From positions 62,001 to 126,000 of the forward strand of contig NZ_BJVK01000003.1 in NCBI RefSeq assembly GCF_007989105.1: DNA of 64,000 nucleotides, in the 5' to 3' direction. Positions 1 to 64,000 of the stretch are shown piece by piece. The notes under the pieces are model-generated. The model had not been told where the DNA came from, ran no database searches, and saw only the letters and a list, made by a program, of their open reading frames with translations. The stretch comes from Lentilactobacillus kefiri. GTDB taxonomy: Bacteria > Bacillota > Bacilli > Lactobacillales > Lactobacillaceae. Within the stretch, counting starts at the first letter, position 1. Each line of letters begins with the position of its first letter. A program made the position numbers and the translations under genes.

Positions 1-147
1 CTTTTCCTTTGAAGTCTCGGGCACGTAGTCTACTCGTTTGAAAGCTATATCAAACAACTTGAGACTAATCCAAAAACTGCCTGCGGTAATCGCCGTTAGC
101 GGCAGAATAAAGGTTTTAAATGATGATTTGATATTTGATAGTTTCAT
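1..147 (-). CDS. N-terminus of a membrane-anchored alpha/beta-hydrolase-like protein (partial)
   Basis: Only the first 49 codons lie in the window; the gene continues past position 1. It starts with ATG at 147 after a CTAAAGGAG ribosome site. The peptide has a short basic N-terminus, one hydrophobic segment (about residues 13-32, a signal anchor) and then the text KRVDYVPETSKEK. Membrane-anchored alpha/beta hydrolases of lactobacilli often begin in this way, so that is my guess for the family, but no catalytic residue is visible. A sigma-A-like promoter lies in front of it: TTGACA (205-210, minus strand), a 17-bp spacer, and TACCAT (182-187). It is transcribed divergently from pheA. The reading frame, start site and promoter are seen; the family is an inference from a short fragment. 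Confidence 0.55.
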   Translation of the reverse strand, partial: MKLSNIKSSFKTFILPLTAITAGSFWISLKLFDIAFKRVDYVPETSKEK

Positions 148-274
148 TGATTTTCGTTACGCTCCTTTAGTGTTAATGTTTATGGTAGTTATTGAGCACA
201 GCGATGTCAAACAACTTTACTCTTGTTTAATAAATAGGAATAGCCGTCATAAATGACCACAAAATTGTCCTTAA

Positions 275-324
275 AAAGCATTCCCAAAATGTGTCGATTG
301 TTCCACACAAATCAAGAATGCTTT
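275..324 (+). terminator. Stem-loop in the pheA upstream region (terminator or attenuator)
   Basis: The arms AAAGCATTC (275-283) and GAATGCTTT (316-324) are perfectly complementary. A second short stem (TGTG/CACA) lies inside the loop and a T-rich tract follows. No plus-strand gene ends upstream, so it may be an attenuator in the pheA leader or the end of a short transcript. The following T-rich stretch repeats the text TCATTTTT-TCATTCATTTT in tandem (about 327-360). Confidence 0.45.
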
Positions 325-419
325 CTTTCATTTTTATCATTCATTTTTGTCATTCATTTTCAATTCAATATGAGATAATAAGCTCATTATTCAAATCCTA
401 CTAATAAGGTGGTTAAACA

Positions 420-1262
420 ATGAAATTCTCAGTTCTTGGGCCCGCTGGCACCTTTGCCGACGCCGCCGCAAAAGCTTATCTCAAAACCCAGCCATTATCC
501 AACATAATTTTTGACTACCACCCCACTTTTGATCAGGTTTATCAAGCTGTCTCCGGTGAAAATATCGGTCTGTTGCCTTTGGAAAATCAGCTTGATGGTT
601 ATGTGTCCGCCACCCTTCAGCGTCTACAATCTGCTGACGTAACGGAAATTGGTGAAATTACGATTCCAGTCAATTTTGGCTTGGTGGCCAATGTGACTGA
701 TTTAAGTAAAATCAAACGAATCTATGTTCAATTTAAAACAGAGGGTCAATGCCAGACACTTCTGACTTCAATGCGCAATGTTCAAATTATCACGACCTCT
801 TCCAATATGATTTCGTTAGAAAAATTTCAAGCGGGTCAATCCGGTGATGCAGCAATCATCCCTCAATCTCAAATGACAGATTTATCGTTTCCACTGATGA
901 TGGACAACGTTGCTGATCAGGATGACAACAGTACGAGATTCATCATTTTCCAATCTCATCCTGCCGATCTTGAAAAGATCTCACATGAACACTTGGCAAC
1001 TGACCATTTCAAAGCACCCTTGTTCATAACACCAGCCTTCAACGATCGCCCCGGCACTCTCTATGACATTTTGGGTTATTTTGCTAAAAGCGAACTCAAT
1101 CTTGTCACTTTGATGTCACTGCCGGTCAAGACCCAACTTGGCGTGTACTCATTTTATTTGGAAATCTCCGGCACTCGTGAACAACAAGCGATTCTTTTCA
1201 CGACGCTTAAAAAGATAGCTGCCAAATATCGTGTTCATTCGCTTGGCTTCTATGCTGTCTGA
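420..1262 (+). CDS. pheA: Prephenate dehydratase
   Basis: Converts prephenate to phenylpyruvate, the committed step of phenylalanine synthesis, in the cytoplasm. The 280-residue product starts MKFSVLGPAGTF, the typical first strand of the periplasmic-binding-protein-like catalytic fold. It contains the LPLENQ-like and STRF segments of the family (STRF is in the conserved substrate-binding TRF motif, about residue 178). The C-terminal 80 residues form an ACT domain (PGTLYDILGYFAKSELNL), which normally binds phenylalanine for feedback control. The length is normal for a monofunctional bacterial enzyme without chorismate mutase. An AAGGTGG ribosome site precedes the ATG. Its last 13 bp overlap the 3' end of the convergent PanE-like gene. 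Confidence in the family is high. Confidence 0.9.
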   Translation: MKFSVLGPAGTFADAAAKAYLKTQPLSNIIFDYHPTFDQVYQAVSGENIGLLPLENQLDGYVSATLQRLQSADVTEIGEITIPVNFGLVANVTDLSKIKRIYVQFKTEGQCQTLLTSMRNVQIITTSSNMISLEKFQAGQSGDAAIIPQSQMTDLSFPLMMDNVADQDDNSTRFIIFQSHPADLEKISHEHLATDHFKAPLFITPAFNDRPGTLYDILGYFAKSELNLVTLMSLPVKTQLGVYSFYLEISGTREQQAILFTTLKKIAAKYRVHSLGFYAV

Positions 1263-2263
1263 GCCTGCTCAGCAGTTTGGGTTTCAGTCTGTTTAGCTTT
1301 AATTGCCCGTTGTTTGGCAAGGTTTTGACGATGAATTTCGGCCAGATGAACCGCTTGGGTAACAAACAAATGAGTGCTGGCTTCATAGTGATACTTGCGA
1401 CCAAGATCTGCAATATAGCCATTGATGTAATCAACTTCGGTTGGTCGATCTTTGGTCATATCCTGGTACATTGAAGGATAATGCAGTGGCATATCGATTC
1501 GGGTGTTGTGATCCAAAGCAGCCATTTCTTCATCACGGCTTGATACCAGCTTGATACCGGCTCGAGCGCAGATGTCGTAAGCTTCATCAATTAACTGACG
1601 ACCCATTTGATAGGCCCCTGGGAAGTTACCAAATTCACCCATGGGGAGCTCAAACATTGTACAAATCGTGTTGATAACTGAATTAAAGATAACCTTGGTC
1701 ATCAATGTTCCAGTAAAGTCATCGGTTAATGTCGGATTCATCTGAGCCTTTTGAAGTTGGTTGAAAAGCTCCTTACAAGTGGCGTCCGGCTTTTCATTAA
1801 GTGGGCACATGTTCATCTTGCCGGCACCTCGTTTACCCATAAAGTCAACTTCACCGGGACCGGGAAGAACTGTTGCAATTAGGGCAGTGGCACCAATGAT
1901 CTTGTCATCGGCAAAGTATTTTTGCAGCTTTTCGATATGCCCCATCCCATTCATTGCCGTAAAAGCATATTGATCTTTATGAAAGAAGTGCTGACAACGG
2001 TCCAGGTAATCTTGGAGCTGCATTTGTTTCGTAAAGAAAATGAACATATCAGGATGACCGTCAAACGTTTCAGGAGTTTCAAGCTTAATCTTTGTTAAAT
2101 GGCGATCTTTATGATCACGCATAACATATACGCCACCCTGTTCCCGAATCTTGTCAATATGTGGCTGCCATGTGTCGATGAAAGTAACATCGTTGCCGGC
2201 CTCCTGTAGTAAAATTCCGTAACGTAAACCCATTGCTCCTGCACCAATCATTGCAAACTTCAT
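1250..2263 (-). CDS. panE: PanE/ApbA-family 2-oxoacid (ketopantoate-type) reductase, T-box controlled
   Basis: A 337-residue NADP(H)-dependent reductase. It starts MKFAMIGAGAMGLRYG, which is the Rossmann GxGAMG motif. The central KVIFNSVINT segment carries the conserved lysine and asparagine of ketopantoate reductases. The ATG at 2263 is preferred over an upstream GTG because a TGGAGAG site sits at the right distance. Annotated members make D-pantoate. In Lactococcus the PanE-named enzyme is instead the D-2-hydroxyacid dehydrogenase that reduces branched-chain 2-oxo acids. A T-box leader directly in front (about 2300-2572) means the gene responds to an uncharged tRNA, which fits an amino-acid-linked role better than coenzyme A supply. 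The 3' end overlaps convergent pheA by 13 bp. The family is clear; the physiological substrate is an inference. Confidence 0.85.
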   Translation of the reverse strand: MKFAMIGAGAMGLRYGILLQEAGNDVTFIDTWQPHIDKIREQGGVYVMRDHKDRHLTKIKLETPETFDGHPDMFIFFTKQMQLQDYLDRCQHFFHKDQYAFTAMNGMGHIEKLQKYFADDKIIGATALIATVLPGPGEVDFMGKRGAGKMNMCPLNEKPDATCKELFNQLQKAQMNPTLTDDFTGTLMTKVIFNSVINTICTMFELPMGEFGNFPGAYQMGRQLIDEAYDICARAGIKLVSSRDEEMAALDHNTRIDMPLHYPSMYQDMTKDRPTEVDYINGYIADLGRKYHYEASTHLFVTQAVHLAEIHRQNLAKQRAIKAKQTETQTAEQAQTA

Positions 2264-2297
2264 AAAAATCACTCTCCAATTCCTATTTTTATTTTTG

Positions 2298-2572
2298 ATT
2301 AAAAAAAGCGCCCTTAATCTTATTTCTAAGATTAAGGGCGCTTACGCGTGTTACCACCTAAATTCACGACCTGCTCACGCAAATCGTCTCATCATGTACA
2401 GCCAAATTAATGACAATACACTGGCACTTTAAGGGGTGCACACCGTAGATACTCACTTTCTTCGCATCTACTGCTTAGAGGCTACTTTCACTTTACCAAC
2501 CATTATCCCTTCTCACTTAGCGGGACTCCCTGAAATGATTTGGCAAAACTACTCTCCTCATCGCTGCATTTT
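2298..2572 (-). promoter_or_regulatory. T-box leader of the PanE-like gene
   Basis: Reading the minus strand from about 2572, the leader opens with GATGAGGAGAGTAG, typical of the base of T-box stem I. A long stem follows (TTTGCCAA pairs with TTGGTAAA), then the specifier-loop strand GTGAAAGTAGCC. Near the 3' end stands TTTAGGTGGTAACACGCG (2345-2362), the T-box antiterminator element with a TGGT bulge. The intrinsic terminator comes next (2306-2343), about 40 bp before the panE start. After the GAA of the loop-E motif the codon reads AGU, or GUA if shifted by one base. The TGGU bulge would pair with a tRNA ending ACCA (discriminator A). That fits tRNA-Val (GUA) better than tRNA-Ser, which carries G73. 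The element class is certain; the amino acid is an inference. Confidence 0.88.
2306..2343 (-). terminator. T-box terminator hairpin
   Basis: A 17-bp perfect stem (2306-2322 with 2327-2343) with a 4-nt loop is followed on the minus strand by seven T residues. It competes with the antiterminator formed by the T-box sequence just upstream. Confidence 0.9.
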
Positions 2573-2682
2573 TTCAATCAAATTTTAATGTGGTTATAAC
2601 TTAACTCATGTAATTTTAATTGTCAACATGAAATTCAAAAATAATTTTTGAAATTATCGAATGATCGAGCAGGAAACTTCAA

Positions 2683-4005
2683 TTAAACGTTGAAGTAAGC
2701 TTTCTTTTCCCAGTCAGTCACACTCATCTGGAAGCGGGTCAATTCATCCTGCTTGATCTGCAGATACTTGGGAATAACACTTCCCATGGAATCTGTAAGT
2801 GCCTTATCAGCCTCCAATTTTGCCAAGGCCTTAGGTAAGGATGATGGCAACTGAACAATTTGGGCAGCGGTTCGTTGTTCTTCAGACATGTCGTAGATAC
2901 TATCTTCAACATTCTTTGGTGGTGTCAACTTGTTCTTGATACCATCCAGTCCAGCGGCCAAAATTGCGGCAATTGCAAGATAAGGGTTGGCAGCGGGGTC
3001 ACCACTTCGTAATTCAAATCGGGTTTGTGGTCCACGACCATCTGGGACCCGGACCAAAGCAGTTCGGTTGGCGATTGCCCATGCGACATAGGTAGGTGCT
3101 TCAAATCCTGGTACCAGTCGCTTGTAACTGTTAAGTGTTGGGTTGGTGATGGCTGTAAAGGCTTGGGCATGTGTCAAAACACCGGCAAGATAATGTGTTG
3201 CCAACTCTGACAGCCCATGATTTCCCTTAGGATCATCAAATAAGTTTTGATCACCATCGAATAACGATGTGTTCAAATGCATCCCAGATCCATTGACACC
3301 AGCTTGTGGTTTTGGCATAAATGTCGCACGCAAACCATACTTAACGGCAATGGCCTTGGTTGTCAATTTCAATAATTGAACGCGATCAGCGGTCTTAACA
3401 GCATCGTCGTACTTGAAGTCAATTTCGCATTGACCAGGTGCGACTTCGTGGTGATCCGCTTCAATTGAAAAGCCCATTGACTTAAGTGTATTCACCGTTT
3501 CACGTCGGCAAGCCTCGCCACGGTCATCTGGATAAACATCAAAATATGATGCCTGATCATTTAATTGATCTGTAGGTTTACCGTCTTCATCGGCTTTGAA
3601 CAAGAAGTACTCCATCTCAGCTCCGACATTGGCGTGGCCGCCACCGATCTTATTTAAAGTATCATCCAGCCGCTTTAAAACAAAACGAGGATCACCGGCA
3701 AATGGGGTGCCGTCACTATTGTGAACATCACAAATTAGTGCAGCAGTCTTCCCACCTGTGGTGATCCAAGGGTATACAGTCCAGGTATCAAGATCAGGGT
3801 ATAAGTACATGTCTGAGTTTTGAATTGGTAAGAACCCAGTGATTGATGAGCCATCAATCTTAATTTTGTTATTAAGAGCAGCATCCAGCAGATCAATCGG
3901 AATCTCAACGTTCTTTAGTGCGCCATTGAGGTCAGAGAAAGTCATTCTTAAATACTCAATTTCCTCGTCCTTAGCTAGTTTACGAATATCATCAGCAGTT
4001 TTCAT
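2683..4005 (-). CDS. glnA: Glutamine synthetase type I
   Basis: Makes glutamine from glutamate, ammonia and ATP; cytoplasmic dodecamer. The 440-residue length is that of the Gram-positive GSI-alpha form, which lacks the adenylylation loop of enterobacterial enzymes. Visible motifs are IDGSSITGF, GAEMEYFLF (metal ligands), EVAPGQCEIDF, NGSGMHLN (ATP and glutamate binding) and RTALVRVPDGRGPQTRFELR. The start is the second ATG-like codon, at 4005, with TGGAGG six bases upstream. In most lactobacilli glnR precedes glnA. Here the gene upstream is not glnR, so the regulator must be encoded elsewhere. A GlnR-type box lies at 4081-4097. The enzyme works with GltBD and GdhA, also in this window. Confidence 0.97.
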   Translation of the reverse strand: MKTADDIRKLAKDEEIEYLRMTFSDLNGALKNVEIPIDLLDAALNNKIKIDGSSITGFLPIQNSDMYLYPDLDTWTVYPWITTGGKTAALICDVHNSDGTPFAGDPRFVLKRLDDTLNKIGGGHANVGAEMEYFLFKADEDGKPTDQLNDQASYFDVYPDDRGEACRRETVNTLKSMGFSIEADHHEVAPGQCEIDFKYDDAVKTADRVQLLKLTTKAIAVKYGLRATFMPKPQAGVNGSGMHLNTSLFDGDQNLFDDPKGNHGLSELATHYLAGVLTHAQAFTAITNPTLNSYKRLVPGFEAPTYVAWAIANRTALVRVPDGRGPQTRFELRSGDPAANPYLAIAAILAAGLDGIKNKLTPPKNVEDSIYDMSEEQRTAAQIVQLPSSLPKALAKLEADKALTDSMGSVIPKYLQIKQDELTRFQMSVTDWEKKAYFNV

Positions 4006-4080
4006 CAAATGCCTCCATAGTCATCGTTTTTAAGGTCATCCTAAGTTAATTGTTGGGTTTCCCTTAACGGATATTATACA

Positions 4081-4097
4081 CGTTATATCTTCTAACA
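4081..4097 (-). promoter_or_regulatory. GlnR-like operator upstream of glnA
   Basis: The sequence CGTTA-N7-TAACA matches the GlnR/TnrA consensus TGTTA-N7-TAACA with one mismatch and lies 76 bp before the glnA start. The spacer is exactly 7 bp. This is a consensus match by eye only. Confidence 0.65.
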
Positions 4098-4204
4098 TCA
4101 GATTTTTTTACAACTTTTTTGAATTTTTTGAAGTTTTGATTAAACGTGACAGCTGGATTTCTTAAGTTACACCCGGCATTTAGGCAATTTTGAGCAATAA
4201 AAAA

Positions 4205-4237
4205 GGCTTGGTCTCTGTTAAATACAGAGATCAAACC
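4205..4237 (-). terminator. Terminator of the lemA-htpX operon
   Basis: The arms 4205-4217 and 4225-4237 form a near-perfect stem with one G-T pair and a 7-nt loop. On the minus strand they are followed by a run of T residues, directly after the htpX stop codon. Confidence 0.85.
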
Positions 4238-4249
4238 ATAAAAATCTGA

Positions 4250-5257
4250 TTATTGTTCACCAAGGAGTCTTTTAAGACGGGCGATTCGTTCGTCCAACGG
4301 TGGATGAGTATCAAACATCTTAACAAGAAACGGTGTTTTGCCCTTACGGGTGATCGGCTCATTGATGTAGAGTGCTGCACCTTTGGCAGTTGGATTATTC
4401 GTCGGTGTTGAATCATCTTTGAGCAATGTCAAAGCATCAATCAGCCCCTGAGGATCCCGAGTCAAATTAACCCCGGAAACATCCGCCAATGATTCCCGCT
4501 GTCGGGAAACAGAGAATTGAAGAATCTGGGCAACCGGCACACCGATAATTCGGATGACCCAGCCGCCAAGCCACATAATTAAGCCAAAGGTTAATATTCC
4601 AATAGCCACAGCCCAGCCAGCTTTGGAATCGTCATCGCTGTCGGTGCCGAACCAGCTAAACCAGCGGCCACCACGAATAAGCCCAATTCCGGCAACAATT
4701 AAAACAGTCCCGGCACCGGCAATAAAGGTCGTTAAAGCAACCGTGATTGATGAAACCCGGATATCGTAATTTTTAATATGCGAAATTTCATGAGCAAGCA
4801 CACCTTCAAGTTCCTCACGATTCATCATTTCCCGAAGGCCTTTGGTGACCGCTACGGCTGCGTGTTTTGGATCACGTCCGGTAGCGAAGGCGTTGGGTGA
4901 TGGATCGTCAGTCTGATAGATTGACGGCATTGGAATGTGGGCAACCATTGCGAGATCGCTGACAATGTTAAACAGTTCAGGGTCATCCGACTCCTGCAGC
5001 TGATGAGCATTTGCTGACTTCATCAAAATATTGGTGACCTGACTATAGACAAAGAGTGAATATAATCCGGCGCCAATTAGAAATCCAACCATGGTGTAGG
5101 TCGGAACAATCCAATCCACTGAGCCTTCATCGTTGGTGGCGAGAGCAAACACCAGACCAATCAAAAAACCAATGATTGCGATTAAAACAACGAACACTGC
5201 CATCACTGACCAGGTTCGCCGTCGATTTTGCTGAACTTGCTGATTTATGGTGTCCAT
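4250..5257 (-). CDS. htpX: HtpX-type M48 membrane zinc metalloprotease
   Basis: A membrane-bound quality-control protease. The 335-residue product has N-terminal membrane helices (about residues 17-40 and 55-72), the zinc motif HEISH (156-160) in LAHEISHIKNYDIR, and two further membrane segments. The third zinc ligand region SRQRESLADVSG follows, where the glutamate lies in the ExxAD pattern. This is the usual HtpX architecture. The ATG is preceded by AAAGGGG. It lies 16 bp after lemA and is very probably cotranscribed with it; the lemA-htpX pair is common in Firmicutes. No substrate can be inferred. Confidence 0.92.
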   Translation of the reverse strand: MDTINQQVQQNRRRTWSVMAVFVVLIAIIGFLIGLVFALATNDEGSVDWIVPTYTMVGFLIGAGLYSLFVYSQVTNILMKSANAHQLQESDDPELFNIVSDLAMVAHIPMPSIYQTDDPSPNAFATGRDPKHAAVAVTKGLREMMNREELEGVLAHEISHIKNYDIRVSSITVALTTFIAGAGTVLIVAGIGLIRGGRWFSWFGTDSDDDSKAGWAVAIGILTFGLIMWLGGWVIRIIGVPVAQILQFSVSRQRESLADVSGVNLTRDPQGLIDALTLLKDDSTPTNNPTAKGAALYINEPITRKGKTPFLVKMFDTHPPLDERIARLKRLLGEQ

Positions 5258-5273
5258 TATCAGTCAGTCCCCT

Positions 5274-5825
5274 TTAAAATTTCATCTGTGGTACTTCTTT
5301 AGACTTTTCAGGTACTTCAAGATAACTGTGTACTGGAAAGTTTCCGAATTTAGCAACTAAATTGCTTGGGAAGGTTTGCAGTTTGTTGTTGTAAACCATG
5401 ACATTGCTGTTGTAGTTCTGTCGGGAAAAAGCAATCTTGTTTTCGGTATTGGTTAATTCTTCCTGGAGTGCCAAGAAGTTTTGGTTGGCTTTTAATTCCG
5501 GATAGTTCTCGGAAACTGCAAACAAGTGATTCAAGGCGCCGGTTAATTGATTATCCGCCTTAACCTTGTCTCCCAAGCTGACGTTGGGGTCTTGGATTTG
5601 TGAACGCATGGCAGTTACTTTGGCAAAAGTTTCCTGTTCATGCTTAGCGTATCCTTTAACTGTTTCCAGTAAGTTGGGAAGCAAGTCTCCTCGACGTTGT
5701 AATTGAACATCAATTTGACTGGCTGCTTCGTCAACCAAGTTTCTTTGGTTCACCAAACCGTTATACATCAAGATAACGGCGATGATGATAACCAGGATGA
5801 TGACTCCTGTAATGATTAGACCCAT
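5274..5825 (-). CDS. lemA: LemA family protein
   Basis: A 183-residue protein with one N-terminal membrane helix (about residues 2-22) and a long cytoplasmic helical domain. It carries the family segments YNGLVNQRNLVDEAASQID, RRGDLLPNLLETVKGYAKHE and FNxxV-type endings (KFGNFPVHSYLEVPEKSKEVP). The start at 5825 is chosen because AAGGAGG sits eight bases upstream; the frame stays open another 12 codons but without a ribosome site there. The molecular function of LemA is not settled. It lies directly upstream of htpX in an apparent two-gene operon ending at the terminator at 4205-4237. Confidence 0.92.
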   Translation of the reverse strand: MGLIITGVIILVIIIAVILMYNGLVNQRNLVDEAASQIDVQLQRRGDLLPNLLETVKGYAKHEQETFAKVTAMRSQIQDPNVSLGDKVKADNQLTGALNHLFAVSENYPELKANQNFLALQEELTNTENKIAFSRQNYNSNVMVYNNKLQTFPSNLVAKFGNFPVHSYLEVPEKSKEVPQMKF

Positions 5826-5911
5826 TGTAAATTCCTCCTTAGATTGTTTGGTAACTAACATACCACAATCGAATCATCCTTGAAAGTTTACTTTGTCTTC
5901 ATTTTAACATT

Positions 5912-7602
<1,691 letters not shown>

Positions 7603-8997
7603 TTAGTTCTTTGCTTCAGCATCATGACGAGCAGCTAATTCAGCTTTAATTTGTGGTTCCATCTTTTCGTACTTGAAGTACAAGCACATGATTGCAGCAA
7701 CGATAGCGTACACAATAACTGGGAAGTAGATAAATGTAAAGTGAATTGCGCTAAGGGCATGGGCAGTTTGTGTCTTGTTAGCAACGAATCCGGCAGCAGC
7801 CATGATCTTTGAAGGAATGAATGAACCGAATCCTGAACCTAACTGGATACAGAAGGCAGAACCAACGGCAGTTAAGAAACCAGGAGCACGGATACCTGTC
7901 TTCCATTCACCATAATCAACAGTATCGGCTAACATACCAAATGGCATAGCAACGGCAGTTGAAGCACCGAAGATACCGATAATCCAAGCAATGATAACCA
8001 GAGTAAAGTTGTTGCCAACCATACCCATCATGATTTGACCAGCAGCACCAATTGCCAAACCAATGATCATTGTCATTGTCTTGTTGGTAACTTTAACAAC
8101 AAATGGGATACAAATAGTAGCGATGATACCAAGAACTTGGAGACCGTTAAATACAGAGGTTAATTGTTCGTTACCCAAGTTGTATTTAGCATAGTAAACT
8201 GAGATTCCGTTACGAGTTGATTGAGCAACCCAGTAAATAACGAATGATACAACCAAGATGTACCATGGGTTGTTACCAACAGTAGCTTTCAAAGAATCCT
8301 TGAATGGAATTGGCTTTTGAACAGCAATGGTCCGTTCTTTCATCCCTTTGAATGAAAGGAAAAGTAAGATAACGGCAAGTAAGCCGAAGAAGAACATTGT
8401 CCACATGAAACCAACTTTATCGTCACCTTTACCAAAGAATGCAACTAATGGTAAGGCGAAAGTACTAGTGATGAATGAACCAATGGAACCACCACACATA
8501 CGGAATGTGTTGGCATTGATACGTTCCTGGCCGTTAGTAGTTAAGCTGGGAAGAATAGCAGTAATTGGAGTTTGAATACCAATATAAACAACCCCAGCGG
8601 CTAAGATGTAAGTAAATCCGGCATACCATAACTTAGCAGTACCGTGTAAGTTTGGAGCAGTAAATGCTAAGAATGTTGCAACGGCAAATGGAATTGCCAG
8701 CCATAAGAAGTAAGGTCGGCTTTGGCCCCATTTTGTATGGGTGTGGTCAACAATTGATCCCCAAACTGGTGCACTAACTGCATCAAAGAAACGGGCAACT
8801 AACAGGATTAAACCTGCACCACCAACTGAAATACCGAAAACATCAGTATAGAAATAAAGAATATAACTTGAAATTGTAACATAAAGCAAGTTACCAGCCA
8901 TATCAGTAAAGGAGTAAGCTGTTTTCTCCCAAACAGACAGTTTAACGTTGGCGCTGTCTTTGCTGGTACCTGCTGCACTAGCAGCGTTTTTATCCAT
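7603..8997 (-). CDS. GPH-family glycoside/pentoside:cation symporter
   Basis: A 464-residue membrane protein with about 12 hydrophobic segments. The N-terminal part KLSVWEKTAYSFTDMAGNLLYVT and ILYFYTDVFGIS is characteristic of the glycoside-pentoside-hexuronide symporters (XynP, LacS, MelB relatives). It has no C-terminal IIA domain. The start at 8997 is the second ATG, with TAGGAG nine bases upstream; the ATG two codons earlier is too close to that site. It is the last gene of an operon with the 788-residue protein (91 bp upstream) and the GH146-like enzyme. The likely cargo is therefore an arabinose-containing oligosaccharide, with hydrolysis inside the cell since those enzymes lack signal peptides. 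The substrate is an inference from context. Confidence 0.88.
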   Translation of the reverse strand: MDKNAASAAGTSKDSANVKLSVWEKTAYSFTDMAGNLLYVTISSYILYFYTDVFGISVGGAGLILLVARFFDAVSAPVWGSIVDHTHTKWGQSRPYFLWLAIPFAVATFLAFTAPNLHGTAKLWYAGFTYILAAGVVYIGIQTPITAILPSLTTNGQERINANTFRMCGGSIGSFITSTFALPLVAFFGKGDDKVGFMWTMFFFGLLAVILLFLSFKGMKERTIAVQKPIPFKDSLKATVGNNPWYILVVSFVIYWVAQSTRNGISVYYAKYNLGNEQLTSVFNGLQVLGIIATICIPFVVKVTNKTMTMIIGLAIGAAGQIMMGMVGNNFTLVIIAWIIGIFGASTAVAMPFGMLADTVDYGEWKTGIRAPGFLTAVGSAFCIQLGSGFGSFIPSKIMAAAGFVANKTQTAHALSAIHFTFIYFPVIVYAIVAAIMCLYFKYEKMEPQIKAELAARHDAEAKN

Positions 8998-9087
8998 GAT
9001 CATAATCTCCTATCCGAATTTTATTGAAAATAATTGCAAAACAATATGTGAAACGGAACCACCACCTCCTAAAGTGAACTGCTTATT

Positions 9088-11454
9088 TTATTCAAACTTA
9101 CGAGTTGTAAGATCAAATAATGCTTTATCTTTATTACTGTTCAAGGTCTGACCATCATCCAAGAAGATATATTCTTGGATATATGGAGCAAAACTTTGAA
9201 TTTCATAATGTTCGTCAACAAGTTTTTTCACACGTCCATTGACGGCTGTCAGGCCTTTTTCCTTATCCTTGTAGATATAAGTCTTTTGACCAAATCCATT
9301 GAGGAAGGCAACCAATTCTTCACCCATATCCCAGTCATCTTCGCCGGTATAACCATCTGGGAACAAACGGGCAAAAATGCCGCCGTCCGAAGCGAAGATT
9401 GATTGGCCAAATCGGTTTCTGGAAAGATCCGGCCGGTTCAGGTTGGGACCCGCAATACTGTATGTTGAGGCGGCTTCGCCAGGCTTCAGCATTCTGTTGG
9501 TTGCAGTCGCGTTGGAATCATACATGTAAAGAATGGCACCGGTAGCTCGATAAGCAGCTTCCACTAATTCAGGATCCTGAAGCTTCTCACCGGCAATTTG
9601 GGCTGATGCGGCGGTTAAGCCGCCCCACAATGCATGAATCATGTATGACAGGGCTTCCCACCAACGATCAGGGCTTTGTGACCTGAAGTCATTACTGTAC
9701 CCGATGTTGGCTTTCAGCAACTCACCGTAGGTCATTGCCGCGTGAACGTTGCCGGTTAAAGCAAGGGCGCCAGCGGCTGGACCAAACCCAGCGTTATCGA
9801 AGAAATGCTCCGTCATGGCTGCTTCCAAAGAATCACTGTTAGCGGCAAGCCGGTCGGTAACCGACTTCCACGACTTGGATATTTCGGAATACTCCTTGTC
9901 CAGCCCGCTCTTTTGCAGGTCGGCTAACAAGTCTTCAATATAAAGTCCGTATGTTCCAAGCATCTGAGCTTCTGTCTTACCACGTTCATTATCATTGAGA
10001 TCCGGATTAACCCGGACATCGAATACCTGAGCTGCCCATGACAGATAATCATTAGGCTTGTTCAACTTCAGTGATGAAGCTGGGCACTTGGATAAGAGAT
10101 AAAACATATGGGTGATATATTCCAAATCCATCAGGCGGTAAAAGTCGCCGTACAATTTAGCGGGCTTCCTAAAGTCGCCATTTTCAAACCATTTCGGTCG
10201 AACATACTTCACAGCACTTTCTTCGACTTGGGCAATCTGCTTGTCAGCATCTTTAACCTTGTCATCGAGAAGGCATTCTTGAAGAATGAAGGTCATCTTT
10301 CCGATGGATTCACCCTGATTGGATACAGGGCCGAAGCTATATGGCACCTTGCCATCCTTACCGGCATATGAATGAGCTGAAACATAGTTGGCACGATTAC
10401 GAAGCAATTCGTTGATTGAGCTCATGACGTTGAAGACGCCCATATCAACTGTGCCATCGGCAAATTCAAGAATTACTTGATGTTCGCCAAGCCCTTGAGG
10501 CTCGTATACCAGGCGGCCGTTTTCAATGTGGTCGGTCATATCCTGATCAACGATTTGGTCACCATCTTTGTGTCGAACAGAGATCCGTTTCAACACCTGA
10601 CCTTTTGCAAGATGGATGGTGAATACTTGATAAGAACCTTGAGAAATCATTGGTTCAAATGCGAACCGCGGATGGTTATATAATCTGGTAGCAATATCAT
10701 AGAAATCCTTTTGGTCGGTAAATGGCTTCAAATAGAATTCCCAGTTTTTGCTTTCACCGGGTTTAACAACCAGCGGCTTTTGAGAATAAATCCAATCGTT
10801 GTGCGGCCTGCGGTCATCATCATAACCTCCGGCCAAAACAATCTCGTGGAAAAGCATTCCATCCAATGATGGGGAAACATTTTCAAAGAATCGGTTGGTG
10901 TAATCGTTGAAAGTTCCGACTGATAGCACTTCGCCTTTGGTTTGGTAAACACCCATGTTAGGTGCTGTATTATCACGACGAACCGCCGCGAGCTTGGTGT
11001 AGTTCTTTGAAATCTGTGGGAAGACGGCAACGGACTGGTTGGCGTTACGCTTAACGTTCTTGTCTCTGAACATGACATATGCCAAGCTGATCCAAACGCC
11101 CAGATTACTAATGTTAATGTCGTCTTTGCCATTATTTTGAATCGTGAAATTCCATTTAAATGAGTTGCCGATCAGTTCAAACTGTTGAACCAGTGACAGG
11201 TCATCGACTTTGAATTGAATCTTGCTGTGGGTATCATCCCCACTCACTTCAGGAACCTGATCGATACTACGGTGCTTTTGACCATTGACCGTAATATTAA
11301 ATTCGCCAAATAATTTATCCAAGTCATCATATCCGAGTGACTTAAGATAATCAGGATCGATTACCCAGTTCATATTGGATTTATCAGAATTCAACTGGAG
11401 CTTGGTAATCGCTCCACGCTTGTTTTGTTCAACTGTCAGAAATTCTGACTTCAT
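9088..11454 (-). CDS. Uncharacterised large glycosidase-like protein (DUF5695-like)
   Basis: A 788-residue cytoplasmic protein with no signal peptide. The first 300 or so residues are rich in short beta segments (for example LVVKPGESKNWEFYLKPF), as in the N-terminal sandwich of many glycosidases. The rest is mainly helical with aromatic-rich segments (YGDFYRLMDLEYITHMFYLL, SPDRWWEALSYMIHALWGG), as in (alpha/alpha)6-barrel enzymes. It resembles large uncharacterised proteins annotated DUF5695; I am not certain of that label and I recognise no catalytic pair. It lies 22 bp after the GH146-like gene and before the GPH symporter, with a ribosome site AGGAGGC-type before its ATG. An enzyme acting on the same imported oligosaccharide is the reasonable inference. 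Confidence 0.75.
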   Translation of the reverse strand: MKSEFLTVEQNKRGAITKLQLNSDKSNMNWVIDPDYLKSLGYDDLDKLFGEFNITVNGQKHRSIDQVPEVSGDDTHSKIQFKVDDLSLVQQFELIGNSFKWNFTIQNNGKDDINISNLGVWISLAYVMFRDKNVKRNANQSVAVFPQISKNYTKLAAVRRDNTAPNMGVYQTKGEVLSVGTFNDYTNRFFENVSPSLDGMLFHEIVLAGGYDDDRRPHNDWIYSQKPLVVKPGESKNWEFYLKPFTDQKDFYDIATRLYNHPRFAFEPMISQGSYQVFTIHLAKGQVLKRISVRHKDGDQIVDQDMTDHIENGRLVYEPQGLGEHQVILEFADGTVDMGVFNVMSSINELLRNRANYVSAHSYAGKDGKVPYSFGPVSNQGESIGKMTFILQECLLDDKVKDADKQIAQVEESAVKYVRPKWFENGDFRKPAKLYGDFYRLMDLEYITHMFYLLSKCPASSLKLNKPNDYLSWAAQVFDVRVNPDLNDNERGKTEAQMLGTYGLYIEDLLADLQKSGLDKEYSEISKSWKSVTDRLAANSDSLEAAMTEHFFDNAGFGPAAGALALTGNVHAAMTYGELLKANIGYSNDFRSQSPDRWWEALSYMIHALWGGLTAASAQIAGEKLQDPELVEAAYRATGAILYMYDSNATATNRMLKPGEAASTYSIAGPNLNRPDLSRNRFGQSIFASDGGIFARLFPDGYTGEDDWDMGEELVAFLNGFGQKTYIYKDKEKGLTAVNGRVKKLVDEHYEIQSFAPYIQEYIFLDDGQTLNSNKDKALFDLTTRKFE

Positions 11455-11476
11455 GTGTAAAGGCCTCCTGGAATTG

Positions 11477-13657
11477 TTATTTGTTTGCTACCATTGTTTC
11501 AATTTTGTTGATGTTGGCAATGTCGAAGTTTAATCCTTCATAGTCAAGCGGGGTAATCTTGATATTAATCTTGTTCTTACCCTTAGTGGCATCAGCTGGC
11601 AATGGGTAGATGTAGTAGGAATCTTCCGGCCACTCTTCGTTCTTAATTGTTTGAGTGAACAGAACCTTGTCATCATCTTGGATCTGGAAGCTGTAAACAT
11701 CACCATCAAGATAGTCATAGGTAATCTTCAAGTAGTTCTTCTTTTCAGGATCAACAGCCAATGTCCATGAATGGTCTTCATTTACAGGATTGTCACTGTC
11801 GTTTTGAGTATCAATCGTTGTTGCGACTTCTTCTTCAGGAACCTTTACGTAAACGTTGTAAGGGGTATCGGCTGGAATTTCCGGAAGTGATTTGAAGATG
11901 ATATCAGTACCGGAAAGTCTGAATTGATTCTTATCTTCAACTTTAACCAAGTCTGCCAAATATTCAGCAGCTGGTTTTGTGGAAGTTGGTAAGTCTTTAG
12001 TCTGTGCAGCTAATAAGATTGGGCCGTAATAGATGGCAACTCGGTTGAAACGATCAGCAAGGGTTTGGTAGTGAAGTTGGAAATCAAGGTTAACTTTGAT
12101 TTCTGACTTCTTGCCCCAACTGCGTTTGATTGCAACAAAGCCATTCTTTGGTTGAGCACTGACCTTTTTACCATCAACGGTAATAGTGGTTTCTGCACTC
12201 CACTTGGGAACTCGAACGTAAACAGTGAATTCCTGGTCTTTATCTGATTCAACGGTAATGTGGGCAAAATGTTGATCAGGGTAATGTGAATCCTGGGTGA
12301 TCGTGATGCCCTTGTCCTTCAAGTTCAAGATTGAATCGAAGTATTGAGCAACATAAATGTCGTTACCGTCTTCGTAGTAAATTCCGTCAACTAATGTTGA
12401 ATGACGTTCTGTTCCACTACCTACACAGCACCAGAAGCCGCCACGATCGAACTCTTTAGTCGCATTTGGTGAAACACTCAGGTTGTAGAGATATTCTGCG
12501 ATAGCGCTGTCATTATTCTGCTGAGCCATGATGGCGTTGATGAAACGAATCTCGTAGTCATCCATTAAAGTGACATCTTTGGTGTCGGCAAAAAGTTCTG
12601 AACTCAAGTAGTTCAAATCATGTGAACAGCAGCTTTCACCATTTAACTTGGATAAATGCTTGAAGAACATTTCAGGATAATCATATAATTCTGATCCGTA
12701 GTCAGCAGGTGCTGGATATGCAGAACGTCCTGAAATTCCTTTGGTAGGCAATTCATGGCCGGTATGCATCCAATTCATGTAGTTGACAACGCCCTTTTTA
12801 TACTTCTCATCACCAGTGGTGTGATAATATTCAAGCATTCCTTCGGCACAAACCAATTCGGTGTTTGAGTGGCATGAGTAATAGCCTAATTCATCATCGT
12901 TATTGATAAGCATGTCACGGAACCATTTACGATCAAACTTTTCAGCAAGGTCAAAGACATCCTGTTCTTTCTTGCCAGTCATTTCGTAAAGTCTCAATAG
13001 TGTTCGATGCATTGCACCAAACTCTTGATGGAAGACATACTGGCCGTTTCCTTGGTACCAGCGGGTATCAATCATTGCATTGATTCGTTCCGGTGTTAGG
13101 CGGGCCATCCGTTTTTCAAAGTAATGAGTCATGTTTTCTGTTAAATCAAGAGCAATCTTGTTGCCAGTAAATTCATATGCGTCCATCAAGCCATCCATCA
13201 ACTTTTGAACAGCATAGTAAGGAACATAGTGATTGCCGTTGAATCGAAGCTTTTCAATATCATCAAATCGCTTTGAAGGTTCTGCAGCTAAATAGCCGGG
13301 GAATTCTTCGAATGTATCAAACTTTTGTTGGCATTCTTTCAGACCATCGACAATTTTATCAACACGCTTTTTCAATTCACGGGCGGTTTCCGTATCATCC
13401 ATATTGTTAAGTTCTACGAAACTCTTGGAAGCTCCTGAGAGATAATGACCGGTGAAATGGCCTCTAAAGAACCAATCCGGTGATTCCCAGATAGTCAAAG
13501 GTGTTGCACCCTTGGTATCCATCCCTGCGTTTTTACGATAGTTGTACAGTAATTGGTCTGTCGTGAGTGAAAGCATCCAATTAATGTTACGATCAAATTT
13601 TTCTTTTAAGGTCGAACCTGGTAAATATTGAATATCATAGTATGATACCGGTTTCAT
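11477..13657 (-). CDS. Beta-L-arabinofuranosidase, GH146-like (DUF1680 superfamily)
   Basis: A 726-residue intracellular glycosidase that should release L-arabinofuranose from beta-linked arabinofuranosides. The N-terminal part NYRKNAGMDTKGATPL and ESPDWFFRGHFTGHYLSG is typical of the GH146 branch. The zinc-thiolate centre of the GH127/146 clan is visible as GESCCSHD (Glu341, Cys343) and FWCCVGSGTE (Cys410-Cys411; one of these is the cysteine nucleophile by analogy with GH127). The ATG follows AGGACG-type pairing upstream. It heads an operon with the 788-residue protein and the GPH symporter. A cre-like site lies 49 bp upstream, and an AraC gene is divergent at 13993. It is distinct from, and only distantly similar to, the second enzyme at 15040-17007. 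Confidence 0.9.
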   Translation of the reverse strand: MKPVSYYDIQYLPGSTLKEKFDRNINWMLSLTTDQLLYNYRKNAGMDTKGATPLTIWESPDWFFRGHFTGHYLSGASKSFVELNNMDDTETARELKKRVDKIVDGLKECQQKFDTFEEFPGYLAAEPSKRFDDIEKLRFNGNHYVPYYAVQKLMDGLMDAYEFTGNKIALDLTENMTHYFEKRMARLTPERINAMIDTRWYQGNGQYVFHQEFGAMHRTLLRLYEMTGKKEQDVFDLAEKFDRKWFRDMLINNDDELGYYSCHSNTELVCAEGMLEYYHTTGDEKYKKGVVNYMNWMHTGHELPTKGISGRSAYPAPADYGSELYDYPEMFFKHLSKLNGESCCSHDLNYLSSELFADTKDVTLMDDYEIRFINAIMAQQNNDSAIAEYLYNLSVSPNATKEFDRGGFWCCVGSGTERHSTLVDGIYYEDGNDIYVAQYFDSILNLKDKGITITQDSHYPDQHFAHITVESDKDQEFTVYVRVPKWSAETTITVDGKKVSAQPKNGFVAIKRSWGKKSEIKVNLDFQLHYQTLADRFNRVAIYYGPILLAAQTKDLPTSTKPAAEYLADLVKVEDKNQFRLSGTDIIFKSLPEIPADTPYNVYVKVPEEEVATTIDTQNDSDNPVNEDHSWTLAVDPEKKNYLKITYDYLDGDVYSFQIQDDDKVLFTQTIKNEEWPEDSYYIYPLPADATKGKNKINIKITPLDYEGLNFDIANINKIETMVANK

Positions 13658-13992
13658 TTTAAATCGTCCTTTCTGGTGAAAAGTGAATTTTGAGAGGTGC
13701 TATTCTGTAACCGCTTACGATTAATAGAATACATGCTAAATGCGTTAATTAAAATCTATTATTCTATCAATCATTTATAAAATACAACATAAAATTAAAA
13801 GCGCTTTAATTATTTACTGAGCAAGCCATCAATCCCATCAAATCGGCATTCATAAAATATGCCAACTTTTCAATAAGAAATGGATAATTTGACTTTTTAT
13901 GGTTTATGAGCTATTTTTATAATATCAAAAGGTTTATTTATAAAATCTAATCTGCTTCGAATCTAAAGCCGACCAACATTGGAGGTTTTTTC
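13658..13992. promoter_or_regulatory. Divergent control region of the GH146 operon and its AraC gene
   Basis: This AT-rich 335-bp spacer contains two cre-like sites: TGTAACCGCTTACG (13706-13719, one mismatch to TGWAANCGNTNWCA) and a palindromic AAAGCGCTTT core (13798-13807). The motif TTTATAAAATA or close variants appears at about 13774-13784, 13849-13859 and 13936-13946, always in the same direction, as expected for AraC-type half-sites. An inverted repeat GGCAT/ATGCC flanks one copy (13846-13864). I see no gene. Confidence 0.6.
13706..13719 (-). promoter_or_regulatory. cre-like CcpA site of the GH146 operon
   Basis: TGTAACCGCTTACG on the plus strand matches 13 of 14 consensus positions. 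It lies 49 bp before the GH146 start, where CcpA binding would repress in the presence of a preferred sugar. Confidence 0.7.
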
Positions 13993-14928
13993 ATGGTTAA
14001 GGAGTATTTATCGATATCTTGCCTGCCAACACCAACATATATCCAGAGTGGTCATGTTATCTTTAGACCTGGTGAAAGACATCCCAATCGCAAGAATTTT
14101 CAATTTTTCGTTATGATGTTTATGAAACGAGGAAAATTATATATCGCCGAAGATGACAAAAAGTACACGGTCAGTGCCGGCGAAATGTTCATACTACAAC
14201 CGCAGCACCACCATTATTCCTGGAAGCCGATGGATGAAACGACGGAATATTATTGGATTCACTTCACGACAACCGGCAGTTATGTTCAAGCCGCAGAGCC
14301 AAAGCAAGTTCGACCAGTCATCTCAGTTCCGGCAATTCATTATTACACTTCGACGATTACCCTGTTCTTAAGAAAGCAGCAGACGATTCCAAACGAAGAC
14401 ACGGTTATCTCGATGATGAATAAGATCTTCGCCAACAGTCGAAAATCCAACGAAAACCATTCAGATACGACTCAAAACTCAATTGAATTTTGGAAAGCCC
14501 AACAACTATTTCTGGATCTTCTCCAGCTGGTTCAAGTCCAAACGCCGCAGGAGTCTCCAATGGTCATGGTTGCCAATAAGATTCAAAGATATATCGAAGA
14601 TCATTTTGATGAAAAGATTACCTATGAAGAACTTGGTAAGGAATTTCATATTCACCCAAATTCAGTTTCATTATATATGAAGAAAACATTTGGAATTACG
14701 CCAAATAACCTACTGACCAAGTACCGGTTGGAGGAAGCGACTAAGTATTTGCTGTTAACTTCCGATCAGATCAGTACGATTGCTACCAAAGTGGGTTATC
14801 AAAATGTGTATTACTTCTCCATGGCTTTCAAGAAAGGCTATGGCATGTCACCTTCTGAATACCGCAAAAAATACATTAGTTTAAAGCCAAATACGCCAGA
14901 CGATGGGTCTGGAAATCAATTTATGTAA
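13993..14928 (+). CDS. AraC-family transcriptional regulator
   Basis: A 311-residue regulator with an N-terminal cupin-type sensor domain (residues about 10-110, including SAGEMFILQPQHHHYSW) and a C-terminal AraC double helix-turn-helix (about 198-295: YEELGKEFHIHPNSVSLYMKKTFG and ISTIATKVGYQNVYYFSMAFKK). The latter ends in the family signature GMSPSEYRKKY. A TTGGAGG site precedes the ATG. It is divergent from the GH146 operon and most likely activates it in response to an arabinose-containing ligand; ligand and target are inferred from position. A strong bidirectional terminator follows. Confidence 0.92.
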   Translation: MVKEYLSISCLPTPTYIQSGHVIFRPGERHPNRKNFQFFVMMFMKRGKLYIAEDDKKYTVSAGEMFILQPQHHHYSWKPMDETTEYYWIHFTTTGSYVQAAEPKQVRPVISVPAIHYYTSTITLFLRKQQTIPNEDTVISMMNKIFANSRKSNENHSDTTQNSIEFWKAQQLFLDLLQLVQVQTPQESPMVMVANKIQRYIEDHFDEKITYEELGKEFHIHPNSVSLYMKKTFGITPNNLLTKYRLEEATKYLLLTSDQISTIATKVGYQNVYYFSMAFKKGYGMSPSEYRKKYISLKPNTPDDGSGNQFM

Positions 14929-14932
14929 TCAA

Positions 14933-14980
14933 AAAGTCTCTTTCCGTAAGCAATGGGGTTAGCTTACGAAAAGAGACTTT
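14933..14980. terminator. Bidirectional terminator between AraC gene and GH127 gene
   Basis: The arms 14933-14951 and 14962-14980 form a 19-bp stem with one mismatch and a 10-nt loop, with A-rich and T-rich flanks on both sides. It serves the convergent AraC and GH127 transcripts. Confidence 0.9.
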
Positions 14981-15039
14981 ATTTTTTGATCCAATGAAGC
15001 TGGATCTAGTCGGATAATATTTGTGTCAGAAACCTGTTA

Positions 15040-17007
15040 TTAACGATTAATATCCTGCCATACACGCATTTGACCTTCGGAACGGTTGGCCCAAGCATAG
15101 TATGGAATGAACGTCATCTTGGCTGGCTTCCATGAAATGTCATCGGTGTAATAGAGCTCATCGCCATCTTCTTGAGCCATCTTGGCATCGGAAGTTTCGA
15201 TAACACCTACACCATCCAACAATGATTTTTCATACTTGTAATCCATCTGTGGCTTGTCGTCCAAACGGTAGTCCCAAAGAGGAGCTTTGTTGTCAGCTTC
15301 TTCGGCACAGTAAACAACTGGTCCACGTTGAATTGCAACTTTGTTCATATCATCTTTTACCTTGGTGTTGGCACGAACAAGCTTAGTATCCATGTCGAGG
15401 CTTAAGGTAATGGTCATTTCAGAATCTGAAACTAGAATGTAAATGATGCCGTCTTGTAATTCAGGGTCAACTGAGTCGCCGTTAACCTTAACGTCATACT
15501 TGTTACGGCTCCAGCTTGGAATTCGGATTCCAAACTTGAAATCTTCTTTGTTTTGGTTGGTAATTGTAAATTTAATATCACCGCTCCAAGGGAAGTTGCT
15601 CTCTTGGTTAACTTCAACACCGTTCTTGAATGTTGTGTCGTTAGCAATGAATTGATGTGACAAGATAACGTCATCGTTAACTTCATACATGTACTTGTCA
15701 ATTGAGGCAAGTAAACGGGTGATGTTTGATGGGCAACATGCACATGCAAACCATGATGAACGACGGGTGTTGATATGGTTCTTACCTGGGTTACCGTGGC
15801 TGGCTCTAGGATCTGCTTCCAATGGGTTTACATAGAAGTAATGTTTACCATCCAAAGCAATTCCACTTAATGCACCATTGAATAATTCTTTTTCAATGAT
15901 ATCACCGTATTGGCCGCTCATACGAGTTTCCATCATTTGCTTAGCGAAGAATACCATTGCAACTGAGGCACAAGTCTCACCGTAATCAGTATCGTTGGGC
16001 AAATCGTAGTCGTAAGTAAATGCTTCACCAGTAGTTGTTTGACCAACGTTACCAGTTACGTACATTTGCTTCTTAACGATGTCTTTCCAAAGACGGTTGG
16101 CAGAATCCATCAATTCTTTGTCATGAGTCAATCGAGCAACATGAGCCAAACCAGTACAGAAGTATAATACTCGAACAGCATGGCCATGAGGCTCAGTTTG
16201 TTCAGTGACAGGCTTGTCAGCGAAGTAGTAAGCATTTCCGATGGTGTCAAGACCAGGGAAGAAGTTACGGTCAGCACCGTCAGCTTTGTTTTGCTTGTTA
16301 AAGAACTCAGGATCCTTACCACGTTGGGTAATGAAGTACTTGGCTAAATCAAGGTACTTCTGTTCATGAGTTGCATCATATAAACGAGCCAAAGCGTTTT
16401 CAATTTCAGGATGTCCTGGAATTCCGAGAATCTTACCTTCGCCAGTTCCAAAATGACTATCGATGCAATCAGCCATCTTTTTAGCAATGTTTAAAGCTTT
16501 TTGGTTGCCGGTAATTGTGTAGTAAGCAACACCTGCTTCAATGTAGTGACCCATTGAATAAAGTTCGTGTGATTGTTGAAGACGCTTAAACTTACGTTCT
16601 GGCATTTCAATTTGGAACATAGTTGAAAGATAACCATCGTCTTCTTGAGCATCAGCAATCAAATCAACAACAGAGTCGGCTTCTTTTTTGAGCTTGTCGC
16701 TTGGCGCATAGTTCAAAACATAAGCTGCACTTTCCAACCACTTGTAAACATCAGTGTCTTGGAATTCCATTCCGAAGAAGTCGCCCTTCATTCGTCCAGC
16801 GGCAATCTTCAAGTTGGCGATTGCGTGACTTTTGTCAGCAGAACCACCAGCAGCGAATGGGTCGTTTTCAACTTCAACATCGTTGTTGTCGTTGATCATG
16901 TCCCATTGGAATGGGATTGAGTCATCAGCCATTAATTTACGATACCGCTTCCAAAATGGTGATGTAATTTTAAGATTATTAATTTGAGTACTTTGTTTTG
17001 TATCCAT
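15040..17007 (-). CDS. Beta-L-arabinofuranosidase, GH127 (HypBA1-like)
   Basis: A 655-residue intracellular enzyme, nearly the length of Bifidobacterium longum HypBA1 and alignable to it from end to end. HypBA1 releases arabinose from Araf-beta-1,2-Araf disaccharides. The catalytic set is conserved: Glu328 in TGEAFTYD (acid/base, Glu322 in HypBA1), Glu344 and Cys346 in YGETCAS, and Cys424-Cys425 in CACCPSN (nucleophile and zinc ligands). No signal peptide is present. The ATG follows AAAGGAG. It lies 14 bp downstream of the MFS transporter gene, so the two form an operon. Plant extensin or arabinogalactan-type beta-arabinosides are the expected source of substrate. Confidence 0.96.
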   Translation of the reverse strand: MDTKQSTQINNLKITSPFWKRYRKLMADDSIPFQWDMINDNNDVEVENDPFAAGGSADKSHAIANLKIAAGRMKGDFFGMEFQDTDVYKWLESAAYVLNYAPSDKLKKEADSVVDLIADAQEDDGYLSTMFQIEMPERKFKRLQQSHELYSMGHYIEAGVAYYTITGNQKALNIAKKMADCIDSHFGTGEGKILGIPGHPEIENALARLYDATHEQKYLDLAKYFITQRGKDPEFFNKQNKADGADRNFFPGLDTIGNAYYFADKPVTEQTEPHGHAVRVLYFCTGLAHVARLTHDKELMDSANRLWKDIVKKQMYVTGNVGQTTTGEAFTYDYDLPNDTDYGETCASVAMVFFAKQMMETRMSGQYGDIIEKELFNGALSGIALDGKHYFYVNPLEADPRASHGNPGKNHINTRRSSWFACACCPSNITRLLASIDKYMYEVNDDVILSHQFIANDTTFKNGVEVNQESNFPWSGDIKFTITNQNKEDFKFGIRIPSWSRNKYDVKVNGDSVDPELQDGIIYILVSDSEMTITLSLDMDTKLVRANTKVKDDMNKVAIQRGPVVYCAEEADNKAPLWDYRLDDKPQMDYKYEKSLLDGVGVIETSDAKMAQEDGDELYYTDDISWKPAKMTFIPYYAWANRSEGQMRVWQDINR

Positions 17008-17021
17008 GAGTTAAAACTCCT

Positions 17022-18362
17022 TTACTTAACGTGCTTGATCCAGAGAATAAATGCTGTACCAACAAGGGTTGTAATGATTGATCCCCAGAATACTAATCCA
17101 TAGCTTCCAGTTGCAGTAACAATCATTGAGGTAGCAGCTGGTGCGATCATTTGACCAGCAGTGTTGGTCAAATTACCAAATCCAACATATTTACCGGTTG
17201 TCTTGTTTTCCTTAGCTTCGGCAGGGATAACATCGATGTTCAAAGCCATATCAACAGCCAAGTAAATACCATAACCAAGTCCAGCTAAAACAACGTATCC
17301 GATAACACCGTTAACTGACTTGAACAACAGTAAACTTACAGTACCAAAGATCATGAACATACCACCAAAAGCAACAGGAATCTTACGTGCTTTCAAACGG
17401 TCTGAGATAGGACCTGAGAATGCAAGTCCAAGTAATGAAACAACTAAAGTAAAGATTGACAACTTGTTCATGGCACGAGCAGCAGCCAATACTGATAATC
17501 CAATATGGTTTTCAAGAATGTAAAGCAAGTATTGGAAGATCATAGTGTAACTAGTCATAACTAAGAATCGGCCGGCACAAGCCTTGTAGAAATCATGGGC
17601 ACCGTGCATCTTAGGTGGCAGCAATGTAGCAAAGACACCTAATACTGATTCTTCCTTTGGAATAACTGCGTCTTTTGATGATTTTTCTCTTGGAGTAATC
17701 AACAGAACAATTAAACCTGAGAGGGCAATCAAAACACCACCAACGATGAAACCAGTGTTCTGGAATGATTGACCCAAGAAGTATGAACTAATGAACTGAC
17801 CAACTGGGGCACCAATAGATGTTGCACCGAAACCTGCTGATAATGTACCACGAACGTTCTTAGGTGCACGGTCGGCAAGGAAGGCATACATTGGAGTTTG
17901 AATAGCGTTTTGGCCTAATGTGTTAAAGATGTAAGCTAAGGTCAAACTAGTAGTTGATTCGAAAATTCCTAATGAATACAAACCAATTCCGGCAACGAAT
18001 GAACCAACGAAGATCCAAGGAGTCCGCTTTCCGAAACGTGAACGAGTCTTATCAGAAAGAGTTCCCCAAATGTATCCTACAAATAATGATACCAGAGACG
18101 TAACAGATGTAATAATACCGTATGCGGCTGTAGGATTAACAATCCCAACATCCTTAATATGTTGAGGCAACAACACGGCCCCGTTTAAAGTAAAGGCAGC
18201 GTTGTTCAAAATACCATAAATAACAAACGCGATCAGGAAGCGCCAAACATATGACTTTGACCATGGCTTCCCAGTTTCTGGAGAAATTGCATCGGGATCA
18301 GCAGTTGCGGTTGATCCTTGTGTTCCGAATGAATCAAAGAATCTAAAATGTTTTTTTAACAT
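17022..18362 (-). CDS. MFS oligosaccharide transporter
   Basis: A membrane protein of about 446 residues with 12 hydrophobic segments and the cytoplasmic loop GTLSDKTRSRFGKRTPW, which is the motif-A equivalent of the GPH/MFS sugar carriers. Three start codons compete (GTG 18371, ATG 18365, ATG 18362). The last has the best spacing to AGGTGG. It is followed after 14 bp by the GH127 gene and divergent from an AraC regulator. Transport of an arabinoside that GH127 then cleaves is the natural reading; the sequence itself does not fix the substrate. A perfect 16-bp palindrome of cre type lies 30 bp upstream of the start. Confidence 0.85.
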   Translation of the reverse strand: MLKKHFRFFDSFGTQGSTATADPDAISPETGKPWSKSYVWRFLIAFVIYGILNNAAFTLNGAVLLPQHIKDVGIVNPTAAYGIITSVTSLVSLFVGYIWGTLSDKTRSRFGKRTPWIFVGSFVAGIGLYSLGIFESTTSLTLAYIFNTLGQNAIQTPMYAFLADRAPKNVRGTLSAGFGATSIGAPVGQFISSYFLGQSFQNTGFIVGGVLIALSGLIVLLITPREKSSKDAVIPKEESVLGVFATLLPPKMHGAHDFYKACAGRFLVMTSYTMIFQYLLYILENHIGLSVLAAARAMNKLSIFTLVVSLLGLAFSGPISDRLKARKIPVAFGGMFMIFGTVSLLLFKSVNGVIGYVVLAGLGYGIYLAVDMALNIDVIPAEAKENKTTGKYVGFGNLTNTAGQMIAPAATSMIVTATGSYGLVFWGSIITTLVGTAFILWIKHVK

Positions 18363-18391
18363 CATTTCCACCTACAAATATTATATAAAGT

Positions 18392-18407
18392 TAGAAAACG
18401 TTTTCTA
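18392..18407 (-). promoter_or_regulatory. cre-like palindrome of the transporter-GH127 operon
   Basis: TAGAAAACGTTTTCTA is a perfect 16-bp palindrome with the AAACGTTT centre seen in cre variants. It lies between the divergent transporter and AraC genes, 30 bp from the transporter start. CcpA binding is inferred. Confidence 0.65.
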
Positions 18408-18513
18408 CATTCCTAATGATGCCGCTTTCACAAATCGAAAAAAACTGCTAAAATACTAATTGTGGTATACTTTTATGACATTTCACGTTTTTATTACGAA
18501 AAAGGTGGACAAA

Positions 18514-19470
18514 ATGACGAATTATTATAGTTTTAGCATTGACGATGTGGTGACTTTTATGGTTGGCGGTATTTTTTCCGCTCATAAAGGATGGAAGCAT
18601 AATCCGAGATATCATCATGGTGATTTTGAATTAATTATTTGTACAAAAGGCAAGCTTCACTTACGGGTAGCTAAACAAGAATATACCTTGGAACCCAATG
18701 ACCTTTTGTTGGTCCCACCATATATTCTAATGTCTGGAACCGAGCCATCTCCTGGCGACGTTGAGTTTTACTGGCTGCATTTTATTCTGCCAAAGGACAC
18801 TAAAGTATTTGAAAGTACCAATTCTTTAACATTGTCCGATAAGGATGAAAGTCCAAAACACATTTTAATTCCTCAACAATTCAAAATTCCAAATCTTGAT
18901 TATTTAACGATTTTGATTCATCAGCTTCTTAACACCAACCAAAAGAATGCGTATGACCGAAAGATGGCCAACTATTTCATAACGATGATTATCATGAGTA
19001 TTAGTAAGTTAACGCTCAACCAGCTGGACTTTAAAACCAAAGATACCGAACGGATTAATCGCCTAAAGGAATGGATTCGAACCAATCTTTACAAGTCACC
19101 GACGGTTCAAGACATGGCCGATGTCATGCAGCTCAATCCCCAGTACCTTTCCCGGCTGTTCAAAAAAGTGGTTGGAATCCCGCCAAAACAGTATGTCCTG
19201 CAGCTCAAACTGCATACCGCCCAAGCCTTATTGATCAAAACCAATTTATCAATCAAAGAAATATCTGCGAATGCCTATTTTGAAGGCGAAAAATTGTTCA
19301 TGAGACAATTTAAGCAGTTGACAGGAATGACTCCTAGTGAATACCGGGCTCAATTCGATGAAATTTATCACAATAATCAAGTCATCAGCCCGACTTTGCC
19401 AATTCCAGAAGAGATTACCAAGCATCTCAAGGATGTCCCTGATTTTGGTGAGGCACCGCAGCAAAAATAA
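18514..19470 (+). CDS. AraC-family transcriptional regulator
   Basis: A 318-residue regulator: cupin-like sensor domain in the N-terminal half (HGDFELIICTKGKLHLRV, LEPNDLLLVPPYILMSG) and a C-terminal AraC domain (about residues 190-290: VQDMADVMQLNPQYLSRLFKK, IKEISANAYFEGEKLFMRQFK) ending in the signature GMTPSEYRAQF. The start at 18514 is chosen for AAGGTGG five bases upstream; the frame is open for 18 more codons without such a site. It is divergent from the MFS-GH127 operon and is its likely activator. The C-terminal 30 residues after the AraC signature are proline-rich and of unknown role. Confidence 0.92.
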   Translation: MTNYYSFSIDDVVTFMVGGIFSAHKGWKHNPRYHHGDFELIICTKGKLHLRVAKQEYTLEPNDLLLVPPYILMSGTEPSPGDVEFYWLHFILPKDTKVFESTNSLTLSDKDESPKHILIPQQFKIPNLDYLTILIHQLLNTNQKNAYDRKMANYFITMIIMSISKLTLNQLDFKTKDTERINRLKEWIRTNLYKSPTVQDMADVMQLNPQYLSRLFKKVVGIPPKQYVLQLKLHTAQALLIKTNLSIKEISANAYFEGEKLFMRQFKQLTGMTPSEYRAQFDEIYHNNQVISPTLPIPEEITKHLKDVPDFGEAPQQK

Positions 19471-19512
19471 AAGGAATCACATGTCAGGATAATGGCATGT
19501 GACTCCTTTTTT
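19470..19512. terminator. Terminator after the second AraC gene
   Basis: The arms AAGGAATCACATG (19471-19483) and CATGTGACTCCTT (19496-19508) pair with one mismatch and are followed by a T run. It lies just past the AraC stop and can also serve the convergent small membrane-protein gene. Confidence 0.88.
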
Positions 19513-19532
19513 CTAATTATTTAATTTATCCA

Positions 19533-19868
19533 TCAGGCACTTGCGTTAATTCGCTTATCCCAAAGATAAAAGCCAACCGCAACAATTGGACCAAAGAAAT
19601 CATAGGCGAGCAGCAAGGCAATTGCTAAAAAGAAATTGACCTCATCGATATGATCCCCTTTTTGCCGGGCAGTTTCTTGAGAAACTGGCCGTAAGCCACG
19701 GAATTTCATTAGGTAAATCTGACAGATCCAGGACAGAATCAGCCAGGCTAATACCAGGCCGATTCGAAGTGTAAAGCTGCCATCAGGGTTTGAACAATAC
19801 AGGAAATAAATGCCTGCAATCATGATTGTTTGAAACGCCACCCTGATTAGATAAATTGGTTTGTTCAT
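19533..19868 (-). CDS. Small membrane protein of unknown function
   Basis: A 111-residue protein with three predicted membrane helices (about residues 8-24, 33-53 and 76-101) and a hydrophilic loop rich in charged residues (RPVSQETARQKGDHIDE). AAGGAG precedes the ATG. I do not recognise the family. A cre-like site (19911-19924) lies 43 bp upstream, within an inverted repeat GATCTCA/TGAGATC (19897-19917). It may therefore belong to the same carbon-controlled regulon as the neighbouring glycosidases. Confidence 0.75.
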   Translation of the reverse strand: MNKPIYLIRVAFQTIMIAGIYFLYCSNPDGSFTLRIGLVLAWLILSWICQIYLMKFRGLRPVSQETARQKGDHIDEVNFFLAIALLLAYDFFGPIVAVGFYLWDKRINASA

Positions 19869-19910
19869 TCTTATTCTCCTTGTCTAAAACCACTTGGATC
19901 TCAAAAAACA

Positions 19911-19924
19911 TGAGATCGCTTTCA
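19911..19924 (-). promoter_or_regulatory. cre-like site upstream of the small membrane protein gene
   Basis: TGAGATCGCTTTCA matches 13 of 14 positions of TGWAANCGNTNWCA. The first seven bases also form the right arm of the inverted repeat GATCTCA-N7-TGAGATC. Confidence 0.6.
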
Positions 19925-20072
19925 AAAAGTATTTTACAGTGAATCAATCGATTATGTAATCAATAATCTAACCAGGCATTTATAATAATGCACTCGCCTT
20001 TTGACTCATAACCAAACGTAAAAAGCCGTTTTCACCATTAGTGGCCTTGTTAATTCATAGTTTGACCACAAA

Positions 20073-20110
20073 AAGTCCCTGCTGAAAACAAACACTTCCA
20101 GCAGGGACTT
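20073..20110 (-). terminator. Terminator of the GH36 gene
   Basis: The arms 20073-20084 and 20099-20110 form a perfect 12-bp GC-rich stem with a 14-nt loop, followed by a T run on the minus strand, 29 bp after the GH36 stop. Confidence 0.9.
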
Positions 20111-20138
20111 AGTGTAATTATTTAAATAGATGTCGTCT

Positions 20139-22247
20139 TTATCCTAAAGTGATGTGGTATAGACGAGCCATCTTTGGCTTTGAAAAGTTGACTTTCAAAG
20201 TATTGTTTTCAACATTAAACTTGCTCTTCCCATCTTTTTCAGGATAGATTTGATCAATGCTTTGGATATTTCCATACTTTTCAAGTGAAACTTCGTGTTC
20301 TGGTTGATCACCTTTTCCATGCCAAACAGCAAGGTAAAGTTCATGGTCGCCTTTCAGTCCATAGCTAAACCATTCATCGTCCAAACGATCCAGTCCATCT
20401 GGCCAAATTGGCAGCATTTCTGGAATCTTTTCCCGATAAGTTTTATATACTTTAATTCCTTCAGCAACTAAGTCTAATCGATGTTCATCAAGCTTATTCA
20501 AGAAACCACTTTGATGAATTCGGACTAACATTGCGTTAACCATATTAAAGATGACCTCTTCATCATCCCCTTGCTTAAGAGGATATGACCAGATCGCACA
20601 TTGTTCTGGAGTAACCACAGATGGTCCTACAGAAGCGATGTTTCCATTTCTGAGGTAATCAGTTTGGTCCGTCATTGACTGGATACTGTGTCGTTGAAGC
20701 ATTGCGTAATCATGACGCATACCACCACTACCACAGTTTTCAATAACCAGATCAGGGTATCTTGCAAAAATACTGTCAAGCCACTTCAAATATGCACGGT
20801 TGTGTTCAAGCAGACCATCACCAAAACTATCGGAATCAATTTCTGTTCCGATTCCAGTCGTAATGTTGTAGTCCATCTTAATGTAACCAACACCGTACTC
20901 TTCTACCAAACGCTTAACAACTTTATCGGCAAATGCTCGAACTTCTGGGTTTCTAAAGTCCAAATGGTAACGATCACAATCAATAATTCGCTTACCATGA
21001 CGCATAAAGAACCAGTCATCAGGAAGTTTATTGGCAATTGGTGAATTAATTCCGATTACTTCAATTTCCAACCATAATCCGGGAGTTAAACCTTTGTCGC
21101 GAATATATTGGATTGTTTTTTCGATGCCATTTGGGAAACGTTTCTTTGATGGCAGCCATTCGCCGACACTGTCCCACCAATAGCCATCAGCATACCAGCC
21201 ACAGTCAACGACAAAATAGTCACAGCCAATTTTTTCTGCAGCATCAATGAGTGGTCGCTCGTTTTCTTCGGTTGGATCACCCATTAAAGCATTCATATAA
21301 TCATTGAAAATAACAGGTAACTTTTTATCATCTTCGTTAGGTTTTCGAATCAAACGACGATATTTAGTCATTTGTTGAAGAGCATCCTCAAAATCACCCT
21401 CAACTTGACCAAAAGCAACTTTGGTTGTTTCAAATGATTCGCCGGGAGCTAAGTTCTTCCACCAATTATTATCAAATTCTTCTGGTCCTGAAAGGCGAAT
21501 ATTCAGTAAGTCACCGTTATTGCCATCGGTGAGCTCATAATGCCAAGCACCCTTACTTTCGATTTGCCAAACAGCCGACATATTTGTATGCGTGTTAGTC
21601 AATATACCGTTTGGAGAGTATTCAGAACATGACCAAGATGAATTGTTATTAACGCTAACTCTTTGAGAAGAGTTTCGTTGATTTTGACCGCCATTTGACC
21701 ACCAATCAAGGCCGGCGTCCTTCAAAGTTCTGCTTTCCCACTGAGCTTCAGCTTGCCACTTGTTATGTGGAGTATACAAGACGTTATGAGTCACATAATT
21801 ATTACCCATGTCGCCACCCTGGTTAATTCCAGTCATTGCGTATGATGAAATATATTCAATTCCAAGGTCTTTGGAGCCTGTGTTTTTAACAGTGACCCAA
21901 GTTCTTACAATGGCAGAGCTGTCATAAAGTCTGTAGTAATTTGTGACCGTTACGTTCGTATTTGAATCTTCAGTAACGATCGTTAACAGCTTACCATTAC
22001 TCAATTCTTCAACATTATGTGATGCATATTTAAGATCTGATCCAGGGGTTGAGTTAACAAGATTGATTCCCTTATGATGAAAGTTTTCACCAGTAATTTG
22101 TAACTCGGTAATGATTAATTCTTGTTTTTGGGCATCAGATAATGACTTCAAATCATTTTGATTCATCTTAACCAGTGCTACATGTTGGTTATCAAGAATC
22201 TCAAATTCCATTTGAGCGCTATCTGTGTCAACAGCAATGTTTTTCAT
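20139..22247 (-). CDS. GH36 family glycosidase (alpha-galactosidase type)
   Basis: A 702-residue intracellular enzyme with the three GH36 parts: N-terminal beta-sandwich (about 1-290), TIM barrel (about 310-640) and C-terminal beta domain. The nucleophile is Asp459 in GYIKMDYN and the acid/base is Asp527 in MTDQTDY, after the ENCGSGGMRHDYAMLQRHS segment. The canonical KWD triad reads KMD here. The family is mainly alpha-galactosidases; beta-L-arabinopyranosidases exist in the same clan and are structurally equivalent at C1-C4. In this neighbourhood the enzyme could remove galactose or arabinopyranose from a disaccharide whose other half is arabinofuranose. It is monocistronic, with a terminator downstream and a cre-like site 27 bp upstream. 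Confidence 0.9.
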   Translation of the reverse strand: MKNIAVDTDSAQMEFEILDNQHVALVKMNQNDLKSLSDAQKQELIITELQITGENFHHKGINLVNSTPGSDLKYASHNVEELSNGKLLTIVTEDSNTNVTVTNYYRLYDSSAIVRTWVTVKNTGSKDLGIEYISSYAMTGINQGGDMGNNYVTHNVLYTPHNKWQAEAQWESRTLKDAGLDWWSNGGQNQRNSSQRVSVNNNSSWSCSEYSPNGILTNTHTNMSAVWQIESKGAWHYELTDGNNGDLLNIRLSGPEEFDNNWWKNLAPGESFETTKVAFGQVEGDFEDALQQMTKYRRLIRKPNEDDKKLPVIFNDYMNALMGDPTEENERPLIDAAEKIGCDYFVVDCGWYADGYWWDSVGEWLPSKKRFPNGIEKTIQYIRDKGLTPGLWLEIEVIGINSPIANKLPDDWFFMRHGKRIIDCDRYHLDFRNPEVRAFADKVVKRLVEEYGVGYIKMDYNITTGIGTEIDSDSFGDGLLEHNRAYLKWLDSIFARYPDLVIENCGSGGMRHDYAMLQRHSIQSMTDQTDYLRNGNIASVGPSVVTPEQCAIWSYPLKQGDDEEVIFNMVNAMLVRIHQSGFLNKLDEHRLDLVAEGIKVYKTYREKIPEMLPIWPDGLDRLDDEWFSYGLKGDHELYLAVWHGKGDQPEHEVSLEKYGNIQSIDQIYPEKDGKSKFNVENNTLKVNFSKPKMARLYHITLG

Positions 22248-22560
22248 ATATTTCTCCTTTTATAATAATTAATAAAAAGCGTTTACATAAGTAAGTTTAT
22301 TCTACCAATATATGATAGGAAACTGCTTGAATGATAGGTTTAGTTCAATAACATGACATTCGCCGTGTTAATCAATAAATTGACATCGAGGAAATCTACC
22401 AACATAAGGCTGTCTTGCAGTAAAAGACAGCCATCCAACCAGACTCACTATTAGAATATCATGTAATTCTAAACAAGCAAGATAGAGATACAGCCCAAGT
22501 TGAAAATCCGGCGTTTTCATTTAATGCAAATCCTCGTTATGGCCCGACCCGACTACATAA
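22248..22560. promoter_or_regulatory. GH36 control region
   Basis: Moving away from the GH36 start there is AAAAGGAG, then a cre-like site (22274-22287) and a possible -10 (TAGAAT, 22299-22304). Two direct repeats of ATGATAGG follow at 22312-22319 and 22331-22338 (period 19 bp), flanking the expected -35 position as AraC-type sites do. Further out are hairpins GGCTGTCTT/AAGACAGCC (22408-22432) and TTAGAAT/ATTCTAA (22451-22472). No gene is visible. Confidence 0.55.
22274..22287 (-). promoter_or_regulatory. cre-like site of the GH36 gene
   Basis: AAAAAGCGTTTACA matches 12 of 14 consensus positions. It lies downstream of the likely -10, a position where CcpA would block elongation. Confidence 0.55.
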
Positions 22561-22564
22561 CACA

Positions 22565-22605
22565 AAAGAACCAATGATGAGAAAACCCCTCACCACTGGT
22601 TCTTT
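22565..22605 (-). terminator. Terminator of the oleate hydratase gene
   Basis: The arms AAAGAACCA and TGGTTCTTT, with an inner TGAG/CTCA stem, lie 40-80 bp past the ohyA stop and are followed by T residues on the minus strand. Confidence 0.75.
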
Positions 22606-22643
22606 AACATTATGCTCTGGGATCATCCAGGCATATCATTCAC

Positions 22644-24338
22644 TTATTCAAACATCTTCTTGGTTGCCTTTGCCAAAGTCTTAACATCCTTATCGTAACG
22701 AGGATTTTTAACCAATTTGGCCATTGGCACGCCGGCAAAGTGGTAAGCCGCAATTTCGCCTGAACGAACGGCACTTTGTTCAGTGAAGACCATCTGGTAT
22801 GGCTGTTCGACAAATTCACCGGTAAATGCCAAGTTAGTTGAATGTTCTGGAATGACCTTTGGCCGATCAGTCTTGGCTCGGTTATTGAACAAAGCTGAAG
22901 CATAAGGCATATATGATGGAATGCAGTTAATCACACTATCCATGATTGCCTGCTTCTTATCCATAATGTTACCTGGTCCCGGATCGACTTTGGAAAGTTG
23001 ACCAAGGAGCTCTTCAACCATTTCTTTACCGGTCATCTTGATGTACTGTTTATCAACAAATTCACCGGTTCGACGTGGATACAGGAAGTAGCCCCAAATA
23101 ACCGATTCATTTGGTTTTTGAGTTGTGAAATGAGGTTGGTGGTGAACCACGATCGACATGTTCACGTCCTTGTTACCCATTGGTGTAATTGGTGAAGTCG
23201 AAATAAACGAATTCAGCGCATTACCTGGAACTTGAGTGGTAATCCGGGTAATTTCATTCAACAAGGTATGGTCCTTGGTGGTCAACGTGAAGCTGACCCA
23301 TTCACTGGCATTTCTGTCATTGAAGAATTTATCGGGATTCCCCAAGTTGTAGAACCGGTTAGTAGCTTTCTTCCACAGACTGGCTGCTGCACCATAGTCC
23401 ATATTTTCCGGAGCTGGGGTATTGAAATCACCCAAGGTAGCCGAATCAGTAATTGATCCATTGGTAAAGATCACAGCGGTATCGTCATCAACCGGCACAT
23501 CCTCTTCCTCGCCGGTTTCAGTATTGGTCATCCGCAATGCAGTAACGGTAATTTCATCCTGCATTGGGGTATTCTTAAATTCAAAATTCGTTACTCGACG
23601 ATTCAAAACGATCTTGACGCCCTGATCCTTCAAGTAGTTAATCAAAGACAGCATGATGCTTTCGAACTGATTGTATCGGGTTCGGTTAACACCAACCAGA
23701 TGCTCAATTTGTGTAAATTCATAGATCATTTGGTGCATGTAACGACGGAGTTCCTGAGCCGAGCTTTGAACTCTGAATGCAAAGGTTGTCTCCCACATGT
23801 ACCAGAAGTTGGTGGTAAACATGTGCGGGTCATCCTTAAAGTAATCGGCAATTGTCACATTGTCGAGCTTTTCTTCTTTGGAGTCGGGCATCAAAATCAA
23901 CTCAGTGAGTTTCATTCTGTCCTTATTATTAAGGCCCAGCTTGCCACCATTAATGATGCCTTTGCCGCCTTCCATTAACCGAGCTTTATCAAAGGTCCGG
24001 TGTTTGGCATCAAAGTCACGGGTATCTTCGGCAGCCGTCATCCCCTTCTCAGTTGCGGAAGGAATTCGGCTCAGCAAATCCATCAGGTCAACGTAAGTCC
24101 GATAGTTTAACATCCGACCGCCACGGGCGATGAACCCTTTACTGTTCTCCAATGGATGGGTCTTATTCCAATATTCATCGGCCGCTTCACTTGCGGTTGA
24201 TCCGTCGTTTGAACCGTGATCATCTAATGAATAAAACGTGATCTGGCTGCCTTTCCATTTACCTTCTTGAATTAAATAAACAGCCGCAGCCATATTAGCC
24301 AAGCCGGCACCAATCATAATTGCTTTATTTTTTGTCAT
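22644..24338 (-). CDS. ohyA: Oleate hydratase (MCRA family, FAD-dependent)
   Basis: Adds water across the cis-9 double bond of oleic (and usually linoleic) acid to give 10-hydroxy fatty acids. This detoxifies free fatty acids and is the first step of the lactobacillar hydroxy/oxo fatty acid pathway. The 564-residue product begins with the FAD-binding motif IMIGAGLANMAAAVYLI, continues with ARGGRMLNYRTY and MWETTFAFRVQSSAQELRRY, both strongly conserved in the family, and ends with the EFVEQPYQMVFTEQSAVRSGE segment. AGGAGG precedes the ATG. A 40-codon membrane-protein gene lies 27 bp upstream and is probably cotranscribed. The divergent DHA2 efflux gene and a dyad between them suggest shared control. 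Confidence 0.97.
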   Translation of the reverse strand: MTKNKAIMIGAGLANMAAAVYLIQEGKWKGSQITFYSLDDHGSNDGSTASEAADEYWNKTHPLENSKGFIARGGRMLNYRTYVDLMDLLSRIPSATEKGMTAAEDTRDFDAKHRTFDKARLMEGGKGIINGGKLGLNNKDRMKLTELILMPDSKEEKLDNVTIADYFKDDPHMFTTNFWYMWETTFAFRVQSSAQELRRYMHQMIYEFTQIEHLVGVNRTRYNQFESIMLSLINYLKDQGVKIVLNRRVTNFEFKNTPMQDEITVTALRMTNTETGEEEDVPVDDDTAVIFTNGSITDSATLGDFNTPAPENMDYGAAASLWKKATNRFYNLGNPDKFFNDRNASEWVSFTLTTKDHTLLNEITRITTQVPGNALNSFISTSPITPMGNKDVNMSIVVHHQPHFTTQKPNESVIWGYFLYPRRTGEFVDKQYIKMTGKEMVEELLGQLSKVDPGPGNIMDKKQAIMDSVINCIPSYMPYASALFNNRAKTDRPKVIPEHSTNLAFTGEFVEQPYQMVFTEQSAVRSGEIAAYHFAGVPMAKLVKNPRYDKDVKTLAKATKKMFE

Positions 24339-24365
24339 TGATAGCTCCTCCAGATCTGTTAAAGA

Positions 24366-24488
24366 TTACTTTGCTTCGTATTCATCGTACAAATGTGAAT
24401 CGTCTTCAAACCAGCCGATTGACTTCAGGAAACAAGTGCCTGCAACAACGACGCCAATCCCCGCTGCTAATAAAAACTTGTGTTTCAT
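24366..24488 (-). CDS. 40-residue single-pass membrane protein upstream of ohyA
   Basis: The ATG at 24488 follows GGGGAG nine bases upstream. The product has one hydrophobic helix (about residues 5-21) and an acidic, tyrosine-containing C-terminus (WFEDDSHLYDEYEAK). The frame stays open upstream for 40 codons, but those lack a ribosome site. It is 27 bp from ohyA. I do not recognise it. A small protein that places the hydratase at the membrane, or a translated leader, would both fit. Confidence 0.65.
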   Translation of the reverse strand: MKHKFLLAAGIGVVVAGTCFLKSIGWFEDDSHLYDEYEAK

Positions 24489-24582
24489 ATTTAATCGCTC
24501 CCCACATTGTATTTTGAGAGAAATGCGATAAGTATATTCTTCGCATCTGCCTTTATTGTAGTAGATTATTGGCATAAATGCG

Positions 24583-24626
24583 TGGACAATGTGCACACAT
24601 CTGTCCATATTTTGATAGCGCTGTCA
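24583..24626. promoter_or_regulatory. Dyad and cre-like site between ohyA and the DHA2 efflux gene
   Basis: TGGACA (24583-24588) and TGTCCA (24602-24607) flank a TGTGCACA palindrome (24590-24597), as in operators of TetR- or MarR-type repressors. TGATAGCGCTGTCA (24613-24626) matches 13 of 14 cre positions. The region lies between divergent genes; no regulator gene adjoins it. Confidence 0.5.
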
Positions 24627-24759
24627 TTGAACGTTGATATGCCACGTTTTCATAGATAATGAAACTTTTTGAAAATAATGCTTACGAGAACATTTTATTT
24701 ATGGTAGTGTAATCAATTGTCGTGATAGAAAAGTATTTATAATTAGGAGAGTCATCTTT

Positions 24760-26199
24760 ATGGAAAAATCTTTAAATACAGAACAAACTTCTGTACAAGC
24801 AAAACAAAAACAAGCAGCCAAACCGGTTGCCCGTCCATTCTTAGCTATGCTGGGAATGCTGATCGGTGGATTTGTAGGAATGCTCAGTGAAACCTCACTG
24901 AATATTGCCTTACCAAGTCTGATCGCTGAACTACATACTAGTATTGGAACCATGCAGTGGCTGGTAACCGGCTACATGCTGGTCATCGGAATTGTGTTAC
25001 CAATGTCTTCATTACTACAACGAATTTTCAGCACTCGTTCGTTAATTTTATTCGCCTTATGTGATTTCATGGTTGGAGCCGTGATTTCAGCAATGGCACC
25101 TAACTTTGCTATTTTATTAGTTGGTCGAATGATTCAAGGAATTGCCACTGGATTAATTTTGCCACTGATGTTTACCGTTGCTACACTCATCTTCCCACCT
25201 TATAAATTAGGTTCCGCAATGGGTATGATCGGATTAGTCATCATGTTTGCACCAGCCGTTGGTCCTACTTTAGCCGGTATGATTCTTGGTCTGCTTTCAT
25301 GGCACTGGATTTTCTGGTTGTTCATTCCATTCTTGTTAATTGCATTCTTCTTGGCACTTAAATTTCTGCCAAATGTTGGGGATATTACAAAGCCAAAGAT
25401 TGATTGGTTCTCACTTATCCTTTCAGCTATCGGTTTTGGTGGCTTGGTTGCCAGTGTCAGTATGGCCAGTGACGCCGGCTGGGGTTCACCACGAGTATTG
25501 GGAACCTTAGTTGTTGCCATTATCGTATTAGCCTTGTATATTCGACGTCAATTGGGTTCGAAATCTCCTATTTTGAATTTCAGAGTATTTAAAAAGAGTC
25601 AATTTACCATTGGTTCCATCTTGGTTATGTTGGATTTCGCCATTATCTTGTCATCAATGTACTTATTGCCAATGTTCTGGCAAAATGGATTGGCTATTCC
25701 AGTTGCCATGACCGGTATTGTCATGCTGCCTGGTGGAGTTGTAAATGCGATTGTTTCAGCAATTTCTGGTCGATTCTCTGATATTGTCAGTACAAAGCTT
25801 CTTACCACTCTTGGATTTGGAGTTACTATCATCGGATTGATCATGTTGCTGTTGGCAAGTTCTACATCACCAATGTGGTACGTTATCGTTGCCCACATTG
25901 TCATTATGATGGGAGTTCCGTTAGCAATGTCACCCGCCCAAACTTTCGGTTTGAGTGCTTTGGATGAAAAAACTTCTGGAGATGGAAGTACTATTATGAA
26001 CACTTTCCAACAAATTATTGGTGCTATGGCAACTGCCATCGCAACCAGCTTGTTGGCATTCGGAAATAATGCAGCCGGAAACGTCAGCCACCAAATTGCC
26101 TTTACCAACGGTGTTCATGTTGGTTTATGGTTCACTTTGATTGTCGCAGCTGCCGCATTCTTATTGTCATTTACCGTTAAAGATCATAAACGTGCTTAA
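24760..26199 (+). CDS. DHA2-family (EmrB/QacA-type) multidrug efflux transporter
   Basis: A 479-residue membrane protein with about 14 hydrophobic segments, as in the 14-TMS DHA2 branch of the MFS. It carries SETSLNIALPSLIAELHTSIGTMQWLVTGYML, the family's motif in helix 1-2, and GPTLAGMILGLLSWHWIFWL, the motif C region. The ATG follows TAGGAGAG. It is monocistronic and divergent from the ohyA pair, which suggests a role against amphipathic compounds such as fatty acids or bile salts. That substrate is an inference from position only. Confidence 0.9.
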   Translation: MEKSLNTEQTSVQAKQKQAAKPVARPFLAMLGMLIGGFVGMLSETSLNIALPSLIAELHTSIGTMQWLVTGYMLVIGIVLPMSSLLQRIFSTRSLILFALCDFMVGAVISAMAPNFAILLVGRMIQGIATGLILPLMFTVATLIFPPYKLGSAMGMIGLVIMFAPAVGPTLAGMILGLLSWHWIFWLFIPFLLIAFFLALKFLPNVGDITKPKIDWFSLILSAIGFGGLVASVSMASDAGWGSPRVLGTLVVAIIVLALYIRRQLGSKSPILNFRVFKKSQFTIGSILVMLDFAIILSSMYLLPMFWQNGLAIPVAMTGIVMLPGGVVNAIVSAISGRFSDIVSTKLLTTLGFGVTIIGLIMLLLASSTSPMWYVIVAHIVIMMGVPLAMSPAQTFGLSALDEKTSGDGSTIMNTFQQIIGAMATAIATSLLAFGNNAAGNVSHQIAFTNGVHVGLWFTLIVAAAAFLLSFTVKDHKRA

Positions 26200-26223
26200 T
26201 TTAATATAAAAATCAAGGCTCTT

Positions 26224-26276
26224 TATCAACCGAGGTTGATACCAGCTTAAAAGCAAATCCAAACGGGTTTGCTTTT
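26224..26276 (+). terminator. Tandem hairpins after the DHA2 gene
   Basis: A perfect 7-bp hairpin TATCAAC/GTTGATA (26224-26241) is followed by a 12-bp terminator stem AAAAGCAAATCC/GGGTTTGCTTTT (26249-26276) and T residues. Confidence 0.8.
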
Positions 26277-26583
26277 CTTTTGCATTCTTTTAATTAAACA
26301 ATTAATTCCATCTTTATACGATGGCGGACAAAGTTTCGATGGCAGATGTGGTTATGCTAATTGTCTTAACATTATGATTAACATAAATTCCAGATTCTGA
26401 ATATAAAGTTGAGTGCGTTTTCATAATAGTGCTGAAAAGGATTGAACCGCTTTCAAAAAAGTCAAAAAACACAACCAAATATACGACTTTGGTGGATTGG
26501 ATTTTGATTCTGGAACCGTTATCATTAATACTTGATTAGCTGATCAGTAATTCTTATTAAATCATAATTGAGGAGTGATTCTT
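26277..26583 (+). promoter_or_regulatory. Promoter region of the secreted GH39-like gene
   Basis: A sigma-A-like promoter is visible as TTGATT (26532-26537), 17 bp, TATTAA (26555-26560). Two cre-like sites lie upstream: TGAGTGCGTTTTCA (26410-26423) and TTGAACCGCTTTCA (26442-26455), each 12 of 14. A direct repeat CGATGGC occurs at 26319-26325 and 26337-26343 (period 18 bp). No gene is visible. Confidence 0.55.
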
Positions 26584-29127
26584 TTGCATAAAGCAATCGC
26601 CAACGTATTAAAGATGACTCTGGGGTTAGGAATGGTTTTTTGTTTTTCAGGAAATCCCATTCATGCCTCAGACACCAGCAACATTAGTGTCGACGCAAAT
26701 CAAAGCATTCGCAAGACCGATCATGTTGCCAACGGATACTTGGCTGGACTAAGAAAAAATACCATTTCAGATCAAAGCCTTGTTAACAATCTAAAGCCGC
26801 AAACGTTCACTCAACCAAGTCAATCAGTTGACGGTAAAGCCAATGAACATGTGCCAGACGGTACTTTTACCGATATCGTGCCAATTTCAAAGGCTGCGGG
26901 ATCAAAGGTTGTTGTTCGATTCATGGATATGTTCCATGGATTCCCGTATGAATTTTCAAGTAATGCCGAGTATGCAGCTAAGATCAAAGAGATTGTCACA
27001 CAAATCAAGAACAACGGAAATCAGGATCAGGTTTATGCATACGAAATCGCAAATGAACCTCAAAATGGTCCTTATCCATTCCGTAGTGTTAAAGATGAAA
27101 ATAGTTTTATGCCGTACTGGAACGCTGCTTATAAAGCCGTAAAAGAAGCAGATCCAAATGCTAAGATTGTTGGACCAAGTTTTTCAACATTTGGTGACGG
27201 CAGCAGCATGTGGTACTTCTTGAAATATGCCCAAAAAGATAAGACCTTACCAGATTACCTCTGCTGGCATGTTTGGAATTATAAGAATTTCAGTGGTAAC
27301 ATAACGCATCTTCATAACGAAGAAAAAGCATTAGGTATCAAACACATCCCAGTCTTTATCAACGAGTATAGTGATTATCAAGAGCAAGCTGTTCCCGGTT
27401 GGGAAGCGCACTATATTCAAATATTTGAAAATAACACAGATGTTGCCGGTGCCAACATGGCATACTGGTTCCAGCCAGGTAGATTATGCAATTTGTTAAC
27501 TTATAAGTCTGAACCTAATGGCGGATACTGGTTCTACAAATGGTATGCCGATATGGATGGCGAAATGGTAAAAGCTGATAATGTTGATCATCCAGATAAG
27601 ACTGCCGATAATGCAAATGGTGGCGGTATGTCTGACGATTATGCCGATCCACAAGTCGGAACCGTTGCCAGCCTTAACAATGATAATTCGCTGACCGTAT
27701 TACTTGGTGGTAAATCAGGGGATACAAATGTTAAAGTTAATGGATTATCTGCTGATAAGTTCGGGAGTGAAGTCAGTGTTGAAGCTGAAGAATCACCATG
27801 GTACGGAGCTGATACAGCAGTTAAAGTACCTACTCAATTATTTACCGGCAACCTCAAAGTTAATAATGGTTCTGTAACTGTTCCAGTTAAAGACATGAAG
27901 CTTGCCAGTGGATACCGTTTAGTTATCAAAAAAGCTACAAGTACAACCGGAACTGATCAAATCAATTACAGCAAACCTGATACTTCAATGGGAATTTACA
28001 AAGAAGCAGAAGATGCAGATTCAATTACAGGTGCACACATGGTTTATGGAAGTTATGCATCTGGAGGAGAATTTGAACGATCAGACGGTACTAATGCCAA
28101 GTTGACATTTAAAGTTAATGCCCCACAAGATGGCCAATATGCCTTTAATTTAGGTTACGGAAATGGTAATATTAGCGGTCAAGATGCGACTGAAAAGGTT
28201 TCAATCAACAATCAGTCTGAGACAGTTAACCTTCCGTTTACAGGAAATGGTACCGGATCTGCAAATAACCGACCAAATGGTAACGTTAGCGGAAAAGGAT
28301 ACTCAATTGATGCCACTGTTCAAGATAGCACCTTGTCTGGAAATTATATTCCATTGACATTAACAATTGGAAACCGAGTTGTTAAGAAGATCGCTTCTGC
28401 CGTTCCTCTTAAGAAGGATGAAAATACAATTACCCTTGAACAAGGTCAAAATAGTGCTGAAATCGACTTTATTCAGTTATTGCCACTCAGCACACCAACC
28501 CCAACTCCGACACCAAATCCAGTTGTTCCTTCCAATAATTCTTCAAGTAGTTCATCATCTTCTTCAAGCAGCTCATCAAGTTCATCATCAAGTTCTTCAA
28601 TTACCCCAGAGCCAAACAAGCCTAAAAAGCCATCTGTTCCAAAGAGTGCAGCGAAGGTTGGCTCAGCCGTTTACGCTACCAAACGGGTTAACATGTATAA
28701 ACATGTTAACTTCAAGAAATCACAACGGATTGCCACTTATGCAAAACAGAAACGGATCAGCCGACCAATGTTTATCGTCACTGGTTACGCTCGTTCCAAC
28801 GGTGGTGCATTGAGGTACAAAGTTCGTGATATCAATCATCACAGTAAGACCTATGGTAAGCGCGGATACATTACTGCTAACCGCAAATACATTGTGAATG
28901 CTTATTACAAATCAACGCCTAAGAAGAAACAGATCACTGTGATCAACCCTAAAGGTGTTAATGCTTACAAGAATAAGAATTTGACCAAGCAAGTTAAACA
29001 CTATAAGAAGGGCTCACACTTACGAGTTAAGAAATTGGTTAAATGGAACTTAACCACACGTTATCAGTTAACGAATGGTTATTATGTCACTGCCAATAAG
29101 TCATTCATTATTCAAGGTAACTATTAA
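26584..29127 (+). CDS. Secreted, surface-retained GH39-like glycosidase with CBM and DUF5776-like module
   Basis: An 847-residue modular protein. Numbered from the in-frame GTG at 26575 it shows: signal peptide (hydrophobic 8-26, cut after IHAS); a TIM-barrel fragment (about 95-330) with acid/base Glu161 in EIANEPQN and nucleophile Glu264 in VFINEYSDY; a C-terminal barrel beta domain; a CBM35/CBM6-like module (about 475-640, KEAEDADSITGAHMVYG); a Pro-Thr then poly-Ser linker; and two repeats ending the protein that resemble DUF5776 (YKVRDINHHSKTYGKRGYIT), which hold proteins at lactobacillar cell walls. The real start is TTG at 26584: GAGGAG precedes it by eight bases and overlaps the GTG. 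GH39 includes enzymes releasing Gal-Ara or Arap-Ara disaccharides from gum arabic, which would fit the neighbouring GH36 and GH127. The GH family number is my inference. Confidence 0.82.
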   Translation: MHKAIANVLKMTLGLGMVFCFSGNPIHASDTSNISVDANQSIRKTDHVANGYLAGLRKNTISDQSLVNNLKPQTFTQPSQSVDGKANEHVPDGTFTDIVPISKAAGSKVVVRFMDMFHGFPYEFSSNAEYAAKIKEIVTQIKNNGNQDQVYAYEIANEPQNGPYPFRSVKDENSFMPYWNAAYKAVKEADPNAKIVGPSFSTFGDGSSMWYFLKYAQKDKTLPDYLCWHVWNYKNFSGNITHLHNEEKALGIKHIPVFINEYSDYQEQAVPGWEAHYIQIFENNTDVAGANMAYWFQPGRLCNLLTYKSEPNGGYWFYKWYADMDGEMVKADNVDHPDKTADNANGGGMSDDYADPQVGTVASLNNDNSLTVLLGGKSGDTNVKVNGLSADKFGSEVSVEAEESPWYGADTAVKVPTQLFTGNLKVNNGSVTVPVKDMKLASGYRLVIKKATSTTGTDQINYSKPDTSMGIYKEAEDADSITGAHMVYGSYASGGEFERSDGTNAKLTFKVNAPQDGQYAFNLGYGNGNISGQDATEKVSINNQSETVNLPFTGNGTGSANNRPNGNVSGKGYSIDATVQDSTLSGNYIPLTLTIGNRVVKKIASAVPLKKDENTITLEQGQNSAEIDFIQLLPLSTPTPTPTPNPVVPSNNSSSSSSSSSSSSSSSSSSSSITPEPNKPKKPSVPKSAAKVGSAVYATKRVNMYKHVNFKKSQRIATYAKQKRISRPMFIVTGYARSNGGALRYKVRDINHHSKTYGKRGYITANRKYIVNAYYKSTPKKKQITVINPKGVNAYKNKNLTKQVKHYKKGSHLRVKKLVKWNLTTRYQLTNGYYVTANKSFIIQGNY

Positions 29128-29169
29128 ACCATTTCAATGAAAGATCTTTAAATGCAACATAAAGGGCCG

Positions 29170-29198
29170 TCAGAAATAATCTGACGGTCCTTTTTAGT
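29170..29198. terminator. Terminator between GH39-like gene and aminotransferase pseudogene
   Basis: GGGCCGTCAGA and TCTGACGGTCC form a stem of about 10 bp with a short AATAA loop and are followed by TTTTTAG. It serves the convergent genes. Confidence 0.8.
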
Positions 29199-29202
29199 GC
29201 AT

Positions 29203-30379
29203 TTATTTTGCTGATTCTGTTGAATAATCAACGACTAATTGTTTAACTGCCTTCATAGCCGCAGCCAGTGCTTCATCACTGGCAGCGTAACTAATTCTGA
29301 TATATTCGTTATCGCCAAATGGATCACCAGGCATCAAGCCGATGTGGTATTCCTTGGCCAACGTTTTGACAAATGCCCAGCTGTCCATGTGTAACCCTTC
29401 CGGAATTTTGGCAAAGACATAGAATGCCCCGCCCGGATGGACAACATCGAAACCAGCTTCAGTCATTTCTTTTGCAACGAAGTCACGGCGCTTTTCGTAT
29501 TCCTGAAGCATTGGTTTGGAATCATCCTGACCATGTTCCAGAGCTTCAATTGCAGCATACTGAACGATTGAAGCAGCCGCAGTTACTGTAAATTGGTGAA
29601 CTTTGGCAATTTCATCCACGAACCCGGAAGGACCAAAGATAAAGCCCAGCCGGTAACCAGTCATGGCATGAGACTTCGATAATCCATTAATGATAATCGT
29701 TTGATCCGGCAGGAATTCTGAAATTGAATAATGTTTCTGACCATAAGTCAGTTCACCATAGATTTCATTACTGATAACCCAAATGCCATTCTTCTTCAAG
29801 ACGGGGGCCAATGCAGCGATTTGTTCCTTAGAATAAGCCACCCCGGTTGGATTGTTGGGATCGGTTAAAATCAACCCTTTAACATTCAAATCAGGATGAT
29901 CATCAATTGCCTTTTGGACTTTGGCTGGCGTGAGAATAAAGTCATCATCACTGGTATCCACCAAAAGCGTATTCAGCTCATTTAAAGTAGTTGAGGCGTC
30001 ATATAGCGGATAAAGCCGGAGTTGGAATAATCACGGCATCACCAGGCTTAAATAACGTTTTAACGGTAACTGCCACTGCCTCGGTTGCCCCAACGGTCAC
30101 GACAATTTGATCAGCTGGATAATCATAGCCAAATTTGTCACGATAATATTTTGAGGCCGCGTCCCGGAGTTCTTGATAACCCCAATAATATGGATAGTGA
30201 GACTTGTTATCATTGATGGCATCAATCGCGGCCTGCTTGATATGATCAGGAACGTTAAAGTTGGGTTCCCCCAAAGTTAATTTGATAATCTTGGGATCAA
30301 CACTGATTTCATGGTCAAACTTACGCATTGCAGAAGGCATGACCTTTAACACATACGGGTTAATTTCATTTAATTCCAT
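29203..30379 (-). pseudogene. Class I aminotransferase (AraT/PatA type), disrupted by a +1 frameshift
   Basis: Two frames together make a complete PLP aminotransferase of about 391 residues. Residues 1-121 (MELNEINPYVLKVMPSAMRK to VIIPTPA) read in one frame from 30379. The rest (DASTTLNELNTLLVDTSD onward, with LTDPNNPTG and the PLP lysine in NGLSKSHAMTGYRLGF) is in the next. The break is at the minus-strand text GCTTTATCCGC (around 30012-30014). Removing one T restores PTPAYPLYDAS, the expected family sequence, whereas the actual frame stops after PALSAI. Intact relatives transaminate aromatic amino acids, methionine or N-acetyl-diaminopimelate. Either the gene is dead or one base of the sequence is wrong. 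The ribosome site CGGAGG is intact, and no other decay is visible. Confidence 0.88.
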
Positions 30380-30548
30380 ATCGAAACCTCCGGGGATATT
30401 TATTTTGAATCTGACTATTAAAAGTTATTGTTAATAATATATCAATCGAGGGGAAAGTCAATCAGATTTAGTGAAATAATGAATAATTATTCTATTGATT
30501 CGATATTTAATGTGTAATGATACATTGTGATGTGAGGTCGATCACTCG

Positions 30549-31187
30549 TCAATTTTGGGGAAACGTCGCAATCTGCCAGGAATTATTCCGATAAGTTGCG
30601 GAAAACACGGACCCGACACTGTCAATTCCTTGCTTCTTCAGCTCGGATTCAATCCATGATTCATCTTTCCCCATGATTTCTAAAACATCGGGATCAATTT
30701 TTCCATCGACAATGACCGGGTAACGAATGCTGCCTTGGCCTTGATTCAAAACAGTTAACTGACCGTTTTGTTCAAGAATTGCCCGTTTGACATCCTTCAT
30801 GTCATAAACGCCTGCCGTCCGTAACTTGAAATTAACATCTGATGCAGACAAATTCGCTTTTATACAGTTTTCGACCAGCAGCTCGCCATTTCTGACCAAC
30901 GTGATCGGCTCACCCTCAACGAACTTCCCTACCCAATGAATATGGGTTTTCAAATATCTTGTCACCATGATCAAAAGTGCCCACAATAACAAAATTACCA
31001 AGAACTGAGCCATCGTAATTGCCGGGTTATAAATGACCCCGCCAATAATGCCACCAAGAACATAGTTCTGCAGCTGGTCCATCGCAGACGTAGGTGCCAG
31101 GTTGCCTTTCCCGGTCAAATTAATTAACACCGTAATAAATAAGAATCCGACAATTAATTTAAGTGTAACATCTGAATATGTAAACAT
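30549..31187 (-). CDS. YetF/DUF421 membrane protein
   Basis: A 212-residue protein with three membrane helices in the first 80 residues (FLFITVLINLTGKGNLAPTSAMDQLQNYVLGG is the typical beginning) and a cytoplasmic C-terminal YetF domain (EGEPITLVRNGELLVENCIKANLSASD, LRTAGVYDMKDVKRAILEQNGQLTV). YetF proteins are widespread; in Bacillus spores related proteins take part in germinant responses, but the function in lactobacilli is unknown. Its ATG overlaps the stop codon of the DUF3290 gene (TAATG), showing translational coupling. The ending is a typical C-terminal tail without further motif. Confidence 0.92.
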   Translation of the reverse strand: MFTYSDVTLKLIVGFLFITVLINLTGKGNLAPTSAMDQLQNYVLGGIIGGVIYNPAITMAQFLVILLLWALLIMVTRYLKTHIHWVGKFVEGEPITLVRNGELLVENCIKANLSASDVNFKLRTAGVYDMKDVKRAILEQNGQLTVLNQGQGSIRYPVIVDGKIDPDVLEIMGKDESWIESELKKQGIDSVGSVFSATYRNNSWQIATFPQN

Positions 31188-31639
31188 TATTGAGCCTCCT
31201 CAACCTTAATTTTGCTTGCGCCGTCTAATTCAACTTTCTCTAAAACAAAGGCAGATCCGTCTGAATTGTAATCAACTCGGAAGTAACCCCGCGGCGTTTT
31301 AACCATCAAATTGGCATTCACGTTGGTCGAATTCACACTGATGGTTTTTGGCTGGACATGCAGCCGGTTGGCCACTTGCTTAACAGTTTGGGTAATCTGG
31401 CCGGTCTGCTTTGATGATGACTGAATCGAATTGAAATCATTATATTGAAGTGCCAGAACCAATAATAGAAGTGTCGCCACAATAATGCTTAAATCCTTGT
31501 ATTTGATGTCCATTCGATTCCGCAGGTAATGAATCAGAAAAAGAATAAAGATGACCGCCAGCACACTTAAAACAGCAATCCGGCCATACTGCCAGTTACT
31601 TTGAGACTGATGAAGATAATCGTACGTATAGAATGTCAT
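31187..31639 (-). CDS. DUF3290 family membrane protein
   Basis: A 150-residue protein with two membrane helices (about residues 20-40 and 50-65) and an extracytoplasmic domain. It begins MTFYTYDYLHQSQSNWQYG and matches the DUF3290 proteins that sit beside YetF in many lactobacilli. GGGGG-type ribosome site before the ATG. Its stop overlaps the start of the YetF gene by one base, so the two probably form one complex. Function unknown. Confidence 0.88.
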   Translation of the reverse strand: MTFYTYDYLHQSQSNWQYGRIAVLSVLAVIFILFLIHYLRNRMDIKYKDLSIIVATLLLLVLALQYNDFNSIQSSSKQTGQITQTVKQVANRLHVQPKTISVNSTNVNANLMVKTPRGYFRVDYNSDGSAFVLEKVELDGASKIKVEEAQ

Positions 31640-31726
31640 AAGGATCCCCCTTGATATTTCGCTAAATACAATTGTTTATTGTAAACCAAATGACGTCGAC
31701 CACCACAAAATTGATCGACATAACAA

Positions 31727-31758
31727 AAAAAGCCGAGTCCATGACAGGCTCGACCGTT
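31727..31758 (-). terminator. Orphan intrinsic terminator upstream of the DUF3290 gene
   Basis: On the minus strand GTCGAGCC, the loop TGTCAT, and GGACTCGGC pair (8 bp with one bulge) and are followed by seven T residues. It lies about 90 bp before the DUF3290 start, yet the next gene upstream is on the other strand. It therefore ends either a leader (attenuation) or a short RNA made from 31760-31970. The rest of the 334-bp spacer (31640-31973) shows no gene. Confidence 0.65.
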
Positions 31759-31973
31759 CTGAATTTTATTTTTAACTATACACTACGACGTTTGAATACC
31801 ACATAGCAAGCAACCATCATATTTTAAGTGACGATTGGCTATAAGGATAACATATGTGTTAAAACATACACAACACCCCATTTCACATCACAGCTTTACA
31901 TTATCTGCTATGATGGGGTTGGGGAAAAATCACGAAAAGCTTATTTGAATCAAAAATCGAGGTAATTCTGCTT

Positions 31974-32660
31974 ATGACAAAAGCATTAATGGTGGGTACA
32001 AACACCCCCACATTCAAGAAAATCCAGCGGGCAACCGGCATCTGGCTAAAAGAAGCGACCCACTTTAATGACGTCATGACCGATAACGGTATCGATGTTG
32101 ACTACCTCAGTCCAAACGGTGGCTACATTCCAATTGATCCACTCAGTTTGGGAACTGATGATATGGACGCGGTCGATTGGAAATTTTATTTGGATGATGA
32201 ATTCAGAAACCAACACTTGGCAAAATCGTTGAAGCCAAAAGACGTCAATCCAAAAGATTATCAGGTAATTTACTTTATCGGCGGTCACGGCGCAATGACC
32301 GACTTTCCTGAAAATACCGAGTTGGCTCAAATTGCCCAAACAATTTATGCCAATAACGGCATTATCGCCGCCAATTGTGTTGGCTCATGTGCCCTCTTGG
32401 CTCTAAGAACCAAGGATGGTAAACGGTTTGTTCACGGCCGTAAGCTGACCGGATTCACCGATGACGAAGAGGCCCTGAATGGTCTGACAAACGACGTTGA
32501 ATTTCTAATCGAAGATGAATTGAGTAAAGCAGGCGCCAATTTTGTAAAAGGAACTGCTTTTGAACCGAATGTCGTCGTCGATGATCGCTTGATTACCGGG
32601 CAAAATCCGAATTCAGCAACCGGCGTTGGCGACGCAATTATTAAAGAATTACTGCAATAA
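31974..32660 (+). CDS. DJ-1/PfpI family protein (Hsp31-like)
   Basis: A 228-residue protein of the class I glutamine amidotransferase-like superfamily. The nucleophile elbow is IIAANCVGSCALLAL with Cys135. The conserved early glutamate is Glu27 in GIWLKEATHFNDVM, followed by the family text DVDYLSPNGG. The GHGAMTDF segment forms the oxyanion loop. The third residue, often His next to the Cys, is Val here. Related proteins act as glyoxalase III, deglycase or stress chaperones. ATCGAGG precedes the ATG. The gene stands alone. Confidence 0.85.
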   Translation: MTKALMVGTNTPTFKKIQRATGIWLKEATHFNDVMTDNGIDVDYLSPNGGYIPIDPLSLGTDDMDAVDWKFYLDDEFRNQHLAKSLKPKDVNPKDYQVIYFIGGHGAMTDFPENTELAQIAQTIYANNGIIAANCVGSCALLALRTKDGKRFVHGRKLTGFTDDEEALNGLTNDVEFLIEDELSKAGANFVKGTAFEPNVVVDDRLITGQNPNSATGVGDAIIKELLQ

Positions 32661-32710
32661 TTCAAATCAAGCTATTCAAGTAGTGATGAATCATCACACC
32701 TGAATAGTTT

Positions 32711-32917
32711 TTATTTTCTCGAATTCTTGGGTTTTTGGATCAATCCTTCAATTAACAGACTCAAGCCAAACAAAAACTCCGCCAAGTTGATCCACCACCA
32801 ATTAGAAAAAACTGGGTTGTTTGGTGCAACCGCCGGGAAGAGTGAAATGCCACCCAGAAACATGATGAAGCCAAGCCAAAAATTAAATGACTTATAAAAT
32901 AATTTATTGAACTTCAA
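32711..32917 (-). CDS. Small two-helix membrane protein with TTG start
   Basis: The 68-residue product starts with TTG at 32917, seven bases after a strong AAAAGGAG site. A frame-internal ATG upstream (32935) overlaps that site and cannot use it. It has two hydrophobic segments (about residues 11-27 and 38-57) separated by PAVAPNNPVFSNWWW, and a basic end. I do not recognise the family. It lies just after the terminator of the sugar porter. Confidence 0.7.
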   Translation of the reverse strand: MKFNKLFYKSFNFWLGFIMFLGGISLFPAVAPNNPVFSNWWWINLAEFLFGLSLLIEGLIQKPKNSRK

Positions 32918-32958
32918 AATAATTCTCCTTTTCATTTTTGCCAAATTATAGCACGTAA

Positions 32959-32996
32959 AAAAAGAGAAACGCCAATTGACAGGCGTTTCTCTTTTT
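32959..32996. terminator. Terminator of the sugar porter gene
   Basis: AGAGAAACGCC (32963-32973) and GGCGTTTCTCT (32982-32992) form a perfect 11-bp stem with A and T runs on both sides. Confidence 0.92.
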
Positions 32997-33016
32997 ATGC
33001 AAATTGATACTTTCAA

Positions 33017-34402
33017 TTATTTATTAATGTTTTCTTCTTCAATATCTTCCAAACTGCGACCCTTGGTTTCTGGAACTCGTGAATGGATAAACCAGACACC
33101 CAGAAGACAGATGACACCGAAGATGGCAAATACAGCGTCCTGAGGCATGCTGGCAGTCATGATTGGGAAGAGTAGGCCGACAGCAAATGAACCCACCCAG
33201 TTGGCTGATGAGGCAGCACCTGAGGCACGGCCACGAATTGCCAATGGGAATACTTCACCAATGATAACCCAGGTCAATGGAGCCCAAGTAAATGAGTATG
33301 CGGCAACATAGATACTCAAGAACACCACAATCAATAATGGGCTTGAATTTGGCATCAGCAATTTAATAACAGTTGGTAATAAGAATGACAGACCCATAAC
33401 GGTTCCACCAAGAATTAACAATGTCCGACGCTTGAACTTATCGGCAATTCCTAAGAATACCAGTGAACCCACAACCAAAATGATTCCTTGAATAATCGGC
33501 CACATCAATGCAGAGTTGGCTGCAGCGCCAGTGGCTTTTTCAACGATCAATGGAATGTAGTAGAAGATTGCGTTGGCATTTTGGAACTGCTGAAATGCAG
33601 CTACACCGATACCGGCAATTGCCAAATAACGATACTTGGAACTAAATACTGTGCCCCAAGTCGTTGCTTTTGAAATTTTCTTTTCTTGTGAAGCAGTGTC
33701 TTGAATTTGTTCGAGTTCTTTGTCAATTCCTTCATCGCTGTCACGAATATAGCTCAATACGCGACGGGCATCATCAGGACGACCATTTTTAACGAGAAAT
33801 CTTGGTGATTCTGGTAATTTCAATACACCAAAGAACAGGATTAAAGCTGGAACCGCTGCGAGACCAAGCATTGAACGCCATGCCCAGTTTTCAGGCAAAT
33901 CTTTCAATACAAAATCCATCACATATGAGAGCAGCATCCCTGACACAATCATTGTCTGGTTAATCCCAGTCAAGCGTCCCCGCATTTTAGCCGGTGCCAT
34001 TTCTGACATATAGGCAGGAACCAAGGCTGATGAAGCACCAACAGCTAGTCCAAGGAACACCCGCACGGCAATTAAATAAAATTGACCATCGTGAGGGGAG
34101 ATTGCTGAGAGTAATGATCCAGCCATAAAAATCAGTGCTGAAATCAGGATCATCTTTCGTCGGCCTAATTTATCAGAAATCTGGCCGGCGATTGCGCCAC
34201 CAAAAATAGCCCCGAGCATCACTGCAGAGGTTATCCAGCCAGTGATCGTGGCATTGTTTTGAAGTCCCCAATCAGTTTGCAGGAATGGGAGAGCCCCCGT
34301 CATTACCCCAATATCATATCCGAATAAAATCCCGCCAAATGAACCAAAGAAATAAATAAATCTGCTTGAGATTTTCTTTTCTGTTGCAGAAACCTTTTCC
34401 AT
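33017..34402 (-). CDS. MFS sugar porter (sugar:H+ symporter)
   Basis: A 461-residue transporter of the sugar porter family with 12 hydrophobic segments. Diagnostic motifs: GGILFGYDIGVMTGALPF (helix 1), GQISDKLGRRKM, VPAYMSEMAPAKMRGRL, KLPESPRFL and the final VPETKGRSLEDIEEE. The ATG at 34402 follows AAGGAG; the frame is open 33 codons further without a ribosome site. D-xylose, L-arabinose or myo-inositol are the usual cargo of such proteins in lactobacilli; the sequence does not decide between them. Its long upstream region contains a cre-like site and paired repeats, so it is probably sugar-regulated. Confidence 0.9.
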   Translation of the reverse strand: MEKVSATEKKISSRFIYFFGSFGGILFGYDIGVMTGALPFLQTDWGLQNNATITGWITSAVMLGAIFGGAIAGQISDKLGRRKMILISALIFMAGSLLSAISPHDGQFYLIAVRVFLGLAVGASSALVPAYMSEMAPAKMRGRLTGINQTMIVSGMLLSYVMDFVLKDLPENWAWRSMLGLAAVPALILFFGVLKLPESPRFLVKNGRPDDARRVLSYIRDSDEGIDKELEQIQDTASQEKKISKATTWGTVFSSKYRYLAIAGIGVAAFQQFQNANAIFYYIPLIVEKATGAAANSALMWPIIQGIILVVGSLVFLGIADKFKRRTLLILGGTVMGLSFLLPTVIKLLMPNSSPLLIVVFLSIYVAAYSFTWAPLTWVIIGEVFPLAIRGRASGAASSANWVGSFAVGLLFPIMTASMPQDAVFAIFGVICLLGVWFIHSRVPETKGRSLEDIEEENINK

Positions 34403-34690
34403 GAAAATTCTCCTTTTTAATGCATAAAGCCACTGCAGATTTACATGTATCCCATTTCGAAAGGGTTGAAAGGGGTTACATAACAAATCATACAAATTCA
34501 CAACAATTTTTTATTAAATGAAGCTACAGGCAAACATTGTTATAGTAACGCTTACATTAGTTTTCACAGCACAGAATCTGTGCTATCAAAAAATAACTGG
34601 CGTCCATAATTTGTTATGTTAACGGATTCATCCGTATAAATCAACCCCTATGAACTATTATCATACAAATTATCGATTTTGAGGACAATA
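34403..34690 (-). promoter_or_regulatory. Control region of the sugar porter gene
   Basis: An 11-bp element ACATAACAAAT (34478-34488) occurs again as its exact inverse ATTTGTTATGT (34609-34619). A 12-bp direct repeat ATCATACAAATT lies at 34487-34498 and 34660-34671. AGCACAGA-A-TCTGTGCT (34568-34584) is a perfect dyad. TGTAAGCGTTACTA on the minus strand (34544-34557) matches 12 of 14 cre positions. The arrangement suggests a looping regulator plus CcpA. No gene is visible in the 417 bp between the porter and budA. Confidence 0.55.
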
Positions 34691-34694
34691 AAAC

Positions 34695-34723
34695 GCACTC
34701 ACCATGGGAATCGTGGTGAGTGC
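34695..34723. terminator. Terminator downstream of budA
   Basis: GCACTCACCA (34695-34704) and TGGTGAGTGC (34714-34723) form a perfect 10-bp stem; T-rich sequence follows in both directions. Confidence 0.85.
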
Positions 34724-34819
34724 ACTTTTTTTACTAATGCTTTTATTACGTTTACTAAAAGGTTATAACTGCTGTCATTGACGATTACTTACAACGATAT
34801 AATTTATTAACCGGTGAGA

Positions 34820-35530
34820 CTATTCCGACTGATGAATGCTATTTTCGATGTCATCTTTTGAAAAATCATGTTGCATATACTGCTTGTCGTTGACGGGCAA
34901 ATGCTGCTCAAATGTATCAAACAATTGATAGCTGACATTTCCTTTATCTAGATGAAAGTCCAAAACATGGCCGCCAAACTTATGATCATCAGAAATAAAG
35001 TGGTGATGGAAGCCGCCAACTGTGGCACCTTCGAACAATTGTGGTGAATAATATCCGATTAACGTGCCTTCAATCTGTTTTCGGGTAAAGACACTTTGAT
35101 TTTCAGCCGTTTCGGCCAATGTTTTATATGGTGGGTTTGATTTAACCGCAGCTCTCGTTTGCATGCTGGAAAAAGTCCCGTGAATTTCAATCGAGAAAAA
35201 TGTGTTTTGGGCTTTACTTAAGGAGACCATCTGCTTATTCAGATCAGCTTCATCAACATTTTCCAATTCAGCCAACGGTGTATATCTTGCAAAGTGGGCA
35301 TTAGCAAAGGGCATCTTGAATGAATCAGGTGCCAGGGTCACATCCCCAGTCGCATGAACATGATATGGCTTGCCGTCCAGAATAATCAACTCGCCATCGA
35401 GGCCTTCACCGGTACCAATCCCGGTATCTCCATGTTTAAGCAATTGTCCCAATGTGATTGTCCCTTTTAGGAGCCCCGGCACTAATAATGCCAAAGTTCC
35501 GTGCTGATATAACGTTATCTGATTTGACAT
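34820..35530 (-). CDS. budA: Alpha-acetolactate decarboxylase
   Basis: Converts 2-acetolactate to acetoin, diverting pyruvate and limiting valine/leucine precursors. The 236-residue product has the zinc-binding segment GGFHHHFISDDHKFGGHVLDF-type (His pairs around residues 185-197) and the early family text TLYQHGTLALLVPGLLKGT. The start at 35530 follows GGGGAG. It is monocistronic with a terminator downstream. No acetolactate synthase gene is near. Confidence 0.95.
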   Translation of the reverse strand: MSNQITLYQHGTLALLVPGLLKGTITLGQLLKHGDTGIGTGEGLDGELIILDGKPYHVHATGDVTLAPDSFKMPFANAHFARYTPLAELENVDEADLNKQMVSLSKAQNTFFSIEIHGTFSSMQTRAAVKSNPPYKTLAETAENQSVFTRKQIEGTLIGYYSPQLFEGATVGGFHHHFISDDHKFGGHVLDFHLDKGNVSYQLFDTFEQHLPVNDKQYMQHDFSKDDIENSIHQSE

Positions 35531-35683
35531 GTTAAAACTCCCCTTATATTTTGTAAACATTGCTTTAGTTTAATCGTATCACTCTAACCGCCAGTGAGAT
35601 AACAATATACCGCCTTTTCACAGAATATTTACGTCAATCAATTTTGTGCTAAAATTAAAAAAACAAATGTGAGGTAAGCCCAA

Positions 35684-36367
35684 ATGAAGTACTCAACATT
35701 ACTATTCGATGTCGACGATACACTCCTGAATTTTCAAGCGTCCGAAAAGCACGCGATTACAAAGCTTTTCAATACAATTGGAGAAGAACTCACGCCAACG
35801 ATTTACGAGGATTATCACGAATTAAACGAACACCTTTGGCAGCAGTACGAACTCGGCAAAATTACCAGATCTCAGCTGTTGGGGACCCGCTTCAGTCTAT
35901 TCTTCGGTAAATATGGTAAGCACGTTGATGGCCAGGCATATGAAAAGGCCTATCGCAGTTATCTCGCTGAAGGCCACACCAAGATGCCCCATGCGCAGGA
36001 ACTGTTGGCGGATCTGAGTACCAATCATGACATTTACGTTGTGACCAACGGGATTGCCAAGACTCAGCGCCGCAGGTTAAACGAGTCCGGCTTGGCGCCA
36101 TACTTCACCCACGTGTTTGCCTCCGAAGCGGTTGGCTATCAAAAACCGGATCCAGCGTTCTTTGATTACGTGGCGAAAAAAATTACGGGCTTTTCCAAGC
36201 CTTCGTCACTGGTGATTGGAGATTCTTTAACTTCCGATATTAAAGGGGCTGCTGCTTATGGGTTGGATTCAGTTTGGTTCAACCCCCAACACCAAGCCAA
36301 TCCGACCAAAACCAGTCCAACCTATGAAATTGACCAATTATTACGACTTGAATCAATTGTGGCTTAA
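35684..36367 (+). CDS. HAD-superfamily nucleotidase, YjjG/YfnB type
   Basis: A 227-residue hydrolase with all HAD motifs: LLFDVDDTLLNF (nucleophile Asp and the second Asp), VVTNG (motif II), the lysine in GYQKPDPAFF (motif III) and VIGDSLTSDIKGA (motif IV). Cap type and the opening match the YjjG family, which removes phosphate from non-canonical pyrimidine nucleotides. GAGGTAAG precedes the ATG. It stands alone. Confidence 0.88.
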   Translation: MKYSTLLFDVDDTLLNFQASEKHAITKLFNTIGEELTPTIYEDYHELNEHLWQQYELGKITRSQLLGTRFSLFFGKYGKHVDGQAYEKAYRSYLAEGHTKMPHAQELLADLSTNHDIYVVTNGIAKTQRRRLNESGLAPYFTHVFASEAVGYQKPDPAFFDYVAKKITGFSKPSSLVIGDSLTSDIKGAAAYGLDSVWFNPQHQANPTKTSPTYEIDQLLRLESIVA

Positions 36368-36536
36368 TCCGCCATTCAATCAGCCAGGCTTTGTGCCGGC
36401 TGATTTTTGTTTATTCAAATGTCAGTTATTCTTACATAATATATTGCATGTCATTAATATTTAACCTATACTATTAAATTAATTAGAGATTGTCTAATGT
36501 TTACCCACCAAATTTTAATAAATGGAGGTCATCAGC

Positions 36537-37877
36537 ATGCAAGTATATAGTCAAAAGCGAATTACCAGCAACATTATTAAAGGTTCCTTGGGCAATATGA
36601 TTGAATGGTTTGATTGGTATATTTACGCGTCATTTGCCATTTACTTTGCTGGGTCATTTTTCCCAGACGGGGATCAGACCGTCGAACTTTTGAGCACTGC
36701 CGGTGTTTTTGCAATTGGTTTTCTAATGAGACCTTTTGGCAGCTTTATTATGGGAAAGTACGCTGACCGTAAAGGCCGCCGTTCCGCGCTGACCCTCTCA
36801 GTCAGCATCATGGCCACCGGCTCGTTGATGATCGCCATTATTCCAACTTACAATTCAATTGGTGTATTCGCACCCCTGCTGCTGGTGCTCATCAGACTGG
36901 TTCAGGGTCTTTCCCTTGGTGGCGAGTACGGGATTTCCGCAACCTATTTATCAGAAATGGCAACTCCGGGTCGTCGTGGATACTACGCATCATTTCAATA
37001 CGTCACTTTGATCAGCGGCCAATTAATCGCCCTGATTGTTCAAATTGGGTTACAAGCAATGTTTACCAACCGCCAGTTAAGAGAATTCGGCTGGCGAATT
37101 CCATTTGCAATCGGTGCGATTGGAGCTGTTATTGTCCTGTATCTTCGATTATCAATGGATGAAACCAATCAATTTAAGAAATCTGAAAAATCACCAACTG
37201 CCAGAGGAACCCTGCATGAACTGGCAAAGTATCCAAATCAGGTTCTGACCGTCATGGGGCTAACCTTTGGTGGCACAATTGCCTTCTATACTTATACAAC
37301 TTACATGCAAAAGTTCATGATCAATTCACTGGGCCTTGCACCTAAGCTGGTCACAATGATCAACTTTGTGGCGTTACTGATTTTCATGGCATTACAACCA
37401 CTGTTTGGCCACCTTTCAGACAAGATTGGTCGAAAGCCTCTGCTCTATTGGTTTGGGATTGGCGGAACGATCCTAACCGTACCGATCTTCTTAGGATTAA
37501 AGACCTTCGACAACCCGATTGCCTCATTTGTATTGATGCTCAGTGGACTGCTGGTTGTAAGTGGCTACACATCAATTAACGCAATCGTTAAAGCAGAACT
37601 GTTTCCAACCGAGATTCGGGCCTTGGGAGTTGGCTTCCCCTATGGTCTGACCGTTGCGATCTTTGGCGGCAGTGTTGAATATGTTGCCCTATGGCTCAAA
37701 CACATCGGTCATGAAGACTGGTTCTTCTATTATGTATCAGCTGCGGCATTTGTAAGTTTCCTAGTCTATGTTCATATGTTGGAAACTTCTAAAGACTCCA
37801 AGTTGGATGAGTCACCGTCTGTTTCAGCTGTGGAAAATGTTCAGGCACCGCTGTCCTCTGGTCCAAGAGACCATTAA
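36537..37877 (+). CDS. MFS metabolite:H+ symporter (MHS family)
   Basis: A 446-residue transporter with 12 hydrophobic segments. GNMIEWFDWYIYASFAIYF (helix 1) and FLMRPFGSFIMGKYADRKGRR are diagnostic for the metabolite:H+ symporter family, which includes carriers for osmoprotectants (ProP), 2-oxoglutarate, citrate and shikimate. The ATG at 36537 follows GGAGG with eight-base spacing. The substrate cannot be told from the sequence. No operon partner. Confidence 0.88.
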   Translation: MQVYSQKRITSNIIKGSLGNMIEWFDWYIYASFAIYFAGSFFPDGDQTVELLSTAGVFAIGFLMRPFGSFIMGKYADRKGRRSALTLSVSIMATGSLMIAIIPTYNSIGVFAPLLLVLIRLVQGLSLGGEYGISATYLSEMATPGRRGYYASFQYVTLISGQLIALIVQIGLQAMFTNRQLREFGWRIPFAIGAIGAVIVLYLRLSMDETNQFKKSEKSPTARGTLHELAKYPNQVLTVMGLTFGGTIAFYTYTTYMQKFMINSLGLAPKLVTMINFVALLIFMALQPLFGHLSDKIGRKPLLYWFGIGGTILTVPIFLGLKTFDNPIASFVLMLSGLLVVSGYTSINAIVKAELFPTEIRALGVGFPYGLTVAIFGGSVEYVALWLKHIGHEDWFFYYVSAAAFVSFLVYVHMLETSKDSKLDESPSVSAVENVQAPLSSGPRDH

Positions 37878-37953
37878 TGAAGCCGCGGTTAAGCTTGCTC
37901 ATATCGGAATTATTTTGTTGCGGATTTTGTTAACTTATCTGAAGGCAACTTCC

Positions 37954-37983
37954 TTGAAACGGATCTCATGAATCGGGTACACT
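37954..37983 (+). promoter_or_regulatory. Promoter of dps
   Basis: TTGAAA (37954-37959), an 18-bp spacer and TACACT (37978-37983) lie 40 bp before the dps start. Nothing resembling a PerR box is clear. Confidence 0.5.
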
Positions 37984-38022
37984 GTCCCTGTAAACGAATT
38001 CATGCTTTGAGGAGGAATTACG

Positions 38023-38502
38023 ATGGCAGATAAATATGATTTTCCAAAGACCCGTGAACAGTTAAATCAATTGGTAGCTGACTTAAGTCAGCTGCAAACC
38101 AACATCCAGCAAACTCACTGGTACATGCGTGGAGAAAACTTCTTTCGCCTCCACCCACTAATGGATGATTATAATGATCAACTGGCAGACCAACTGGACA
38201 ACGTTGCGGAACGGTTAATTGCAATTAACGGTTCACCGTTTTCGACAACTCATGAATTTATCGAGAATACCGGCCTTCCAGATGAAAAAGTAACCTGGGA
38301 TCAACTGACAATGCGTGATTTCATGCAGCGTCTGGTCGATCAATTCAAATATCTGCGTGACCAATACCAAAAAGGTATTGAAATAACTGATGAAGAAAAG
38401 GACTTTCCAACCCAAGATATGCTTAATGGCTTCAAAGAAGATATTGATAAAAATATCTGGATGATTAACGCATACTTGGGAAAAGGGCCTTATGACGACT
38501 AA
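38023..38502 (+). CDS. dps: Dps-family ferritin-like DNA/iron protein
   Basis: A 159-residue mini-ferritin that stores iron and protects DNA from peroxide. The inter-subunit ferroxidase residues are visible in QQTHWYMRGENFFRLHPLMDDYNDQLADQLDNVAERL (first His, then Asp and Glu of the DxxAER motif), split here only by normal family spacing. GAGGAGG precedes the ATG. A terminator follows directly. Function in oxidative and starvation stress follows from the family. Confidence 0.94.
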   Translation: MADKYDFPKTREQLNQLVADLSQLQTNIQQTHWYMRGENFFRLHPLMDDYNDQLADQLDNVAERLIAINGSPFSTTHEFIENTGLPDEKVTWDQLTMRDFMQRLVDQFKYLRDQYQKGIEITDEEKDFPTQDMLNGFKEDIDKNIWMINAYLGKGPYDD

Positions 38503-38512
38503 TCTGTACAAA

Positions 38513-38551
38513 CAAAAATGGGTTGGAAATTATCTATTTCAACCCATTTTT
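38513..38551 (+). terminator. Terminator between dps and the aldo/keto reductase gene
   Basis: AAAATGGGTTG and CAACCCATTTT form an 11-bp perfect stem with a 14-nt loop followed by T residues. The next gene's ribosome site starts five bases later, so some read-through transcription of that gene is possible. Confidence 0.85.
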
Positions 38552-38570
38552 ATGTGAGGAGGAACTTATA

Positions 38571-39479
38571 TTGAAGAATTCAGTTACAATCGGTAAAAGT
38601 GATGTTACAACCGGCCCACTTGGGTTGGGTACCAACAAGGTCGGCGGCCATAATTTATTTGACGGCCTCAAAGATGAAAATGGTGCCGCAGTCGTTAAAG
38701 CAGCTTTAAATAACGGCATTTCGTTGCTGGACACCGCTTTTATGTATGGCTTGGGAAAATCAGAAGAAATTATCGGTGATGTCATTCAAGATTATGATCG
38801 CTCAAAGATTGTGATTGCTTCCAAAGCGGCTCAGGACCCCAATAACGAGTTAAAGCCAAATAATGATCCAAAGTTCTTAAAGAATTCCGTTGATAAAGCA
38901 TTGGAACGTCTAAATACCGATTACATCGATATCTTCTACATTCATTTTCCAGATGATCACACTCCAAAAGCCGAAGCCGTAAATGCTCTGGTTGAGGAGA
39001 AAAAAGCTGGCAAAATCCGGGCAATCGGAGTTTCCAACTTTTCACCGGATCAAATCAAAGAGGCCAATGCCGATGGCCAAGTCGATATTGTTGAAGATAA
39101 CTACAGCCTGGTACATCGTGACGCTGAAGAAAAGGTCTTTGCTTATCTAAAAGAAAATAATATTTCCTTTGTCCCATACTTTCCACTGGCTTCAGGTCTG
39201 CTGACAGGAAAGTACAAATCGGCTGACGCCAAAAAATTCAGCCAATTTTCATCCGACACCTTTGATAAGATTATCGACAGCTTGGCCAAGGTTAAAGCAA
39301 TCGCTGACAAACATGATGCCACGGTAGCTCAAACCATTTTGGCCTGGTACATTGCCAATCCAAATATCAGCGTGGTAATTCCGGGCGCCAGAGTGCCGGA
39401 ACAAGTTGACAGCAATGCCAAGGCTTTAGACGTGCAATTGCCTTCAGCAGAATTTGATGAAATTAATAAACTGTTTTAG
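38571..39479 (+). CDS. Aldo/keto reductase
   Basis: A 302-residue NADP(H)-dependent oxidoreductase of the AKR superfamily. The catalytic tetrad is visible: Asp and Tyr in LLDTAFMYGLGKSEE, Lys in VIASKAA and His in IFYIHFPDD. The C-terminal cofactor segment reads VVIPGARVPEQVDSN. The start is TTG at 38571, eight bases after GAGGAGG; the frame's upstream ATG lies inside the dps terminator. Substrate unknown. Confidence 0.9.
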   Translation: MKNSVTIGKSDVTTGPLGLGTNKVGGHNLFDGLKDENGAAVVKAALNNGISLLDTAFMYGLGKSEEIIGDVIQDYDRSKIVIASKAAQDPNNELKPNNDPKFLKNSVDKALERLNTDYIDIFYIHFPDDHTPKAEAVNALVEEKKAGKIRAIGVSNFSPDQIKEANADGQVDIVEDNYSLVHRDAEEKVFAYLKENNISFVPYFPLASGLLTGKYKSADAKKFSQFSSDTFDKIIDSLAKVKAIADKHDATVAQTILAWYIANPNISVVIPGARVPEQVDSNAKALDVQLPSAEFDEINKLF

Positions 39480-39486
39480 TTAGTTG

Positions 39487-39561
39487 GAGCTTGGTAAATG
39501 CCAAGCTCTTTTATGTGAAAAGGGTCCAATGTAAAAGTGTAAGCTTTTATCTCGGGCCCTT
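39487..39561. terminator. Two back-to-back terminators
   Basis: GAGCTTGG/CCAAGCTC (39487-39508) followed by TTTT ends the aldo/keto reductase transcript. AAGGGTCC/GGGCCCTT (39520-39561), with an inner TAAAAG/CTTTTA stem, is followed by T residues on the minus strand and ends the transcript of the flavoprotein genes or of the pseudogene at 39579. Confidence 0.75.
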
Positions 39562-39578
39562 ATTCTTGACATATATAT

Positions 39579-39803
39579 TCAATTAGACCTGTGTTTCAAA
39601 TAATGGCTGAGTAATTCAATGAAAAAAGTAAGTAAATAAAGGATTATGTAGACCGTTGAGATAAAGTCTAAAAGATAAGCGAATGAATTGTTTGAAATGA
39701 TAGTGAATATTATGCCAATAATGCCCACTGAAACCATTAAACTAAGCCCTCAATTTAGCAGTTGAAACCATTTTGAATATTTCTCTAATTTTCTTCCCAG
39801 CAT
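39579..39803 (-). pseudogene. Small membrane-protein gene broken by one in-frame stop codon
   Basis: A 75-codon frame begins with ATG at 39803, nine bases after a perfect GGAGG (39813-39817). It reads MLGRKLEKYSKWFQLLN, then a TGA (39750-39752), then GLSLMVSVGIIGIIFTII in the same frame, to a stop at 39579. TGG (Trp) in place of the TGA would give a continuous 74-residue protein with two membrane helices (about residues 20-38 and 44-62). A strong terminator follows. It is on the same strand as the flavoprotein operon upstream. A further short hydrophobic frame without a ribosome site (39835-39936) precedes it. The rest of the 486-bp spacer is AT-rich and shows no gene. I do not recognise the family. 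Confidence 0.55.
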
Positions 39804-39965
39804 GGCTGAATACCTCCAAATTAATCTCGATAAGTCAAAGGTGGACATATATTAATATAATTTCGTACTTGATTGAATATATTGTCCTATTAATTACCCC
39901 CAAAATCAATAAAAAAAGAACAATCATTTTGATCATTCTTTGGATTTTTACAATTAAATGAAGTC

Positions 39966-41348
39966 TCACATTCCAAAAATATAATCTCGTACCTGTTGAG
40001 CTGCCCGCAAACCAAAAATTACGGTTTCCGCTATTGAGTTTCCACCAATGCGATTGGACCCATGCAGGCCACCGACCACTTCCCCAGCAGCGTACAGCCC
40101 CTGAATCGGCTGGCCGTCAGCTTTAAGGACTTGGGTTTTATCGTTAGCTTTAACTCCACCCATCGTATAATGAACAGCCGGCGCAATGTGAATTGAATAA
40201 TATGGTGGCGTATCAAGCACGTGCATACCGGTCTTTCTACCAAAGGCAATGTCCATCCGATCGGAAACCGATTGATTCCACTTCTTAATGGACAGATTGA
40301 GCATCTCAGGATCAATGCCAGCCTCATTTGCGAGCGTATCCAAATCCGAACCGGTTTTCACTAGACCAACGTGGTCATAAAAATCAATTGCTTTAGCCCG
40401 GTTGCGGACTGATTGATCGAAGATGAGATATGCACCGGTTCCGTTGAGCTTATTAATCGCATTGGTAACTTTATCCCGGGTTTGCATTTCATTCACGAAC
40501 CGTTTGCCTTCTTGGTCAACCAAAATAGCCCCTTCACCGCGAACGGTTTCGCCAATCAAATAAACGTGATCGGTATCCTGCTGAACAGTTGGATGAACTT
40601 GGATTTGATTCATATCGACCAGTTGAGCACCGATATGTTCAGCCAATAGAATACCATCACCAGTATTCCCCGGTTGATTCGTCGTTTTGTATTTTGTTAG
40701 GTCAGGCCGATACTTTGCGATCAATTCTTTGCTGGCTCCAAAGCCCCCTGTAGCGATAATGACGGCTTTCGCATTAATAATTTGCTCACCGTTTGCGGTT
40801 TGCACCTGAACACCGGTGACTTTCTCATCATCGTTAATTGCGGTCACCTTCACATCGCAAAATAGCTGAATCTGTTTAGCCTCAATTTGTGTCAGTAATC
40901 CATTTACCAGGTAGGCACCAACTGGTGCAGTGCTGCTCGGTCGATGGGCACGGGGAACACTCATCCCACCGGTAAAAGTCAGGTCATCCAGTTGGACGCC
41001 TTCCTTATATAGCCATTCAATTGCTCTGGAACTGTGCTCAGTGAAATACTTGAGCAGTTCGGGATCATTTGTGCCATGACCACCACGTAATGTTTCATAG
41101 TAGAATTTACCGACACTGTCTTGAACACCGTGCTCGGTTTGCACAAAGGTTTCCGCTGCGTTCATTCCGGAAGATGCCCGCTTGGTATCACCACCCACAG
41201 CCGGCATTTTTTCCAAAACAACTGGTTTCAACCCCAGTTCTTTCGCCTCAATGGCACTGGTCAAGCCGGCACCGCCGGATCCAATGACAATCACATCATA
41301 CATATCTTTTAATTCACTTAAATCAGTTGGTTCAAATTCTTGTGACAT
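39966..41348 (-). CDS. FAD-binding fumarate-reductase-like flavoprotein
   Basis: A 460-residue soluble flavoprotein of the flavocytochrome c / fumarate reductase / urocanate reductase family without heme or FMN-binding domain. Visible are the FAD motif DVIVIGSGGAGLTSAIEA, the catalytic segment ETVRGEGAILVDQEGKRFVNE with the active-site arginine, HYTMGGVKA, and the C-terminal FAD motif GLYAAGEVVGGLHGSNRIGGNS. Such enzymes reduce an activated C=C bond (fumarate, urocanate, hydroxycinnamates). It lies 26 bp downstream of an OYE-type flavin oxidoreductase that may supply electrons or share the pathway. Substrate not determinable. Confidence 0.9.
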   Translation of the reverse strand: MSQEFEPTDLSELKDMYDVIVIGSGGAGLTSAIEAKELGLKPVVLEKMPAVGGDTKRASSGMNAAETFVQTEHGVQDSVGKFYYETLRGGHGTNDPELLKYFTEHSSRAIEWLYKEGVQLDDLTFTGGMSVPRAHRPSSTAPVGAYLVNGLLTQIEAKQIQLFCDVKVTAINDDEKVTGVQVQTANGEQIINAKAVIIATGGFGASKELIAKYRPDLTKYKTTNQPGNTGDGILLAEHIGAQLVDMNQIQVHPTVQQDTDHVYLIGETVRGEGAILVDQEGKRFVNEMQTRDKVTNAINKLNGTGAYLIFDQSVRNRAKAIDFYDHVGLVKTGSDLDTLANEAGIDPEMLNLSIKKWNQSVSDRMDIAFGRKTGMHVLDTPPYYSIHIAPAVHYTMGGVKANDKTQVLKADGQPIQGLYAAGEVVGGLHGSNRIGGNSIAETVIFGLRAAQQVRDYIFGM

Positions 41349-41374
41349 GGTTTTCTTCCCATCTTTGATTTTTA

Positions 41375-42565
41375 TTATTGTGCCCGCCGGGGAACTAGTC
41401 CTTCAGGGCCATGCATCTTCACACTAGCGGCAAGTGCCCGCCAGCCACTCACATACAATTCAGGTCGTTTACCAGCTGCAATTCGTCGTGCCTGCTGTTC
41501 ACAATATGCGGTGATATAAGTTGGTGCATATTTTTTATCAACCCGCTTACTGCCCATTGTGAGTGGCAGTCGAACCGGTTGATAACTTCCGTTCAGAACT
41601 TGGTTTGGCAGATCAGGCATCACGACCATTGGCGTACAAATACCAATCAAGTCCGCATCGTGCCTGCCAAGCGCTTCTTCCATCGTGGAAATGCTTCGAA
41701 AACCGCCGCTCAAAGCAATTGGGGTTCCCACCAGCTGATGAATCATATGTGCAAACCCTGAGAAGCCAACGGTGGAATCCTCATAGTCATCACCGGCAAT
41801 TTCAATTAGATCAATTCCCAGATCAGACATCTTTTGAATCACGGCAATTAAGTCATGCTCGGTAAAGCCATCCACGTCGATATCAAGAACACTTACCTTG
41901 AGGCTGATTGCAAAATCAGCCCCACAAGACTCGCGAATTCCCTGATAAATGTCAACGAGGAACCGCATGCGATTTTCAAATGATCCACCAAATTCATCGT
42001 GGCGTTGATTATCTTTCCGTGATAGAAATTGATTGACCAGATAGCCGAATGCCCCATGAATCTGAACGCCGGTAAAACCCGCTTTTTGAGCAATCTCTGC
42101 CGTTCGGACATATTTGGCAATAATGGCGTATATTTCCTCATTGGAAAGTGCCCGTGGTGAATTAAAATATTTGCGGTTAGCTCCCGTAATCGGGATGGCA
42201 CTTGGTCCTGCAGGTTGGGCAGAGAGATACTTGGGTGACTGCTTGCCCGGATGGTTTAACTGCATCCATAGTTGCGTCTGGTTTGCAGTTCCGACCTTGG
42301 CCCACTCTTTGAGCAATGGCAGACTGCGTTCATCATCAACGACAACATTCCCCGGCTCCGCAAGCGCATCACGGTCAACCATCACATTTCCGGTCACAAT
42401 TATTCCTGAACCACCCGCAGACCACTTACCATACAATCTGGCAAACCGCTCATCCGGTTCATGATTATCTGCCATCGTCTCACTCATGGCAGACTTAAAG
42501 AAGCGATTCTTGATCTGCTGTCCACATGGCAGTGTCAATGGCTTTGCAACGTGTAAGTAATTCAT
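41375..42565 (-). CDS. Old-yellow-enzyme family NADH:flavin oxidoreductase
   Basis: A 396-residue FMN-dependent TIM-barrel oxidoreductase. FMN and substrate motifs: LWMQLNHPGKQSP, GVQIHGAFGYLVNQFLSRKDN, RHDEFGGSFENRMRF. The usual substrate-binding pair is His-x-x-His or His-x-x-Asn. Here His170 is present but the second position is Phe173, which should change substrate choice. AAGGAG precedes the ATG. First gene of a two-gene operon with the fumarate-reductase-like flavoprotein; both would act on activated alkenes. Confidence 0.9.
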   Translation of the reverse strand: MNYLHVAKPLTLPCGQQIKNRFFKSAMSETMADNHEPDERFARLYGKWSAGGSGIIVTGNVMVDRDALAEPGNVVVDDERSLPLLKEWAKVGTANQTQLWMQLNHPGKQSPKYLSAQPAGPSAIPITGANRKYFNSPRALSNEEIYAIIAKYVRTAEIAQKAGFTGVQIHGAFGYLVNQFLSRKDNQRHDEFGGSFENRMRFLVDIYQGIRESCGADFAISLKVSVLDIDVDGFTEHDLIAVIQKMSDLGIDLIEIAGDDYEDSTVGFSGFAHMIHQLVGTPIALSGGFRSISTMEEALGRHDADLIGICTPMVVMPDLPNQVLNGSYQPVRLPLTMGSKRVDKKYAPTYITAYCEQQARRIAAGKRPELYVSGWRALAASVKMHGPEGLVPRRAQ

Positions 42566-42705
42566 ATTAACCGCTCCTTTTTTACATGCTTTTGACTGAT
42601 TTTATATATTGATTTAATGTTAACCCGATTTTTAACGAAGGGCAATTATCAAAATGCCCACAAAGTGACATTTTCAGTTACAATGAACCCAGAGGTGATT
42701 ATTCA

Positions 42706-43563
42706 ATGGATGATCAATGGCTAGCACAACTGCCAATCAAAGGAATTACAAAAGCAGTTCCAGTTGGTGGCGGAGATGTTAATGAAGCATTTCGATTAGA
42801 AACAAAGGACGATACTTATTTTCTGCTGGTTCAGCCACACACAACCGCAGATTTTTATGCCGGTGAAATTGCTGGACTAAAGGCATTTGAAGAGGCAAAG
42901 GTTTTGGCTCCCAGAGTATTAGGGAACGGCCAAATCGATGGTGATGCATACTTATTGCTGAACTTTTTGGAATCCGGATCCGGCAGTCAGAGTGATCTAG
43001 GTGAACTCGTTGCCAATCTTCACCAGCACTATAGTAAAAACGGCAAGTTCGGCTTTGATTTGCCGTATGTCAGCAATGATGAAAGTTTCGATAACAGCTG
43101 GACCGACACATGGAGCGAGCTATTTGTCGATCATCGTTTGGATCGACTGCGCGATGCTCTGATGAAGAAGCATTTGTGGAATGAGCGTGATGATACCAAA
43201 TACAAACAGGTTCGCGAAGTGATTCTCGATAAGTTATCGAAGCACGAAAGTGAACCGTCTCTTCTGCATGGTGACCTTTGGGGCGGTAACTACATGTTTC
43301 TTGCAGATGGTCGCCCCGCATTGATTGATCCCGCATCATTTTATGGTGACCGGGAATTTGATCTGGGGATTACCACTGTATTCGGTGGCTTTGATGCAGA
43401 CTTCTACGCTGCCTATAACGCCGTCTACCCACTGGATCCCGGTGCCAATGAACGATTGAACTTCTATCGTCTGTACTACTTGATGGTTCACACCAACAAG
43501 TTTGGCACGATGTATAAGAGCAGTGCTGATAGTGCGATGAATCAAATTTTGGAACATAAATAA
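42706..43563 (+). CDS. Fructosamine/ketosamine-3-kinase family protein
   Basis: A 285-residue kinase of the FN3K branch of the aminoglycoside phosphotransferase fold. It phosphorylates sugar adducts on proteins so that they fall off (deglycation) or related ketosamines. The catalytic loop is LLHGDLWGGNYMF and the metal-binding segment is ALIDPASFYGDREFDLG. The opening GGGDVNEAFRLETKDDTYFLL is the family's glycine-rich ATP loop. AGAGGTG precedes the ATG. Monocistronic. Confidence 0.93.
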   Translation: MDDQWLAQLPIKGITKAVPVGGGDVNEAFRLETKDDTYFLLVQPHTTADFYAGEIAGLKAFEEAKVLAPRVLGNGQIDGDAYLLLNFLESGSGSQSDLGELVANLHQHYSKNGKFGFDLPYVSNDESFDNSWTDTWSELFVDHRLDRLRDALMKKHLWNERDDTKYKQVREVILDKLSKHESEPSLLHGDLWGGNYMFLADGRPALIDPASFYGDREFDLGITTVFGGFDADFYAAYNAVYPLDPGANERLNFYRLYYLMVHTNKFGTMYKSSADSAMNQILEHK

Positions 43564-43671
43564 TCATTAATTTTGGCTGGACATTTTTGTCCGGCTATTT
43601 TTTACATAAAAGAGGGAATAGGCGTTACTTTTGCGGATACCGTTCGTTATATAGAGTGAAAGGAGGTTGTC

Positions 43672-44154
43672 ATGAAACTTGACGGGTATGAGACATTACT
43701 AAAGGATATTTCGATTGAACTCAGGAAATACCTAATCTCAAAGGGTGCCAGCAAGGACATGGCTGAAGACGTTGTCCAAGACGTCTTCGTCAAAGTCTTG
43801 GAAATGGATTTAATACTGCCACCAGATAAAATTCGGCCGTATATGTATCAGATTGCCAAAACGAGATACATCGATTTGTATCGTCGTGACAAACATTTGA
43901 AAGAAATTTTGCAATTATATCTTATTCCGGAAAAAAAGAATGTGGATACTTCAGATATCAGAAATTCATCAAAAAAGTTACCGGGTATTCTCAATAAATT
44001 ATCGTCAAATGATCAAGCCATTTTAAAGATGAAGTACATTGAGAATCAATCAATCGATCAAATTTCAGTGGAACTGAAGACAACGCCCGCCGCCATTAAG
44101 ATGCGTTTATATCGACTTCGCAAGAAAATCAAAAAAGGATTTGGTGAAATATAA
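43672..44154 (+). CDS. ECF-type sigma factor
   Basis: A 160-residue sigma-70 family protein with only region 2 (about 15-80: SKDMAEDVVQDVFVKVLEM, YMYQIAKTRYIDLYRR) and region 4 (about 105-158: LSSNDQAILKMKYIENQSIDQISVELKTTPAAIKMRLYRLRKK). AAAGGAGG precedes the ATG. Its stop overlaps the start of the next gene (TAATG), which encodes its likely anti-sigma factor. Such pairs respond to envelope stress such as lysozyme or antimicrobial peptides. Upstream, GTTACT-N17-TTATAT (about 43625-43653) could be the promoter. Confidence 0.92.
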   Translation: MKLDGYETLLKDISIELRKYLISKGASKDMAEDVVQDVFVKVLEMDLILPPDKIRPYMYQIAKTRYIDLYRRDKHLKEILQLYLIPEKKNVDTSDIRNSSKKLPGILNKLSSNDQAILKMKYIENQSIDQISVELKTTPAAIKMRLYRLRKKIKKGFGEI

Positions 44155-45071
44155 TGAAACAAGACAATGAATTTGAAAAGCTCGCTTTTCGCATTAAACT
44201 CAAGCGATGGTTATTGACAATATTATTAATTATTGTACTTTTTCCAATTTTATCAGCAATCAGCTACAAAACTACCCAATCTTTCTCTGCAAAACAGTCC
44301 AGTAAGCTAATGGCTGATATGGATGTCAGACAATCACTAGTAAGTCCGAATATTCAAAATAGTGATTTAGCTATTGGCAATAGCAATATCAGTGGTGGAA
44401 CCGTTATTAGCCATCAGTACAAAGACATTGACGGTTACCATATTCCCTGGCAAACAATTCAAGGTAAATATAATTGGATTTACCACGAGATTCAAAGCGA
44501 TAATCTAGTCGACTCTTATGATAATGCTGCTTACACTAGGACAACTCAAACAAAGATTCCTTTATTTTACAACGATCGTGTTAAATCTCCCAACGTACAA
44601 AAGGCATCGGAAATAGCTTCCATTTCAGTAATGAAAGATTACGTTGGTGAAATTGCCCTAACATTTCGACAACCCCTAACTTATAAACAGATTTTGGAAA
44701 AACTACCTTCTGATGTGCAAGCTAATTGGTATTGGCTGGGAGTTAGCGGAAAAGCGGATCCTACGATCGAAAATAATAATTTTCTAGGAATTCAATCTAC
44801 AAAAGGAAAGCTGAATGATTTGGACTACAATTATTTTAGAAAAGAGCTCCATACGGCCGACGAGTTAGGAACCTTTAACAACTTTTCAATCACAAAATTT
44901 GCCCATCAATACGCCAAAAAGTACCCTTCCCTGAATAAGGCAAAATTTGCCGGAGTGATCGTTACCGGGCAGACCGAAAACTTCAAACCATTGGTTAACC
45001 AGAAGTGGTTTACTGAAAGCTCAGTTGGTGCCACAATCAAGCGGGTTCCATATATTAAGCCAAGCTTTTAA
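44154..45071 (+). CDS. Membrane anti-sigma factor
   Basis: A 305-residue protein with a short cytoplasmic start, one membrane helix (about residues 19-38) and a large extracytoplasmic domain. This matches the sigma-factor regulator family of lactobacilli and bacilli (paired N- and C-terminal Sigma_reg domains; YVGEIALTFRQPLTYKQILEKLP and WYWLGVSG are typical). Translationally coupled to the ECF sigma gene by a one-base stop/start overlap. A convergent bidirectional terminator follows at 45096-45141. Confidence 0.88.
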   Translation: MKQDNEFEKLAFRIKLKRWLLTILLIIVLFPILSAISYKTTQSFSAKQSSKLMADMDVRQSLVSPNIQNSDLAIGNSNISGGTVISHQYKDIDGYHIPWQTIQGKYNWIYHEIQSDNLVDSYDNAAYTRTTQTKIPLFYNDRVKSPNVQKASEIASISVMKDYVGEIALTFRQPLTYKQILEKLPSDVQANWYWLGVSGKADPTIENNNFLGIQSTKGKLNDLDYNYFRKELHTADELGTFNNFSITKFAHQYAKKYPSLNKAKFAGVIVTGQTENFKPLVNQKWFTESSVGATIKRVPYIKPSF

Positions 45072-45095
45072 GCAACAAAAATTATCCACGCAAAA

Positions 45096-45141
45096 AATAA
45101 GCATTGAACTCTTCTTAATACAAAGATGTTCAATGCTTATT
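45096..45141. terminator. Convergent terminator
   Basis: AATAAGCATTGAAC (45096-45109) and GTTCAATGCTTATT (45128-45141) form a perfect 14-bp stem between the anti-sigma gene and the MerR gene. Confidence 0.88.
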
Positions 45142-45159
45142 TGATAATATCTAAATTTA

Positions 45160-45888
45160 CTAATTTATTTGCTTTACATCATAAACTTCCACACAATATC
45201 CCCGATAACCACAATTAGGACAAGTTAATCGGCGGGTATTCGGTGTGTGCTTTGAAAATGTGAAGTCCTTCCAGCTTGGCTTAAAGTGCTGATGACAGTT
45301 CGGGCAAATATATTCGACCTTCACGTAGTACTGCCAAATCACAACAATTGCCATTACGATAACAAGTGGAAAAACAATTGCTGCAGGGACCCAGTTGCCT
45401 GACATGATCCAAATGACAATGGCGGCAACCTCCAGAACGTCCATCATTAATCCCCAAGTAATCATCCAACCACGAAATCTTCTTAATTTTGGTTTGCTTT
45501 CCATGATATTTTCGATGCCGTCAAGATCGGTTTGGGAGATTAGCGCATAATCATCAAGACTTTCCTGAACCTTTCGAATCGTCTTCAACTGCTCAGAATT
45601 TAACGTCATTTCATGCTGAAGCTTTTTTTCCTGTTCAGTAAGCATGAGCGACAGCACCTGAGTAGAATCCTCTTCCAGTAGTAAATTCTTAATGGTGGCC
45701 AATGGCAATCCCATTGATTTCAATAACAAGATTAATCTCAGCGTTTTAAGCTCCTTGTCAGTGTATAGACGTCTCCCACCTTCAGAAATCGTTGTCGGAT
45801 TCAAAATACCTTTTTGATCATAATACTGAATGGTTCTAACCGAGACACCACCCAGCTTGGCAAATTCTCCCGTTGTATATGTCGACAT
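45160..45888 (-). CDS. MerR-family regulator fused to membrane helices and a zinc ribbon
   Basis: A 242-residue protein of unusual build. Residues 1-70 are a MerR winged helix (TTGEFAKLGGVSVRTIQYYDQKG), followed by a coiled dimerisation helix (about 75-120). Two hydrophobic segments follow (about 140-160 and 167-187). The C-terminal domain has two CxxC pairs (YICPNCHQHF and LTCPNCGYRG) that should bind one zinc ion. A membrane-tethered regulator that senses an envelope or redox signal is the inference. The ATG at 45888 follows GGAGG. A copy of a 30-nt intergenic repeat lies 82 bp upstream. Confidence 0.85.
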   Translation of the reverse strand: MSTYTTGEFAKLGGVSVRTIQYYDQKGILNPTTISEGGRRLYTDKELKTLRLILLLKSMGLPLATIKNLLLEEDSTQVLSLMLTEQEKKLQHEMTLNSEQLKTIRKVQESLDDYALISQTDLDGIENIMESKPKLRRFRGWMITWGLMMDVLEVAAIVIWIMSGNWVPAAIVFPLVIVMAIVVIWQYYVKVEYICPNCHQHFKPSWKDFTFSKHTPNTRRLTCPNCGYRGYCVEVYDVKQIN

Positions 45889-45969
45889 CGTTCTCACCTC
45901 CTGATTCTTTTATATCCCATGACGTAACGTAACGAGCAAGGATAATCTTGAATCTTTTTAAATAAATCA

Positions 45970-45999
45970 GTTCGCAAACCAAACGGAAACCTGTTTCTC
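45970..45999. repeat. Copy 1 of a 30-nt dispersed intergenic repeat
   Basis: AGTTCGCAAACC followed by AAACGGAAACCTGTTTCT. The same text with one change (CA instead of CT in the loop) is at 59842-59871. It ends in a small dyad GAAAC-CT-GTTTC. It lies between the MerR gene and the R-ADH terminator. Confidence 0.8.
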
Positions 46000-46050
46000 A
46001 TCCCTGTGACAGACAATCCTTATCCTTAAGTTTCATATTAAGCATACAAC

Positions 46051-46090
46051 AAAGACACCCCACTCAGCTATAAGCTGGCGGGGTGTCTTT
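46051..46090 (-). terminator. Terminator of the R-ADH gene
   Basis: AAAGACACCCC and GGGGTGTCTTT form a perfect 11-bp stem, extended by AGCT pairing in the loop, 33 bp past the stop codon. Confidence 0.88.
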
Positions 46091-46122
46091 GAGAGTTGTT
46101 AGAATTATTTGATTAGTTAGAA

Positions 46123-46881
46123 TTATTGAGCAGTGTATCCACCATCGACAACGAATTCTGCACCAGTGGCAAATTTAGATTCGTCAGATGCCAGGTAAAC
46201 ACAGATCCAAGCGATATCGTTAGGTTCACCGATATGACCCATTGGTGTCTTGGTCCGCTGTGACATCATTTCTTCTGCCCCTTCAAGATCGTCAACCAAT
46301 GGTGTCTTGATATAACCTGGATGAACAGTGTTAACCCGAACATCGTAGTCCTTCAAAGCGCAATCCAAGGCAGCTGATTTAGACATAATTCTGACAGCAC
46401 CTTTTGAAGCGTTGTATGCACCCAGAGTTGGATCACCAACAAAACCTTCGATAGATGACATATTGATGATTGATGCTCCGAGTCCTTTATTCTTCATACG
46501 TTGGATTCCAAGACGGGTACCGAAGAAGACACCATCCAAGTTAACTGAGAGCAGCTTGCGCCATTCTTCAGTTGTGGTATCTTCAACACTCTTGCTGACC
46601 GCAATTCCGGCATTGTTGACAACCGTGGTAACTGGGCCAAATGCTTCTTCAGTCGTATCAAACAACTTAGTCCAGCCGGCTTCATCAGAAGCATCGTGTT
46701 GGACAAAACGGATAACGTCTGTGCCGCCGATTGATTTGGCAGCTTTTTCACCTACATCAGCGTGACGGCCGGTAATAACAACCTTTGCGCCTTCTTCAAC
46801 AAACTTATCAGCGATTGCCAAGCCAATTCCCAAGGTACCGCCAGTTACAATTGCTACTTTGCCTTTTAAACGATCAGTCAT
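46123..46881 (-). CDS. R-specific alcohol dehydrogenase (short-chain, NADPH-dependent)
   Basis: A 252-residue SDR enzyme that reduces ketones such as acetophenone to R-alcohols; Mg2+-dependent tetramer in the known homologues. It reads like the L. kefiri enzyme throughout as I recall it and is close to the L. brevis enzyme. Visible: TGGTLGIG cofactor motif, arginine in TGRHADVG for NADPH phosphate, NNAG, catalytic Ser in INMSSIEGF, and Tyr and Lys in GAYNASKG. AGGAGG precedes the ATG. A promoter TTTACA (46958-46963), 17 bp, TATTCT (46935-46940) is seen. The physiological substrate is not known from sequence. Confidence 0.96.
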   Translation of the reverse strand: MTDRLKGKVAIVTGGTLGIGLAIADKFVEEGAKVVITGRHADVGEKAAKSIGGTDVIRFVQHDASDEAGWTKLFDTTEEAFGPVTTVVNNAGIAVSKSVEDTTTEEWRKLLSVNLDGVFFGTRLGIQRMKNKGLGASIINMSSIEGFVGDPTLGAYNASKGAVRIMSKSAALDCALKDYDVRVNTVHPGYIKTPLVDDLEGAEEMMSQRTKTPMGHIGEPNDIAWICVYLASDESKFATGAEFVVDGGYTAQ

Positions 46882-46934
46882 ATGGATTCCTCCTGTATAC
46901 TTTTTTGATAGTTAGTGATTCATTTCACTATGTA

Positions 46935-46963
46935 AGAATACAGTATTAAGGGCAATTTGTAAA
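46935..46963 (-). promoter_or_regulatory. Promoter of the R-ADH gene
   Basis: On the minus strand TTTACA, a 17-bp spacer and TATTCT, 54 bp before the start codon. Confidence 0.6.
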
Positions 46964-47005
46964 TACTTATTTTTTGTAATCTCAATTATTGTGATGAAGA
47001 CAACT

Positions 47006-47086
47006 AAGAGCATCAATCAATCATTCCAAAACCAGGAATAATCGATTGATGCTCTTAAATTCTGGGATCAAAACGCCTTTTGTCCC
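47006..47086. terminator. Two hairpins after the TauE/SafE gene
   Basis: AAGAGCATCAATC/GATTGATGCTCTT (47006-47056) with an inner ATTCC/GGAAT stem, and GGGATCAAAA/TTTTGTCCC (47064-47086) directly after the stop codon of the TauE/SafE gene. Confidence 0.75.
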
Positions 47087-47092
47087 ACTCTA

Positions 47093-47827
47093 TTATTTGA
47101 ATGCCGTGAACGTCCCCATGACGACCAGCAAAACACCTAAAATCGGCTTTACATACTTGGTAAACTTCTTTGGATCTAATTTTCCCAAAAGAACCGGGGC
47201 CAGAAATGATCCCATAATGGCACCAAACATCAAGCCAAGTCCCACCGACCAGTCAACGTTTCCGGCTGAAAGGTGAAAAATCAACCCAGTGGCAGTCATC
47301 ACAACCAGTACTAAAGAGGATGTCGCAGCAGCTGTTACCATGTCTGTGCCCATTACCAATAAGCCAGCAACAACTGGGCCGCCACCACTTAAGCCACCGA
47401 TTCCAACCATCAAGCCGCTAATCACACCGTAGATTGGCGCCAACCATTTATTTGGCTTTTTGTGACCATCTTGTTTACTGAACAGGGTTTGAATCCCCAG
47501 AATTGCCAGGATACCGCCAATGATAAAGGAATAAATCTTAGCCGGAATATGGGGAGACAACAGCGAACCGACGACAACCGCCGGAACAGCAAAAATGATC
47601 ATTCGCCAGGCGATTTTTAATTTGATTTTATGTAATCGAAAATATGAATACGATCCAATGAGCAGTGACGGAAACGACGTGACCAGAGAAGTTGCGGCTG
47701 CACTGGCTGGCCCCAATCCAAAGACCGTCGTCAAAATACCGAGGTAAAAGGCTGCTCCACCACCGCCAAGGGTAATGACAATCGTGCCAATGATAAAACC
47801 GGTAATGATCAGATAGATAATACTCAT
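47093..47827 (-). CDS. TauE/SafE-family membrane transporter
   Basis: A 244-residue protein with about eight membrane helices in two homologous halves (GGGGAAFYLGIL with GPASAAATSL, then GIGGLSGGGPVVAGLLVMG with AAATSSLVLV), the pattern of the TauE/SafE exporters for sulfite, sulfoacetate and other organic anions. The start at 47827 follows GGAAGGA. Monocistronic. Substrate unknown. Confidence 0.9.
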   Translation of the reverse strand: MSIIYLIITGFIIGTIVITLGGGGAAFYLGILTTVFGLGPASAAATSLVTSFPSLLIGSYSYFRLHKIKLKIAWRMIIFAVPAVVVGSLLSPHIPAKIYSFIIGGILAILGIQTLFSKQDGHKKPNKWLAPIYGVISGLMVGIGGLSGGGPVVAGLLVMGTDMVTAAATSSLVLVVMTATGLIFHLSAGNVDWSVGLGLMFGAIMGSFLAPVLLGKLDPKKFTKYVKPILGVLLVVMGTFTAFK

Positions 47828-47997
47828 ACAAAGACGTCCTTCCAACAATCAATCTAAAATGATTGTACACCTTCTCAAATCATTTTCTAAAAAAACACCG
47901 CCAATTTGACGACTGGATTCCAGCTTTTGAACGAACCCATTTTGTCTGGCGGTGTTTTACGTGATTGATTGAATTTGAAATAGTCTATCAATCTTCA

Positions 47998-48312
47998 TTA
48001 GTGAATTCCAAGATCAAGTTTCGCCTCACGAGACATCTTGTCAATTGACCATGCCGGTTCCCAGACAAGGTTGATTTTGACCTTTTTAACTTGATCCATC
48101 GCTAACAACTCTTCTTCAATAGCGGCATTGAGATACTCAGTTAATGGACAACCGGCAATCGTTAATGTCATTGTCACGGTACACAACCCCTGATTATCCA
48201 ACTCGACATTATAAATCAATACCAAGTTCACAATATCAACCGCTAATTCCGGATCAACCACGTCTTCAAGAACTGACATGGCCTGCTCTTTAAACGAACG
48301 TTCTGTGCTCAT
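47998..48312 (-). CDS. DUF59/MIP18-type Fe-S cluster assembly factor (SufT-like)
   Basis: A 104-residue protein of the metal-sulfur cluster biosynthetic family. The key text is EDVVDPELAVDIVNLVLIYNV and TIAGCPLTEYLNAAIEEELLAM, with the conserved cysteine in AGCPL. Such proteins help pass Fe-S clusters to target enzymes. It follows sufB after 11 bp and is the last gene of the suf operon, which supports that role. Confidence 0.92.
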   Translation of the reverse strand: MSTERSFKEQAMSVLEDVVDPELAVDIVNLVLIYNVELDNQGLCTVTMTLTIAGCPLTEYLNAAIEEELLAMDQVKKVKINLVWEPAWSIDKMSREAKLDLGIH

Positions 48313-48323
48313 GACAATCTCTC

Positions 48324-49727
48324 CTATCCGATTGAACCTTCCATTTCAAAGCTGATAAGCCGATTAAGCTCAACAGCGTATTCCATTGGCAGTTCTTTAG
48401 TAAATGGCTCCACGAAGCTCATAATAATCATTTCGGTTGCTTTGGCTTCTGGAATACCACGACTCATCAAATAATAGAGCTGTTCTTCTGAAATCTTTGA
48501 AACTTTCGCCTCATGCTCCATGGAAACATTGTTATTTAAAATCTCATTGTACGGAATGGTATCACTGGAAGATTGCTCGTCCATGATGATGGTGTCACAC
48601 TCCACGTGAGCAAACGAACCGTCCGAGTGGCGGCCAAATTTGACTTTGCCGCGATAATCCACCGCGCCGCCGTCTTTCGCGATTGATTTTGAGACGACTG
48701 AAGAAGATGTATTAGGAGCGTTATGAATCATTTGGGCGCCGGTATCCGAATCAATATTTTTCCCGGCTACGGCAATTGACAGCATCGTTCCCCGGGCACC
48801 CTCACCATTTAAATAAACGGAAGGGTATTTCATTGTGACTTTTGAGCCTAAATTACCATCGACCCATTCCATGATGGCCCCTTCAAGTGCCTGAGCTCGC
48901 TTGGTCTCCAGACTGTAAACGTTGTTTGACCAGTTTTGGATGGTCGTATACCGACAATAGGCGTGAGGTAAAACGTTCACTTCGACCACAGCGGCATGCA
49001 GACTGTCACTTTTATAAGTCGGCGCGGTACAACCTTCCACGTACTCCACGTGAGCCCCTTCATCCACAATGATCAAGGTCCGCTCAAATTGACCAGAATT
49101 TTCTGCGTTGAGTCTGAAGTATGACTGAATCGGTGTCGTTAACGAAACGCCCTTTGGTACATAGATAAAGGTACCGCCGGACCACACAGCGGAATTCAGG
49201 GCAGAGTATTTGTTATTGGTGGGTTTTACCAACTTACCGAACCACTTTTTAAATAATTCAGGATATTTCTGCAAGGCGGTATCGGTATCCGTAAAAATAA
49301 TCCCCAGCTTTTCGAACTGCTCTTGCATGTTGTGATACACCACTTCCGACTCGTATTGCGCGGAGGAGCCAGCCAAATATTTTCGTTCAGCTTCCGGCAC
49401 TCCCAGGCGGTCAAATGTTGTTTTGATCTTTTCCGGGACATCGTTCCAATCACGATATTGCTTGTCAGTGGCCTTTTGATAAAATTTCATGTTTTCTAAA
49501 TCCAGTTTGCTTAAATCAGGGCCAAAACTGGGCTCCGGCATTTTTAAATATGCGTGATAGGCTGCCAGCCGATAATTAAGCATCCATTCCGGCTCGTGCT
49601 TTTCGGCGGAGATTTCGCGAACAATTGTTTCTGTCAGTCCCTTACCAGTTGAGTAAACAGGCTTTACATTATCATGAAACCCATATTCATAATCCTTATC
49701 TTTAATGATTTCAGAAACGTCAGTCAT
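48324..49727 (-). CDS. sufB: Fe-S cluster scaffold subunit SufB
   Basis: A 467-residue scaffold that forms the SufBC2D complex on which Fe-S clusters are built. Family text includes [63 protein letters not shown] and [17 protein letters not shown]. The start at 49727 follows GGGAG. Its ATG overlaps the end of sufU (8 bp). Needed here for, among others, GltB and GltD next door. Confidence 0.97.
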
Positions 49728-50175
49728 TGTCGTCAACTCCCTTTTTCTCAAGGATTTCATCCATTGCGTGCCATGCAAGTGCGGCACATTTGATACGGGC
49801 GGGAAATTCCGCAACTGATCCAACCAGTGCTGCGTCACCAAGGGCATCTTCATCGATCGAATTAATCGATTCGCCGGTAATCAAGTGTGAAAACGCCATA
49901 ATCAGTTCCCGGGCCCGCTGAACCGGTTGGTCAATTAGCGCCGTCGTCATCAAGCTGGCAGAGGCCTGTGAAATGGTACAACCGGTGCCGGAAAATGATA
50001 AATCAGCAATTCGATTCTGCCGGATCAAGACTGAAACATTAATGACATCCCCACACGTTGGATTTCGAAGTTCCAACGTTCCGGTAGCCGTTTCCAAGTC
50101 GCCATGATGATGCGGATGTTGGGCATTCTCCAAAATAACTTGTTTATATAATTCGTTTAATTTAGCTAATCCCAT
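49720..50175 (-). CDS. sufU: Sulfur transfer protein SufU
   Basis: A 151-residue zinc protein that takes sulfur from SufS. Zinc ligands and the acceptor cysteine are visible in [14 protein letters not shown] (Cys and Asp), [16 protein letters not shown] and [13 protein letters not shown]. The 5' end overlaps sufS by 14 bp and the 3' end overlaps sufB, so translation is coupled. Confidence 0.96.
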
Positions 50176-51400
50176 TAGTGAAAAACTCCTTTACTGCCAC
50201 CATTGCTTCAATTAATCGATCTGCATCCTGCTTGGTGTTGTAAAAGTAAAAGCTGGCCCGGGCAGTTGCGTCAACGTTTAAATAGGCCATAAGCGGCTGA
50301 GCGCAGTGATGGCCGGCTCGCACGGCAATTCCTTCCATATCCAGGCCGGTGGCGACGTCATGGGGATGGATTCCCCATAAGTTAAACGCCAGCACCCCGG
50401 TATGTTTTTTCGGATCTTGCGGGCCATAAACCTTCACCCCATCAATTGCCGTTAAGCGGGGAAGCGTATAGGCCACCAACTCTTTTTCGTAAGCCAAAAT
50501 GTTGGCCATCCCTAATTCATTCAAATAATCAATGGCACTCCCCAGAGCAATTGCCCCGCTAATATTGGGGGTTCCTGCTTCAAACTTCCATGGAAGTTCC
50601 TTAAACGACGCATCCTGATGATGGACAAAGTCAATCATCTCACCGCCAAATTGAGCCGGCGGCATCATATTCAGCAGCTCTTCTTTGCCATACAAGACAC
50701 CAATTCCCGTTGGTGCCAGCATCTTATGACCGGAAAAGGCGTAAAAATCAACTCCTAGTTTCTGAATGTCAATCGGCATGTGGGGAGCCGCCTGCGCCCC
50801 GTCGGCAACTATGTATGCATGATGCTGATGAGCTAATTTAGCCAACTCTTGAATGGGATTAACCACTCCCATCACGTTGGATGCGTGGGCAACAGACACA
50901 ATCTTCGTCTTATCAGTAATCATTTGGCGGGCGCTTGCCATGTCCAGCTCACCGTCCGGCGTCAAACCAATGTACTTCAGGGTGGCGTGCCGTTTGGCGG
51001 CAACCTGCTGCCAAGGAACCACGTTACTGTGATGTTCCAATTCTGAAATCACGATTTCATCCCCTGGTTCAACCACCAGACTGCCAAAGCTTGCGGCAAT
51101 CCAGTTCAAACTCTCAGTCGTCGAACGGGTAAAGATAATCGAACGTCTCGATGCCGCATTAATAAACTCAGCCACTTTGTCTCTGGCTGCTTCATAGCTC
51201 TCAGTGGCGCGTTCTGCCAACGTATGAACACCACGATGGACGTTGGCATTATCATGCTTGTAATAACCCATAATCGTGTCCAGCACCGCAAGCGGCTTCT
51301 GTGAGGTCGCGGCATTATCCAAATAGACCAGGGACTCACCGTTCACTTTTTGATTCAGAATCGGGAAATCTTCTCTTGAATTATTCAGTCCCTTGTCCAT
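50162..51400 (-). CDS. sufS: Cysteine desulfurase SufS
   Basis: A 412-residue PLP enzyme that takes sulfur from cysteine to a protein persulfide. The PLP lysine is in DFYAFSGHKMLAPTGIG, and the active cysteine is in VRAGHHCAQPLM. The short active-site loop marks it as a group II enzyme that works with SufU. Overlaps sufD by 20 bp upstream and sufU by 14 bp downstream. Confidence 0.97.
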   Translation of the reverse strand: MDKGLNNSREDFPILNQKVNGESLVYLDNAATSQKPLAVLDTIMGYYKHDNANVHRGVHTLAERATESYEAARDKVAEFINAASRRSIIFTRSTTESLNWIAASFGSLVVEPGDEIVISELEHHSNVVPWQQVAAKRHATLKYIGLTPDGELDMASARQMITDKTKIVSVAHASNVMGVVNPIQELAKLAHQHHAYIVADGAQAAPHMPIDIQKLGVDFYAFSGHKMLAPTGIGVLYGKEELLNMMPPAQFGGEMIDFVHHQDASFKELPWKFEAGTPNISGAIALGSAIDYLNELGMANILAYEKELVAYTLPRLTAIDGVKVYGPQDPKKHTGVLAFNLWGIHPHDVATGLDMEGIAVRAGHHCAQPLMAYLNVDATARASFYFYNTKQDADRLIEAMVAVKEFFTNGIS

Positions 51401-52673
51401 TTATGAGCTTCCTTTCAATCAATGAAATCATTTGTTGACGAACCTCGGGAACCGGGATGTCTGAAAGCACTACACCCAAGAATCCCCGGGCAACCAACCG
51501 TTGGGCGACTTCTTTCGTCAGGCCCCGACTCATGAGATAGTACATCTGGTCTTGGTTAATCCGTCCCACGCTTGCAGCATGGCCGGCAATTACATCATTT
51601 TCGTCAATCAATAATATGGGATTAGCATCCCCGCGAGCTTTCGGCGATAACATCAAAACCCGATTTTCCTGTTGGGCTTTAGCACCGTGTGCGCCTTTGA
51701 TAATTTTTCCAATTCCGTTAAACACCAGAGCGGATCGGCCCAGCAGAATTCCTCTCTGCAAGATATTGCCTTCAGAGTGCCGGCCGTAATTTGTTACCTG
51801 GGTGTCAATTCCCTGGGTTTGCCGGTCAGTGGAAATCGCAACAGTCTGCATTTCCGTATGGGAACCACTGCCCACCAAGTTGGAATCAAAATCCGCAATT
51901 GTATTGCCGTCATTTAAAACACCGACTGTCCAGTCAATTCTGGCATCTTTTTCAAGGTATCCCCGGCGATTAATGTATGAGTGAGTCGTTTGCCCCAAGG
52001 AATCGAGTGCCGAGAATTTAACTCGGCTCCCTGATTGGGCAACTATCTCAACCATTATGTGGGCAGCGTTTGGTTCATCCCCCAAAGTCGACGATCGTTG
52101 AAGCACTTGGAATTGACTATTCTCTCCAGCAACGATTAGTGTGTGGTTCACAAAATTCCCTGGTTGCCGACTGTCCTGGATTTGAAGCAGGTTAATCGGA
52201 TCATCAATCTCGACATTTTTTGGAACATATAAGAATGTCCCACCATTCATCAACGCTGCACTGACTGCAGTGAGTCGGTTTTCGTCAATTTGAACAGCTT
52301 GATGAAAAAGAAAGTCGTGCACCAGATCACCATATTGATGGATTGCAGTTCCCATATCGCAAAGGATGACCCCTTTGGCAGTTAATTCCTCACTGAGTTC
52401 GGTTTTAACAACCAACTGGCCGAGACTGGCAAATTGATAGCCGTTTGATTCTGACCAGACGCTTTCAGGAATTGTTACGTTGAACACTGGATGGCTCACA
52501 AAATCAAGTAGTGGCCAGGCATGATAATTGATTTTGGCAAAAATCGGCATTTCCAACGAATTAATCTGCTTCCAGGCATTCTCACGCAACGCTTTTAACC
52601 AATGTGGTTCATTTGAGAACCGGGCCTGCTTTAGCAAGTCCGGATCCAACTCCAAGGTCATCGTTTTCAGCAT
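51381..52673 (-). CDS. sufD: Fe-S cluster assembly subunit SufD
   Basis: A 430-residue partner of SufB. The family text is in the second half: RRGYLEKDARIDWTVGVLNDG, GRHSEGNILQRGILLGRSALVFNGIGKI, GHAASVGRINQDQMYYLMSRGL. ATG at 52673, with GGGGG eight bases upstream and the sufC stop codon just before it, is the best start; the frame is open through the sufC end but that part is only overlap. Confidence 0.95.
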   Translation of the reverse strand: MLKTMTLELDPDLLKQARFSNEPHWLKALRENAWKQINSLEMPIFAKINYHAWPLLDFVSHPVFNVTIPESVWSESNGYQFASLGQLVVKTELSEELTAKGVILCDMGTAIHQYGDLVHDFLFHQAVQIDENRLTAVSAALMNGGTFLYVPKNVEIDDPINLLQIQDSRQPGNFVNHTLIVAGENSQFQVLQRSSTLGDEPNAAHIMVEIVAQSGSRVKFSALDSLGQTTHSYINRRGYLEKDARIDWTVGVLNDGNTIADFDSNLVGSGSHTEMQTVAISTDRQTQGIDTQVTNYGRHSEGNILQRGILLGRSALVFNGIGKIIKGAHGAKAQQENRVLMLSPKARGDANPILLIDENDVIAGHAASVGRINQDQMYYLMSRGLTKEVAQRLVARGFLGVVLSDIPVPEVRQQMISLIERKLINGQGTE

Positions 52674-52674
52674 A

Positions 52675-53493
52675 TTAACGACCCCCATTCCCTGCAGGGA
52701 CATCCTCATCAACCAGGTCAACATCAAGTCCGAGTTCATCACGCAATCCCGCATAACCGGTAGCTTCAAGTTCAGTCGCCAATGATGCATTCCCGGTTTT
52801 GACAATTTTACCGCCCATCATCACGTGAACCTGGTCCGGATGGATATAGTTCAATAAGCGTTGATAGTGGGTAATCATCAGAACGCCAAAGTTTGGGCTA
52901 GCCATCTGATTGACGCCTTTTGCAACGACTTGAAGGGCGTCAATATCAAGGCCTGAGTCAATTTCATCCAAGATTGCAAACTTGGGTTTGATGGTCATTA
53001 ATTGAAGAATTTCATTTCGCTTTTTTTCACCACCGGAAAATCCTTCATTAAGGTAACGTTCTGCCATATCGTCAGACATATTCAGGATTTCCAGGTTTTT
53101 ATCCAGCTCTTTTAGAAAAGTCCGAATTGGAATAGGATCGTTGTCGGGTCGGGTGGCGTTAACAGCTGCCCGCATAAATTCAAGATTGGTAATGCCTTTG
53201 ATTTCGGCGGGATATTGCATGGCCAGGAATAATCCGGCACGGGCACGTTCGTCAACCGGCTTACCCAGAAGACTTGTCCCATCAAGCATAATATCTCCTT
53301 GAGTCACAAGATATTTGGGATTTCCCATAATAGTTTCTGACAAAGTTGATTTTCCCGTTCCGTTAGGCCCCATGATGGCGTGGGTTTCACCAGTGTTCAT
53401 CGTCAGGTTGACACCTTTGAGAATTTCTTTGGTCTTTTTGGTTTCTTCATCTGCCACACTGACGTGAAGATCCTTAATTTGTAAAGTTGCCAT
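52675..53493 (-). CDS. sufC: Fe-S assembly ATPase SufC
   Basis: A 272-residue ABC-type ATPase: Walker A GPNGTGKST, signature FSGGEKKRNEI, Walker B KFAILDEIDSGLD and the H-loop MITHYQR. It powers the SufBC2D scaffold. It heads the operon sufC-sufD-sufS-sufU-sufB-DUF59, with AAAGGGG before the ATG. The last 25 residues, rich in acidic residues and glycine, extend beyond the usual end. Confidence 0.97.
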   Translation of the reverse strand: MATLQIKDLHVSVADEETKKTKEILKGVNLTMNTGETHAIMGPNGTGKSTLSETIMGNPKYLVTQGDIMLDGTSLLGKPVDERARAGLFLAMQYPAEIKGITNLEFMRAAVNATRPDNDPIPIRTFLKELDKNLEILNMSDDMAERYLNEGFSGGEKKRNEILQLMTIKPKFAILDEIDSGLDIDALQVVAKGVNQMASPNFGVLMITHYQRLLNYIHPDQVHVMMGGKIVKTGNASLATELEATGYAGLRDELGLDVDLVDEDVPAGNGGR

Positions 53494-53774
53494 GGTCCAA
53501 GCCCCTTTCGTTCATTAACTTGATTATGAGATTGAGATTAAATTAAAATTAACTAAAATAATAAACGTGTCGGCGTCATAACGCAATATCTGATTTTTTA
53601 TGCATTTCAAAATGAACCGTGTCAACCCCCGTCCTCGTGCGTGTCGGCGTTCTCAAAGAAGGCCAATAAAAATATGCCTAATGAATGAATTTGTAAAAAA
53701 AGATTGTTTTATCATCAATTTATAATATTATTAAAGCATATCTAAATTCTAACAAATCCTAAGTAGGTGACAAA
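53494..53774. promoter_or_regulatory. Divergent suf / glt control region with a duplicated 11-mer
   Basis: The suf promoter on the minus strand is TTGACA (53620-53625), 17 bp, CATAAA (53597-53602). The 11-mer CGTGTCGGCGT occurs twice in the same direction, at 53566-53576 and 53640-53650 (74 bp apart, about seven helical turns). One copy is just downstream of the likely suf start point and one upstream of the -35, which is a looping-repressor arrangement. For gltB a TATAAT lies near 53721. No GlnR box is clear. Confidence 0.55.
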
Positions 53775-56700
53775 ATGAGTAAAGTAACACAATCAGAGAA
53801 ATTGATGTATTCTCCGAAATTTGAACACGACGCCTGTGGTATGGGATTTATTACTCAGGTTGACGGACACCCAAGTCACGAGCTTGTCGAAAAAGCACTG
53901 ACAATGCTTCAACGAATGAACCACCGTGGCGGTACCGGAGCAGAACCGGATACCGGAGATGGTGCGGGTATCTTAATGTCGATGCCGGACGCCTTTTTCC
54001 GCAGTCACATGGCAAAATATGAATTGACGCTTCCAGCCAAGGGGGACTATGCCGTCGCCCAACTATTTTTACCTCATGACGAAGAACAACGTGACGCAAT
54101 GCTGGCAGCTGTAACGGATCGCATGAAAGATGCCGGCTTCCCAGTACTCTGGACCCGTTCCGTTCCATTCGTTTATGAAAGTTGTGGCCCAGCCGCCCAA
54201 CAATCAATGCCGGGATTTGCCCAAGTCATTATCAAACGCTCAGTTGACATAAAACCCGGGCAGGATTTTGAAGACCGTTTATATAAACTTAGACGTCAGT
54301 TGGAAAAGACTTTTGACCGAAAATCAATGTATATTTGTTCGCTTTCCAGCCGGACAATCGTTTATAAGGGCATGCTGCACGCCTACCAGGTCAGCAAATT
54401 TTATTCAGACTTGCACGATCCGGAGATGAAGAGCTGCATCTGCCTGATTCATTCACGGTTCTCAACCAATACCTTTCCAAGTTGGGACCGTGCCCAGCCA
54501 TTTCGGTTCTTGGCCCACAACGGTGAAATTAATACCTTGAAGGGCGCCGAGAATTGGATGACCAGTCACAACATTGAAATTTATGACGAAGACGATTCTG
54601 ATTCAGCCAAGCTTGAAAACTGTATGGAATACCTATACCGTCATGGGAGATCAATCCCGCAATCGTTAATGATGATGATTCCGGAAGCTTGGGGCAAAGA
54701 CGCCCAAATGTCTGATGCTCAGCGGGCGTTTGACGAATATAACGCTTCATTCACGGCACCGTGGGACGGTCCGGCTGCATTGTGCTTTACAGACGGCATC
54801 CAAGTTGGGGCATTCCTGGATCGAAATGGATTGCGGCCTTCCAGATTCACATTAACGAAAGATAATTTATTAGTCGTCGCCTCTGAATCCGGGGTTGTGG
54901 ACATCGCTCCCCAAGATATTGTGGACAAGGGAATCCTCTCACCTGCGCAAATGATTCTCGTTGATACCAGTAAAGGTAAAATCTACAAAACGGCCGATCT
55001 CAAGAAAAAGTATTCATCGGCACATCCATATGCCCAGTGGCTGGCAGCCAACCGGCTGACTTTGGACGATCTACCAGAAGTTAAATCCGAACCCAAAGTG
55101 ACCGGCGATAAGCTGCAAACTCTCTGGCGACGCAACGGTTACACCCATGAAGTCATCGAAACGGCCTTAATTCCAATGGCTAAAAATGGTGGCGAGCCGA
55201 TTGTCGCAATGGGCTTTGATTCTCCGTTGGCCGTTTTAAGTAAGAAATCAGAATCGTTGTTTACATACTTCAAACAGTCCTTTGCCCAAGTTACCAACCC
55301 GCCAATTGATCCGTTAAGAGAAAAAATTGTGATTAGTACGAAGCTCTTTTTAGGCCGGGACAATGACGTGACTCAGGATGCGAGTGCCAACTGTCAAAAG
55401 CTCAAGATTGACAGCCCAATCCTGACAGATCAGGAATATGCCAAAATTTCGGCACTTGATTTGCCGACTTTTAAGATTGCCAAATTATCATTGGCTTATG
55501 ACTTATCCAACACCCAAAACCGTTTGGAACATGTGCTTGAGCATCTGTTTAAACAAGCTGAAAATGCCATTGACGACGGCGCGACCATTCTGATCTTGTC
55601 CGATCGTCCGGTGCAAAAAAATCAAATGACCATCCCCGTTTTATTGGCAGTCGCTGGTTTAAATAACTACTTGGTCCGACAAGGGAAAGGCACGGCAGCA
55701 TCAATTGTCGTGGATACCGCAGAAGCCTGCGAGATTCATCACTTTGCCTGCCTAATTGGCTATGGTGCGATGGCGATTCATCCCTATGGCGCATTTTCCA
55801 CTCTGGCAGAACGCGGATATGAACAGCAAATTCCAAACTATGCCAAGGCTGCGACAAAGGGTGTTATCAAGATTATGAGCAGAATGGGGATCTCGACTGT
55901 GGCCGGCTATAAAGGCGCCCAATTATTTGAGGCAATCGGCCTGGCTGACTCGGTTATCGATCAATATTTCACGGGGACCCCAAGCAGAATTGGCGGAATC
56001 GACCTGAATCAAATTGAAGACGAGTACCACCAACGCTACGAATTGGCATTCAGCCGCCACTCAATTGACGACTTGCCTTCAGGCGGAAGCTTCCAATACA
56101 AAGCAGATGGCGAATACCATTTATACAATCCAAAATCAATTTACCAATTTCAAAAAGCCGTTCGAACAAATGATTACCAGGAATATCAAAAGTACGCAGC
56201 CGAGATGAACCATGATGCGGTGGAAAATCCAACGACTCTCAGATCCATGTGGACGATTAACAAAGCTGGAAACACCCCTGTTCCATTAAGTGAGGTTGAA
56301 CCGGTCAGTTCAATCGTCAAAAGATTCAAGTCCGGTGCGATGAGTTTTGGTGCTCTTTCACAAGAAGCTCACGAAACGATTGCCATCGCCATGAATAAGT
56401 TGGGTGCAAGAAGTAATACCGGTGAAGGTGGTGAGGACCGCAGTCGATTCAAGATTGGCCCTGACGGCCTTGACCGCAACAGCAAGATCAAGCAGGTATC
56501 CACCGCGCGATTTGGCGTCAACACCGAGTACCTCATGAGTGCAGACGAAATCCAAATCAAGATGGCCCAAGGTGCCAAGCCGGGTGAAGGTGGCCAACTG
56601 CCCGCTGGAAAAGCTTACCCATGGGTCGCAAATATTCGTGGCTCAATTGCAGGGGTTCAGCTGATTTCACCGCCGCCCCATCATGATATCTATTCCATCG

Positions 56701-58238
56701 AGGATCTGGCTCAATTAATTTACGATTTAAAACAGGTCAATCCCTATGCAATCATCAATGTAAAGTTAGTGTCTTCAACCGGTGTTGGAACAATTGCCGC
56801 CGGAGTCGTTAAAGCTGGTGCCAATACGGTTGTTATTTCTGGTTATGACGGCGGTACCGGAGCGGCCCCAAGAAATTCGACCAGAGATTGTGGTCTCCCA
56901 TGGGAAATGGGCTTGGCGGATGCTCACCAGACTTTGGCACTGAACCACTTGCGCCAACGAACCACGCTTGAGGTTGACGGTAAACTATTAACCGGCCGAG
57001 ACATTGCGATTGCAATCATGCTTGGCGCCGAAGAGTTCAGTTTTGCTACTCTGACAATGGTTGCCATCGGCTGTATCATGATGCGTAAATGCAACCTGAA
57101 CACGTGCCCAGTCGGGATTACAACTCAAAATCCAGACCTCAGAAAGCTGTATGCCGGCAAACCGGAACACATCATCAATATGATGCACTTTCTAGCTGAG
57201 GATCTAAGAGAACAAATGGCTGAACTTGGCTATCGGACAGTCGATCAAATGGTTGGTCATGGTGAGCATCTCGCGCCACGTTATGTCCCAGCAGGCAAGG
57301 CAAAGACGCTAGACTACGGCCGAATTTTAAACAAAACCATTCCAATTGAACGAAAAGTTAAGAATCCGTTTAAACCCAAATATAACTGGCCTGATCTTGA
57401 TACCTTTGCGAAGACCAGTTTACAGAATGGAAATTCAACCAGTGTGAACCTGCCAATCGATAATACAATGCGGGCTGTCGGTACGAGAATGGGTGGTTGG
57501 ATCGGTGCTCATTTTGGCAACTATGGTCTAAAACCCGGCGCCATCAAATTCAACTATGTTGGAACTGCCGGGCAAAGTTTCGGTGCCTTTATCACGCAGG
57601 GAATGGAAGTCAAGCTGACCGGTGAGGCCAATGACTATGTCGGGAAAGGCCTTTCGGGCGGAAGATTGATTGTTTCCGCACCGATGCAAGCCCGTGACAT
57701 TTACGCCCGATCACCAATTATTGGAAATGTCGCCTGCTTTGGCGCAACCGGCGGTGAGGCTTACTTCAATGGCCGCGCGGGAGAACGTTTCTGCGTCCGA
57801 AACTCGGGTGCCAACGTTGTCGTTGAAGGAATCGGAAACAATGGGTGCGAGTATATGACTGGCGGTGTCGCTGTTATTCTGGGAAGAACCGGCAGGAACT
57901 TTGCGGCAGGGATGTCCGGTGGAATTGCCTATGTCTACGATTGGACACATGAGTTTGAGAAGAACTGCAATAAAGAGCTCGTGGATCTTTATTCAATCGG
58001 TGAAAATGGGGATGATACAATCCTGTTGAAACTCCTGAAAAAGGATTATCAATACACCGGTTCAGAAATTGCCAAGCAAATTATTGATAATTGGTCGTCC
58101 GAGAAACAAACCTTCGTTAAGGTTTATCCTCGTGACTATCACAGAATGAAAGACCTCATTGAAAAATTCACAAAACCAGGTGTTTCTAAAGAAAAAATCA
58201 TTGAACAGGCCTTTTACACGCCTACTGGTCAGGAATAG
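53775..58238 (+). CDS. gltB: Glutamate synthase large subunit
   Basis: A 1487-residue NADPH-type GOGAT alpha subunit, full length. Residues 1-20 are a propeptide that is removed to free Cys21 (ACGMGF), the Ntn-type glutaminase nucleophile. Ammonia passes through the protein to the FMN site, where 2-oxoglutarate is reduced to glutamate. FMN-domain text: GARSNTGEGGEDRSRF, SGYDGGTGAAPRNS. The [3Fe-4S] cysteines are in CIMMRKCNLNTCPVG. The C-terminal beta-helix domain has the repeated GxxxG pattern. AGTAGGTG precedes the ATG. gltD follows after 11 bp. It needs Fe-S clusters from the divergent suf operon. Confidence 0.98.
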   Translation: MSKVTQSEKLMYSPKFEHDACGMGFITQVDGHPSHELVEKALTMLQRMNHRGGTGAEPDTGDGAGILMSMPDAFFRSHMAKYELTLPAKGDYAVAQLFLPHDEEQRDAMLAAVTDRMKDAGFPVLWTRSVPFVYESCGPAAQQSMPGFAQVIIKRSVDIKPGQDFEDRLYKLRRQLEKTFDRKSMYICSLSSRTIVYKGMLHAYQVSKFYSDLHDPEMKSCICLIHSRFSTNTFPSWDRAQPFRFLAHNGEINTLKGAENWMTSHNIEIYDEDDSDSAKLENCMEYLYRHGRSIPQSLMMMIPEAWGKDAQMSDAQRAFDEYNASFTAPWDGPAALCFTDGIQVGAFLDRNGLRPSRFTLTKDNLLVVASESGVVDIAPQDIVDKGILSPAQMILVDTSKGKIYKTADLKKKYSSAHPYAQWLAANRLTLDDLPEVKSEPKVTGDKLQTLWRRNGYTHEVIETALIPMAKNGGEPIVAMGFDSPLAVLSKKSESLFTYFKQSFAQVTNPPIDPLREKIVISTKLFLGRDNDVTQDASANCQKLKIDSPILTDQEYAKISALDLPTFKIAKLSLAYDLSNTQNRLEHVLEHLFKQAENAIDDGATILILSDRPVQKNQMTIPVLLAVAGLNNYLVRQGKGTAASIVVDTAEACEIHHFACLIGYGAMAIHPYGAFSTLAERGYEQQIPNYAKAATKGVIKIMSRMGISTVAGYKGAQLFEAIGLADSVIDQYFTGTPSRIGGIDLNQIEDEYHQRYELAFSRHSIDDLPSGGSFQYKADGEYHLYNPKSIYQFQKAVRTNDYQEYQKYAAEMNHDAVENPTTLRSMWTINKAGNTPVPLSEVEPVSSIVKRFKSGAMSFGALSQEAHETIAIAMNKLGARSNTGEGGEDRSRFKIGPDGLDRNSKIKQVSTARFGVNTEYLMSADEIQIKMAQGAKPGEGGQLPAGKAYPWVANIRGSIAGVQLISPPPHHDIYSIEDLAQLIYDLKQVNPYAIINVKLVSSTGVGTIAAGVVKAGANTVVISGYDGGTGAAPRNSTRDCGLPWEMGLADAHQTLALNHLRQRTTLEVDGKLLTGRDIAIAIMLGAEEFSFATLTMVAIGCIMMRKCNLNTCPVGITTQNPDLRKLYAGKPEHIINMMHFLAEDLREQMAELGYRTVDQMVGHGEHLAPRYVPAGKAKTLDYGRILNKTIPIERKVKNPFKPKYNWPDLDTFAKTSLQNGNSTSVNLPIDNTMRAVGTRMGGWIGAHFGNYGLKPGAIKFNYVGTAGQSFGAFITQGMEVKLTGEANDYVGKGLSGGRLIVSAPMQARDIYARSPIIGNVACFGATGGEAYFNGRAGERFCVRNSGANVVVEGIGNNGCEYMTGGVAVILGRTGRNFAAGMSGGIAYVYDWTHEFEKNCNKELVDLYSIGENGDDTILLKLLKKDYQYTGSEIAKQIIDNWSSEKQTFVKVYPRDYHRMKDLIEKFTKPGVSKEKIIEQAFYTPTGQE

Positions 58239-58249
58239 GAGGACAGAAC

Positions 58250-59665
58250 ATGGCAGATCCAAAAGGATTTCTCAAATACAACCGTAAGGACAATCCGATG
58301 CGCCCGATCATGCAGCGAGTGAAGGATTTCGATGCCATGGAATTAGATTTAGGTGACGGTGACCGACGCGAACAAGCGGCCCGCTGTATGAACTGCGGTA
58401 TCCCGTTTTGTCATCATGGTGTCTTTTATGGTGGTGGCCGTGCCGTCGCCGGCTGTCCGAATGATAATCTAATTCCCGAATGGAATGACTTGGTATACCA
58501 GAGCCGTGACCAACAGGCATTTAACCGATTGACCAAAACCAATTACCTGCCTGATATGACTGGAAGAGTTTGTCCGGCACCCTGTGAAGCAGCGTGTGTT
58601 CAGGCGCTTAACGGCCCTGGAATTACTATTCGAAACAATGAAAAATTTATTATCGAACAAGGATTTAAATATGGTTGGGTTGTCGACTCTGGTAAACCAG
58701 CGCATCGGACAGGCAAAAAAGTTGCGGTCGTCGGCAGCGGTCCCGCAGGTATTTCCGTTGCCTGGCGATTGAATCAACTCGGCCATTCTGTCACTATCTT
58801 TGAGCGTGACGACCGATTTGGCGGTCTGTTAATGTACGGTATTCCAAACATGAAACTGCCAAAGTCAATTGTCGAACGGCGGATAGAAACCTTGCGCCAA
58901 GTCGGCATCAAGCTGGTTGCCAACACCGAGGTTGGTAAAGACATCTCTCCTGAGGAATTACGCAGTCAATTTGACCGGATTGTTATCTGTACCGGAGCGC
59001 GAAAAGCCCGCGACCTGAACGTTGAGGGCCGGGATCTCAAGGGCATTTATCAGGCCGTTGACTATCTGCGATTGGCAACGCAATCCGTCATTAGTAATGG
59101 CGTTGCCGCCAACACGATTCTTAAAGGCAAACATGTCCTGGTTCTTGGCGGTGGTGATACAGGAAACGATTGTATCGGGACCGTCATTCGCCAAGGCTGC
59201 GCCGGAATCACCCAGCTGGAAATCAACCCTTCGCTGCCAAAAGAGCGGGCCGCTGACAACCAGTGGCCGGAATGGCCGATGGTTCAAAAGAATGGTTATG
59301 GCCAAAAGGAAGCCCGGGCATTGTTTGGTAACATTACCAGCTACTCAAAGACTGCCACGGCTTTCTATGGCAGCGGTGGCGTCGTCCAGGAAGCCCGAAT
59401 TAGTCACGTTAAAAATCATCAACCGATTTCTGGCGGTGAAACCACCATCAAGGCCGACCTGGTCTTACTGGCAATGGGATTCACAGGAGCCGAACAGTGG
59501 CTGTTCGATAAGTTCAAAATCACGAAGAAGAACAAGGATTACACGACCAATGATGATCAAGTCTTTGTTGCAGGTGACTGTCGTCGGGGTCCCAGCTTAG
59601 TGATCTGGGGAATTCATGAAGGCAGAATGTGTGCAGAAAAAGTTGATGCAAGTTTGAGTGTGTAG
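58250..59665 (+). CDS. gltD: Glutamate synthase small subunit
   Basis: A 471-residue beta subunit that passes electrons from NADPH through FAD and two [4Fe-4S] clusters to GltB. Cluster cysteines: CMNCGIPFCHHG with GCPNDNLIPEWND, and VCPAPCEAACV. FAD motif VAVVGSGPAGISVAWRL and NADPH motif VLVLGGGDTGNDCIG are complete. AGGAGG precedes the ATG. With GltB and GlnA it forms the GS-GOGAT ammonia route. A strong terminator follows at 59703-59750. Confidence 0.98.
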   Translation: MADPKGFLKYNRKDNPMRPIMQRVKDFDAMELDLGDGDRREQAARCMNCGIPFCHHGVFYGGGRAVAGCPNDNLIPEWNDLVYQSRDQQAFNRLTKTNYLPDMTGRVCPAPCEAACVQALNGPGITIRNNEKFIIEQGFKYGWVVDSGKPAHRTGKKVAVVGSGPAGISVAWRLNQLGHSVTIFERDDRFGGLLMYGIPNMKLPKSIVERRIETLRQVGIKLVANTEVGKDISPEELRSQFDRIVICTGARKARDLNVEGRDLKGIYQAVDYLRLATQSVISNGVAANTILKGKHVLVLGGGDTGNDCIGTVIRQGCAGITQLEINPSLPKERAADNQWPEWPMVQKNGYGQKEARALFGNITSYSKTATAFYGSGGVVQEARISHVKNHQPISGGETTIKADLVLLAMGFTGAEQWLFDKFKITKKNKDYTTNDDQVFVAGDCRRGPSLVIWGIHEGRMCAEKVDASLSV

Positions 59666-59702
59666 AACGCTTTCTCCACTTTTTGAAATCAATCATTAAA
59701 TA

Positions 59703-59750
59703 ACGGGGGACCGGAAACAACAAGTTAACATGTTGTTTCCGGCCTCCCGT
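59703..59750 (+). terminator. Terminator of gltBD
   Basis: A long stem pairs ACGGG, CCGGAAACAACA with TGTTGTTTCCGG, CCCGT; loop AGTTAACA; T residues follow. It is the most stable hairpin noted in the window. Confidence 0.92.
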
Positions 59751-59841
59751 TTTGTATTCTGACTGAAATTCTTATCCTGCAGCATGGTGTCCGCATCTTT
59801 ACATGCACCCTCTCATTTTGGGTAATCTCTCAAAGGCAACT

Positions 59842-59871
59842 AGTTCGCAAACCAAACGGAAACCAGTTTCT
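59842..59871. repeat. Copy 2 of the 30-nt dispersed intergenic repeat
   Basis: 29 of 30 bases equal to copy 1 at 45970-45999; the single change is in the loop between GAAAC and GTTTC. It lies 130 bp before the GH3 gene, in the same direction as that gene. Confidence 0.8.
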
Positions 59872-60001
59872 ACGATGATTTAAATATCCCTTACTTGATC
59901 ATTTAATGAACTGATTTGCAATGGATTCGATTATTTTTGATGCATGTATCATATAATGTTTATATTGACTTTACGACAGTTTATTGAGGAGTGAATTTAT
60001 C

Positions 60002-61150
60002 ATGGGTATTCATATTAAATCAGCAACAGCATTCGCAGCCGTTGCAGTCGTCGCATGTGGATTGGGGCTTTCAATTCCAAACAGTCACCCGCAAACGATC
60101 GCATCGGGAACTCATCACCATCTCACCACCGAACAGAAAATCGACAACCGGATTAAACATATGACCTTAAATGAAAAGATTGGCCAACTTTTTGTCACGG
60201 CTGTTTCCAACAATAAAGCCGCAACCAAACACGACATCAAAAAATATCATTTGGGTGGCATTATCTTGATGGGCAATAATTTTGTTGGCACAAAGTCATC
60301 GTTTAAGTCACGACTCAAAAGTTACCAGCACAGTGCCAAAATTCCCTTGACCATTTCCACCGATCAGGAAGGCGGGACCGTTTCACGGTTAAGTTCCAAT
60401 AAGCGGATTTCCGGGCACAGCTACTACCTTTCACCCCAACAGGCACTTCATCGCGGCGGTATGAAGAAAGTTCTCTCCATGTACCGTTATCAGGCAAAGC
60501 AGCTGCATTCTCTGGGCATCAATTGGAATTTCGCCCCGGTTGCTGACGTTTCCACCAAACACGGCAGCTTCATTTATGACCGAACAATCGGTAAGGGCTA
60601 CAAGAAAACTGCCTATTACATTTCAAAGAGTATTCCAACGATTCAAAGCCAGCATGTGGCCGCTACTTTAAAACATTTCCCAGGATATGGTTCCGCTGCC
60701 GATACCCATACCGGATCTGCGGGTGTCAACCGCTCATTGAAATCATTTAAAACCAAGGACTTCATTCCATTCAAGGCCGGCATTAAAAATGGTGTCGACT
60801 CAGTGATGGTCACTCACATCATCTTGAAGAAAATTGATCCACACAAACCGGCATCCCTCTCAAAGAAAGATATCAGCCTCCTCAGAAATGACTTAAACTT
60901 TAAAGGCGTCATCGTATCTGATAGTCTTCAAATGCAGGCCGTTGGCAATTACGCCGTTTCCCACCATTTATATCGTGACGTTGCTGCTTTCAAGGCTGGC
61001 AACGATGTCTTGTTGACCAGCGATTACAAGCGGGGCATCCCTCAACTTCGGCACGCAGTGGCCAAGAAACAGATTTCAGTTAAACACATCGATGCTTCTG
61101 TGAAGCGAATCCTCACCATGAAAGCAAAAACCGGGTTAAACATTGATTAG
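60002..61150 (+). CDS. Secreted GH3 beta-N-acetylhexosaminidase (NagZ-like)
   Basis: A 382-residue exported glycosidase. The N-terminus has a signal sequence (about residues 7-30) in which VVAC fits a weak lipobox, so it may be a lipoprotein. The GH3 domain shows STDQEGGTVSRL, the NagZ-type catalytic loop KHFPGYGSAADTHTG (with the His/Asp acid-base dyad) and the nucleophile Asp in VIVSDSLQMQAV. Expected role: removal of GlcNAc from cell-wall muropeptides outside the cell. GAGGAG precedes the ATG at 60002. The basic, lysine- and histidine-rich composition is typical of lactobacillar secreted proteins. Confidence 0.9.
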   Translation: MGIHIKSATAFAAVAVVACGLGLSIPNSHPQTIASGTHHHLTTEQKIDNRIKHMTLNEKIGQLFVTAVSNNKAATKHDIKKYHLGGIILMGNNFVGTKSSFKSRLKSYQHSAKIPLTISTDQEGGTVSRLSSNKRISGHSYYLSPQQALHRGGMKKVLSMYRYQAKQLHSLGINWNFAPVADVSTKHGSFIYDRTIGKGYKKTAYYISKSIPTIQSQHVAATLKHFPGYGSAADTHTGSAGVNRSLKSFKTKDFIPFKAGIKNGVDSVMVTHIILKKIDPHKPASLSKKDISLLRNDLNFKGVIVSDSLQMQAVGNYAVSHHLYRDVAAFKAGNDVLLTSDYKRGIPQLRHAVAKKQISVKHIDASVKRILTMKAKTGLNID

Positions 61151-61247
61151 AAGGTAAACGAAAATTTTCCGAATTGCCGATTTGTGTGATACATTTAACA
61201 TGTATAGTGTTTCCGGAATTAACGGAATCCAAGATGAGGTGAAACAA

Positions 61248-61634
61248 ATGAATGAGAAGGAAAAAGCTCAAAATGCCAAGCGGGCCAACATTATGTGGGT
61301 CATGATGTCCGTGATGATTTTAGTTGTGATTGCCGGCATCGTCGGCATCATCATGAAGAGTCACCAGACAGGTCAATATAAAGATATGATTCGACAAAGT
61401 ATTGTCGTTTATAATAAAACCGATCCTGCAAAGACCCTTTCACCCGATAGTAAGACAAAAGTCTACCGGGTACGTAAATCCGGTGACGGCCAGTTGTTCG
61501 TTCAACTGAACGGCACCACGCCAAAATTCGTCTATGAAAAGACGCATGGCAAATGGACTTCAGTTGGCACTCAGAAGAAAGCCAACGTGGTTTTGAAATA
61601 CCGAGCCGTTTACACATCTAATCAGCAAGGATAA
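61248..61634 (+). CDS. Membrane-anchored protein of unknown function
   Basis: A 128-residue protein: charged cytoplasmic start, one membrane helix (about residues 14-37, MWVMMSVMILVVIAGIVGI) and a basic extracytoplasmic domain of about 85 residues. The start at 61248 follows GAGGTG; upstream codons in the frame lack a ribosome site. No family recognised. It lies 97 bp after the GH3 gene on the same strand, so cotranscription is possible. A hairpin GCAGCCGAGA/TCTCGGCTGC (61652-61678) follows as terminator for both this and the convergent gene. Confidence 0.7.
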   Translation: MNEKEKAQNAKRANIMWVMMSVMILVVIAGIVGIIMKSHQTGQYKDMIRQSIVVYNKTDPAKTLSPDSKTKVYRVRKSGDGQLFVQLNGTTPKFVYEKTHGKWTSVGTQKKANVVLKYRAVYTSNQQG

Positions 61635-61689
61635 CTTGAACATATGTATCACAAAGGCAGCCGAGATTTCTCGGCTGCCTTTTGTTGTG

Positions 61690-62694
61690 CTATTGAATGG
61701 GTTTTTGAGTTGCCAAAATGTCATCAATCTTCTTAAGTTCCTCATCAGAGAACTTGAGGTTATCCAACGCCTTCACGTTATCCAGCAGCTGTTCCGGTCG
61801 GCTGACCCCAATCAAAACACTGGCAATTTCCGGTTCACGCAGGTTCCAGGCCAACGCCATTTCAGCAAGTGTCTGTCCCCGGTCTGCAGCAACCTGATTT
61901 AGCTTCTTAACGGTATTAATAGTTTCATCAACTTGTTTCTCATGCAGGAATGGACTGGTTGATTTGTGGACACGAGAGTCGGCAGGAATGCCATTCAGGT
62001 ACTTATCAGTCAACAACCCTTGCGCTAATGAGCTAAAGCTGACAGCAGCCTTATGTTCCTTTTTCAATACTGGGAACAGGTCGTTTTCAATATGACGGTC
62101 AAACATGTTGTATCGCGGTTGATGAATCACAAACGGCGTGTTCAAATCATTGAAGATCTTGGTAATTTCCGCCGTTTGCTTGCCATCATAGTTCGAAATG
62201 CCAATATACAACGCCTTGCCTTCATGAACCAGCTCATCCAAAGCAAGTGCGGTTTCTTCCAACGGTGTCTCAGGATCAAACCGGTGGGAATAGAAAATGT
62301 CGACATAATCCAAGCCCATCCGTTTCAAGCTTTGGTTGGCACTGGCAATAATGTTCTTGCGGGAACCCCACTCACCGTATGGACCTGGCCACATGTAGTA
62401 GCCGGCTTTACTGGCAATAATCATTTCATCCCGGTAAGGCTTCATATCAGTAGCCATAATCCGGCCGAAGTTCTCTTCGGCACTACCAGGTTCCGGGCCA
62501 TAATTATTTGCCAAATCAAAGTAGGTAATCCCCAAATCAAACGCCTGGTGAATAATTGCCTTCTGATTTTCAAATGAATCAACACTGCCAAAATTATGCC
62601 AGAGGCCTAAACTGAGAGCTGGAATTTTTAAGCCGCTTCTACCAACGCGGTTATAAACCATTTTATCGTAACGATCTTTGGATGCTTGATACAT
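61690..62694 (-). CDS. Aldo/keto reductase, YghZ/GpR type
   Basis: A 334-residue AKR enzyme of the group that includes YghZ (L-glyceraldehyde 3-phosphate reductase). Catalytic residues: Asp and Tyr in YFDLANNYGPEPGSAEENFG (an insertion typical of the group), Lys in MIIASKAGY and His in IFYSHRFDPETP. The C-terminal cofactor segment is SVLIGVSRPEQLLDN. AGGAGA precedes the ATG. Divergent from a MerR gene; both flank a perfect palindrome that is probably the operator. Such enzymes detoxify methylglyoxal and related aldehydes; the actual substrate is an inference. Confidence 0.92.
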   Translation of the reverse strand: MYQASKDRYDKMVYNRVGRSGLKIPALSLGLWHNFGSVDSFENQKAIIHQAFDLGITYFDLANNYGPEPGSAEENFGRIMATDMKPYRDEMIIASKAGYYMWPGPYGEWGSRKNIIASANQSLKRMGLDYVDIFYSHRFDPETPLEETALALDELVHEGKALYIGISNYDGKQTAEITKIFNDLNTPFVIHQPRYNMFDRHIENDLFPVLKKEHKAAVSFSSLAQGLLTDKYLNGIPADSRVHKSTSPFLHEKQVDETINTVKKLNQVAADRGQTLAEMALAWNLREPEIASVLIGVSRPEQLLDNVKALDNLKFSDEELKKIDDILATQKPIQ

Positions 62695-62724
62695 TTCGCC
62701 ATCTCCTAAATTGTTTAGCTTAAA

Positions 62725-62755
62725 TGTAACACTTCAAGTATACTTGAAGTAAAAT
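62725..62755. promoter_or_regulatory. MerR operator-promoter
   Basis: ACTTCAAGTATACTTGAAGT (62731-62750) is a perfect 20-bp palindrome. On the plus strand it lies between TGTAAC (62725-62730) and TAAAAT (62750-62755), separated by 19 bp, the over-long spacer that MerR proteins need for activation by DNA twisting. Confidence 0.8.
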
Positions 62756-62780
62756 TATTTCAACTCAGGGGGCTAATCAA

Positions 62781-63209
62781 TTGGAAACAACCACTGTCAA
62801 AACTTATTCCATCACCCAAGTATCCAAAATGTATAATCTACCAACCACGACGCTGCGCTACTATGAGGATCTGGGGTTATTATACGATATTCCCCGGTTA
62901 AAGGGTCGCCGGGCTTACACTCAGCAGCACCTCAACCGGCTGGGAGCCATCTGCTGCTTCAAGGATACCGGCATGACGTTAAAGGAACTCCAAGAACTCT
63001 TTGAAGCCCAGGACAATGACAATGATCTGACCAAGACCTGTGAGATTCTGGACAACCATTATGAACGGGTGTTGGAACAGTTGGCTCAGCTAAAAAAGAA
63101 TGAGCGTCATATCAAACGTAAGGTCCGATTTTACCATGATATCAAATCAGCCAAGGAGAATCACACTGAGATGCCTGACTGGGATGATTATCGGGATCGG
63201 GATTTTTAA
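62781..63209 (+). CDS. MerR-family transcriptional regulator
   Basis: A 142-residue MerR regulator starting with TTG at 62781 (GGGGG eight bases upstream). Winged-helix domain: YSITQVSKMYNLPTTTLRYYEDLGLL and GRRAYTQQHLNRLGAICCFKDTGMTLKEL, then a dimerisation helix and a charged tail. No metal-binding cysteine pair of the MerR/CueR type, but Cys residues occur in ICCFKD and KTCEIL. It most likely controls itself and the divergent aldo/keto reductase through the palindrome at 62731-62750. Confidence 0.9.
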   Translation: METTTVKTYSITQVSKMYNLPTTTLRYYEDLGLLYDIPRLKGRRAYTQQHLNRLGAICCFKDTGMTLKELQELFEAQDNDNDLTKTCEILDNHYERVLEQLAQLKKNERHIKRKVRFYHDIKSAKENHTEMPDWDDYRDRDF

Positions 63210-63222
63210 TTACTATATTACA

Positions 63223-63254
63223 AAGGGGTCTGAGAAATATCTCTCAGATCCCTT
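63223..63254. terminator. Convergent terminator
   Basis: AAGGGGTCTGAGA and TCTCAGATCCCTT pair with one G-T, between the MerR gene and the OppA-like gene. Confidence 0.82.
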
Positions 63255-63267
63255 GAGTTTTGTTCAT

Positions 63268-64000
63268 TTATTTTGGATTTGACGAAGTCAGCTCCAAGTT
63301 ATCCCAGAAAGTCGGGAACAAGTAATTATTGTAAGCTGCCTGCTTAAAGTTCTTCAGCCGATGGTTAACCGGTGTGAAGCTTAGCAGTGTACTTTGTGGT
63401 GCATAAGCAGCCTGCTCGTTCATATATTCCTGCCACTTCTTGAATTGTTTGGTTCGATAGCTTTGATTCCAAGCTTTGCTATTATTCAAACTGTTGAGCA
63501 GCTCAGTATTCTTCTTGGTGACAAAATGCCCCATGTTATAGGTGGCATCTTCCCCATAGAATTGAGTTGGGGTCGGTTCGTAAGTTAACTGCCAGCCGCC
63601 GACAAAGACATCAATCTTGTTTTGCTTAGGTTCACCCAAGATTGAATAGAAACTATTAATCTCAAGTGGTCGGCCATTGGTCATTTGAACGTTCAAGCCC
63701 AACTTACGCCATTGCTGAACCTCGTAACGGGAAATTTCGTTGCTGGCAGCGGAACCCTGCATGGCACCAAAGTGAATCGTCAGTTTCTTGCCATTTGGTT
63801 GAACGTACCATTTACCCTTCTTCTTGTAGCCGGCATCCTTCAATAACTTCTTGGCTTTGGCCATGTCATACGGGAACCCGGCTGCTTTGTTGTCGTGATA
63901 CTTTTTGAAAATGGGTGGGATCAAGGTATTAGGGCGCCATTGAACACCACTGAGAACTTTTTTATTAATCTTATCCAGGTTAACAGCATAAAGCATCGCC
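63268..64000 (-). CDS. oppA: Peptide ABC transporter substrate-binding protein, OppA type (C-terminal part)
   Basis: The last 244 codons of an extracytoplasmic solute-binding protein of family 5; the gene extends past the right edge. Text such as AMLYAVNLDKINKKVLSG, PYDMAKAKKLLKDAGYKKKGKWY and WRKLGLNVQMTN is typical of the C-terminal lobe of lactic acid bacterial OppA. It would bind oligopeptides for an ATP-driven importer. No transporter subunits are in the window. The missing N-terminus would carry the signal peptide and lipobox. Confidence 0.9.
   Translation of the reverse strand, partial: AMLYAVNLDKINKKVLSGVQWRPNTLIPPIFKKYHDNKAAGFPYDMAKAKKLLKDAGYKKKGKWYVQPNGKKLTIHFGAMQGSAASNEISRYEVQQWRKLGLNVQMTNGRPLEINSFYSILGEPKQNKIDVFVGGWQLTYEPTPTQFYGEDATYNMGHFVTKKNTELLNSLNNSKAWNQSYRTKQFKKWQEYMNEQAAYAPQSTLLSFTPVNHRLKNFKQAAYNNYLFPTFWDNLELTSSNPK

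Follow-up and report, generated by a model that had tools for sequence, protein, structure and literature searches.

A Cytoplasmic PL27-Related Protein from an Arabinose-Linked Operon of Lentilactobacillus kefiri as a Candidate Glycosidase

Introduction

The closest described system to the locus presented here is the PL27 family, a gum-arabic lyase family represented by BACCELL_00875 (PDB 5no8/5nok), BT0263 and BACFIN_07013. The products of a PL27 reaction would be rhamnose and an unsaturated uronate. In the literature that we found, only one enzyme of the family has been solved and only one activity is known. BACCELL_00875 is an L-rhamnose-alpha-1,4-D-glucuronate lyase (PMC8377490). A second group of relatives is collected in DUF5695 (PF18951), whose members are mostly larger and often secreted proteins, many of them with signal-like N-terminal peptides; our literature search on DUF5695 returned nothing useful and no known function. 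GH94 and the related inverting phosphorylases also combine a mutarotase-like beta-sandwich with a subsequent helical barrel. Finally, the beta-L-arabinofuranosidases of GH127/GH146 are relevant as operon partners.

Here, we describe P0001, a 788-residue protein encoded within a window of 64,000 nucleotides of Lentilactobacillus kefiri (contig NZ_BJVK01000003.1, positions 62,001 to 126,000). No characterized enzyme of its branch was found in the literature searched, and its sole characterized relative is a lyase.

Results

The features of the locus are listed in Table 1. The reading frame of P0001 is genuine, since it is open over 788 codons and has relatives across Bacillota. The first-pass annotation had placed it between a GH146-like gene, at a distance of 22 bp, and a GPH symporter gene; this arrangement is reproduced here, with the TAA of the upstream gene at 11477-11479, and it recurs in 11 loci. 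Cotranscription of the three genes, which had been concluded from this arrangement, is likely but not proven: the strong hairpin comes after the symporter gene, and a weak 7-pair terminator-like stem at 9050-9068 (-) separates the P0001 gene from the symporter gene. This stem could attenuate symporter expression. The best solved relative of the upstream product is 5opj (E 6.9e-40), which we take to be the GH146 enzyme BT0349. A second arabinoside cluster is also present in the window, consisting of a GH127 gene at 15040-17007 (-), an MFS transporter gene at 17022-18371 (-) and an AraC regulator gene at 18460-19470 (+). Its GH127 is of a close HypBA1 type (E 2.5e-219 to 3wkw). The cluster as a whole suggests that beta-L-arabinobiose derived from hydroxyproline-rich proteins of plants is used.

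Table 1. Coordinates of the P0001 operon and of the domains and conserved segments of its product (window positions).
Feature	Position	Strand	Evidence or remark
P0001, 788 residues	9088..11454	-	Intact 788-codon ORF, stop codon included; intact relatives exist
Shine-Dalgarno AGGAGG ahead of P0001 ATG	11464..11469	-	
GH146-like beta-L-arabinofuranosidase gene, 726 aa, operon gene 1	11477..13657	-	Pfam GH127 catalytic + middle domains
GPH symporter gene, 466 aa, operon gene 3, 84 bp downstream of P0001	7603..9003	-	TIGR00792 363 bits (cut-off 231)
Strong 20-pair terminator-like hairpin, 3' of symporter	7409..7454	-	
Divergent AraC-type regulator	13993..14928	+	Pfam HTH_18 + AraC_binding
Residues 1-262, N-terminal beta-supersandwich (galactose-mutarotase-like), no signal peptide	10669..11454	-	Model; mutarotases Z 13-14 over 1-247; hydropathy
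Residues 263-346, second small beta-domain	10417..10668	-	Model
Residues 347-723, helical barrel, (alpha/alpha)6 by homology with PL27	9286..10416	-	Model; 5nok Z 33.6
Residues 724-788, C-terminal beta-domain past the end of the PL27 match	9091..9285	-	Model
Residues 435-449, YGDFYRLMDLEYITH	10108..10152	-	R440 common to P0001 family, DUF5695 and PL27
Residues 548-559, TEHFFDNAGFGP	9778..9813	-	Acid pair E549 + D553 (PL27 E537 + E541)
Residues 596-600, DRWWE	9655..9669	-	R597 common to PL27 R593
Residues 646-706, P0001-family insertion, motif GEAASTYSIAGPNLNRPDLSRNRFGQ	9337..9519	-	Largely missing from DUF5695

We collected 37 relatives of P0001 from Bacillota genomes, about 40-94% identical to it, the nearest being those of L. 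sunkii (94%) and L. otakiensis (90%). Among 60 related genomes sampled, 14 carry the gene and all of them are Lentilactobacillus, while wider sampling revealed relatives in other lactobacilli, Enterococcus, Weissella, Bacillaceae, Clostridium and Paenibacillus. Several Lentilactobacillus genomes have a broken or truncated ortholog (L015, L016, L017, and L018), so that the gene seems easily lost. A DUF5695 paralog (about 800 bits) was also located in the genome of the window (G000:C8:46034-48382; L019, L030) and is interrupted by an in-frame TAA. A plasmid search gave no matches.

Single-sequence searches gave little on the affiliation of P0001. The NCBIfam search returned no match, Pfam scored DUF5695 at 21.8 bits, under the curated cut-off of 25.2, and the PDB search pointed to 5no8 (PL27) with an E-value of 0.09, which is too weak alone. 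DUF5695 was, though, matched by 7 of 25 P0001 relatives at E 0.01 or better, and profiles reached PL27 more firmly: 5no8 was found at E 7e-5 with 11 orthologs, at E 4.4e-8 and in three collinear pieces with 25 relatives of the P0001 family only (profile A2), and at E 2.8e-34 over residues 7-628 once DUF5695 members had been added (profile A3). The A2 figure is the cleaner test, as the A3 profile contains DUF5695. Profile-profile comparison (hhalign) of the P0001 family with DUF5695 gave E 2e-25 over 691 columns. The first-pass annotation, reading the sequence unaided, had seen no assignable motif, a view that no longer holds, as the PL27/DUF5695 relationship is detectable by profile search, by profile-profile comparison and in the fold. 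Pfam revealed no sequence relationship of P0001 to GH127/GH146, and neither family is among the structural matches listed for the model; a remote relation is still possible.

The first structure prediction, made with 11 close orthologs, was poor (pLDDT 59), and a prediction with 62 sequences, including Paenibacillus and DUF5695 relatives, reached pLDDT 92 and pTM 0.92. Two PL27 entries rank first in Foldseek (E 2.5e-28; TM 0.69 by query and 0.81 by target). VIA-align superposed residues 4-724 of the model on 5nok with Z 33.6 over 616 residues at 2.5 A, fold and domain order being alike, whereas the best match after the two PL27 entries (Z 14.3) concerns the N-terminal mutarotase-like domain only. 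The outline of a beta-sandwich followed by a helical barrel, which had been drawn earlier from the sequence, is borne out by the model, and in the structure search that had been proposed with it the fold is that of PL27. Together, profile search, profile-profile comparison and the predicted model show that P0001, PL27 and DUF5695 form one superfamily. The hydropathy of the N-terminus (maximum over 19 residues -0.13) and the model, in which the first strand begins at residue 6, indicate that P0001 is cytoplasmic and has no export signal, unlike many DUF5695 proteins.

Residues were compared in 52 family rows, and carboxylates were scanned in 25 aligned relatives. Overall identity between P0001 and PL27 is about 15%, yet R440, E549 and R597 are identical across the P0001 family, DUF5695 and PL27, and D553 is Asp in the P0001 family and DUF5695 and Glu in PL27. 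Nine residues are invariant in 52/52 family rows (D443, Y446, H449, N588, D589, W598, W599, E600, and H607). Four residues, D443, Y446, H449 and W598, set the branch apart from PL27: D443 is replaced by Asn in PL27 and mostly by Asn in DUF5695, and Y446 and H449 are invariant in the P0001 family only, with His at position 446 and Pro at position 588 in DUF5695. A search for invariant acidic residues in the orthologs had been advised by the first-pass annotation, and the alignment points to several of them in the predicted barrel region (382-713), e.g., E382, D443, E495, E549, D553, D589, D596, and E600. A tyrosine has reportedly been proposed as the catalytic base of PL27. Comparison over PL27 residues 378-631 found no PL27 Tyr that corresponds to an invariant Tyr of the P0001 family; at PL27 Y540, P0001 itself has Phe, as do 18/52 family rows. 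The C-terminal part alone, searched toward the last 63 PL27 residues (632-694), gave chance matches only. Considering the insertion at about 646-706, the extra C-terminal beta-domain and the PL27 Tyr residues of the aligned barrel, none of which is invariant, the P0001 family is a separate branch of the PL27/DUF5695 superfamily.

The neighborhood survey covered 38 loci within 6 kb of a P0001-family gene, and its figures are raw counts without a background rate. An AraC-type regulator was found in 36 loci, a GPH symporter in 29, GH127/146 in 14, GH51 in 12, DUF5695 and AraR in eight each, an SBP-ABC transporter in six, LacY and GH43 in five each, AraD in three, and AraA and AraB in two each. 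At least one arabinose-linked gene (GH127/146, GH51, GH43, AraA, AraB, AraD, or AraR) is present in 31/38 loci and absent within that distance from the other seven. With the order of GH146-like gene, P0001-type gene and GPH gene recurring in 11 loci, and the protein about 40-94% conserved across Bacillota, the P0001 gene itself is far more than a chance reading frame. On the tree, the GH146-partner loci that are present form one supported clade (100/99), which is nested in GH51-partner lineages (L041, L044, L050). For this reason, the GH146 partnership is a derived, late trait of one clade, and the general tie is with arabinose use. The earlier proposal of a tie to a beta-arabinofuranosidase operon stands locally, in that clade, but elsewhere the partners are GH51, GH43 or araBAD. 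A scan for additional glycosidases around the loci of Paenibacillus, Weissella and Pediococcus met mostly unrelated genes. The neighboring DUF5695 genes (824-2215 aa; L034, L035, L036, L037, L040, L057, L058, and L066) encode several products with signal-like N-termini, and these proteins may act outside the cell on the same glycan.

Discussion

We consider P0001 to be a cytoplasmic exo-acting glycosidase for an imported L-arabinose-containing oligosaccharide and an uncharacterized sister of PL27, a reading to which we give a probability of roughly 0.55. The GPH symporter would import an L-arabinose-containing oligosaccharide or glycoside, from which P0001, with its putative active site in the helical barrel, would remove one end group by hydrolysis and not by beta-elimination. 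Putative pocket acids such as E549 and D553 would serve catalysis, R440 and R597 assisting. The other type of arabinose would be taken off by the GH146 enzyme, or by GH51 in other species, and the free arabinose would feed into the AraC-controlled araA pathway. That the enzyme works on an imported sugar alongside arabinosidases had already been put forward in the first-pass annotation, probably rightly.

That P0001 is a hydrolase rather than a lyase is what we infer from the pathways of the host. The genome of the window is 99.98% complete; it lacks RhaA and KduI and has no real GH88/GH105, with just an 18-bit GH88 touch in a 743-aa frame, while AraA is present. Hydrolysis is favored by this combination together with the arabinose context. 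The presence of AraA separates little, since it is also found in six of eight sampled relatives without the P0001 gene. Among other carriers, G003 has RhaA, G011 has a KduI-like gene and a weak GH88-like match, and G687 has RhaA, KduI and GH88. Moreover, the Paenibacillus carriers have many GH88/105 genes, which confines the missing-pathway argument to the lactobacilli within the family.

The opposite case, in which P0001 is a true PL27-type lyase, would mean that a fragment of arabinogalactan protein is imported and that beta-elimination at one of its 4-linked glucuronates frees rhamnose or an arabinose cap. Arabinogalactan proteins carry arabinose too, and the closest solved relative, BACCELL_00875, has the same fold and is such a lyase (PMC8377490). 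The acid pair and both arginines do not prove hydrolysis, as they are also kept in that lyase, and they may have a binding or structural role. However, the host is devoid of the uronate and rhamnose pathways, a strong GH88 occurs in just one Lentilactobacillus of that set (G008), which has no P0001 gene, and, over the PL27 segment compared, no tyrosine is kept as an invariant Tyr in the P0001 family. We regard elimination as unlikely, at about one chance in five.

Slightly less credit is given to a scheme in which the substrate is an arabinose-containing conjugate that P0001 cuts at a part other than arabinose, e.g., a galactosyl or hydroxyproline end, and its partners alone release arabinose. 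Such a division of labor would agree with a glycosidase partner that varies (GH146, GH51, GH43) beside a constant set of AraC, P0001 gene and GPH symporter, and with Pediococcus, in which only AraC and GPH lie beside the gene. Nevertheless, AraR or ara catabolic genes adjoin the P0001-type gene at L054, L055, L058, L059, L062 and L067, six loci that showed no other arabinosidase over the same 6 kb, and this suits direct release of arabinose by P0001. A phosphorylase for an imported disaccharide with a GH94-like layout, the other option of the first-pass annotation, is very improbable: GH94 is the next Foldseek group (E 5e-10) and has the domain order in common, but the whole-chain rmsd is around 20 A, only residues 1-261, mainly the N-terminal mutarotase-like domain, fit (Z about 13), and TM is 0.2-0.28 against 0.81 for PL27.

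Returning to hydrolysis of an arabinose-containing sugar, the arabinose gene context and a host without a pathway for the PL27 products indicate that P0001 is probably an uncharacterized type of enzyme that aids the use of arabinose-containing plant sugars. A new family of putative glycosidases is possible and is our leading reading. More tentatively, the branch could be a new glycoside hydrolase family on the PL27 scaffold. It would be specific for an L-arabinoside linkage that is left uncut by GH51, GH43, GH127 and GH146, and the secreted DUF5695 proteins would be its counterparts outside the cell.

The P0001 branch and DUF5695 extend the PL27 superfamily to many Bacillota, in both cytoplasmic and secreted forms, and the present analysis supplies an orthologue set, invariant residues and partners for testing. 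If arabinoside hydrolysis is true, one scaffold would serve both elimination and hydrolysis, and this would help to explain the use of plant arabinosides by plant-associated lactobacilli.
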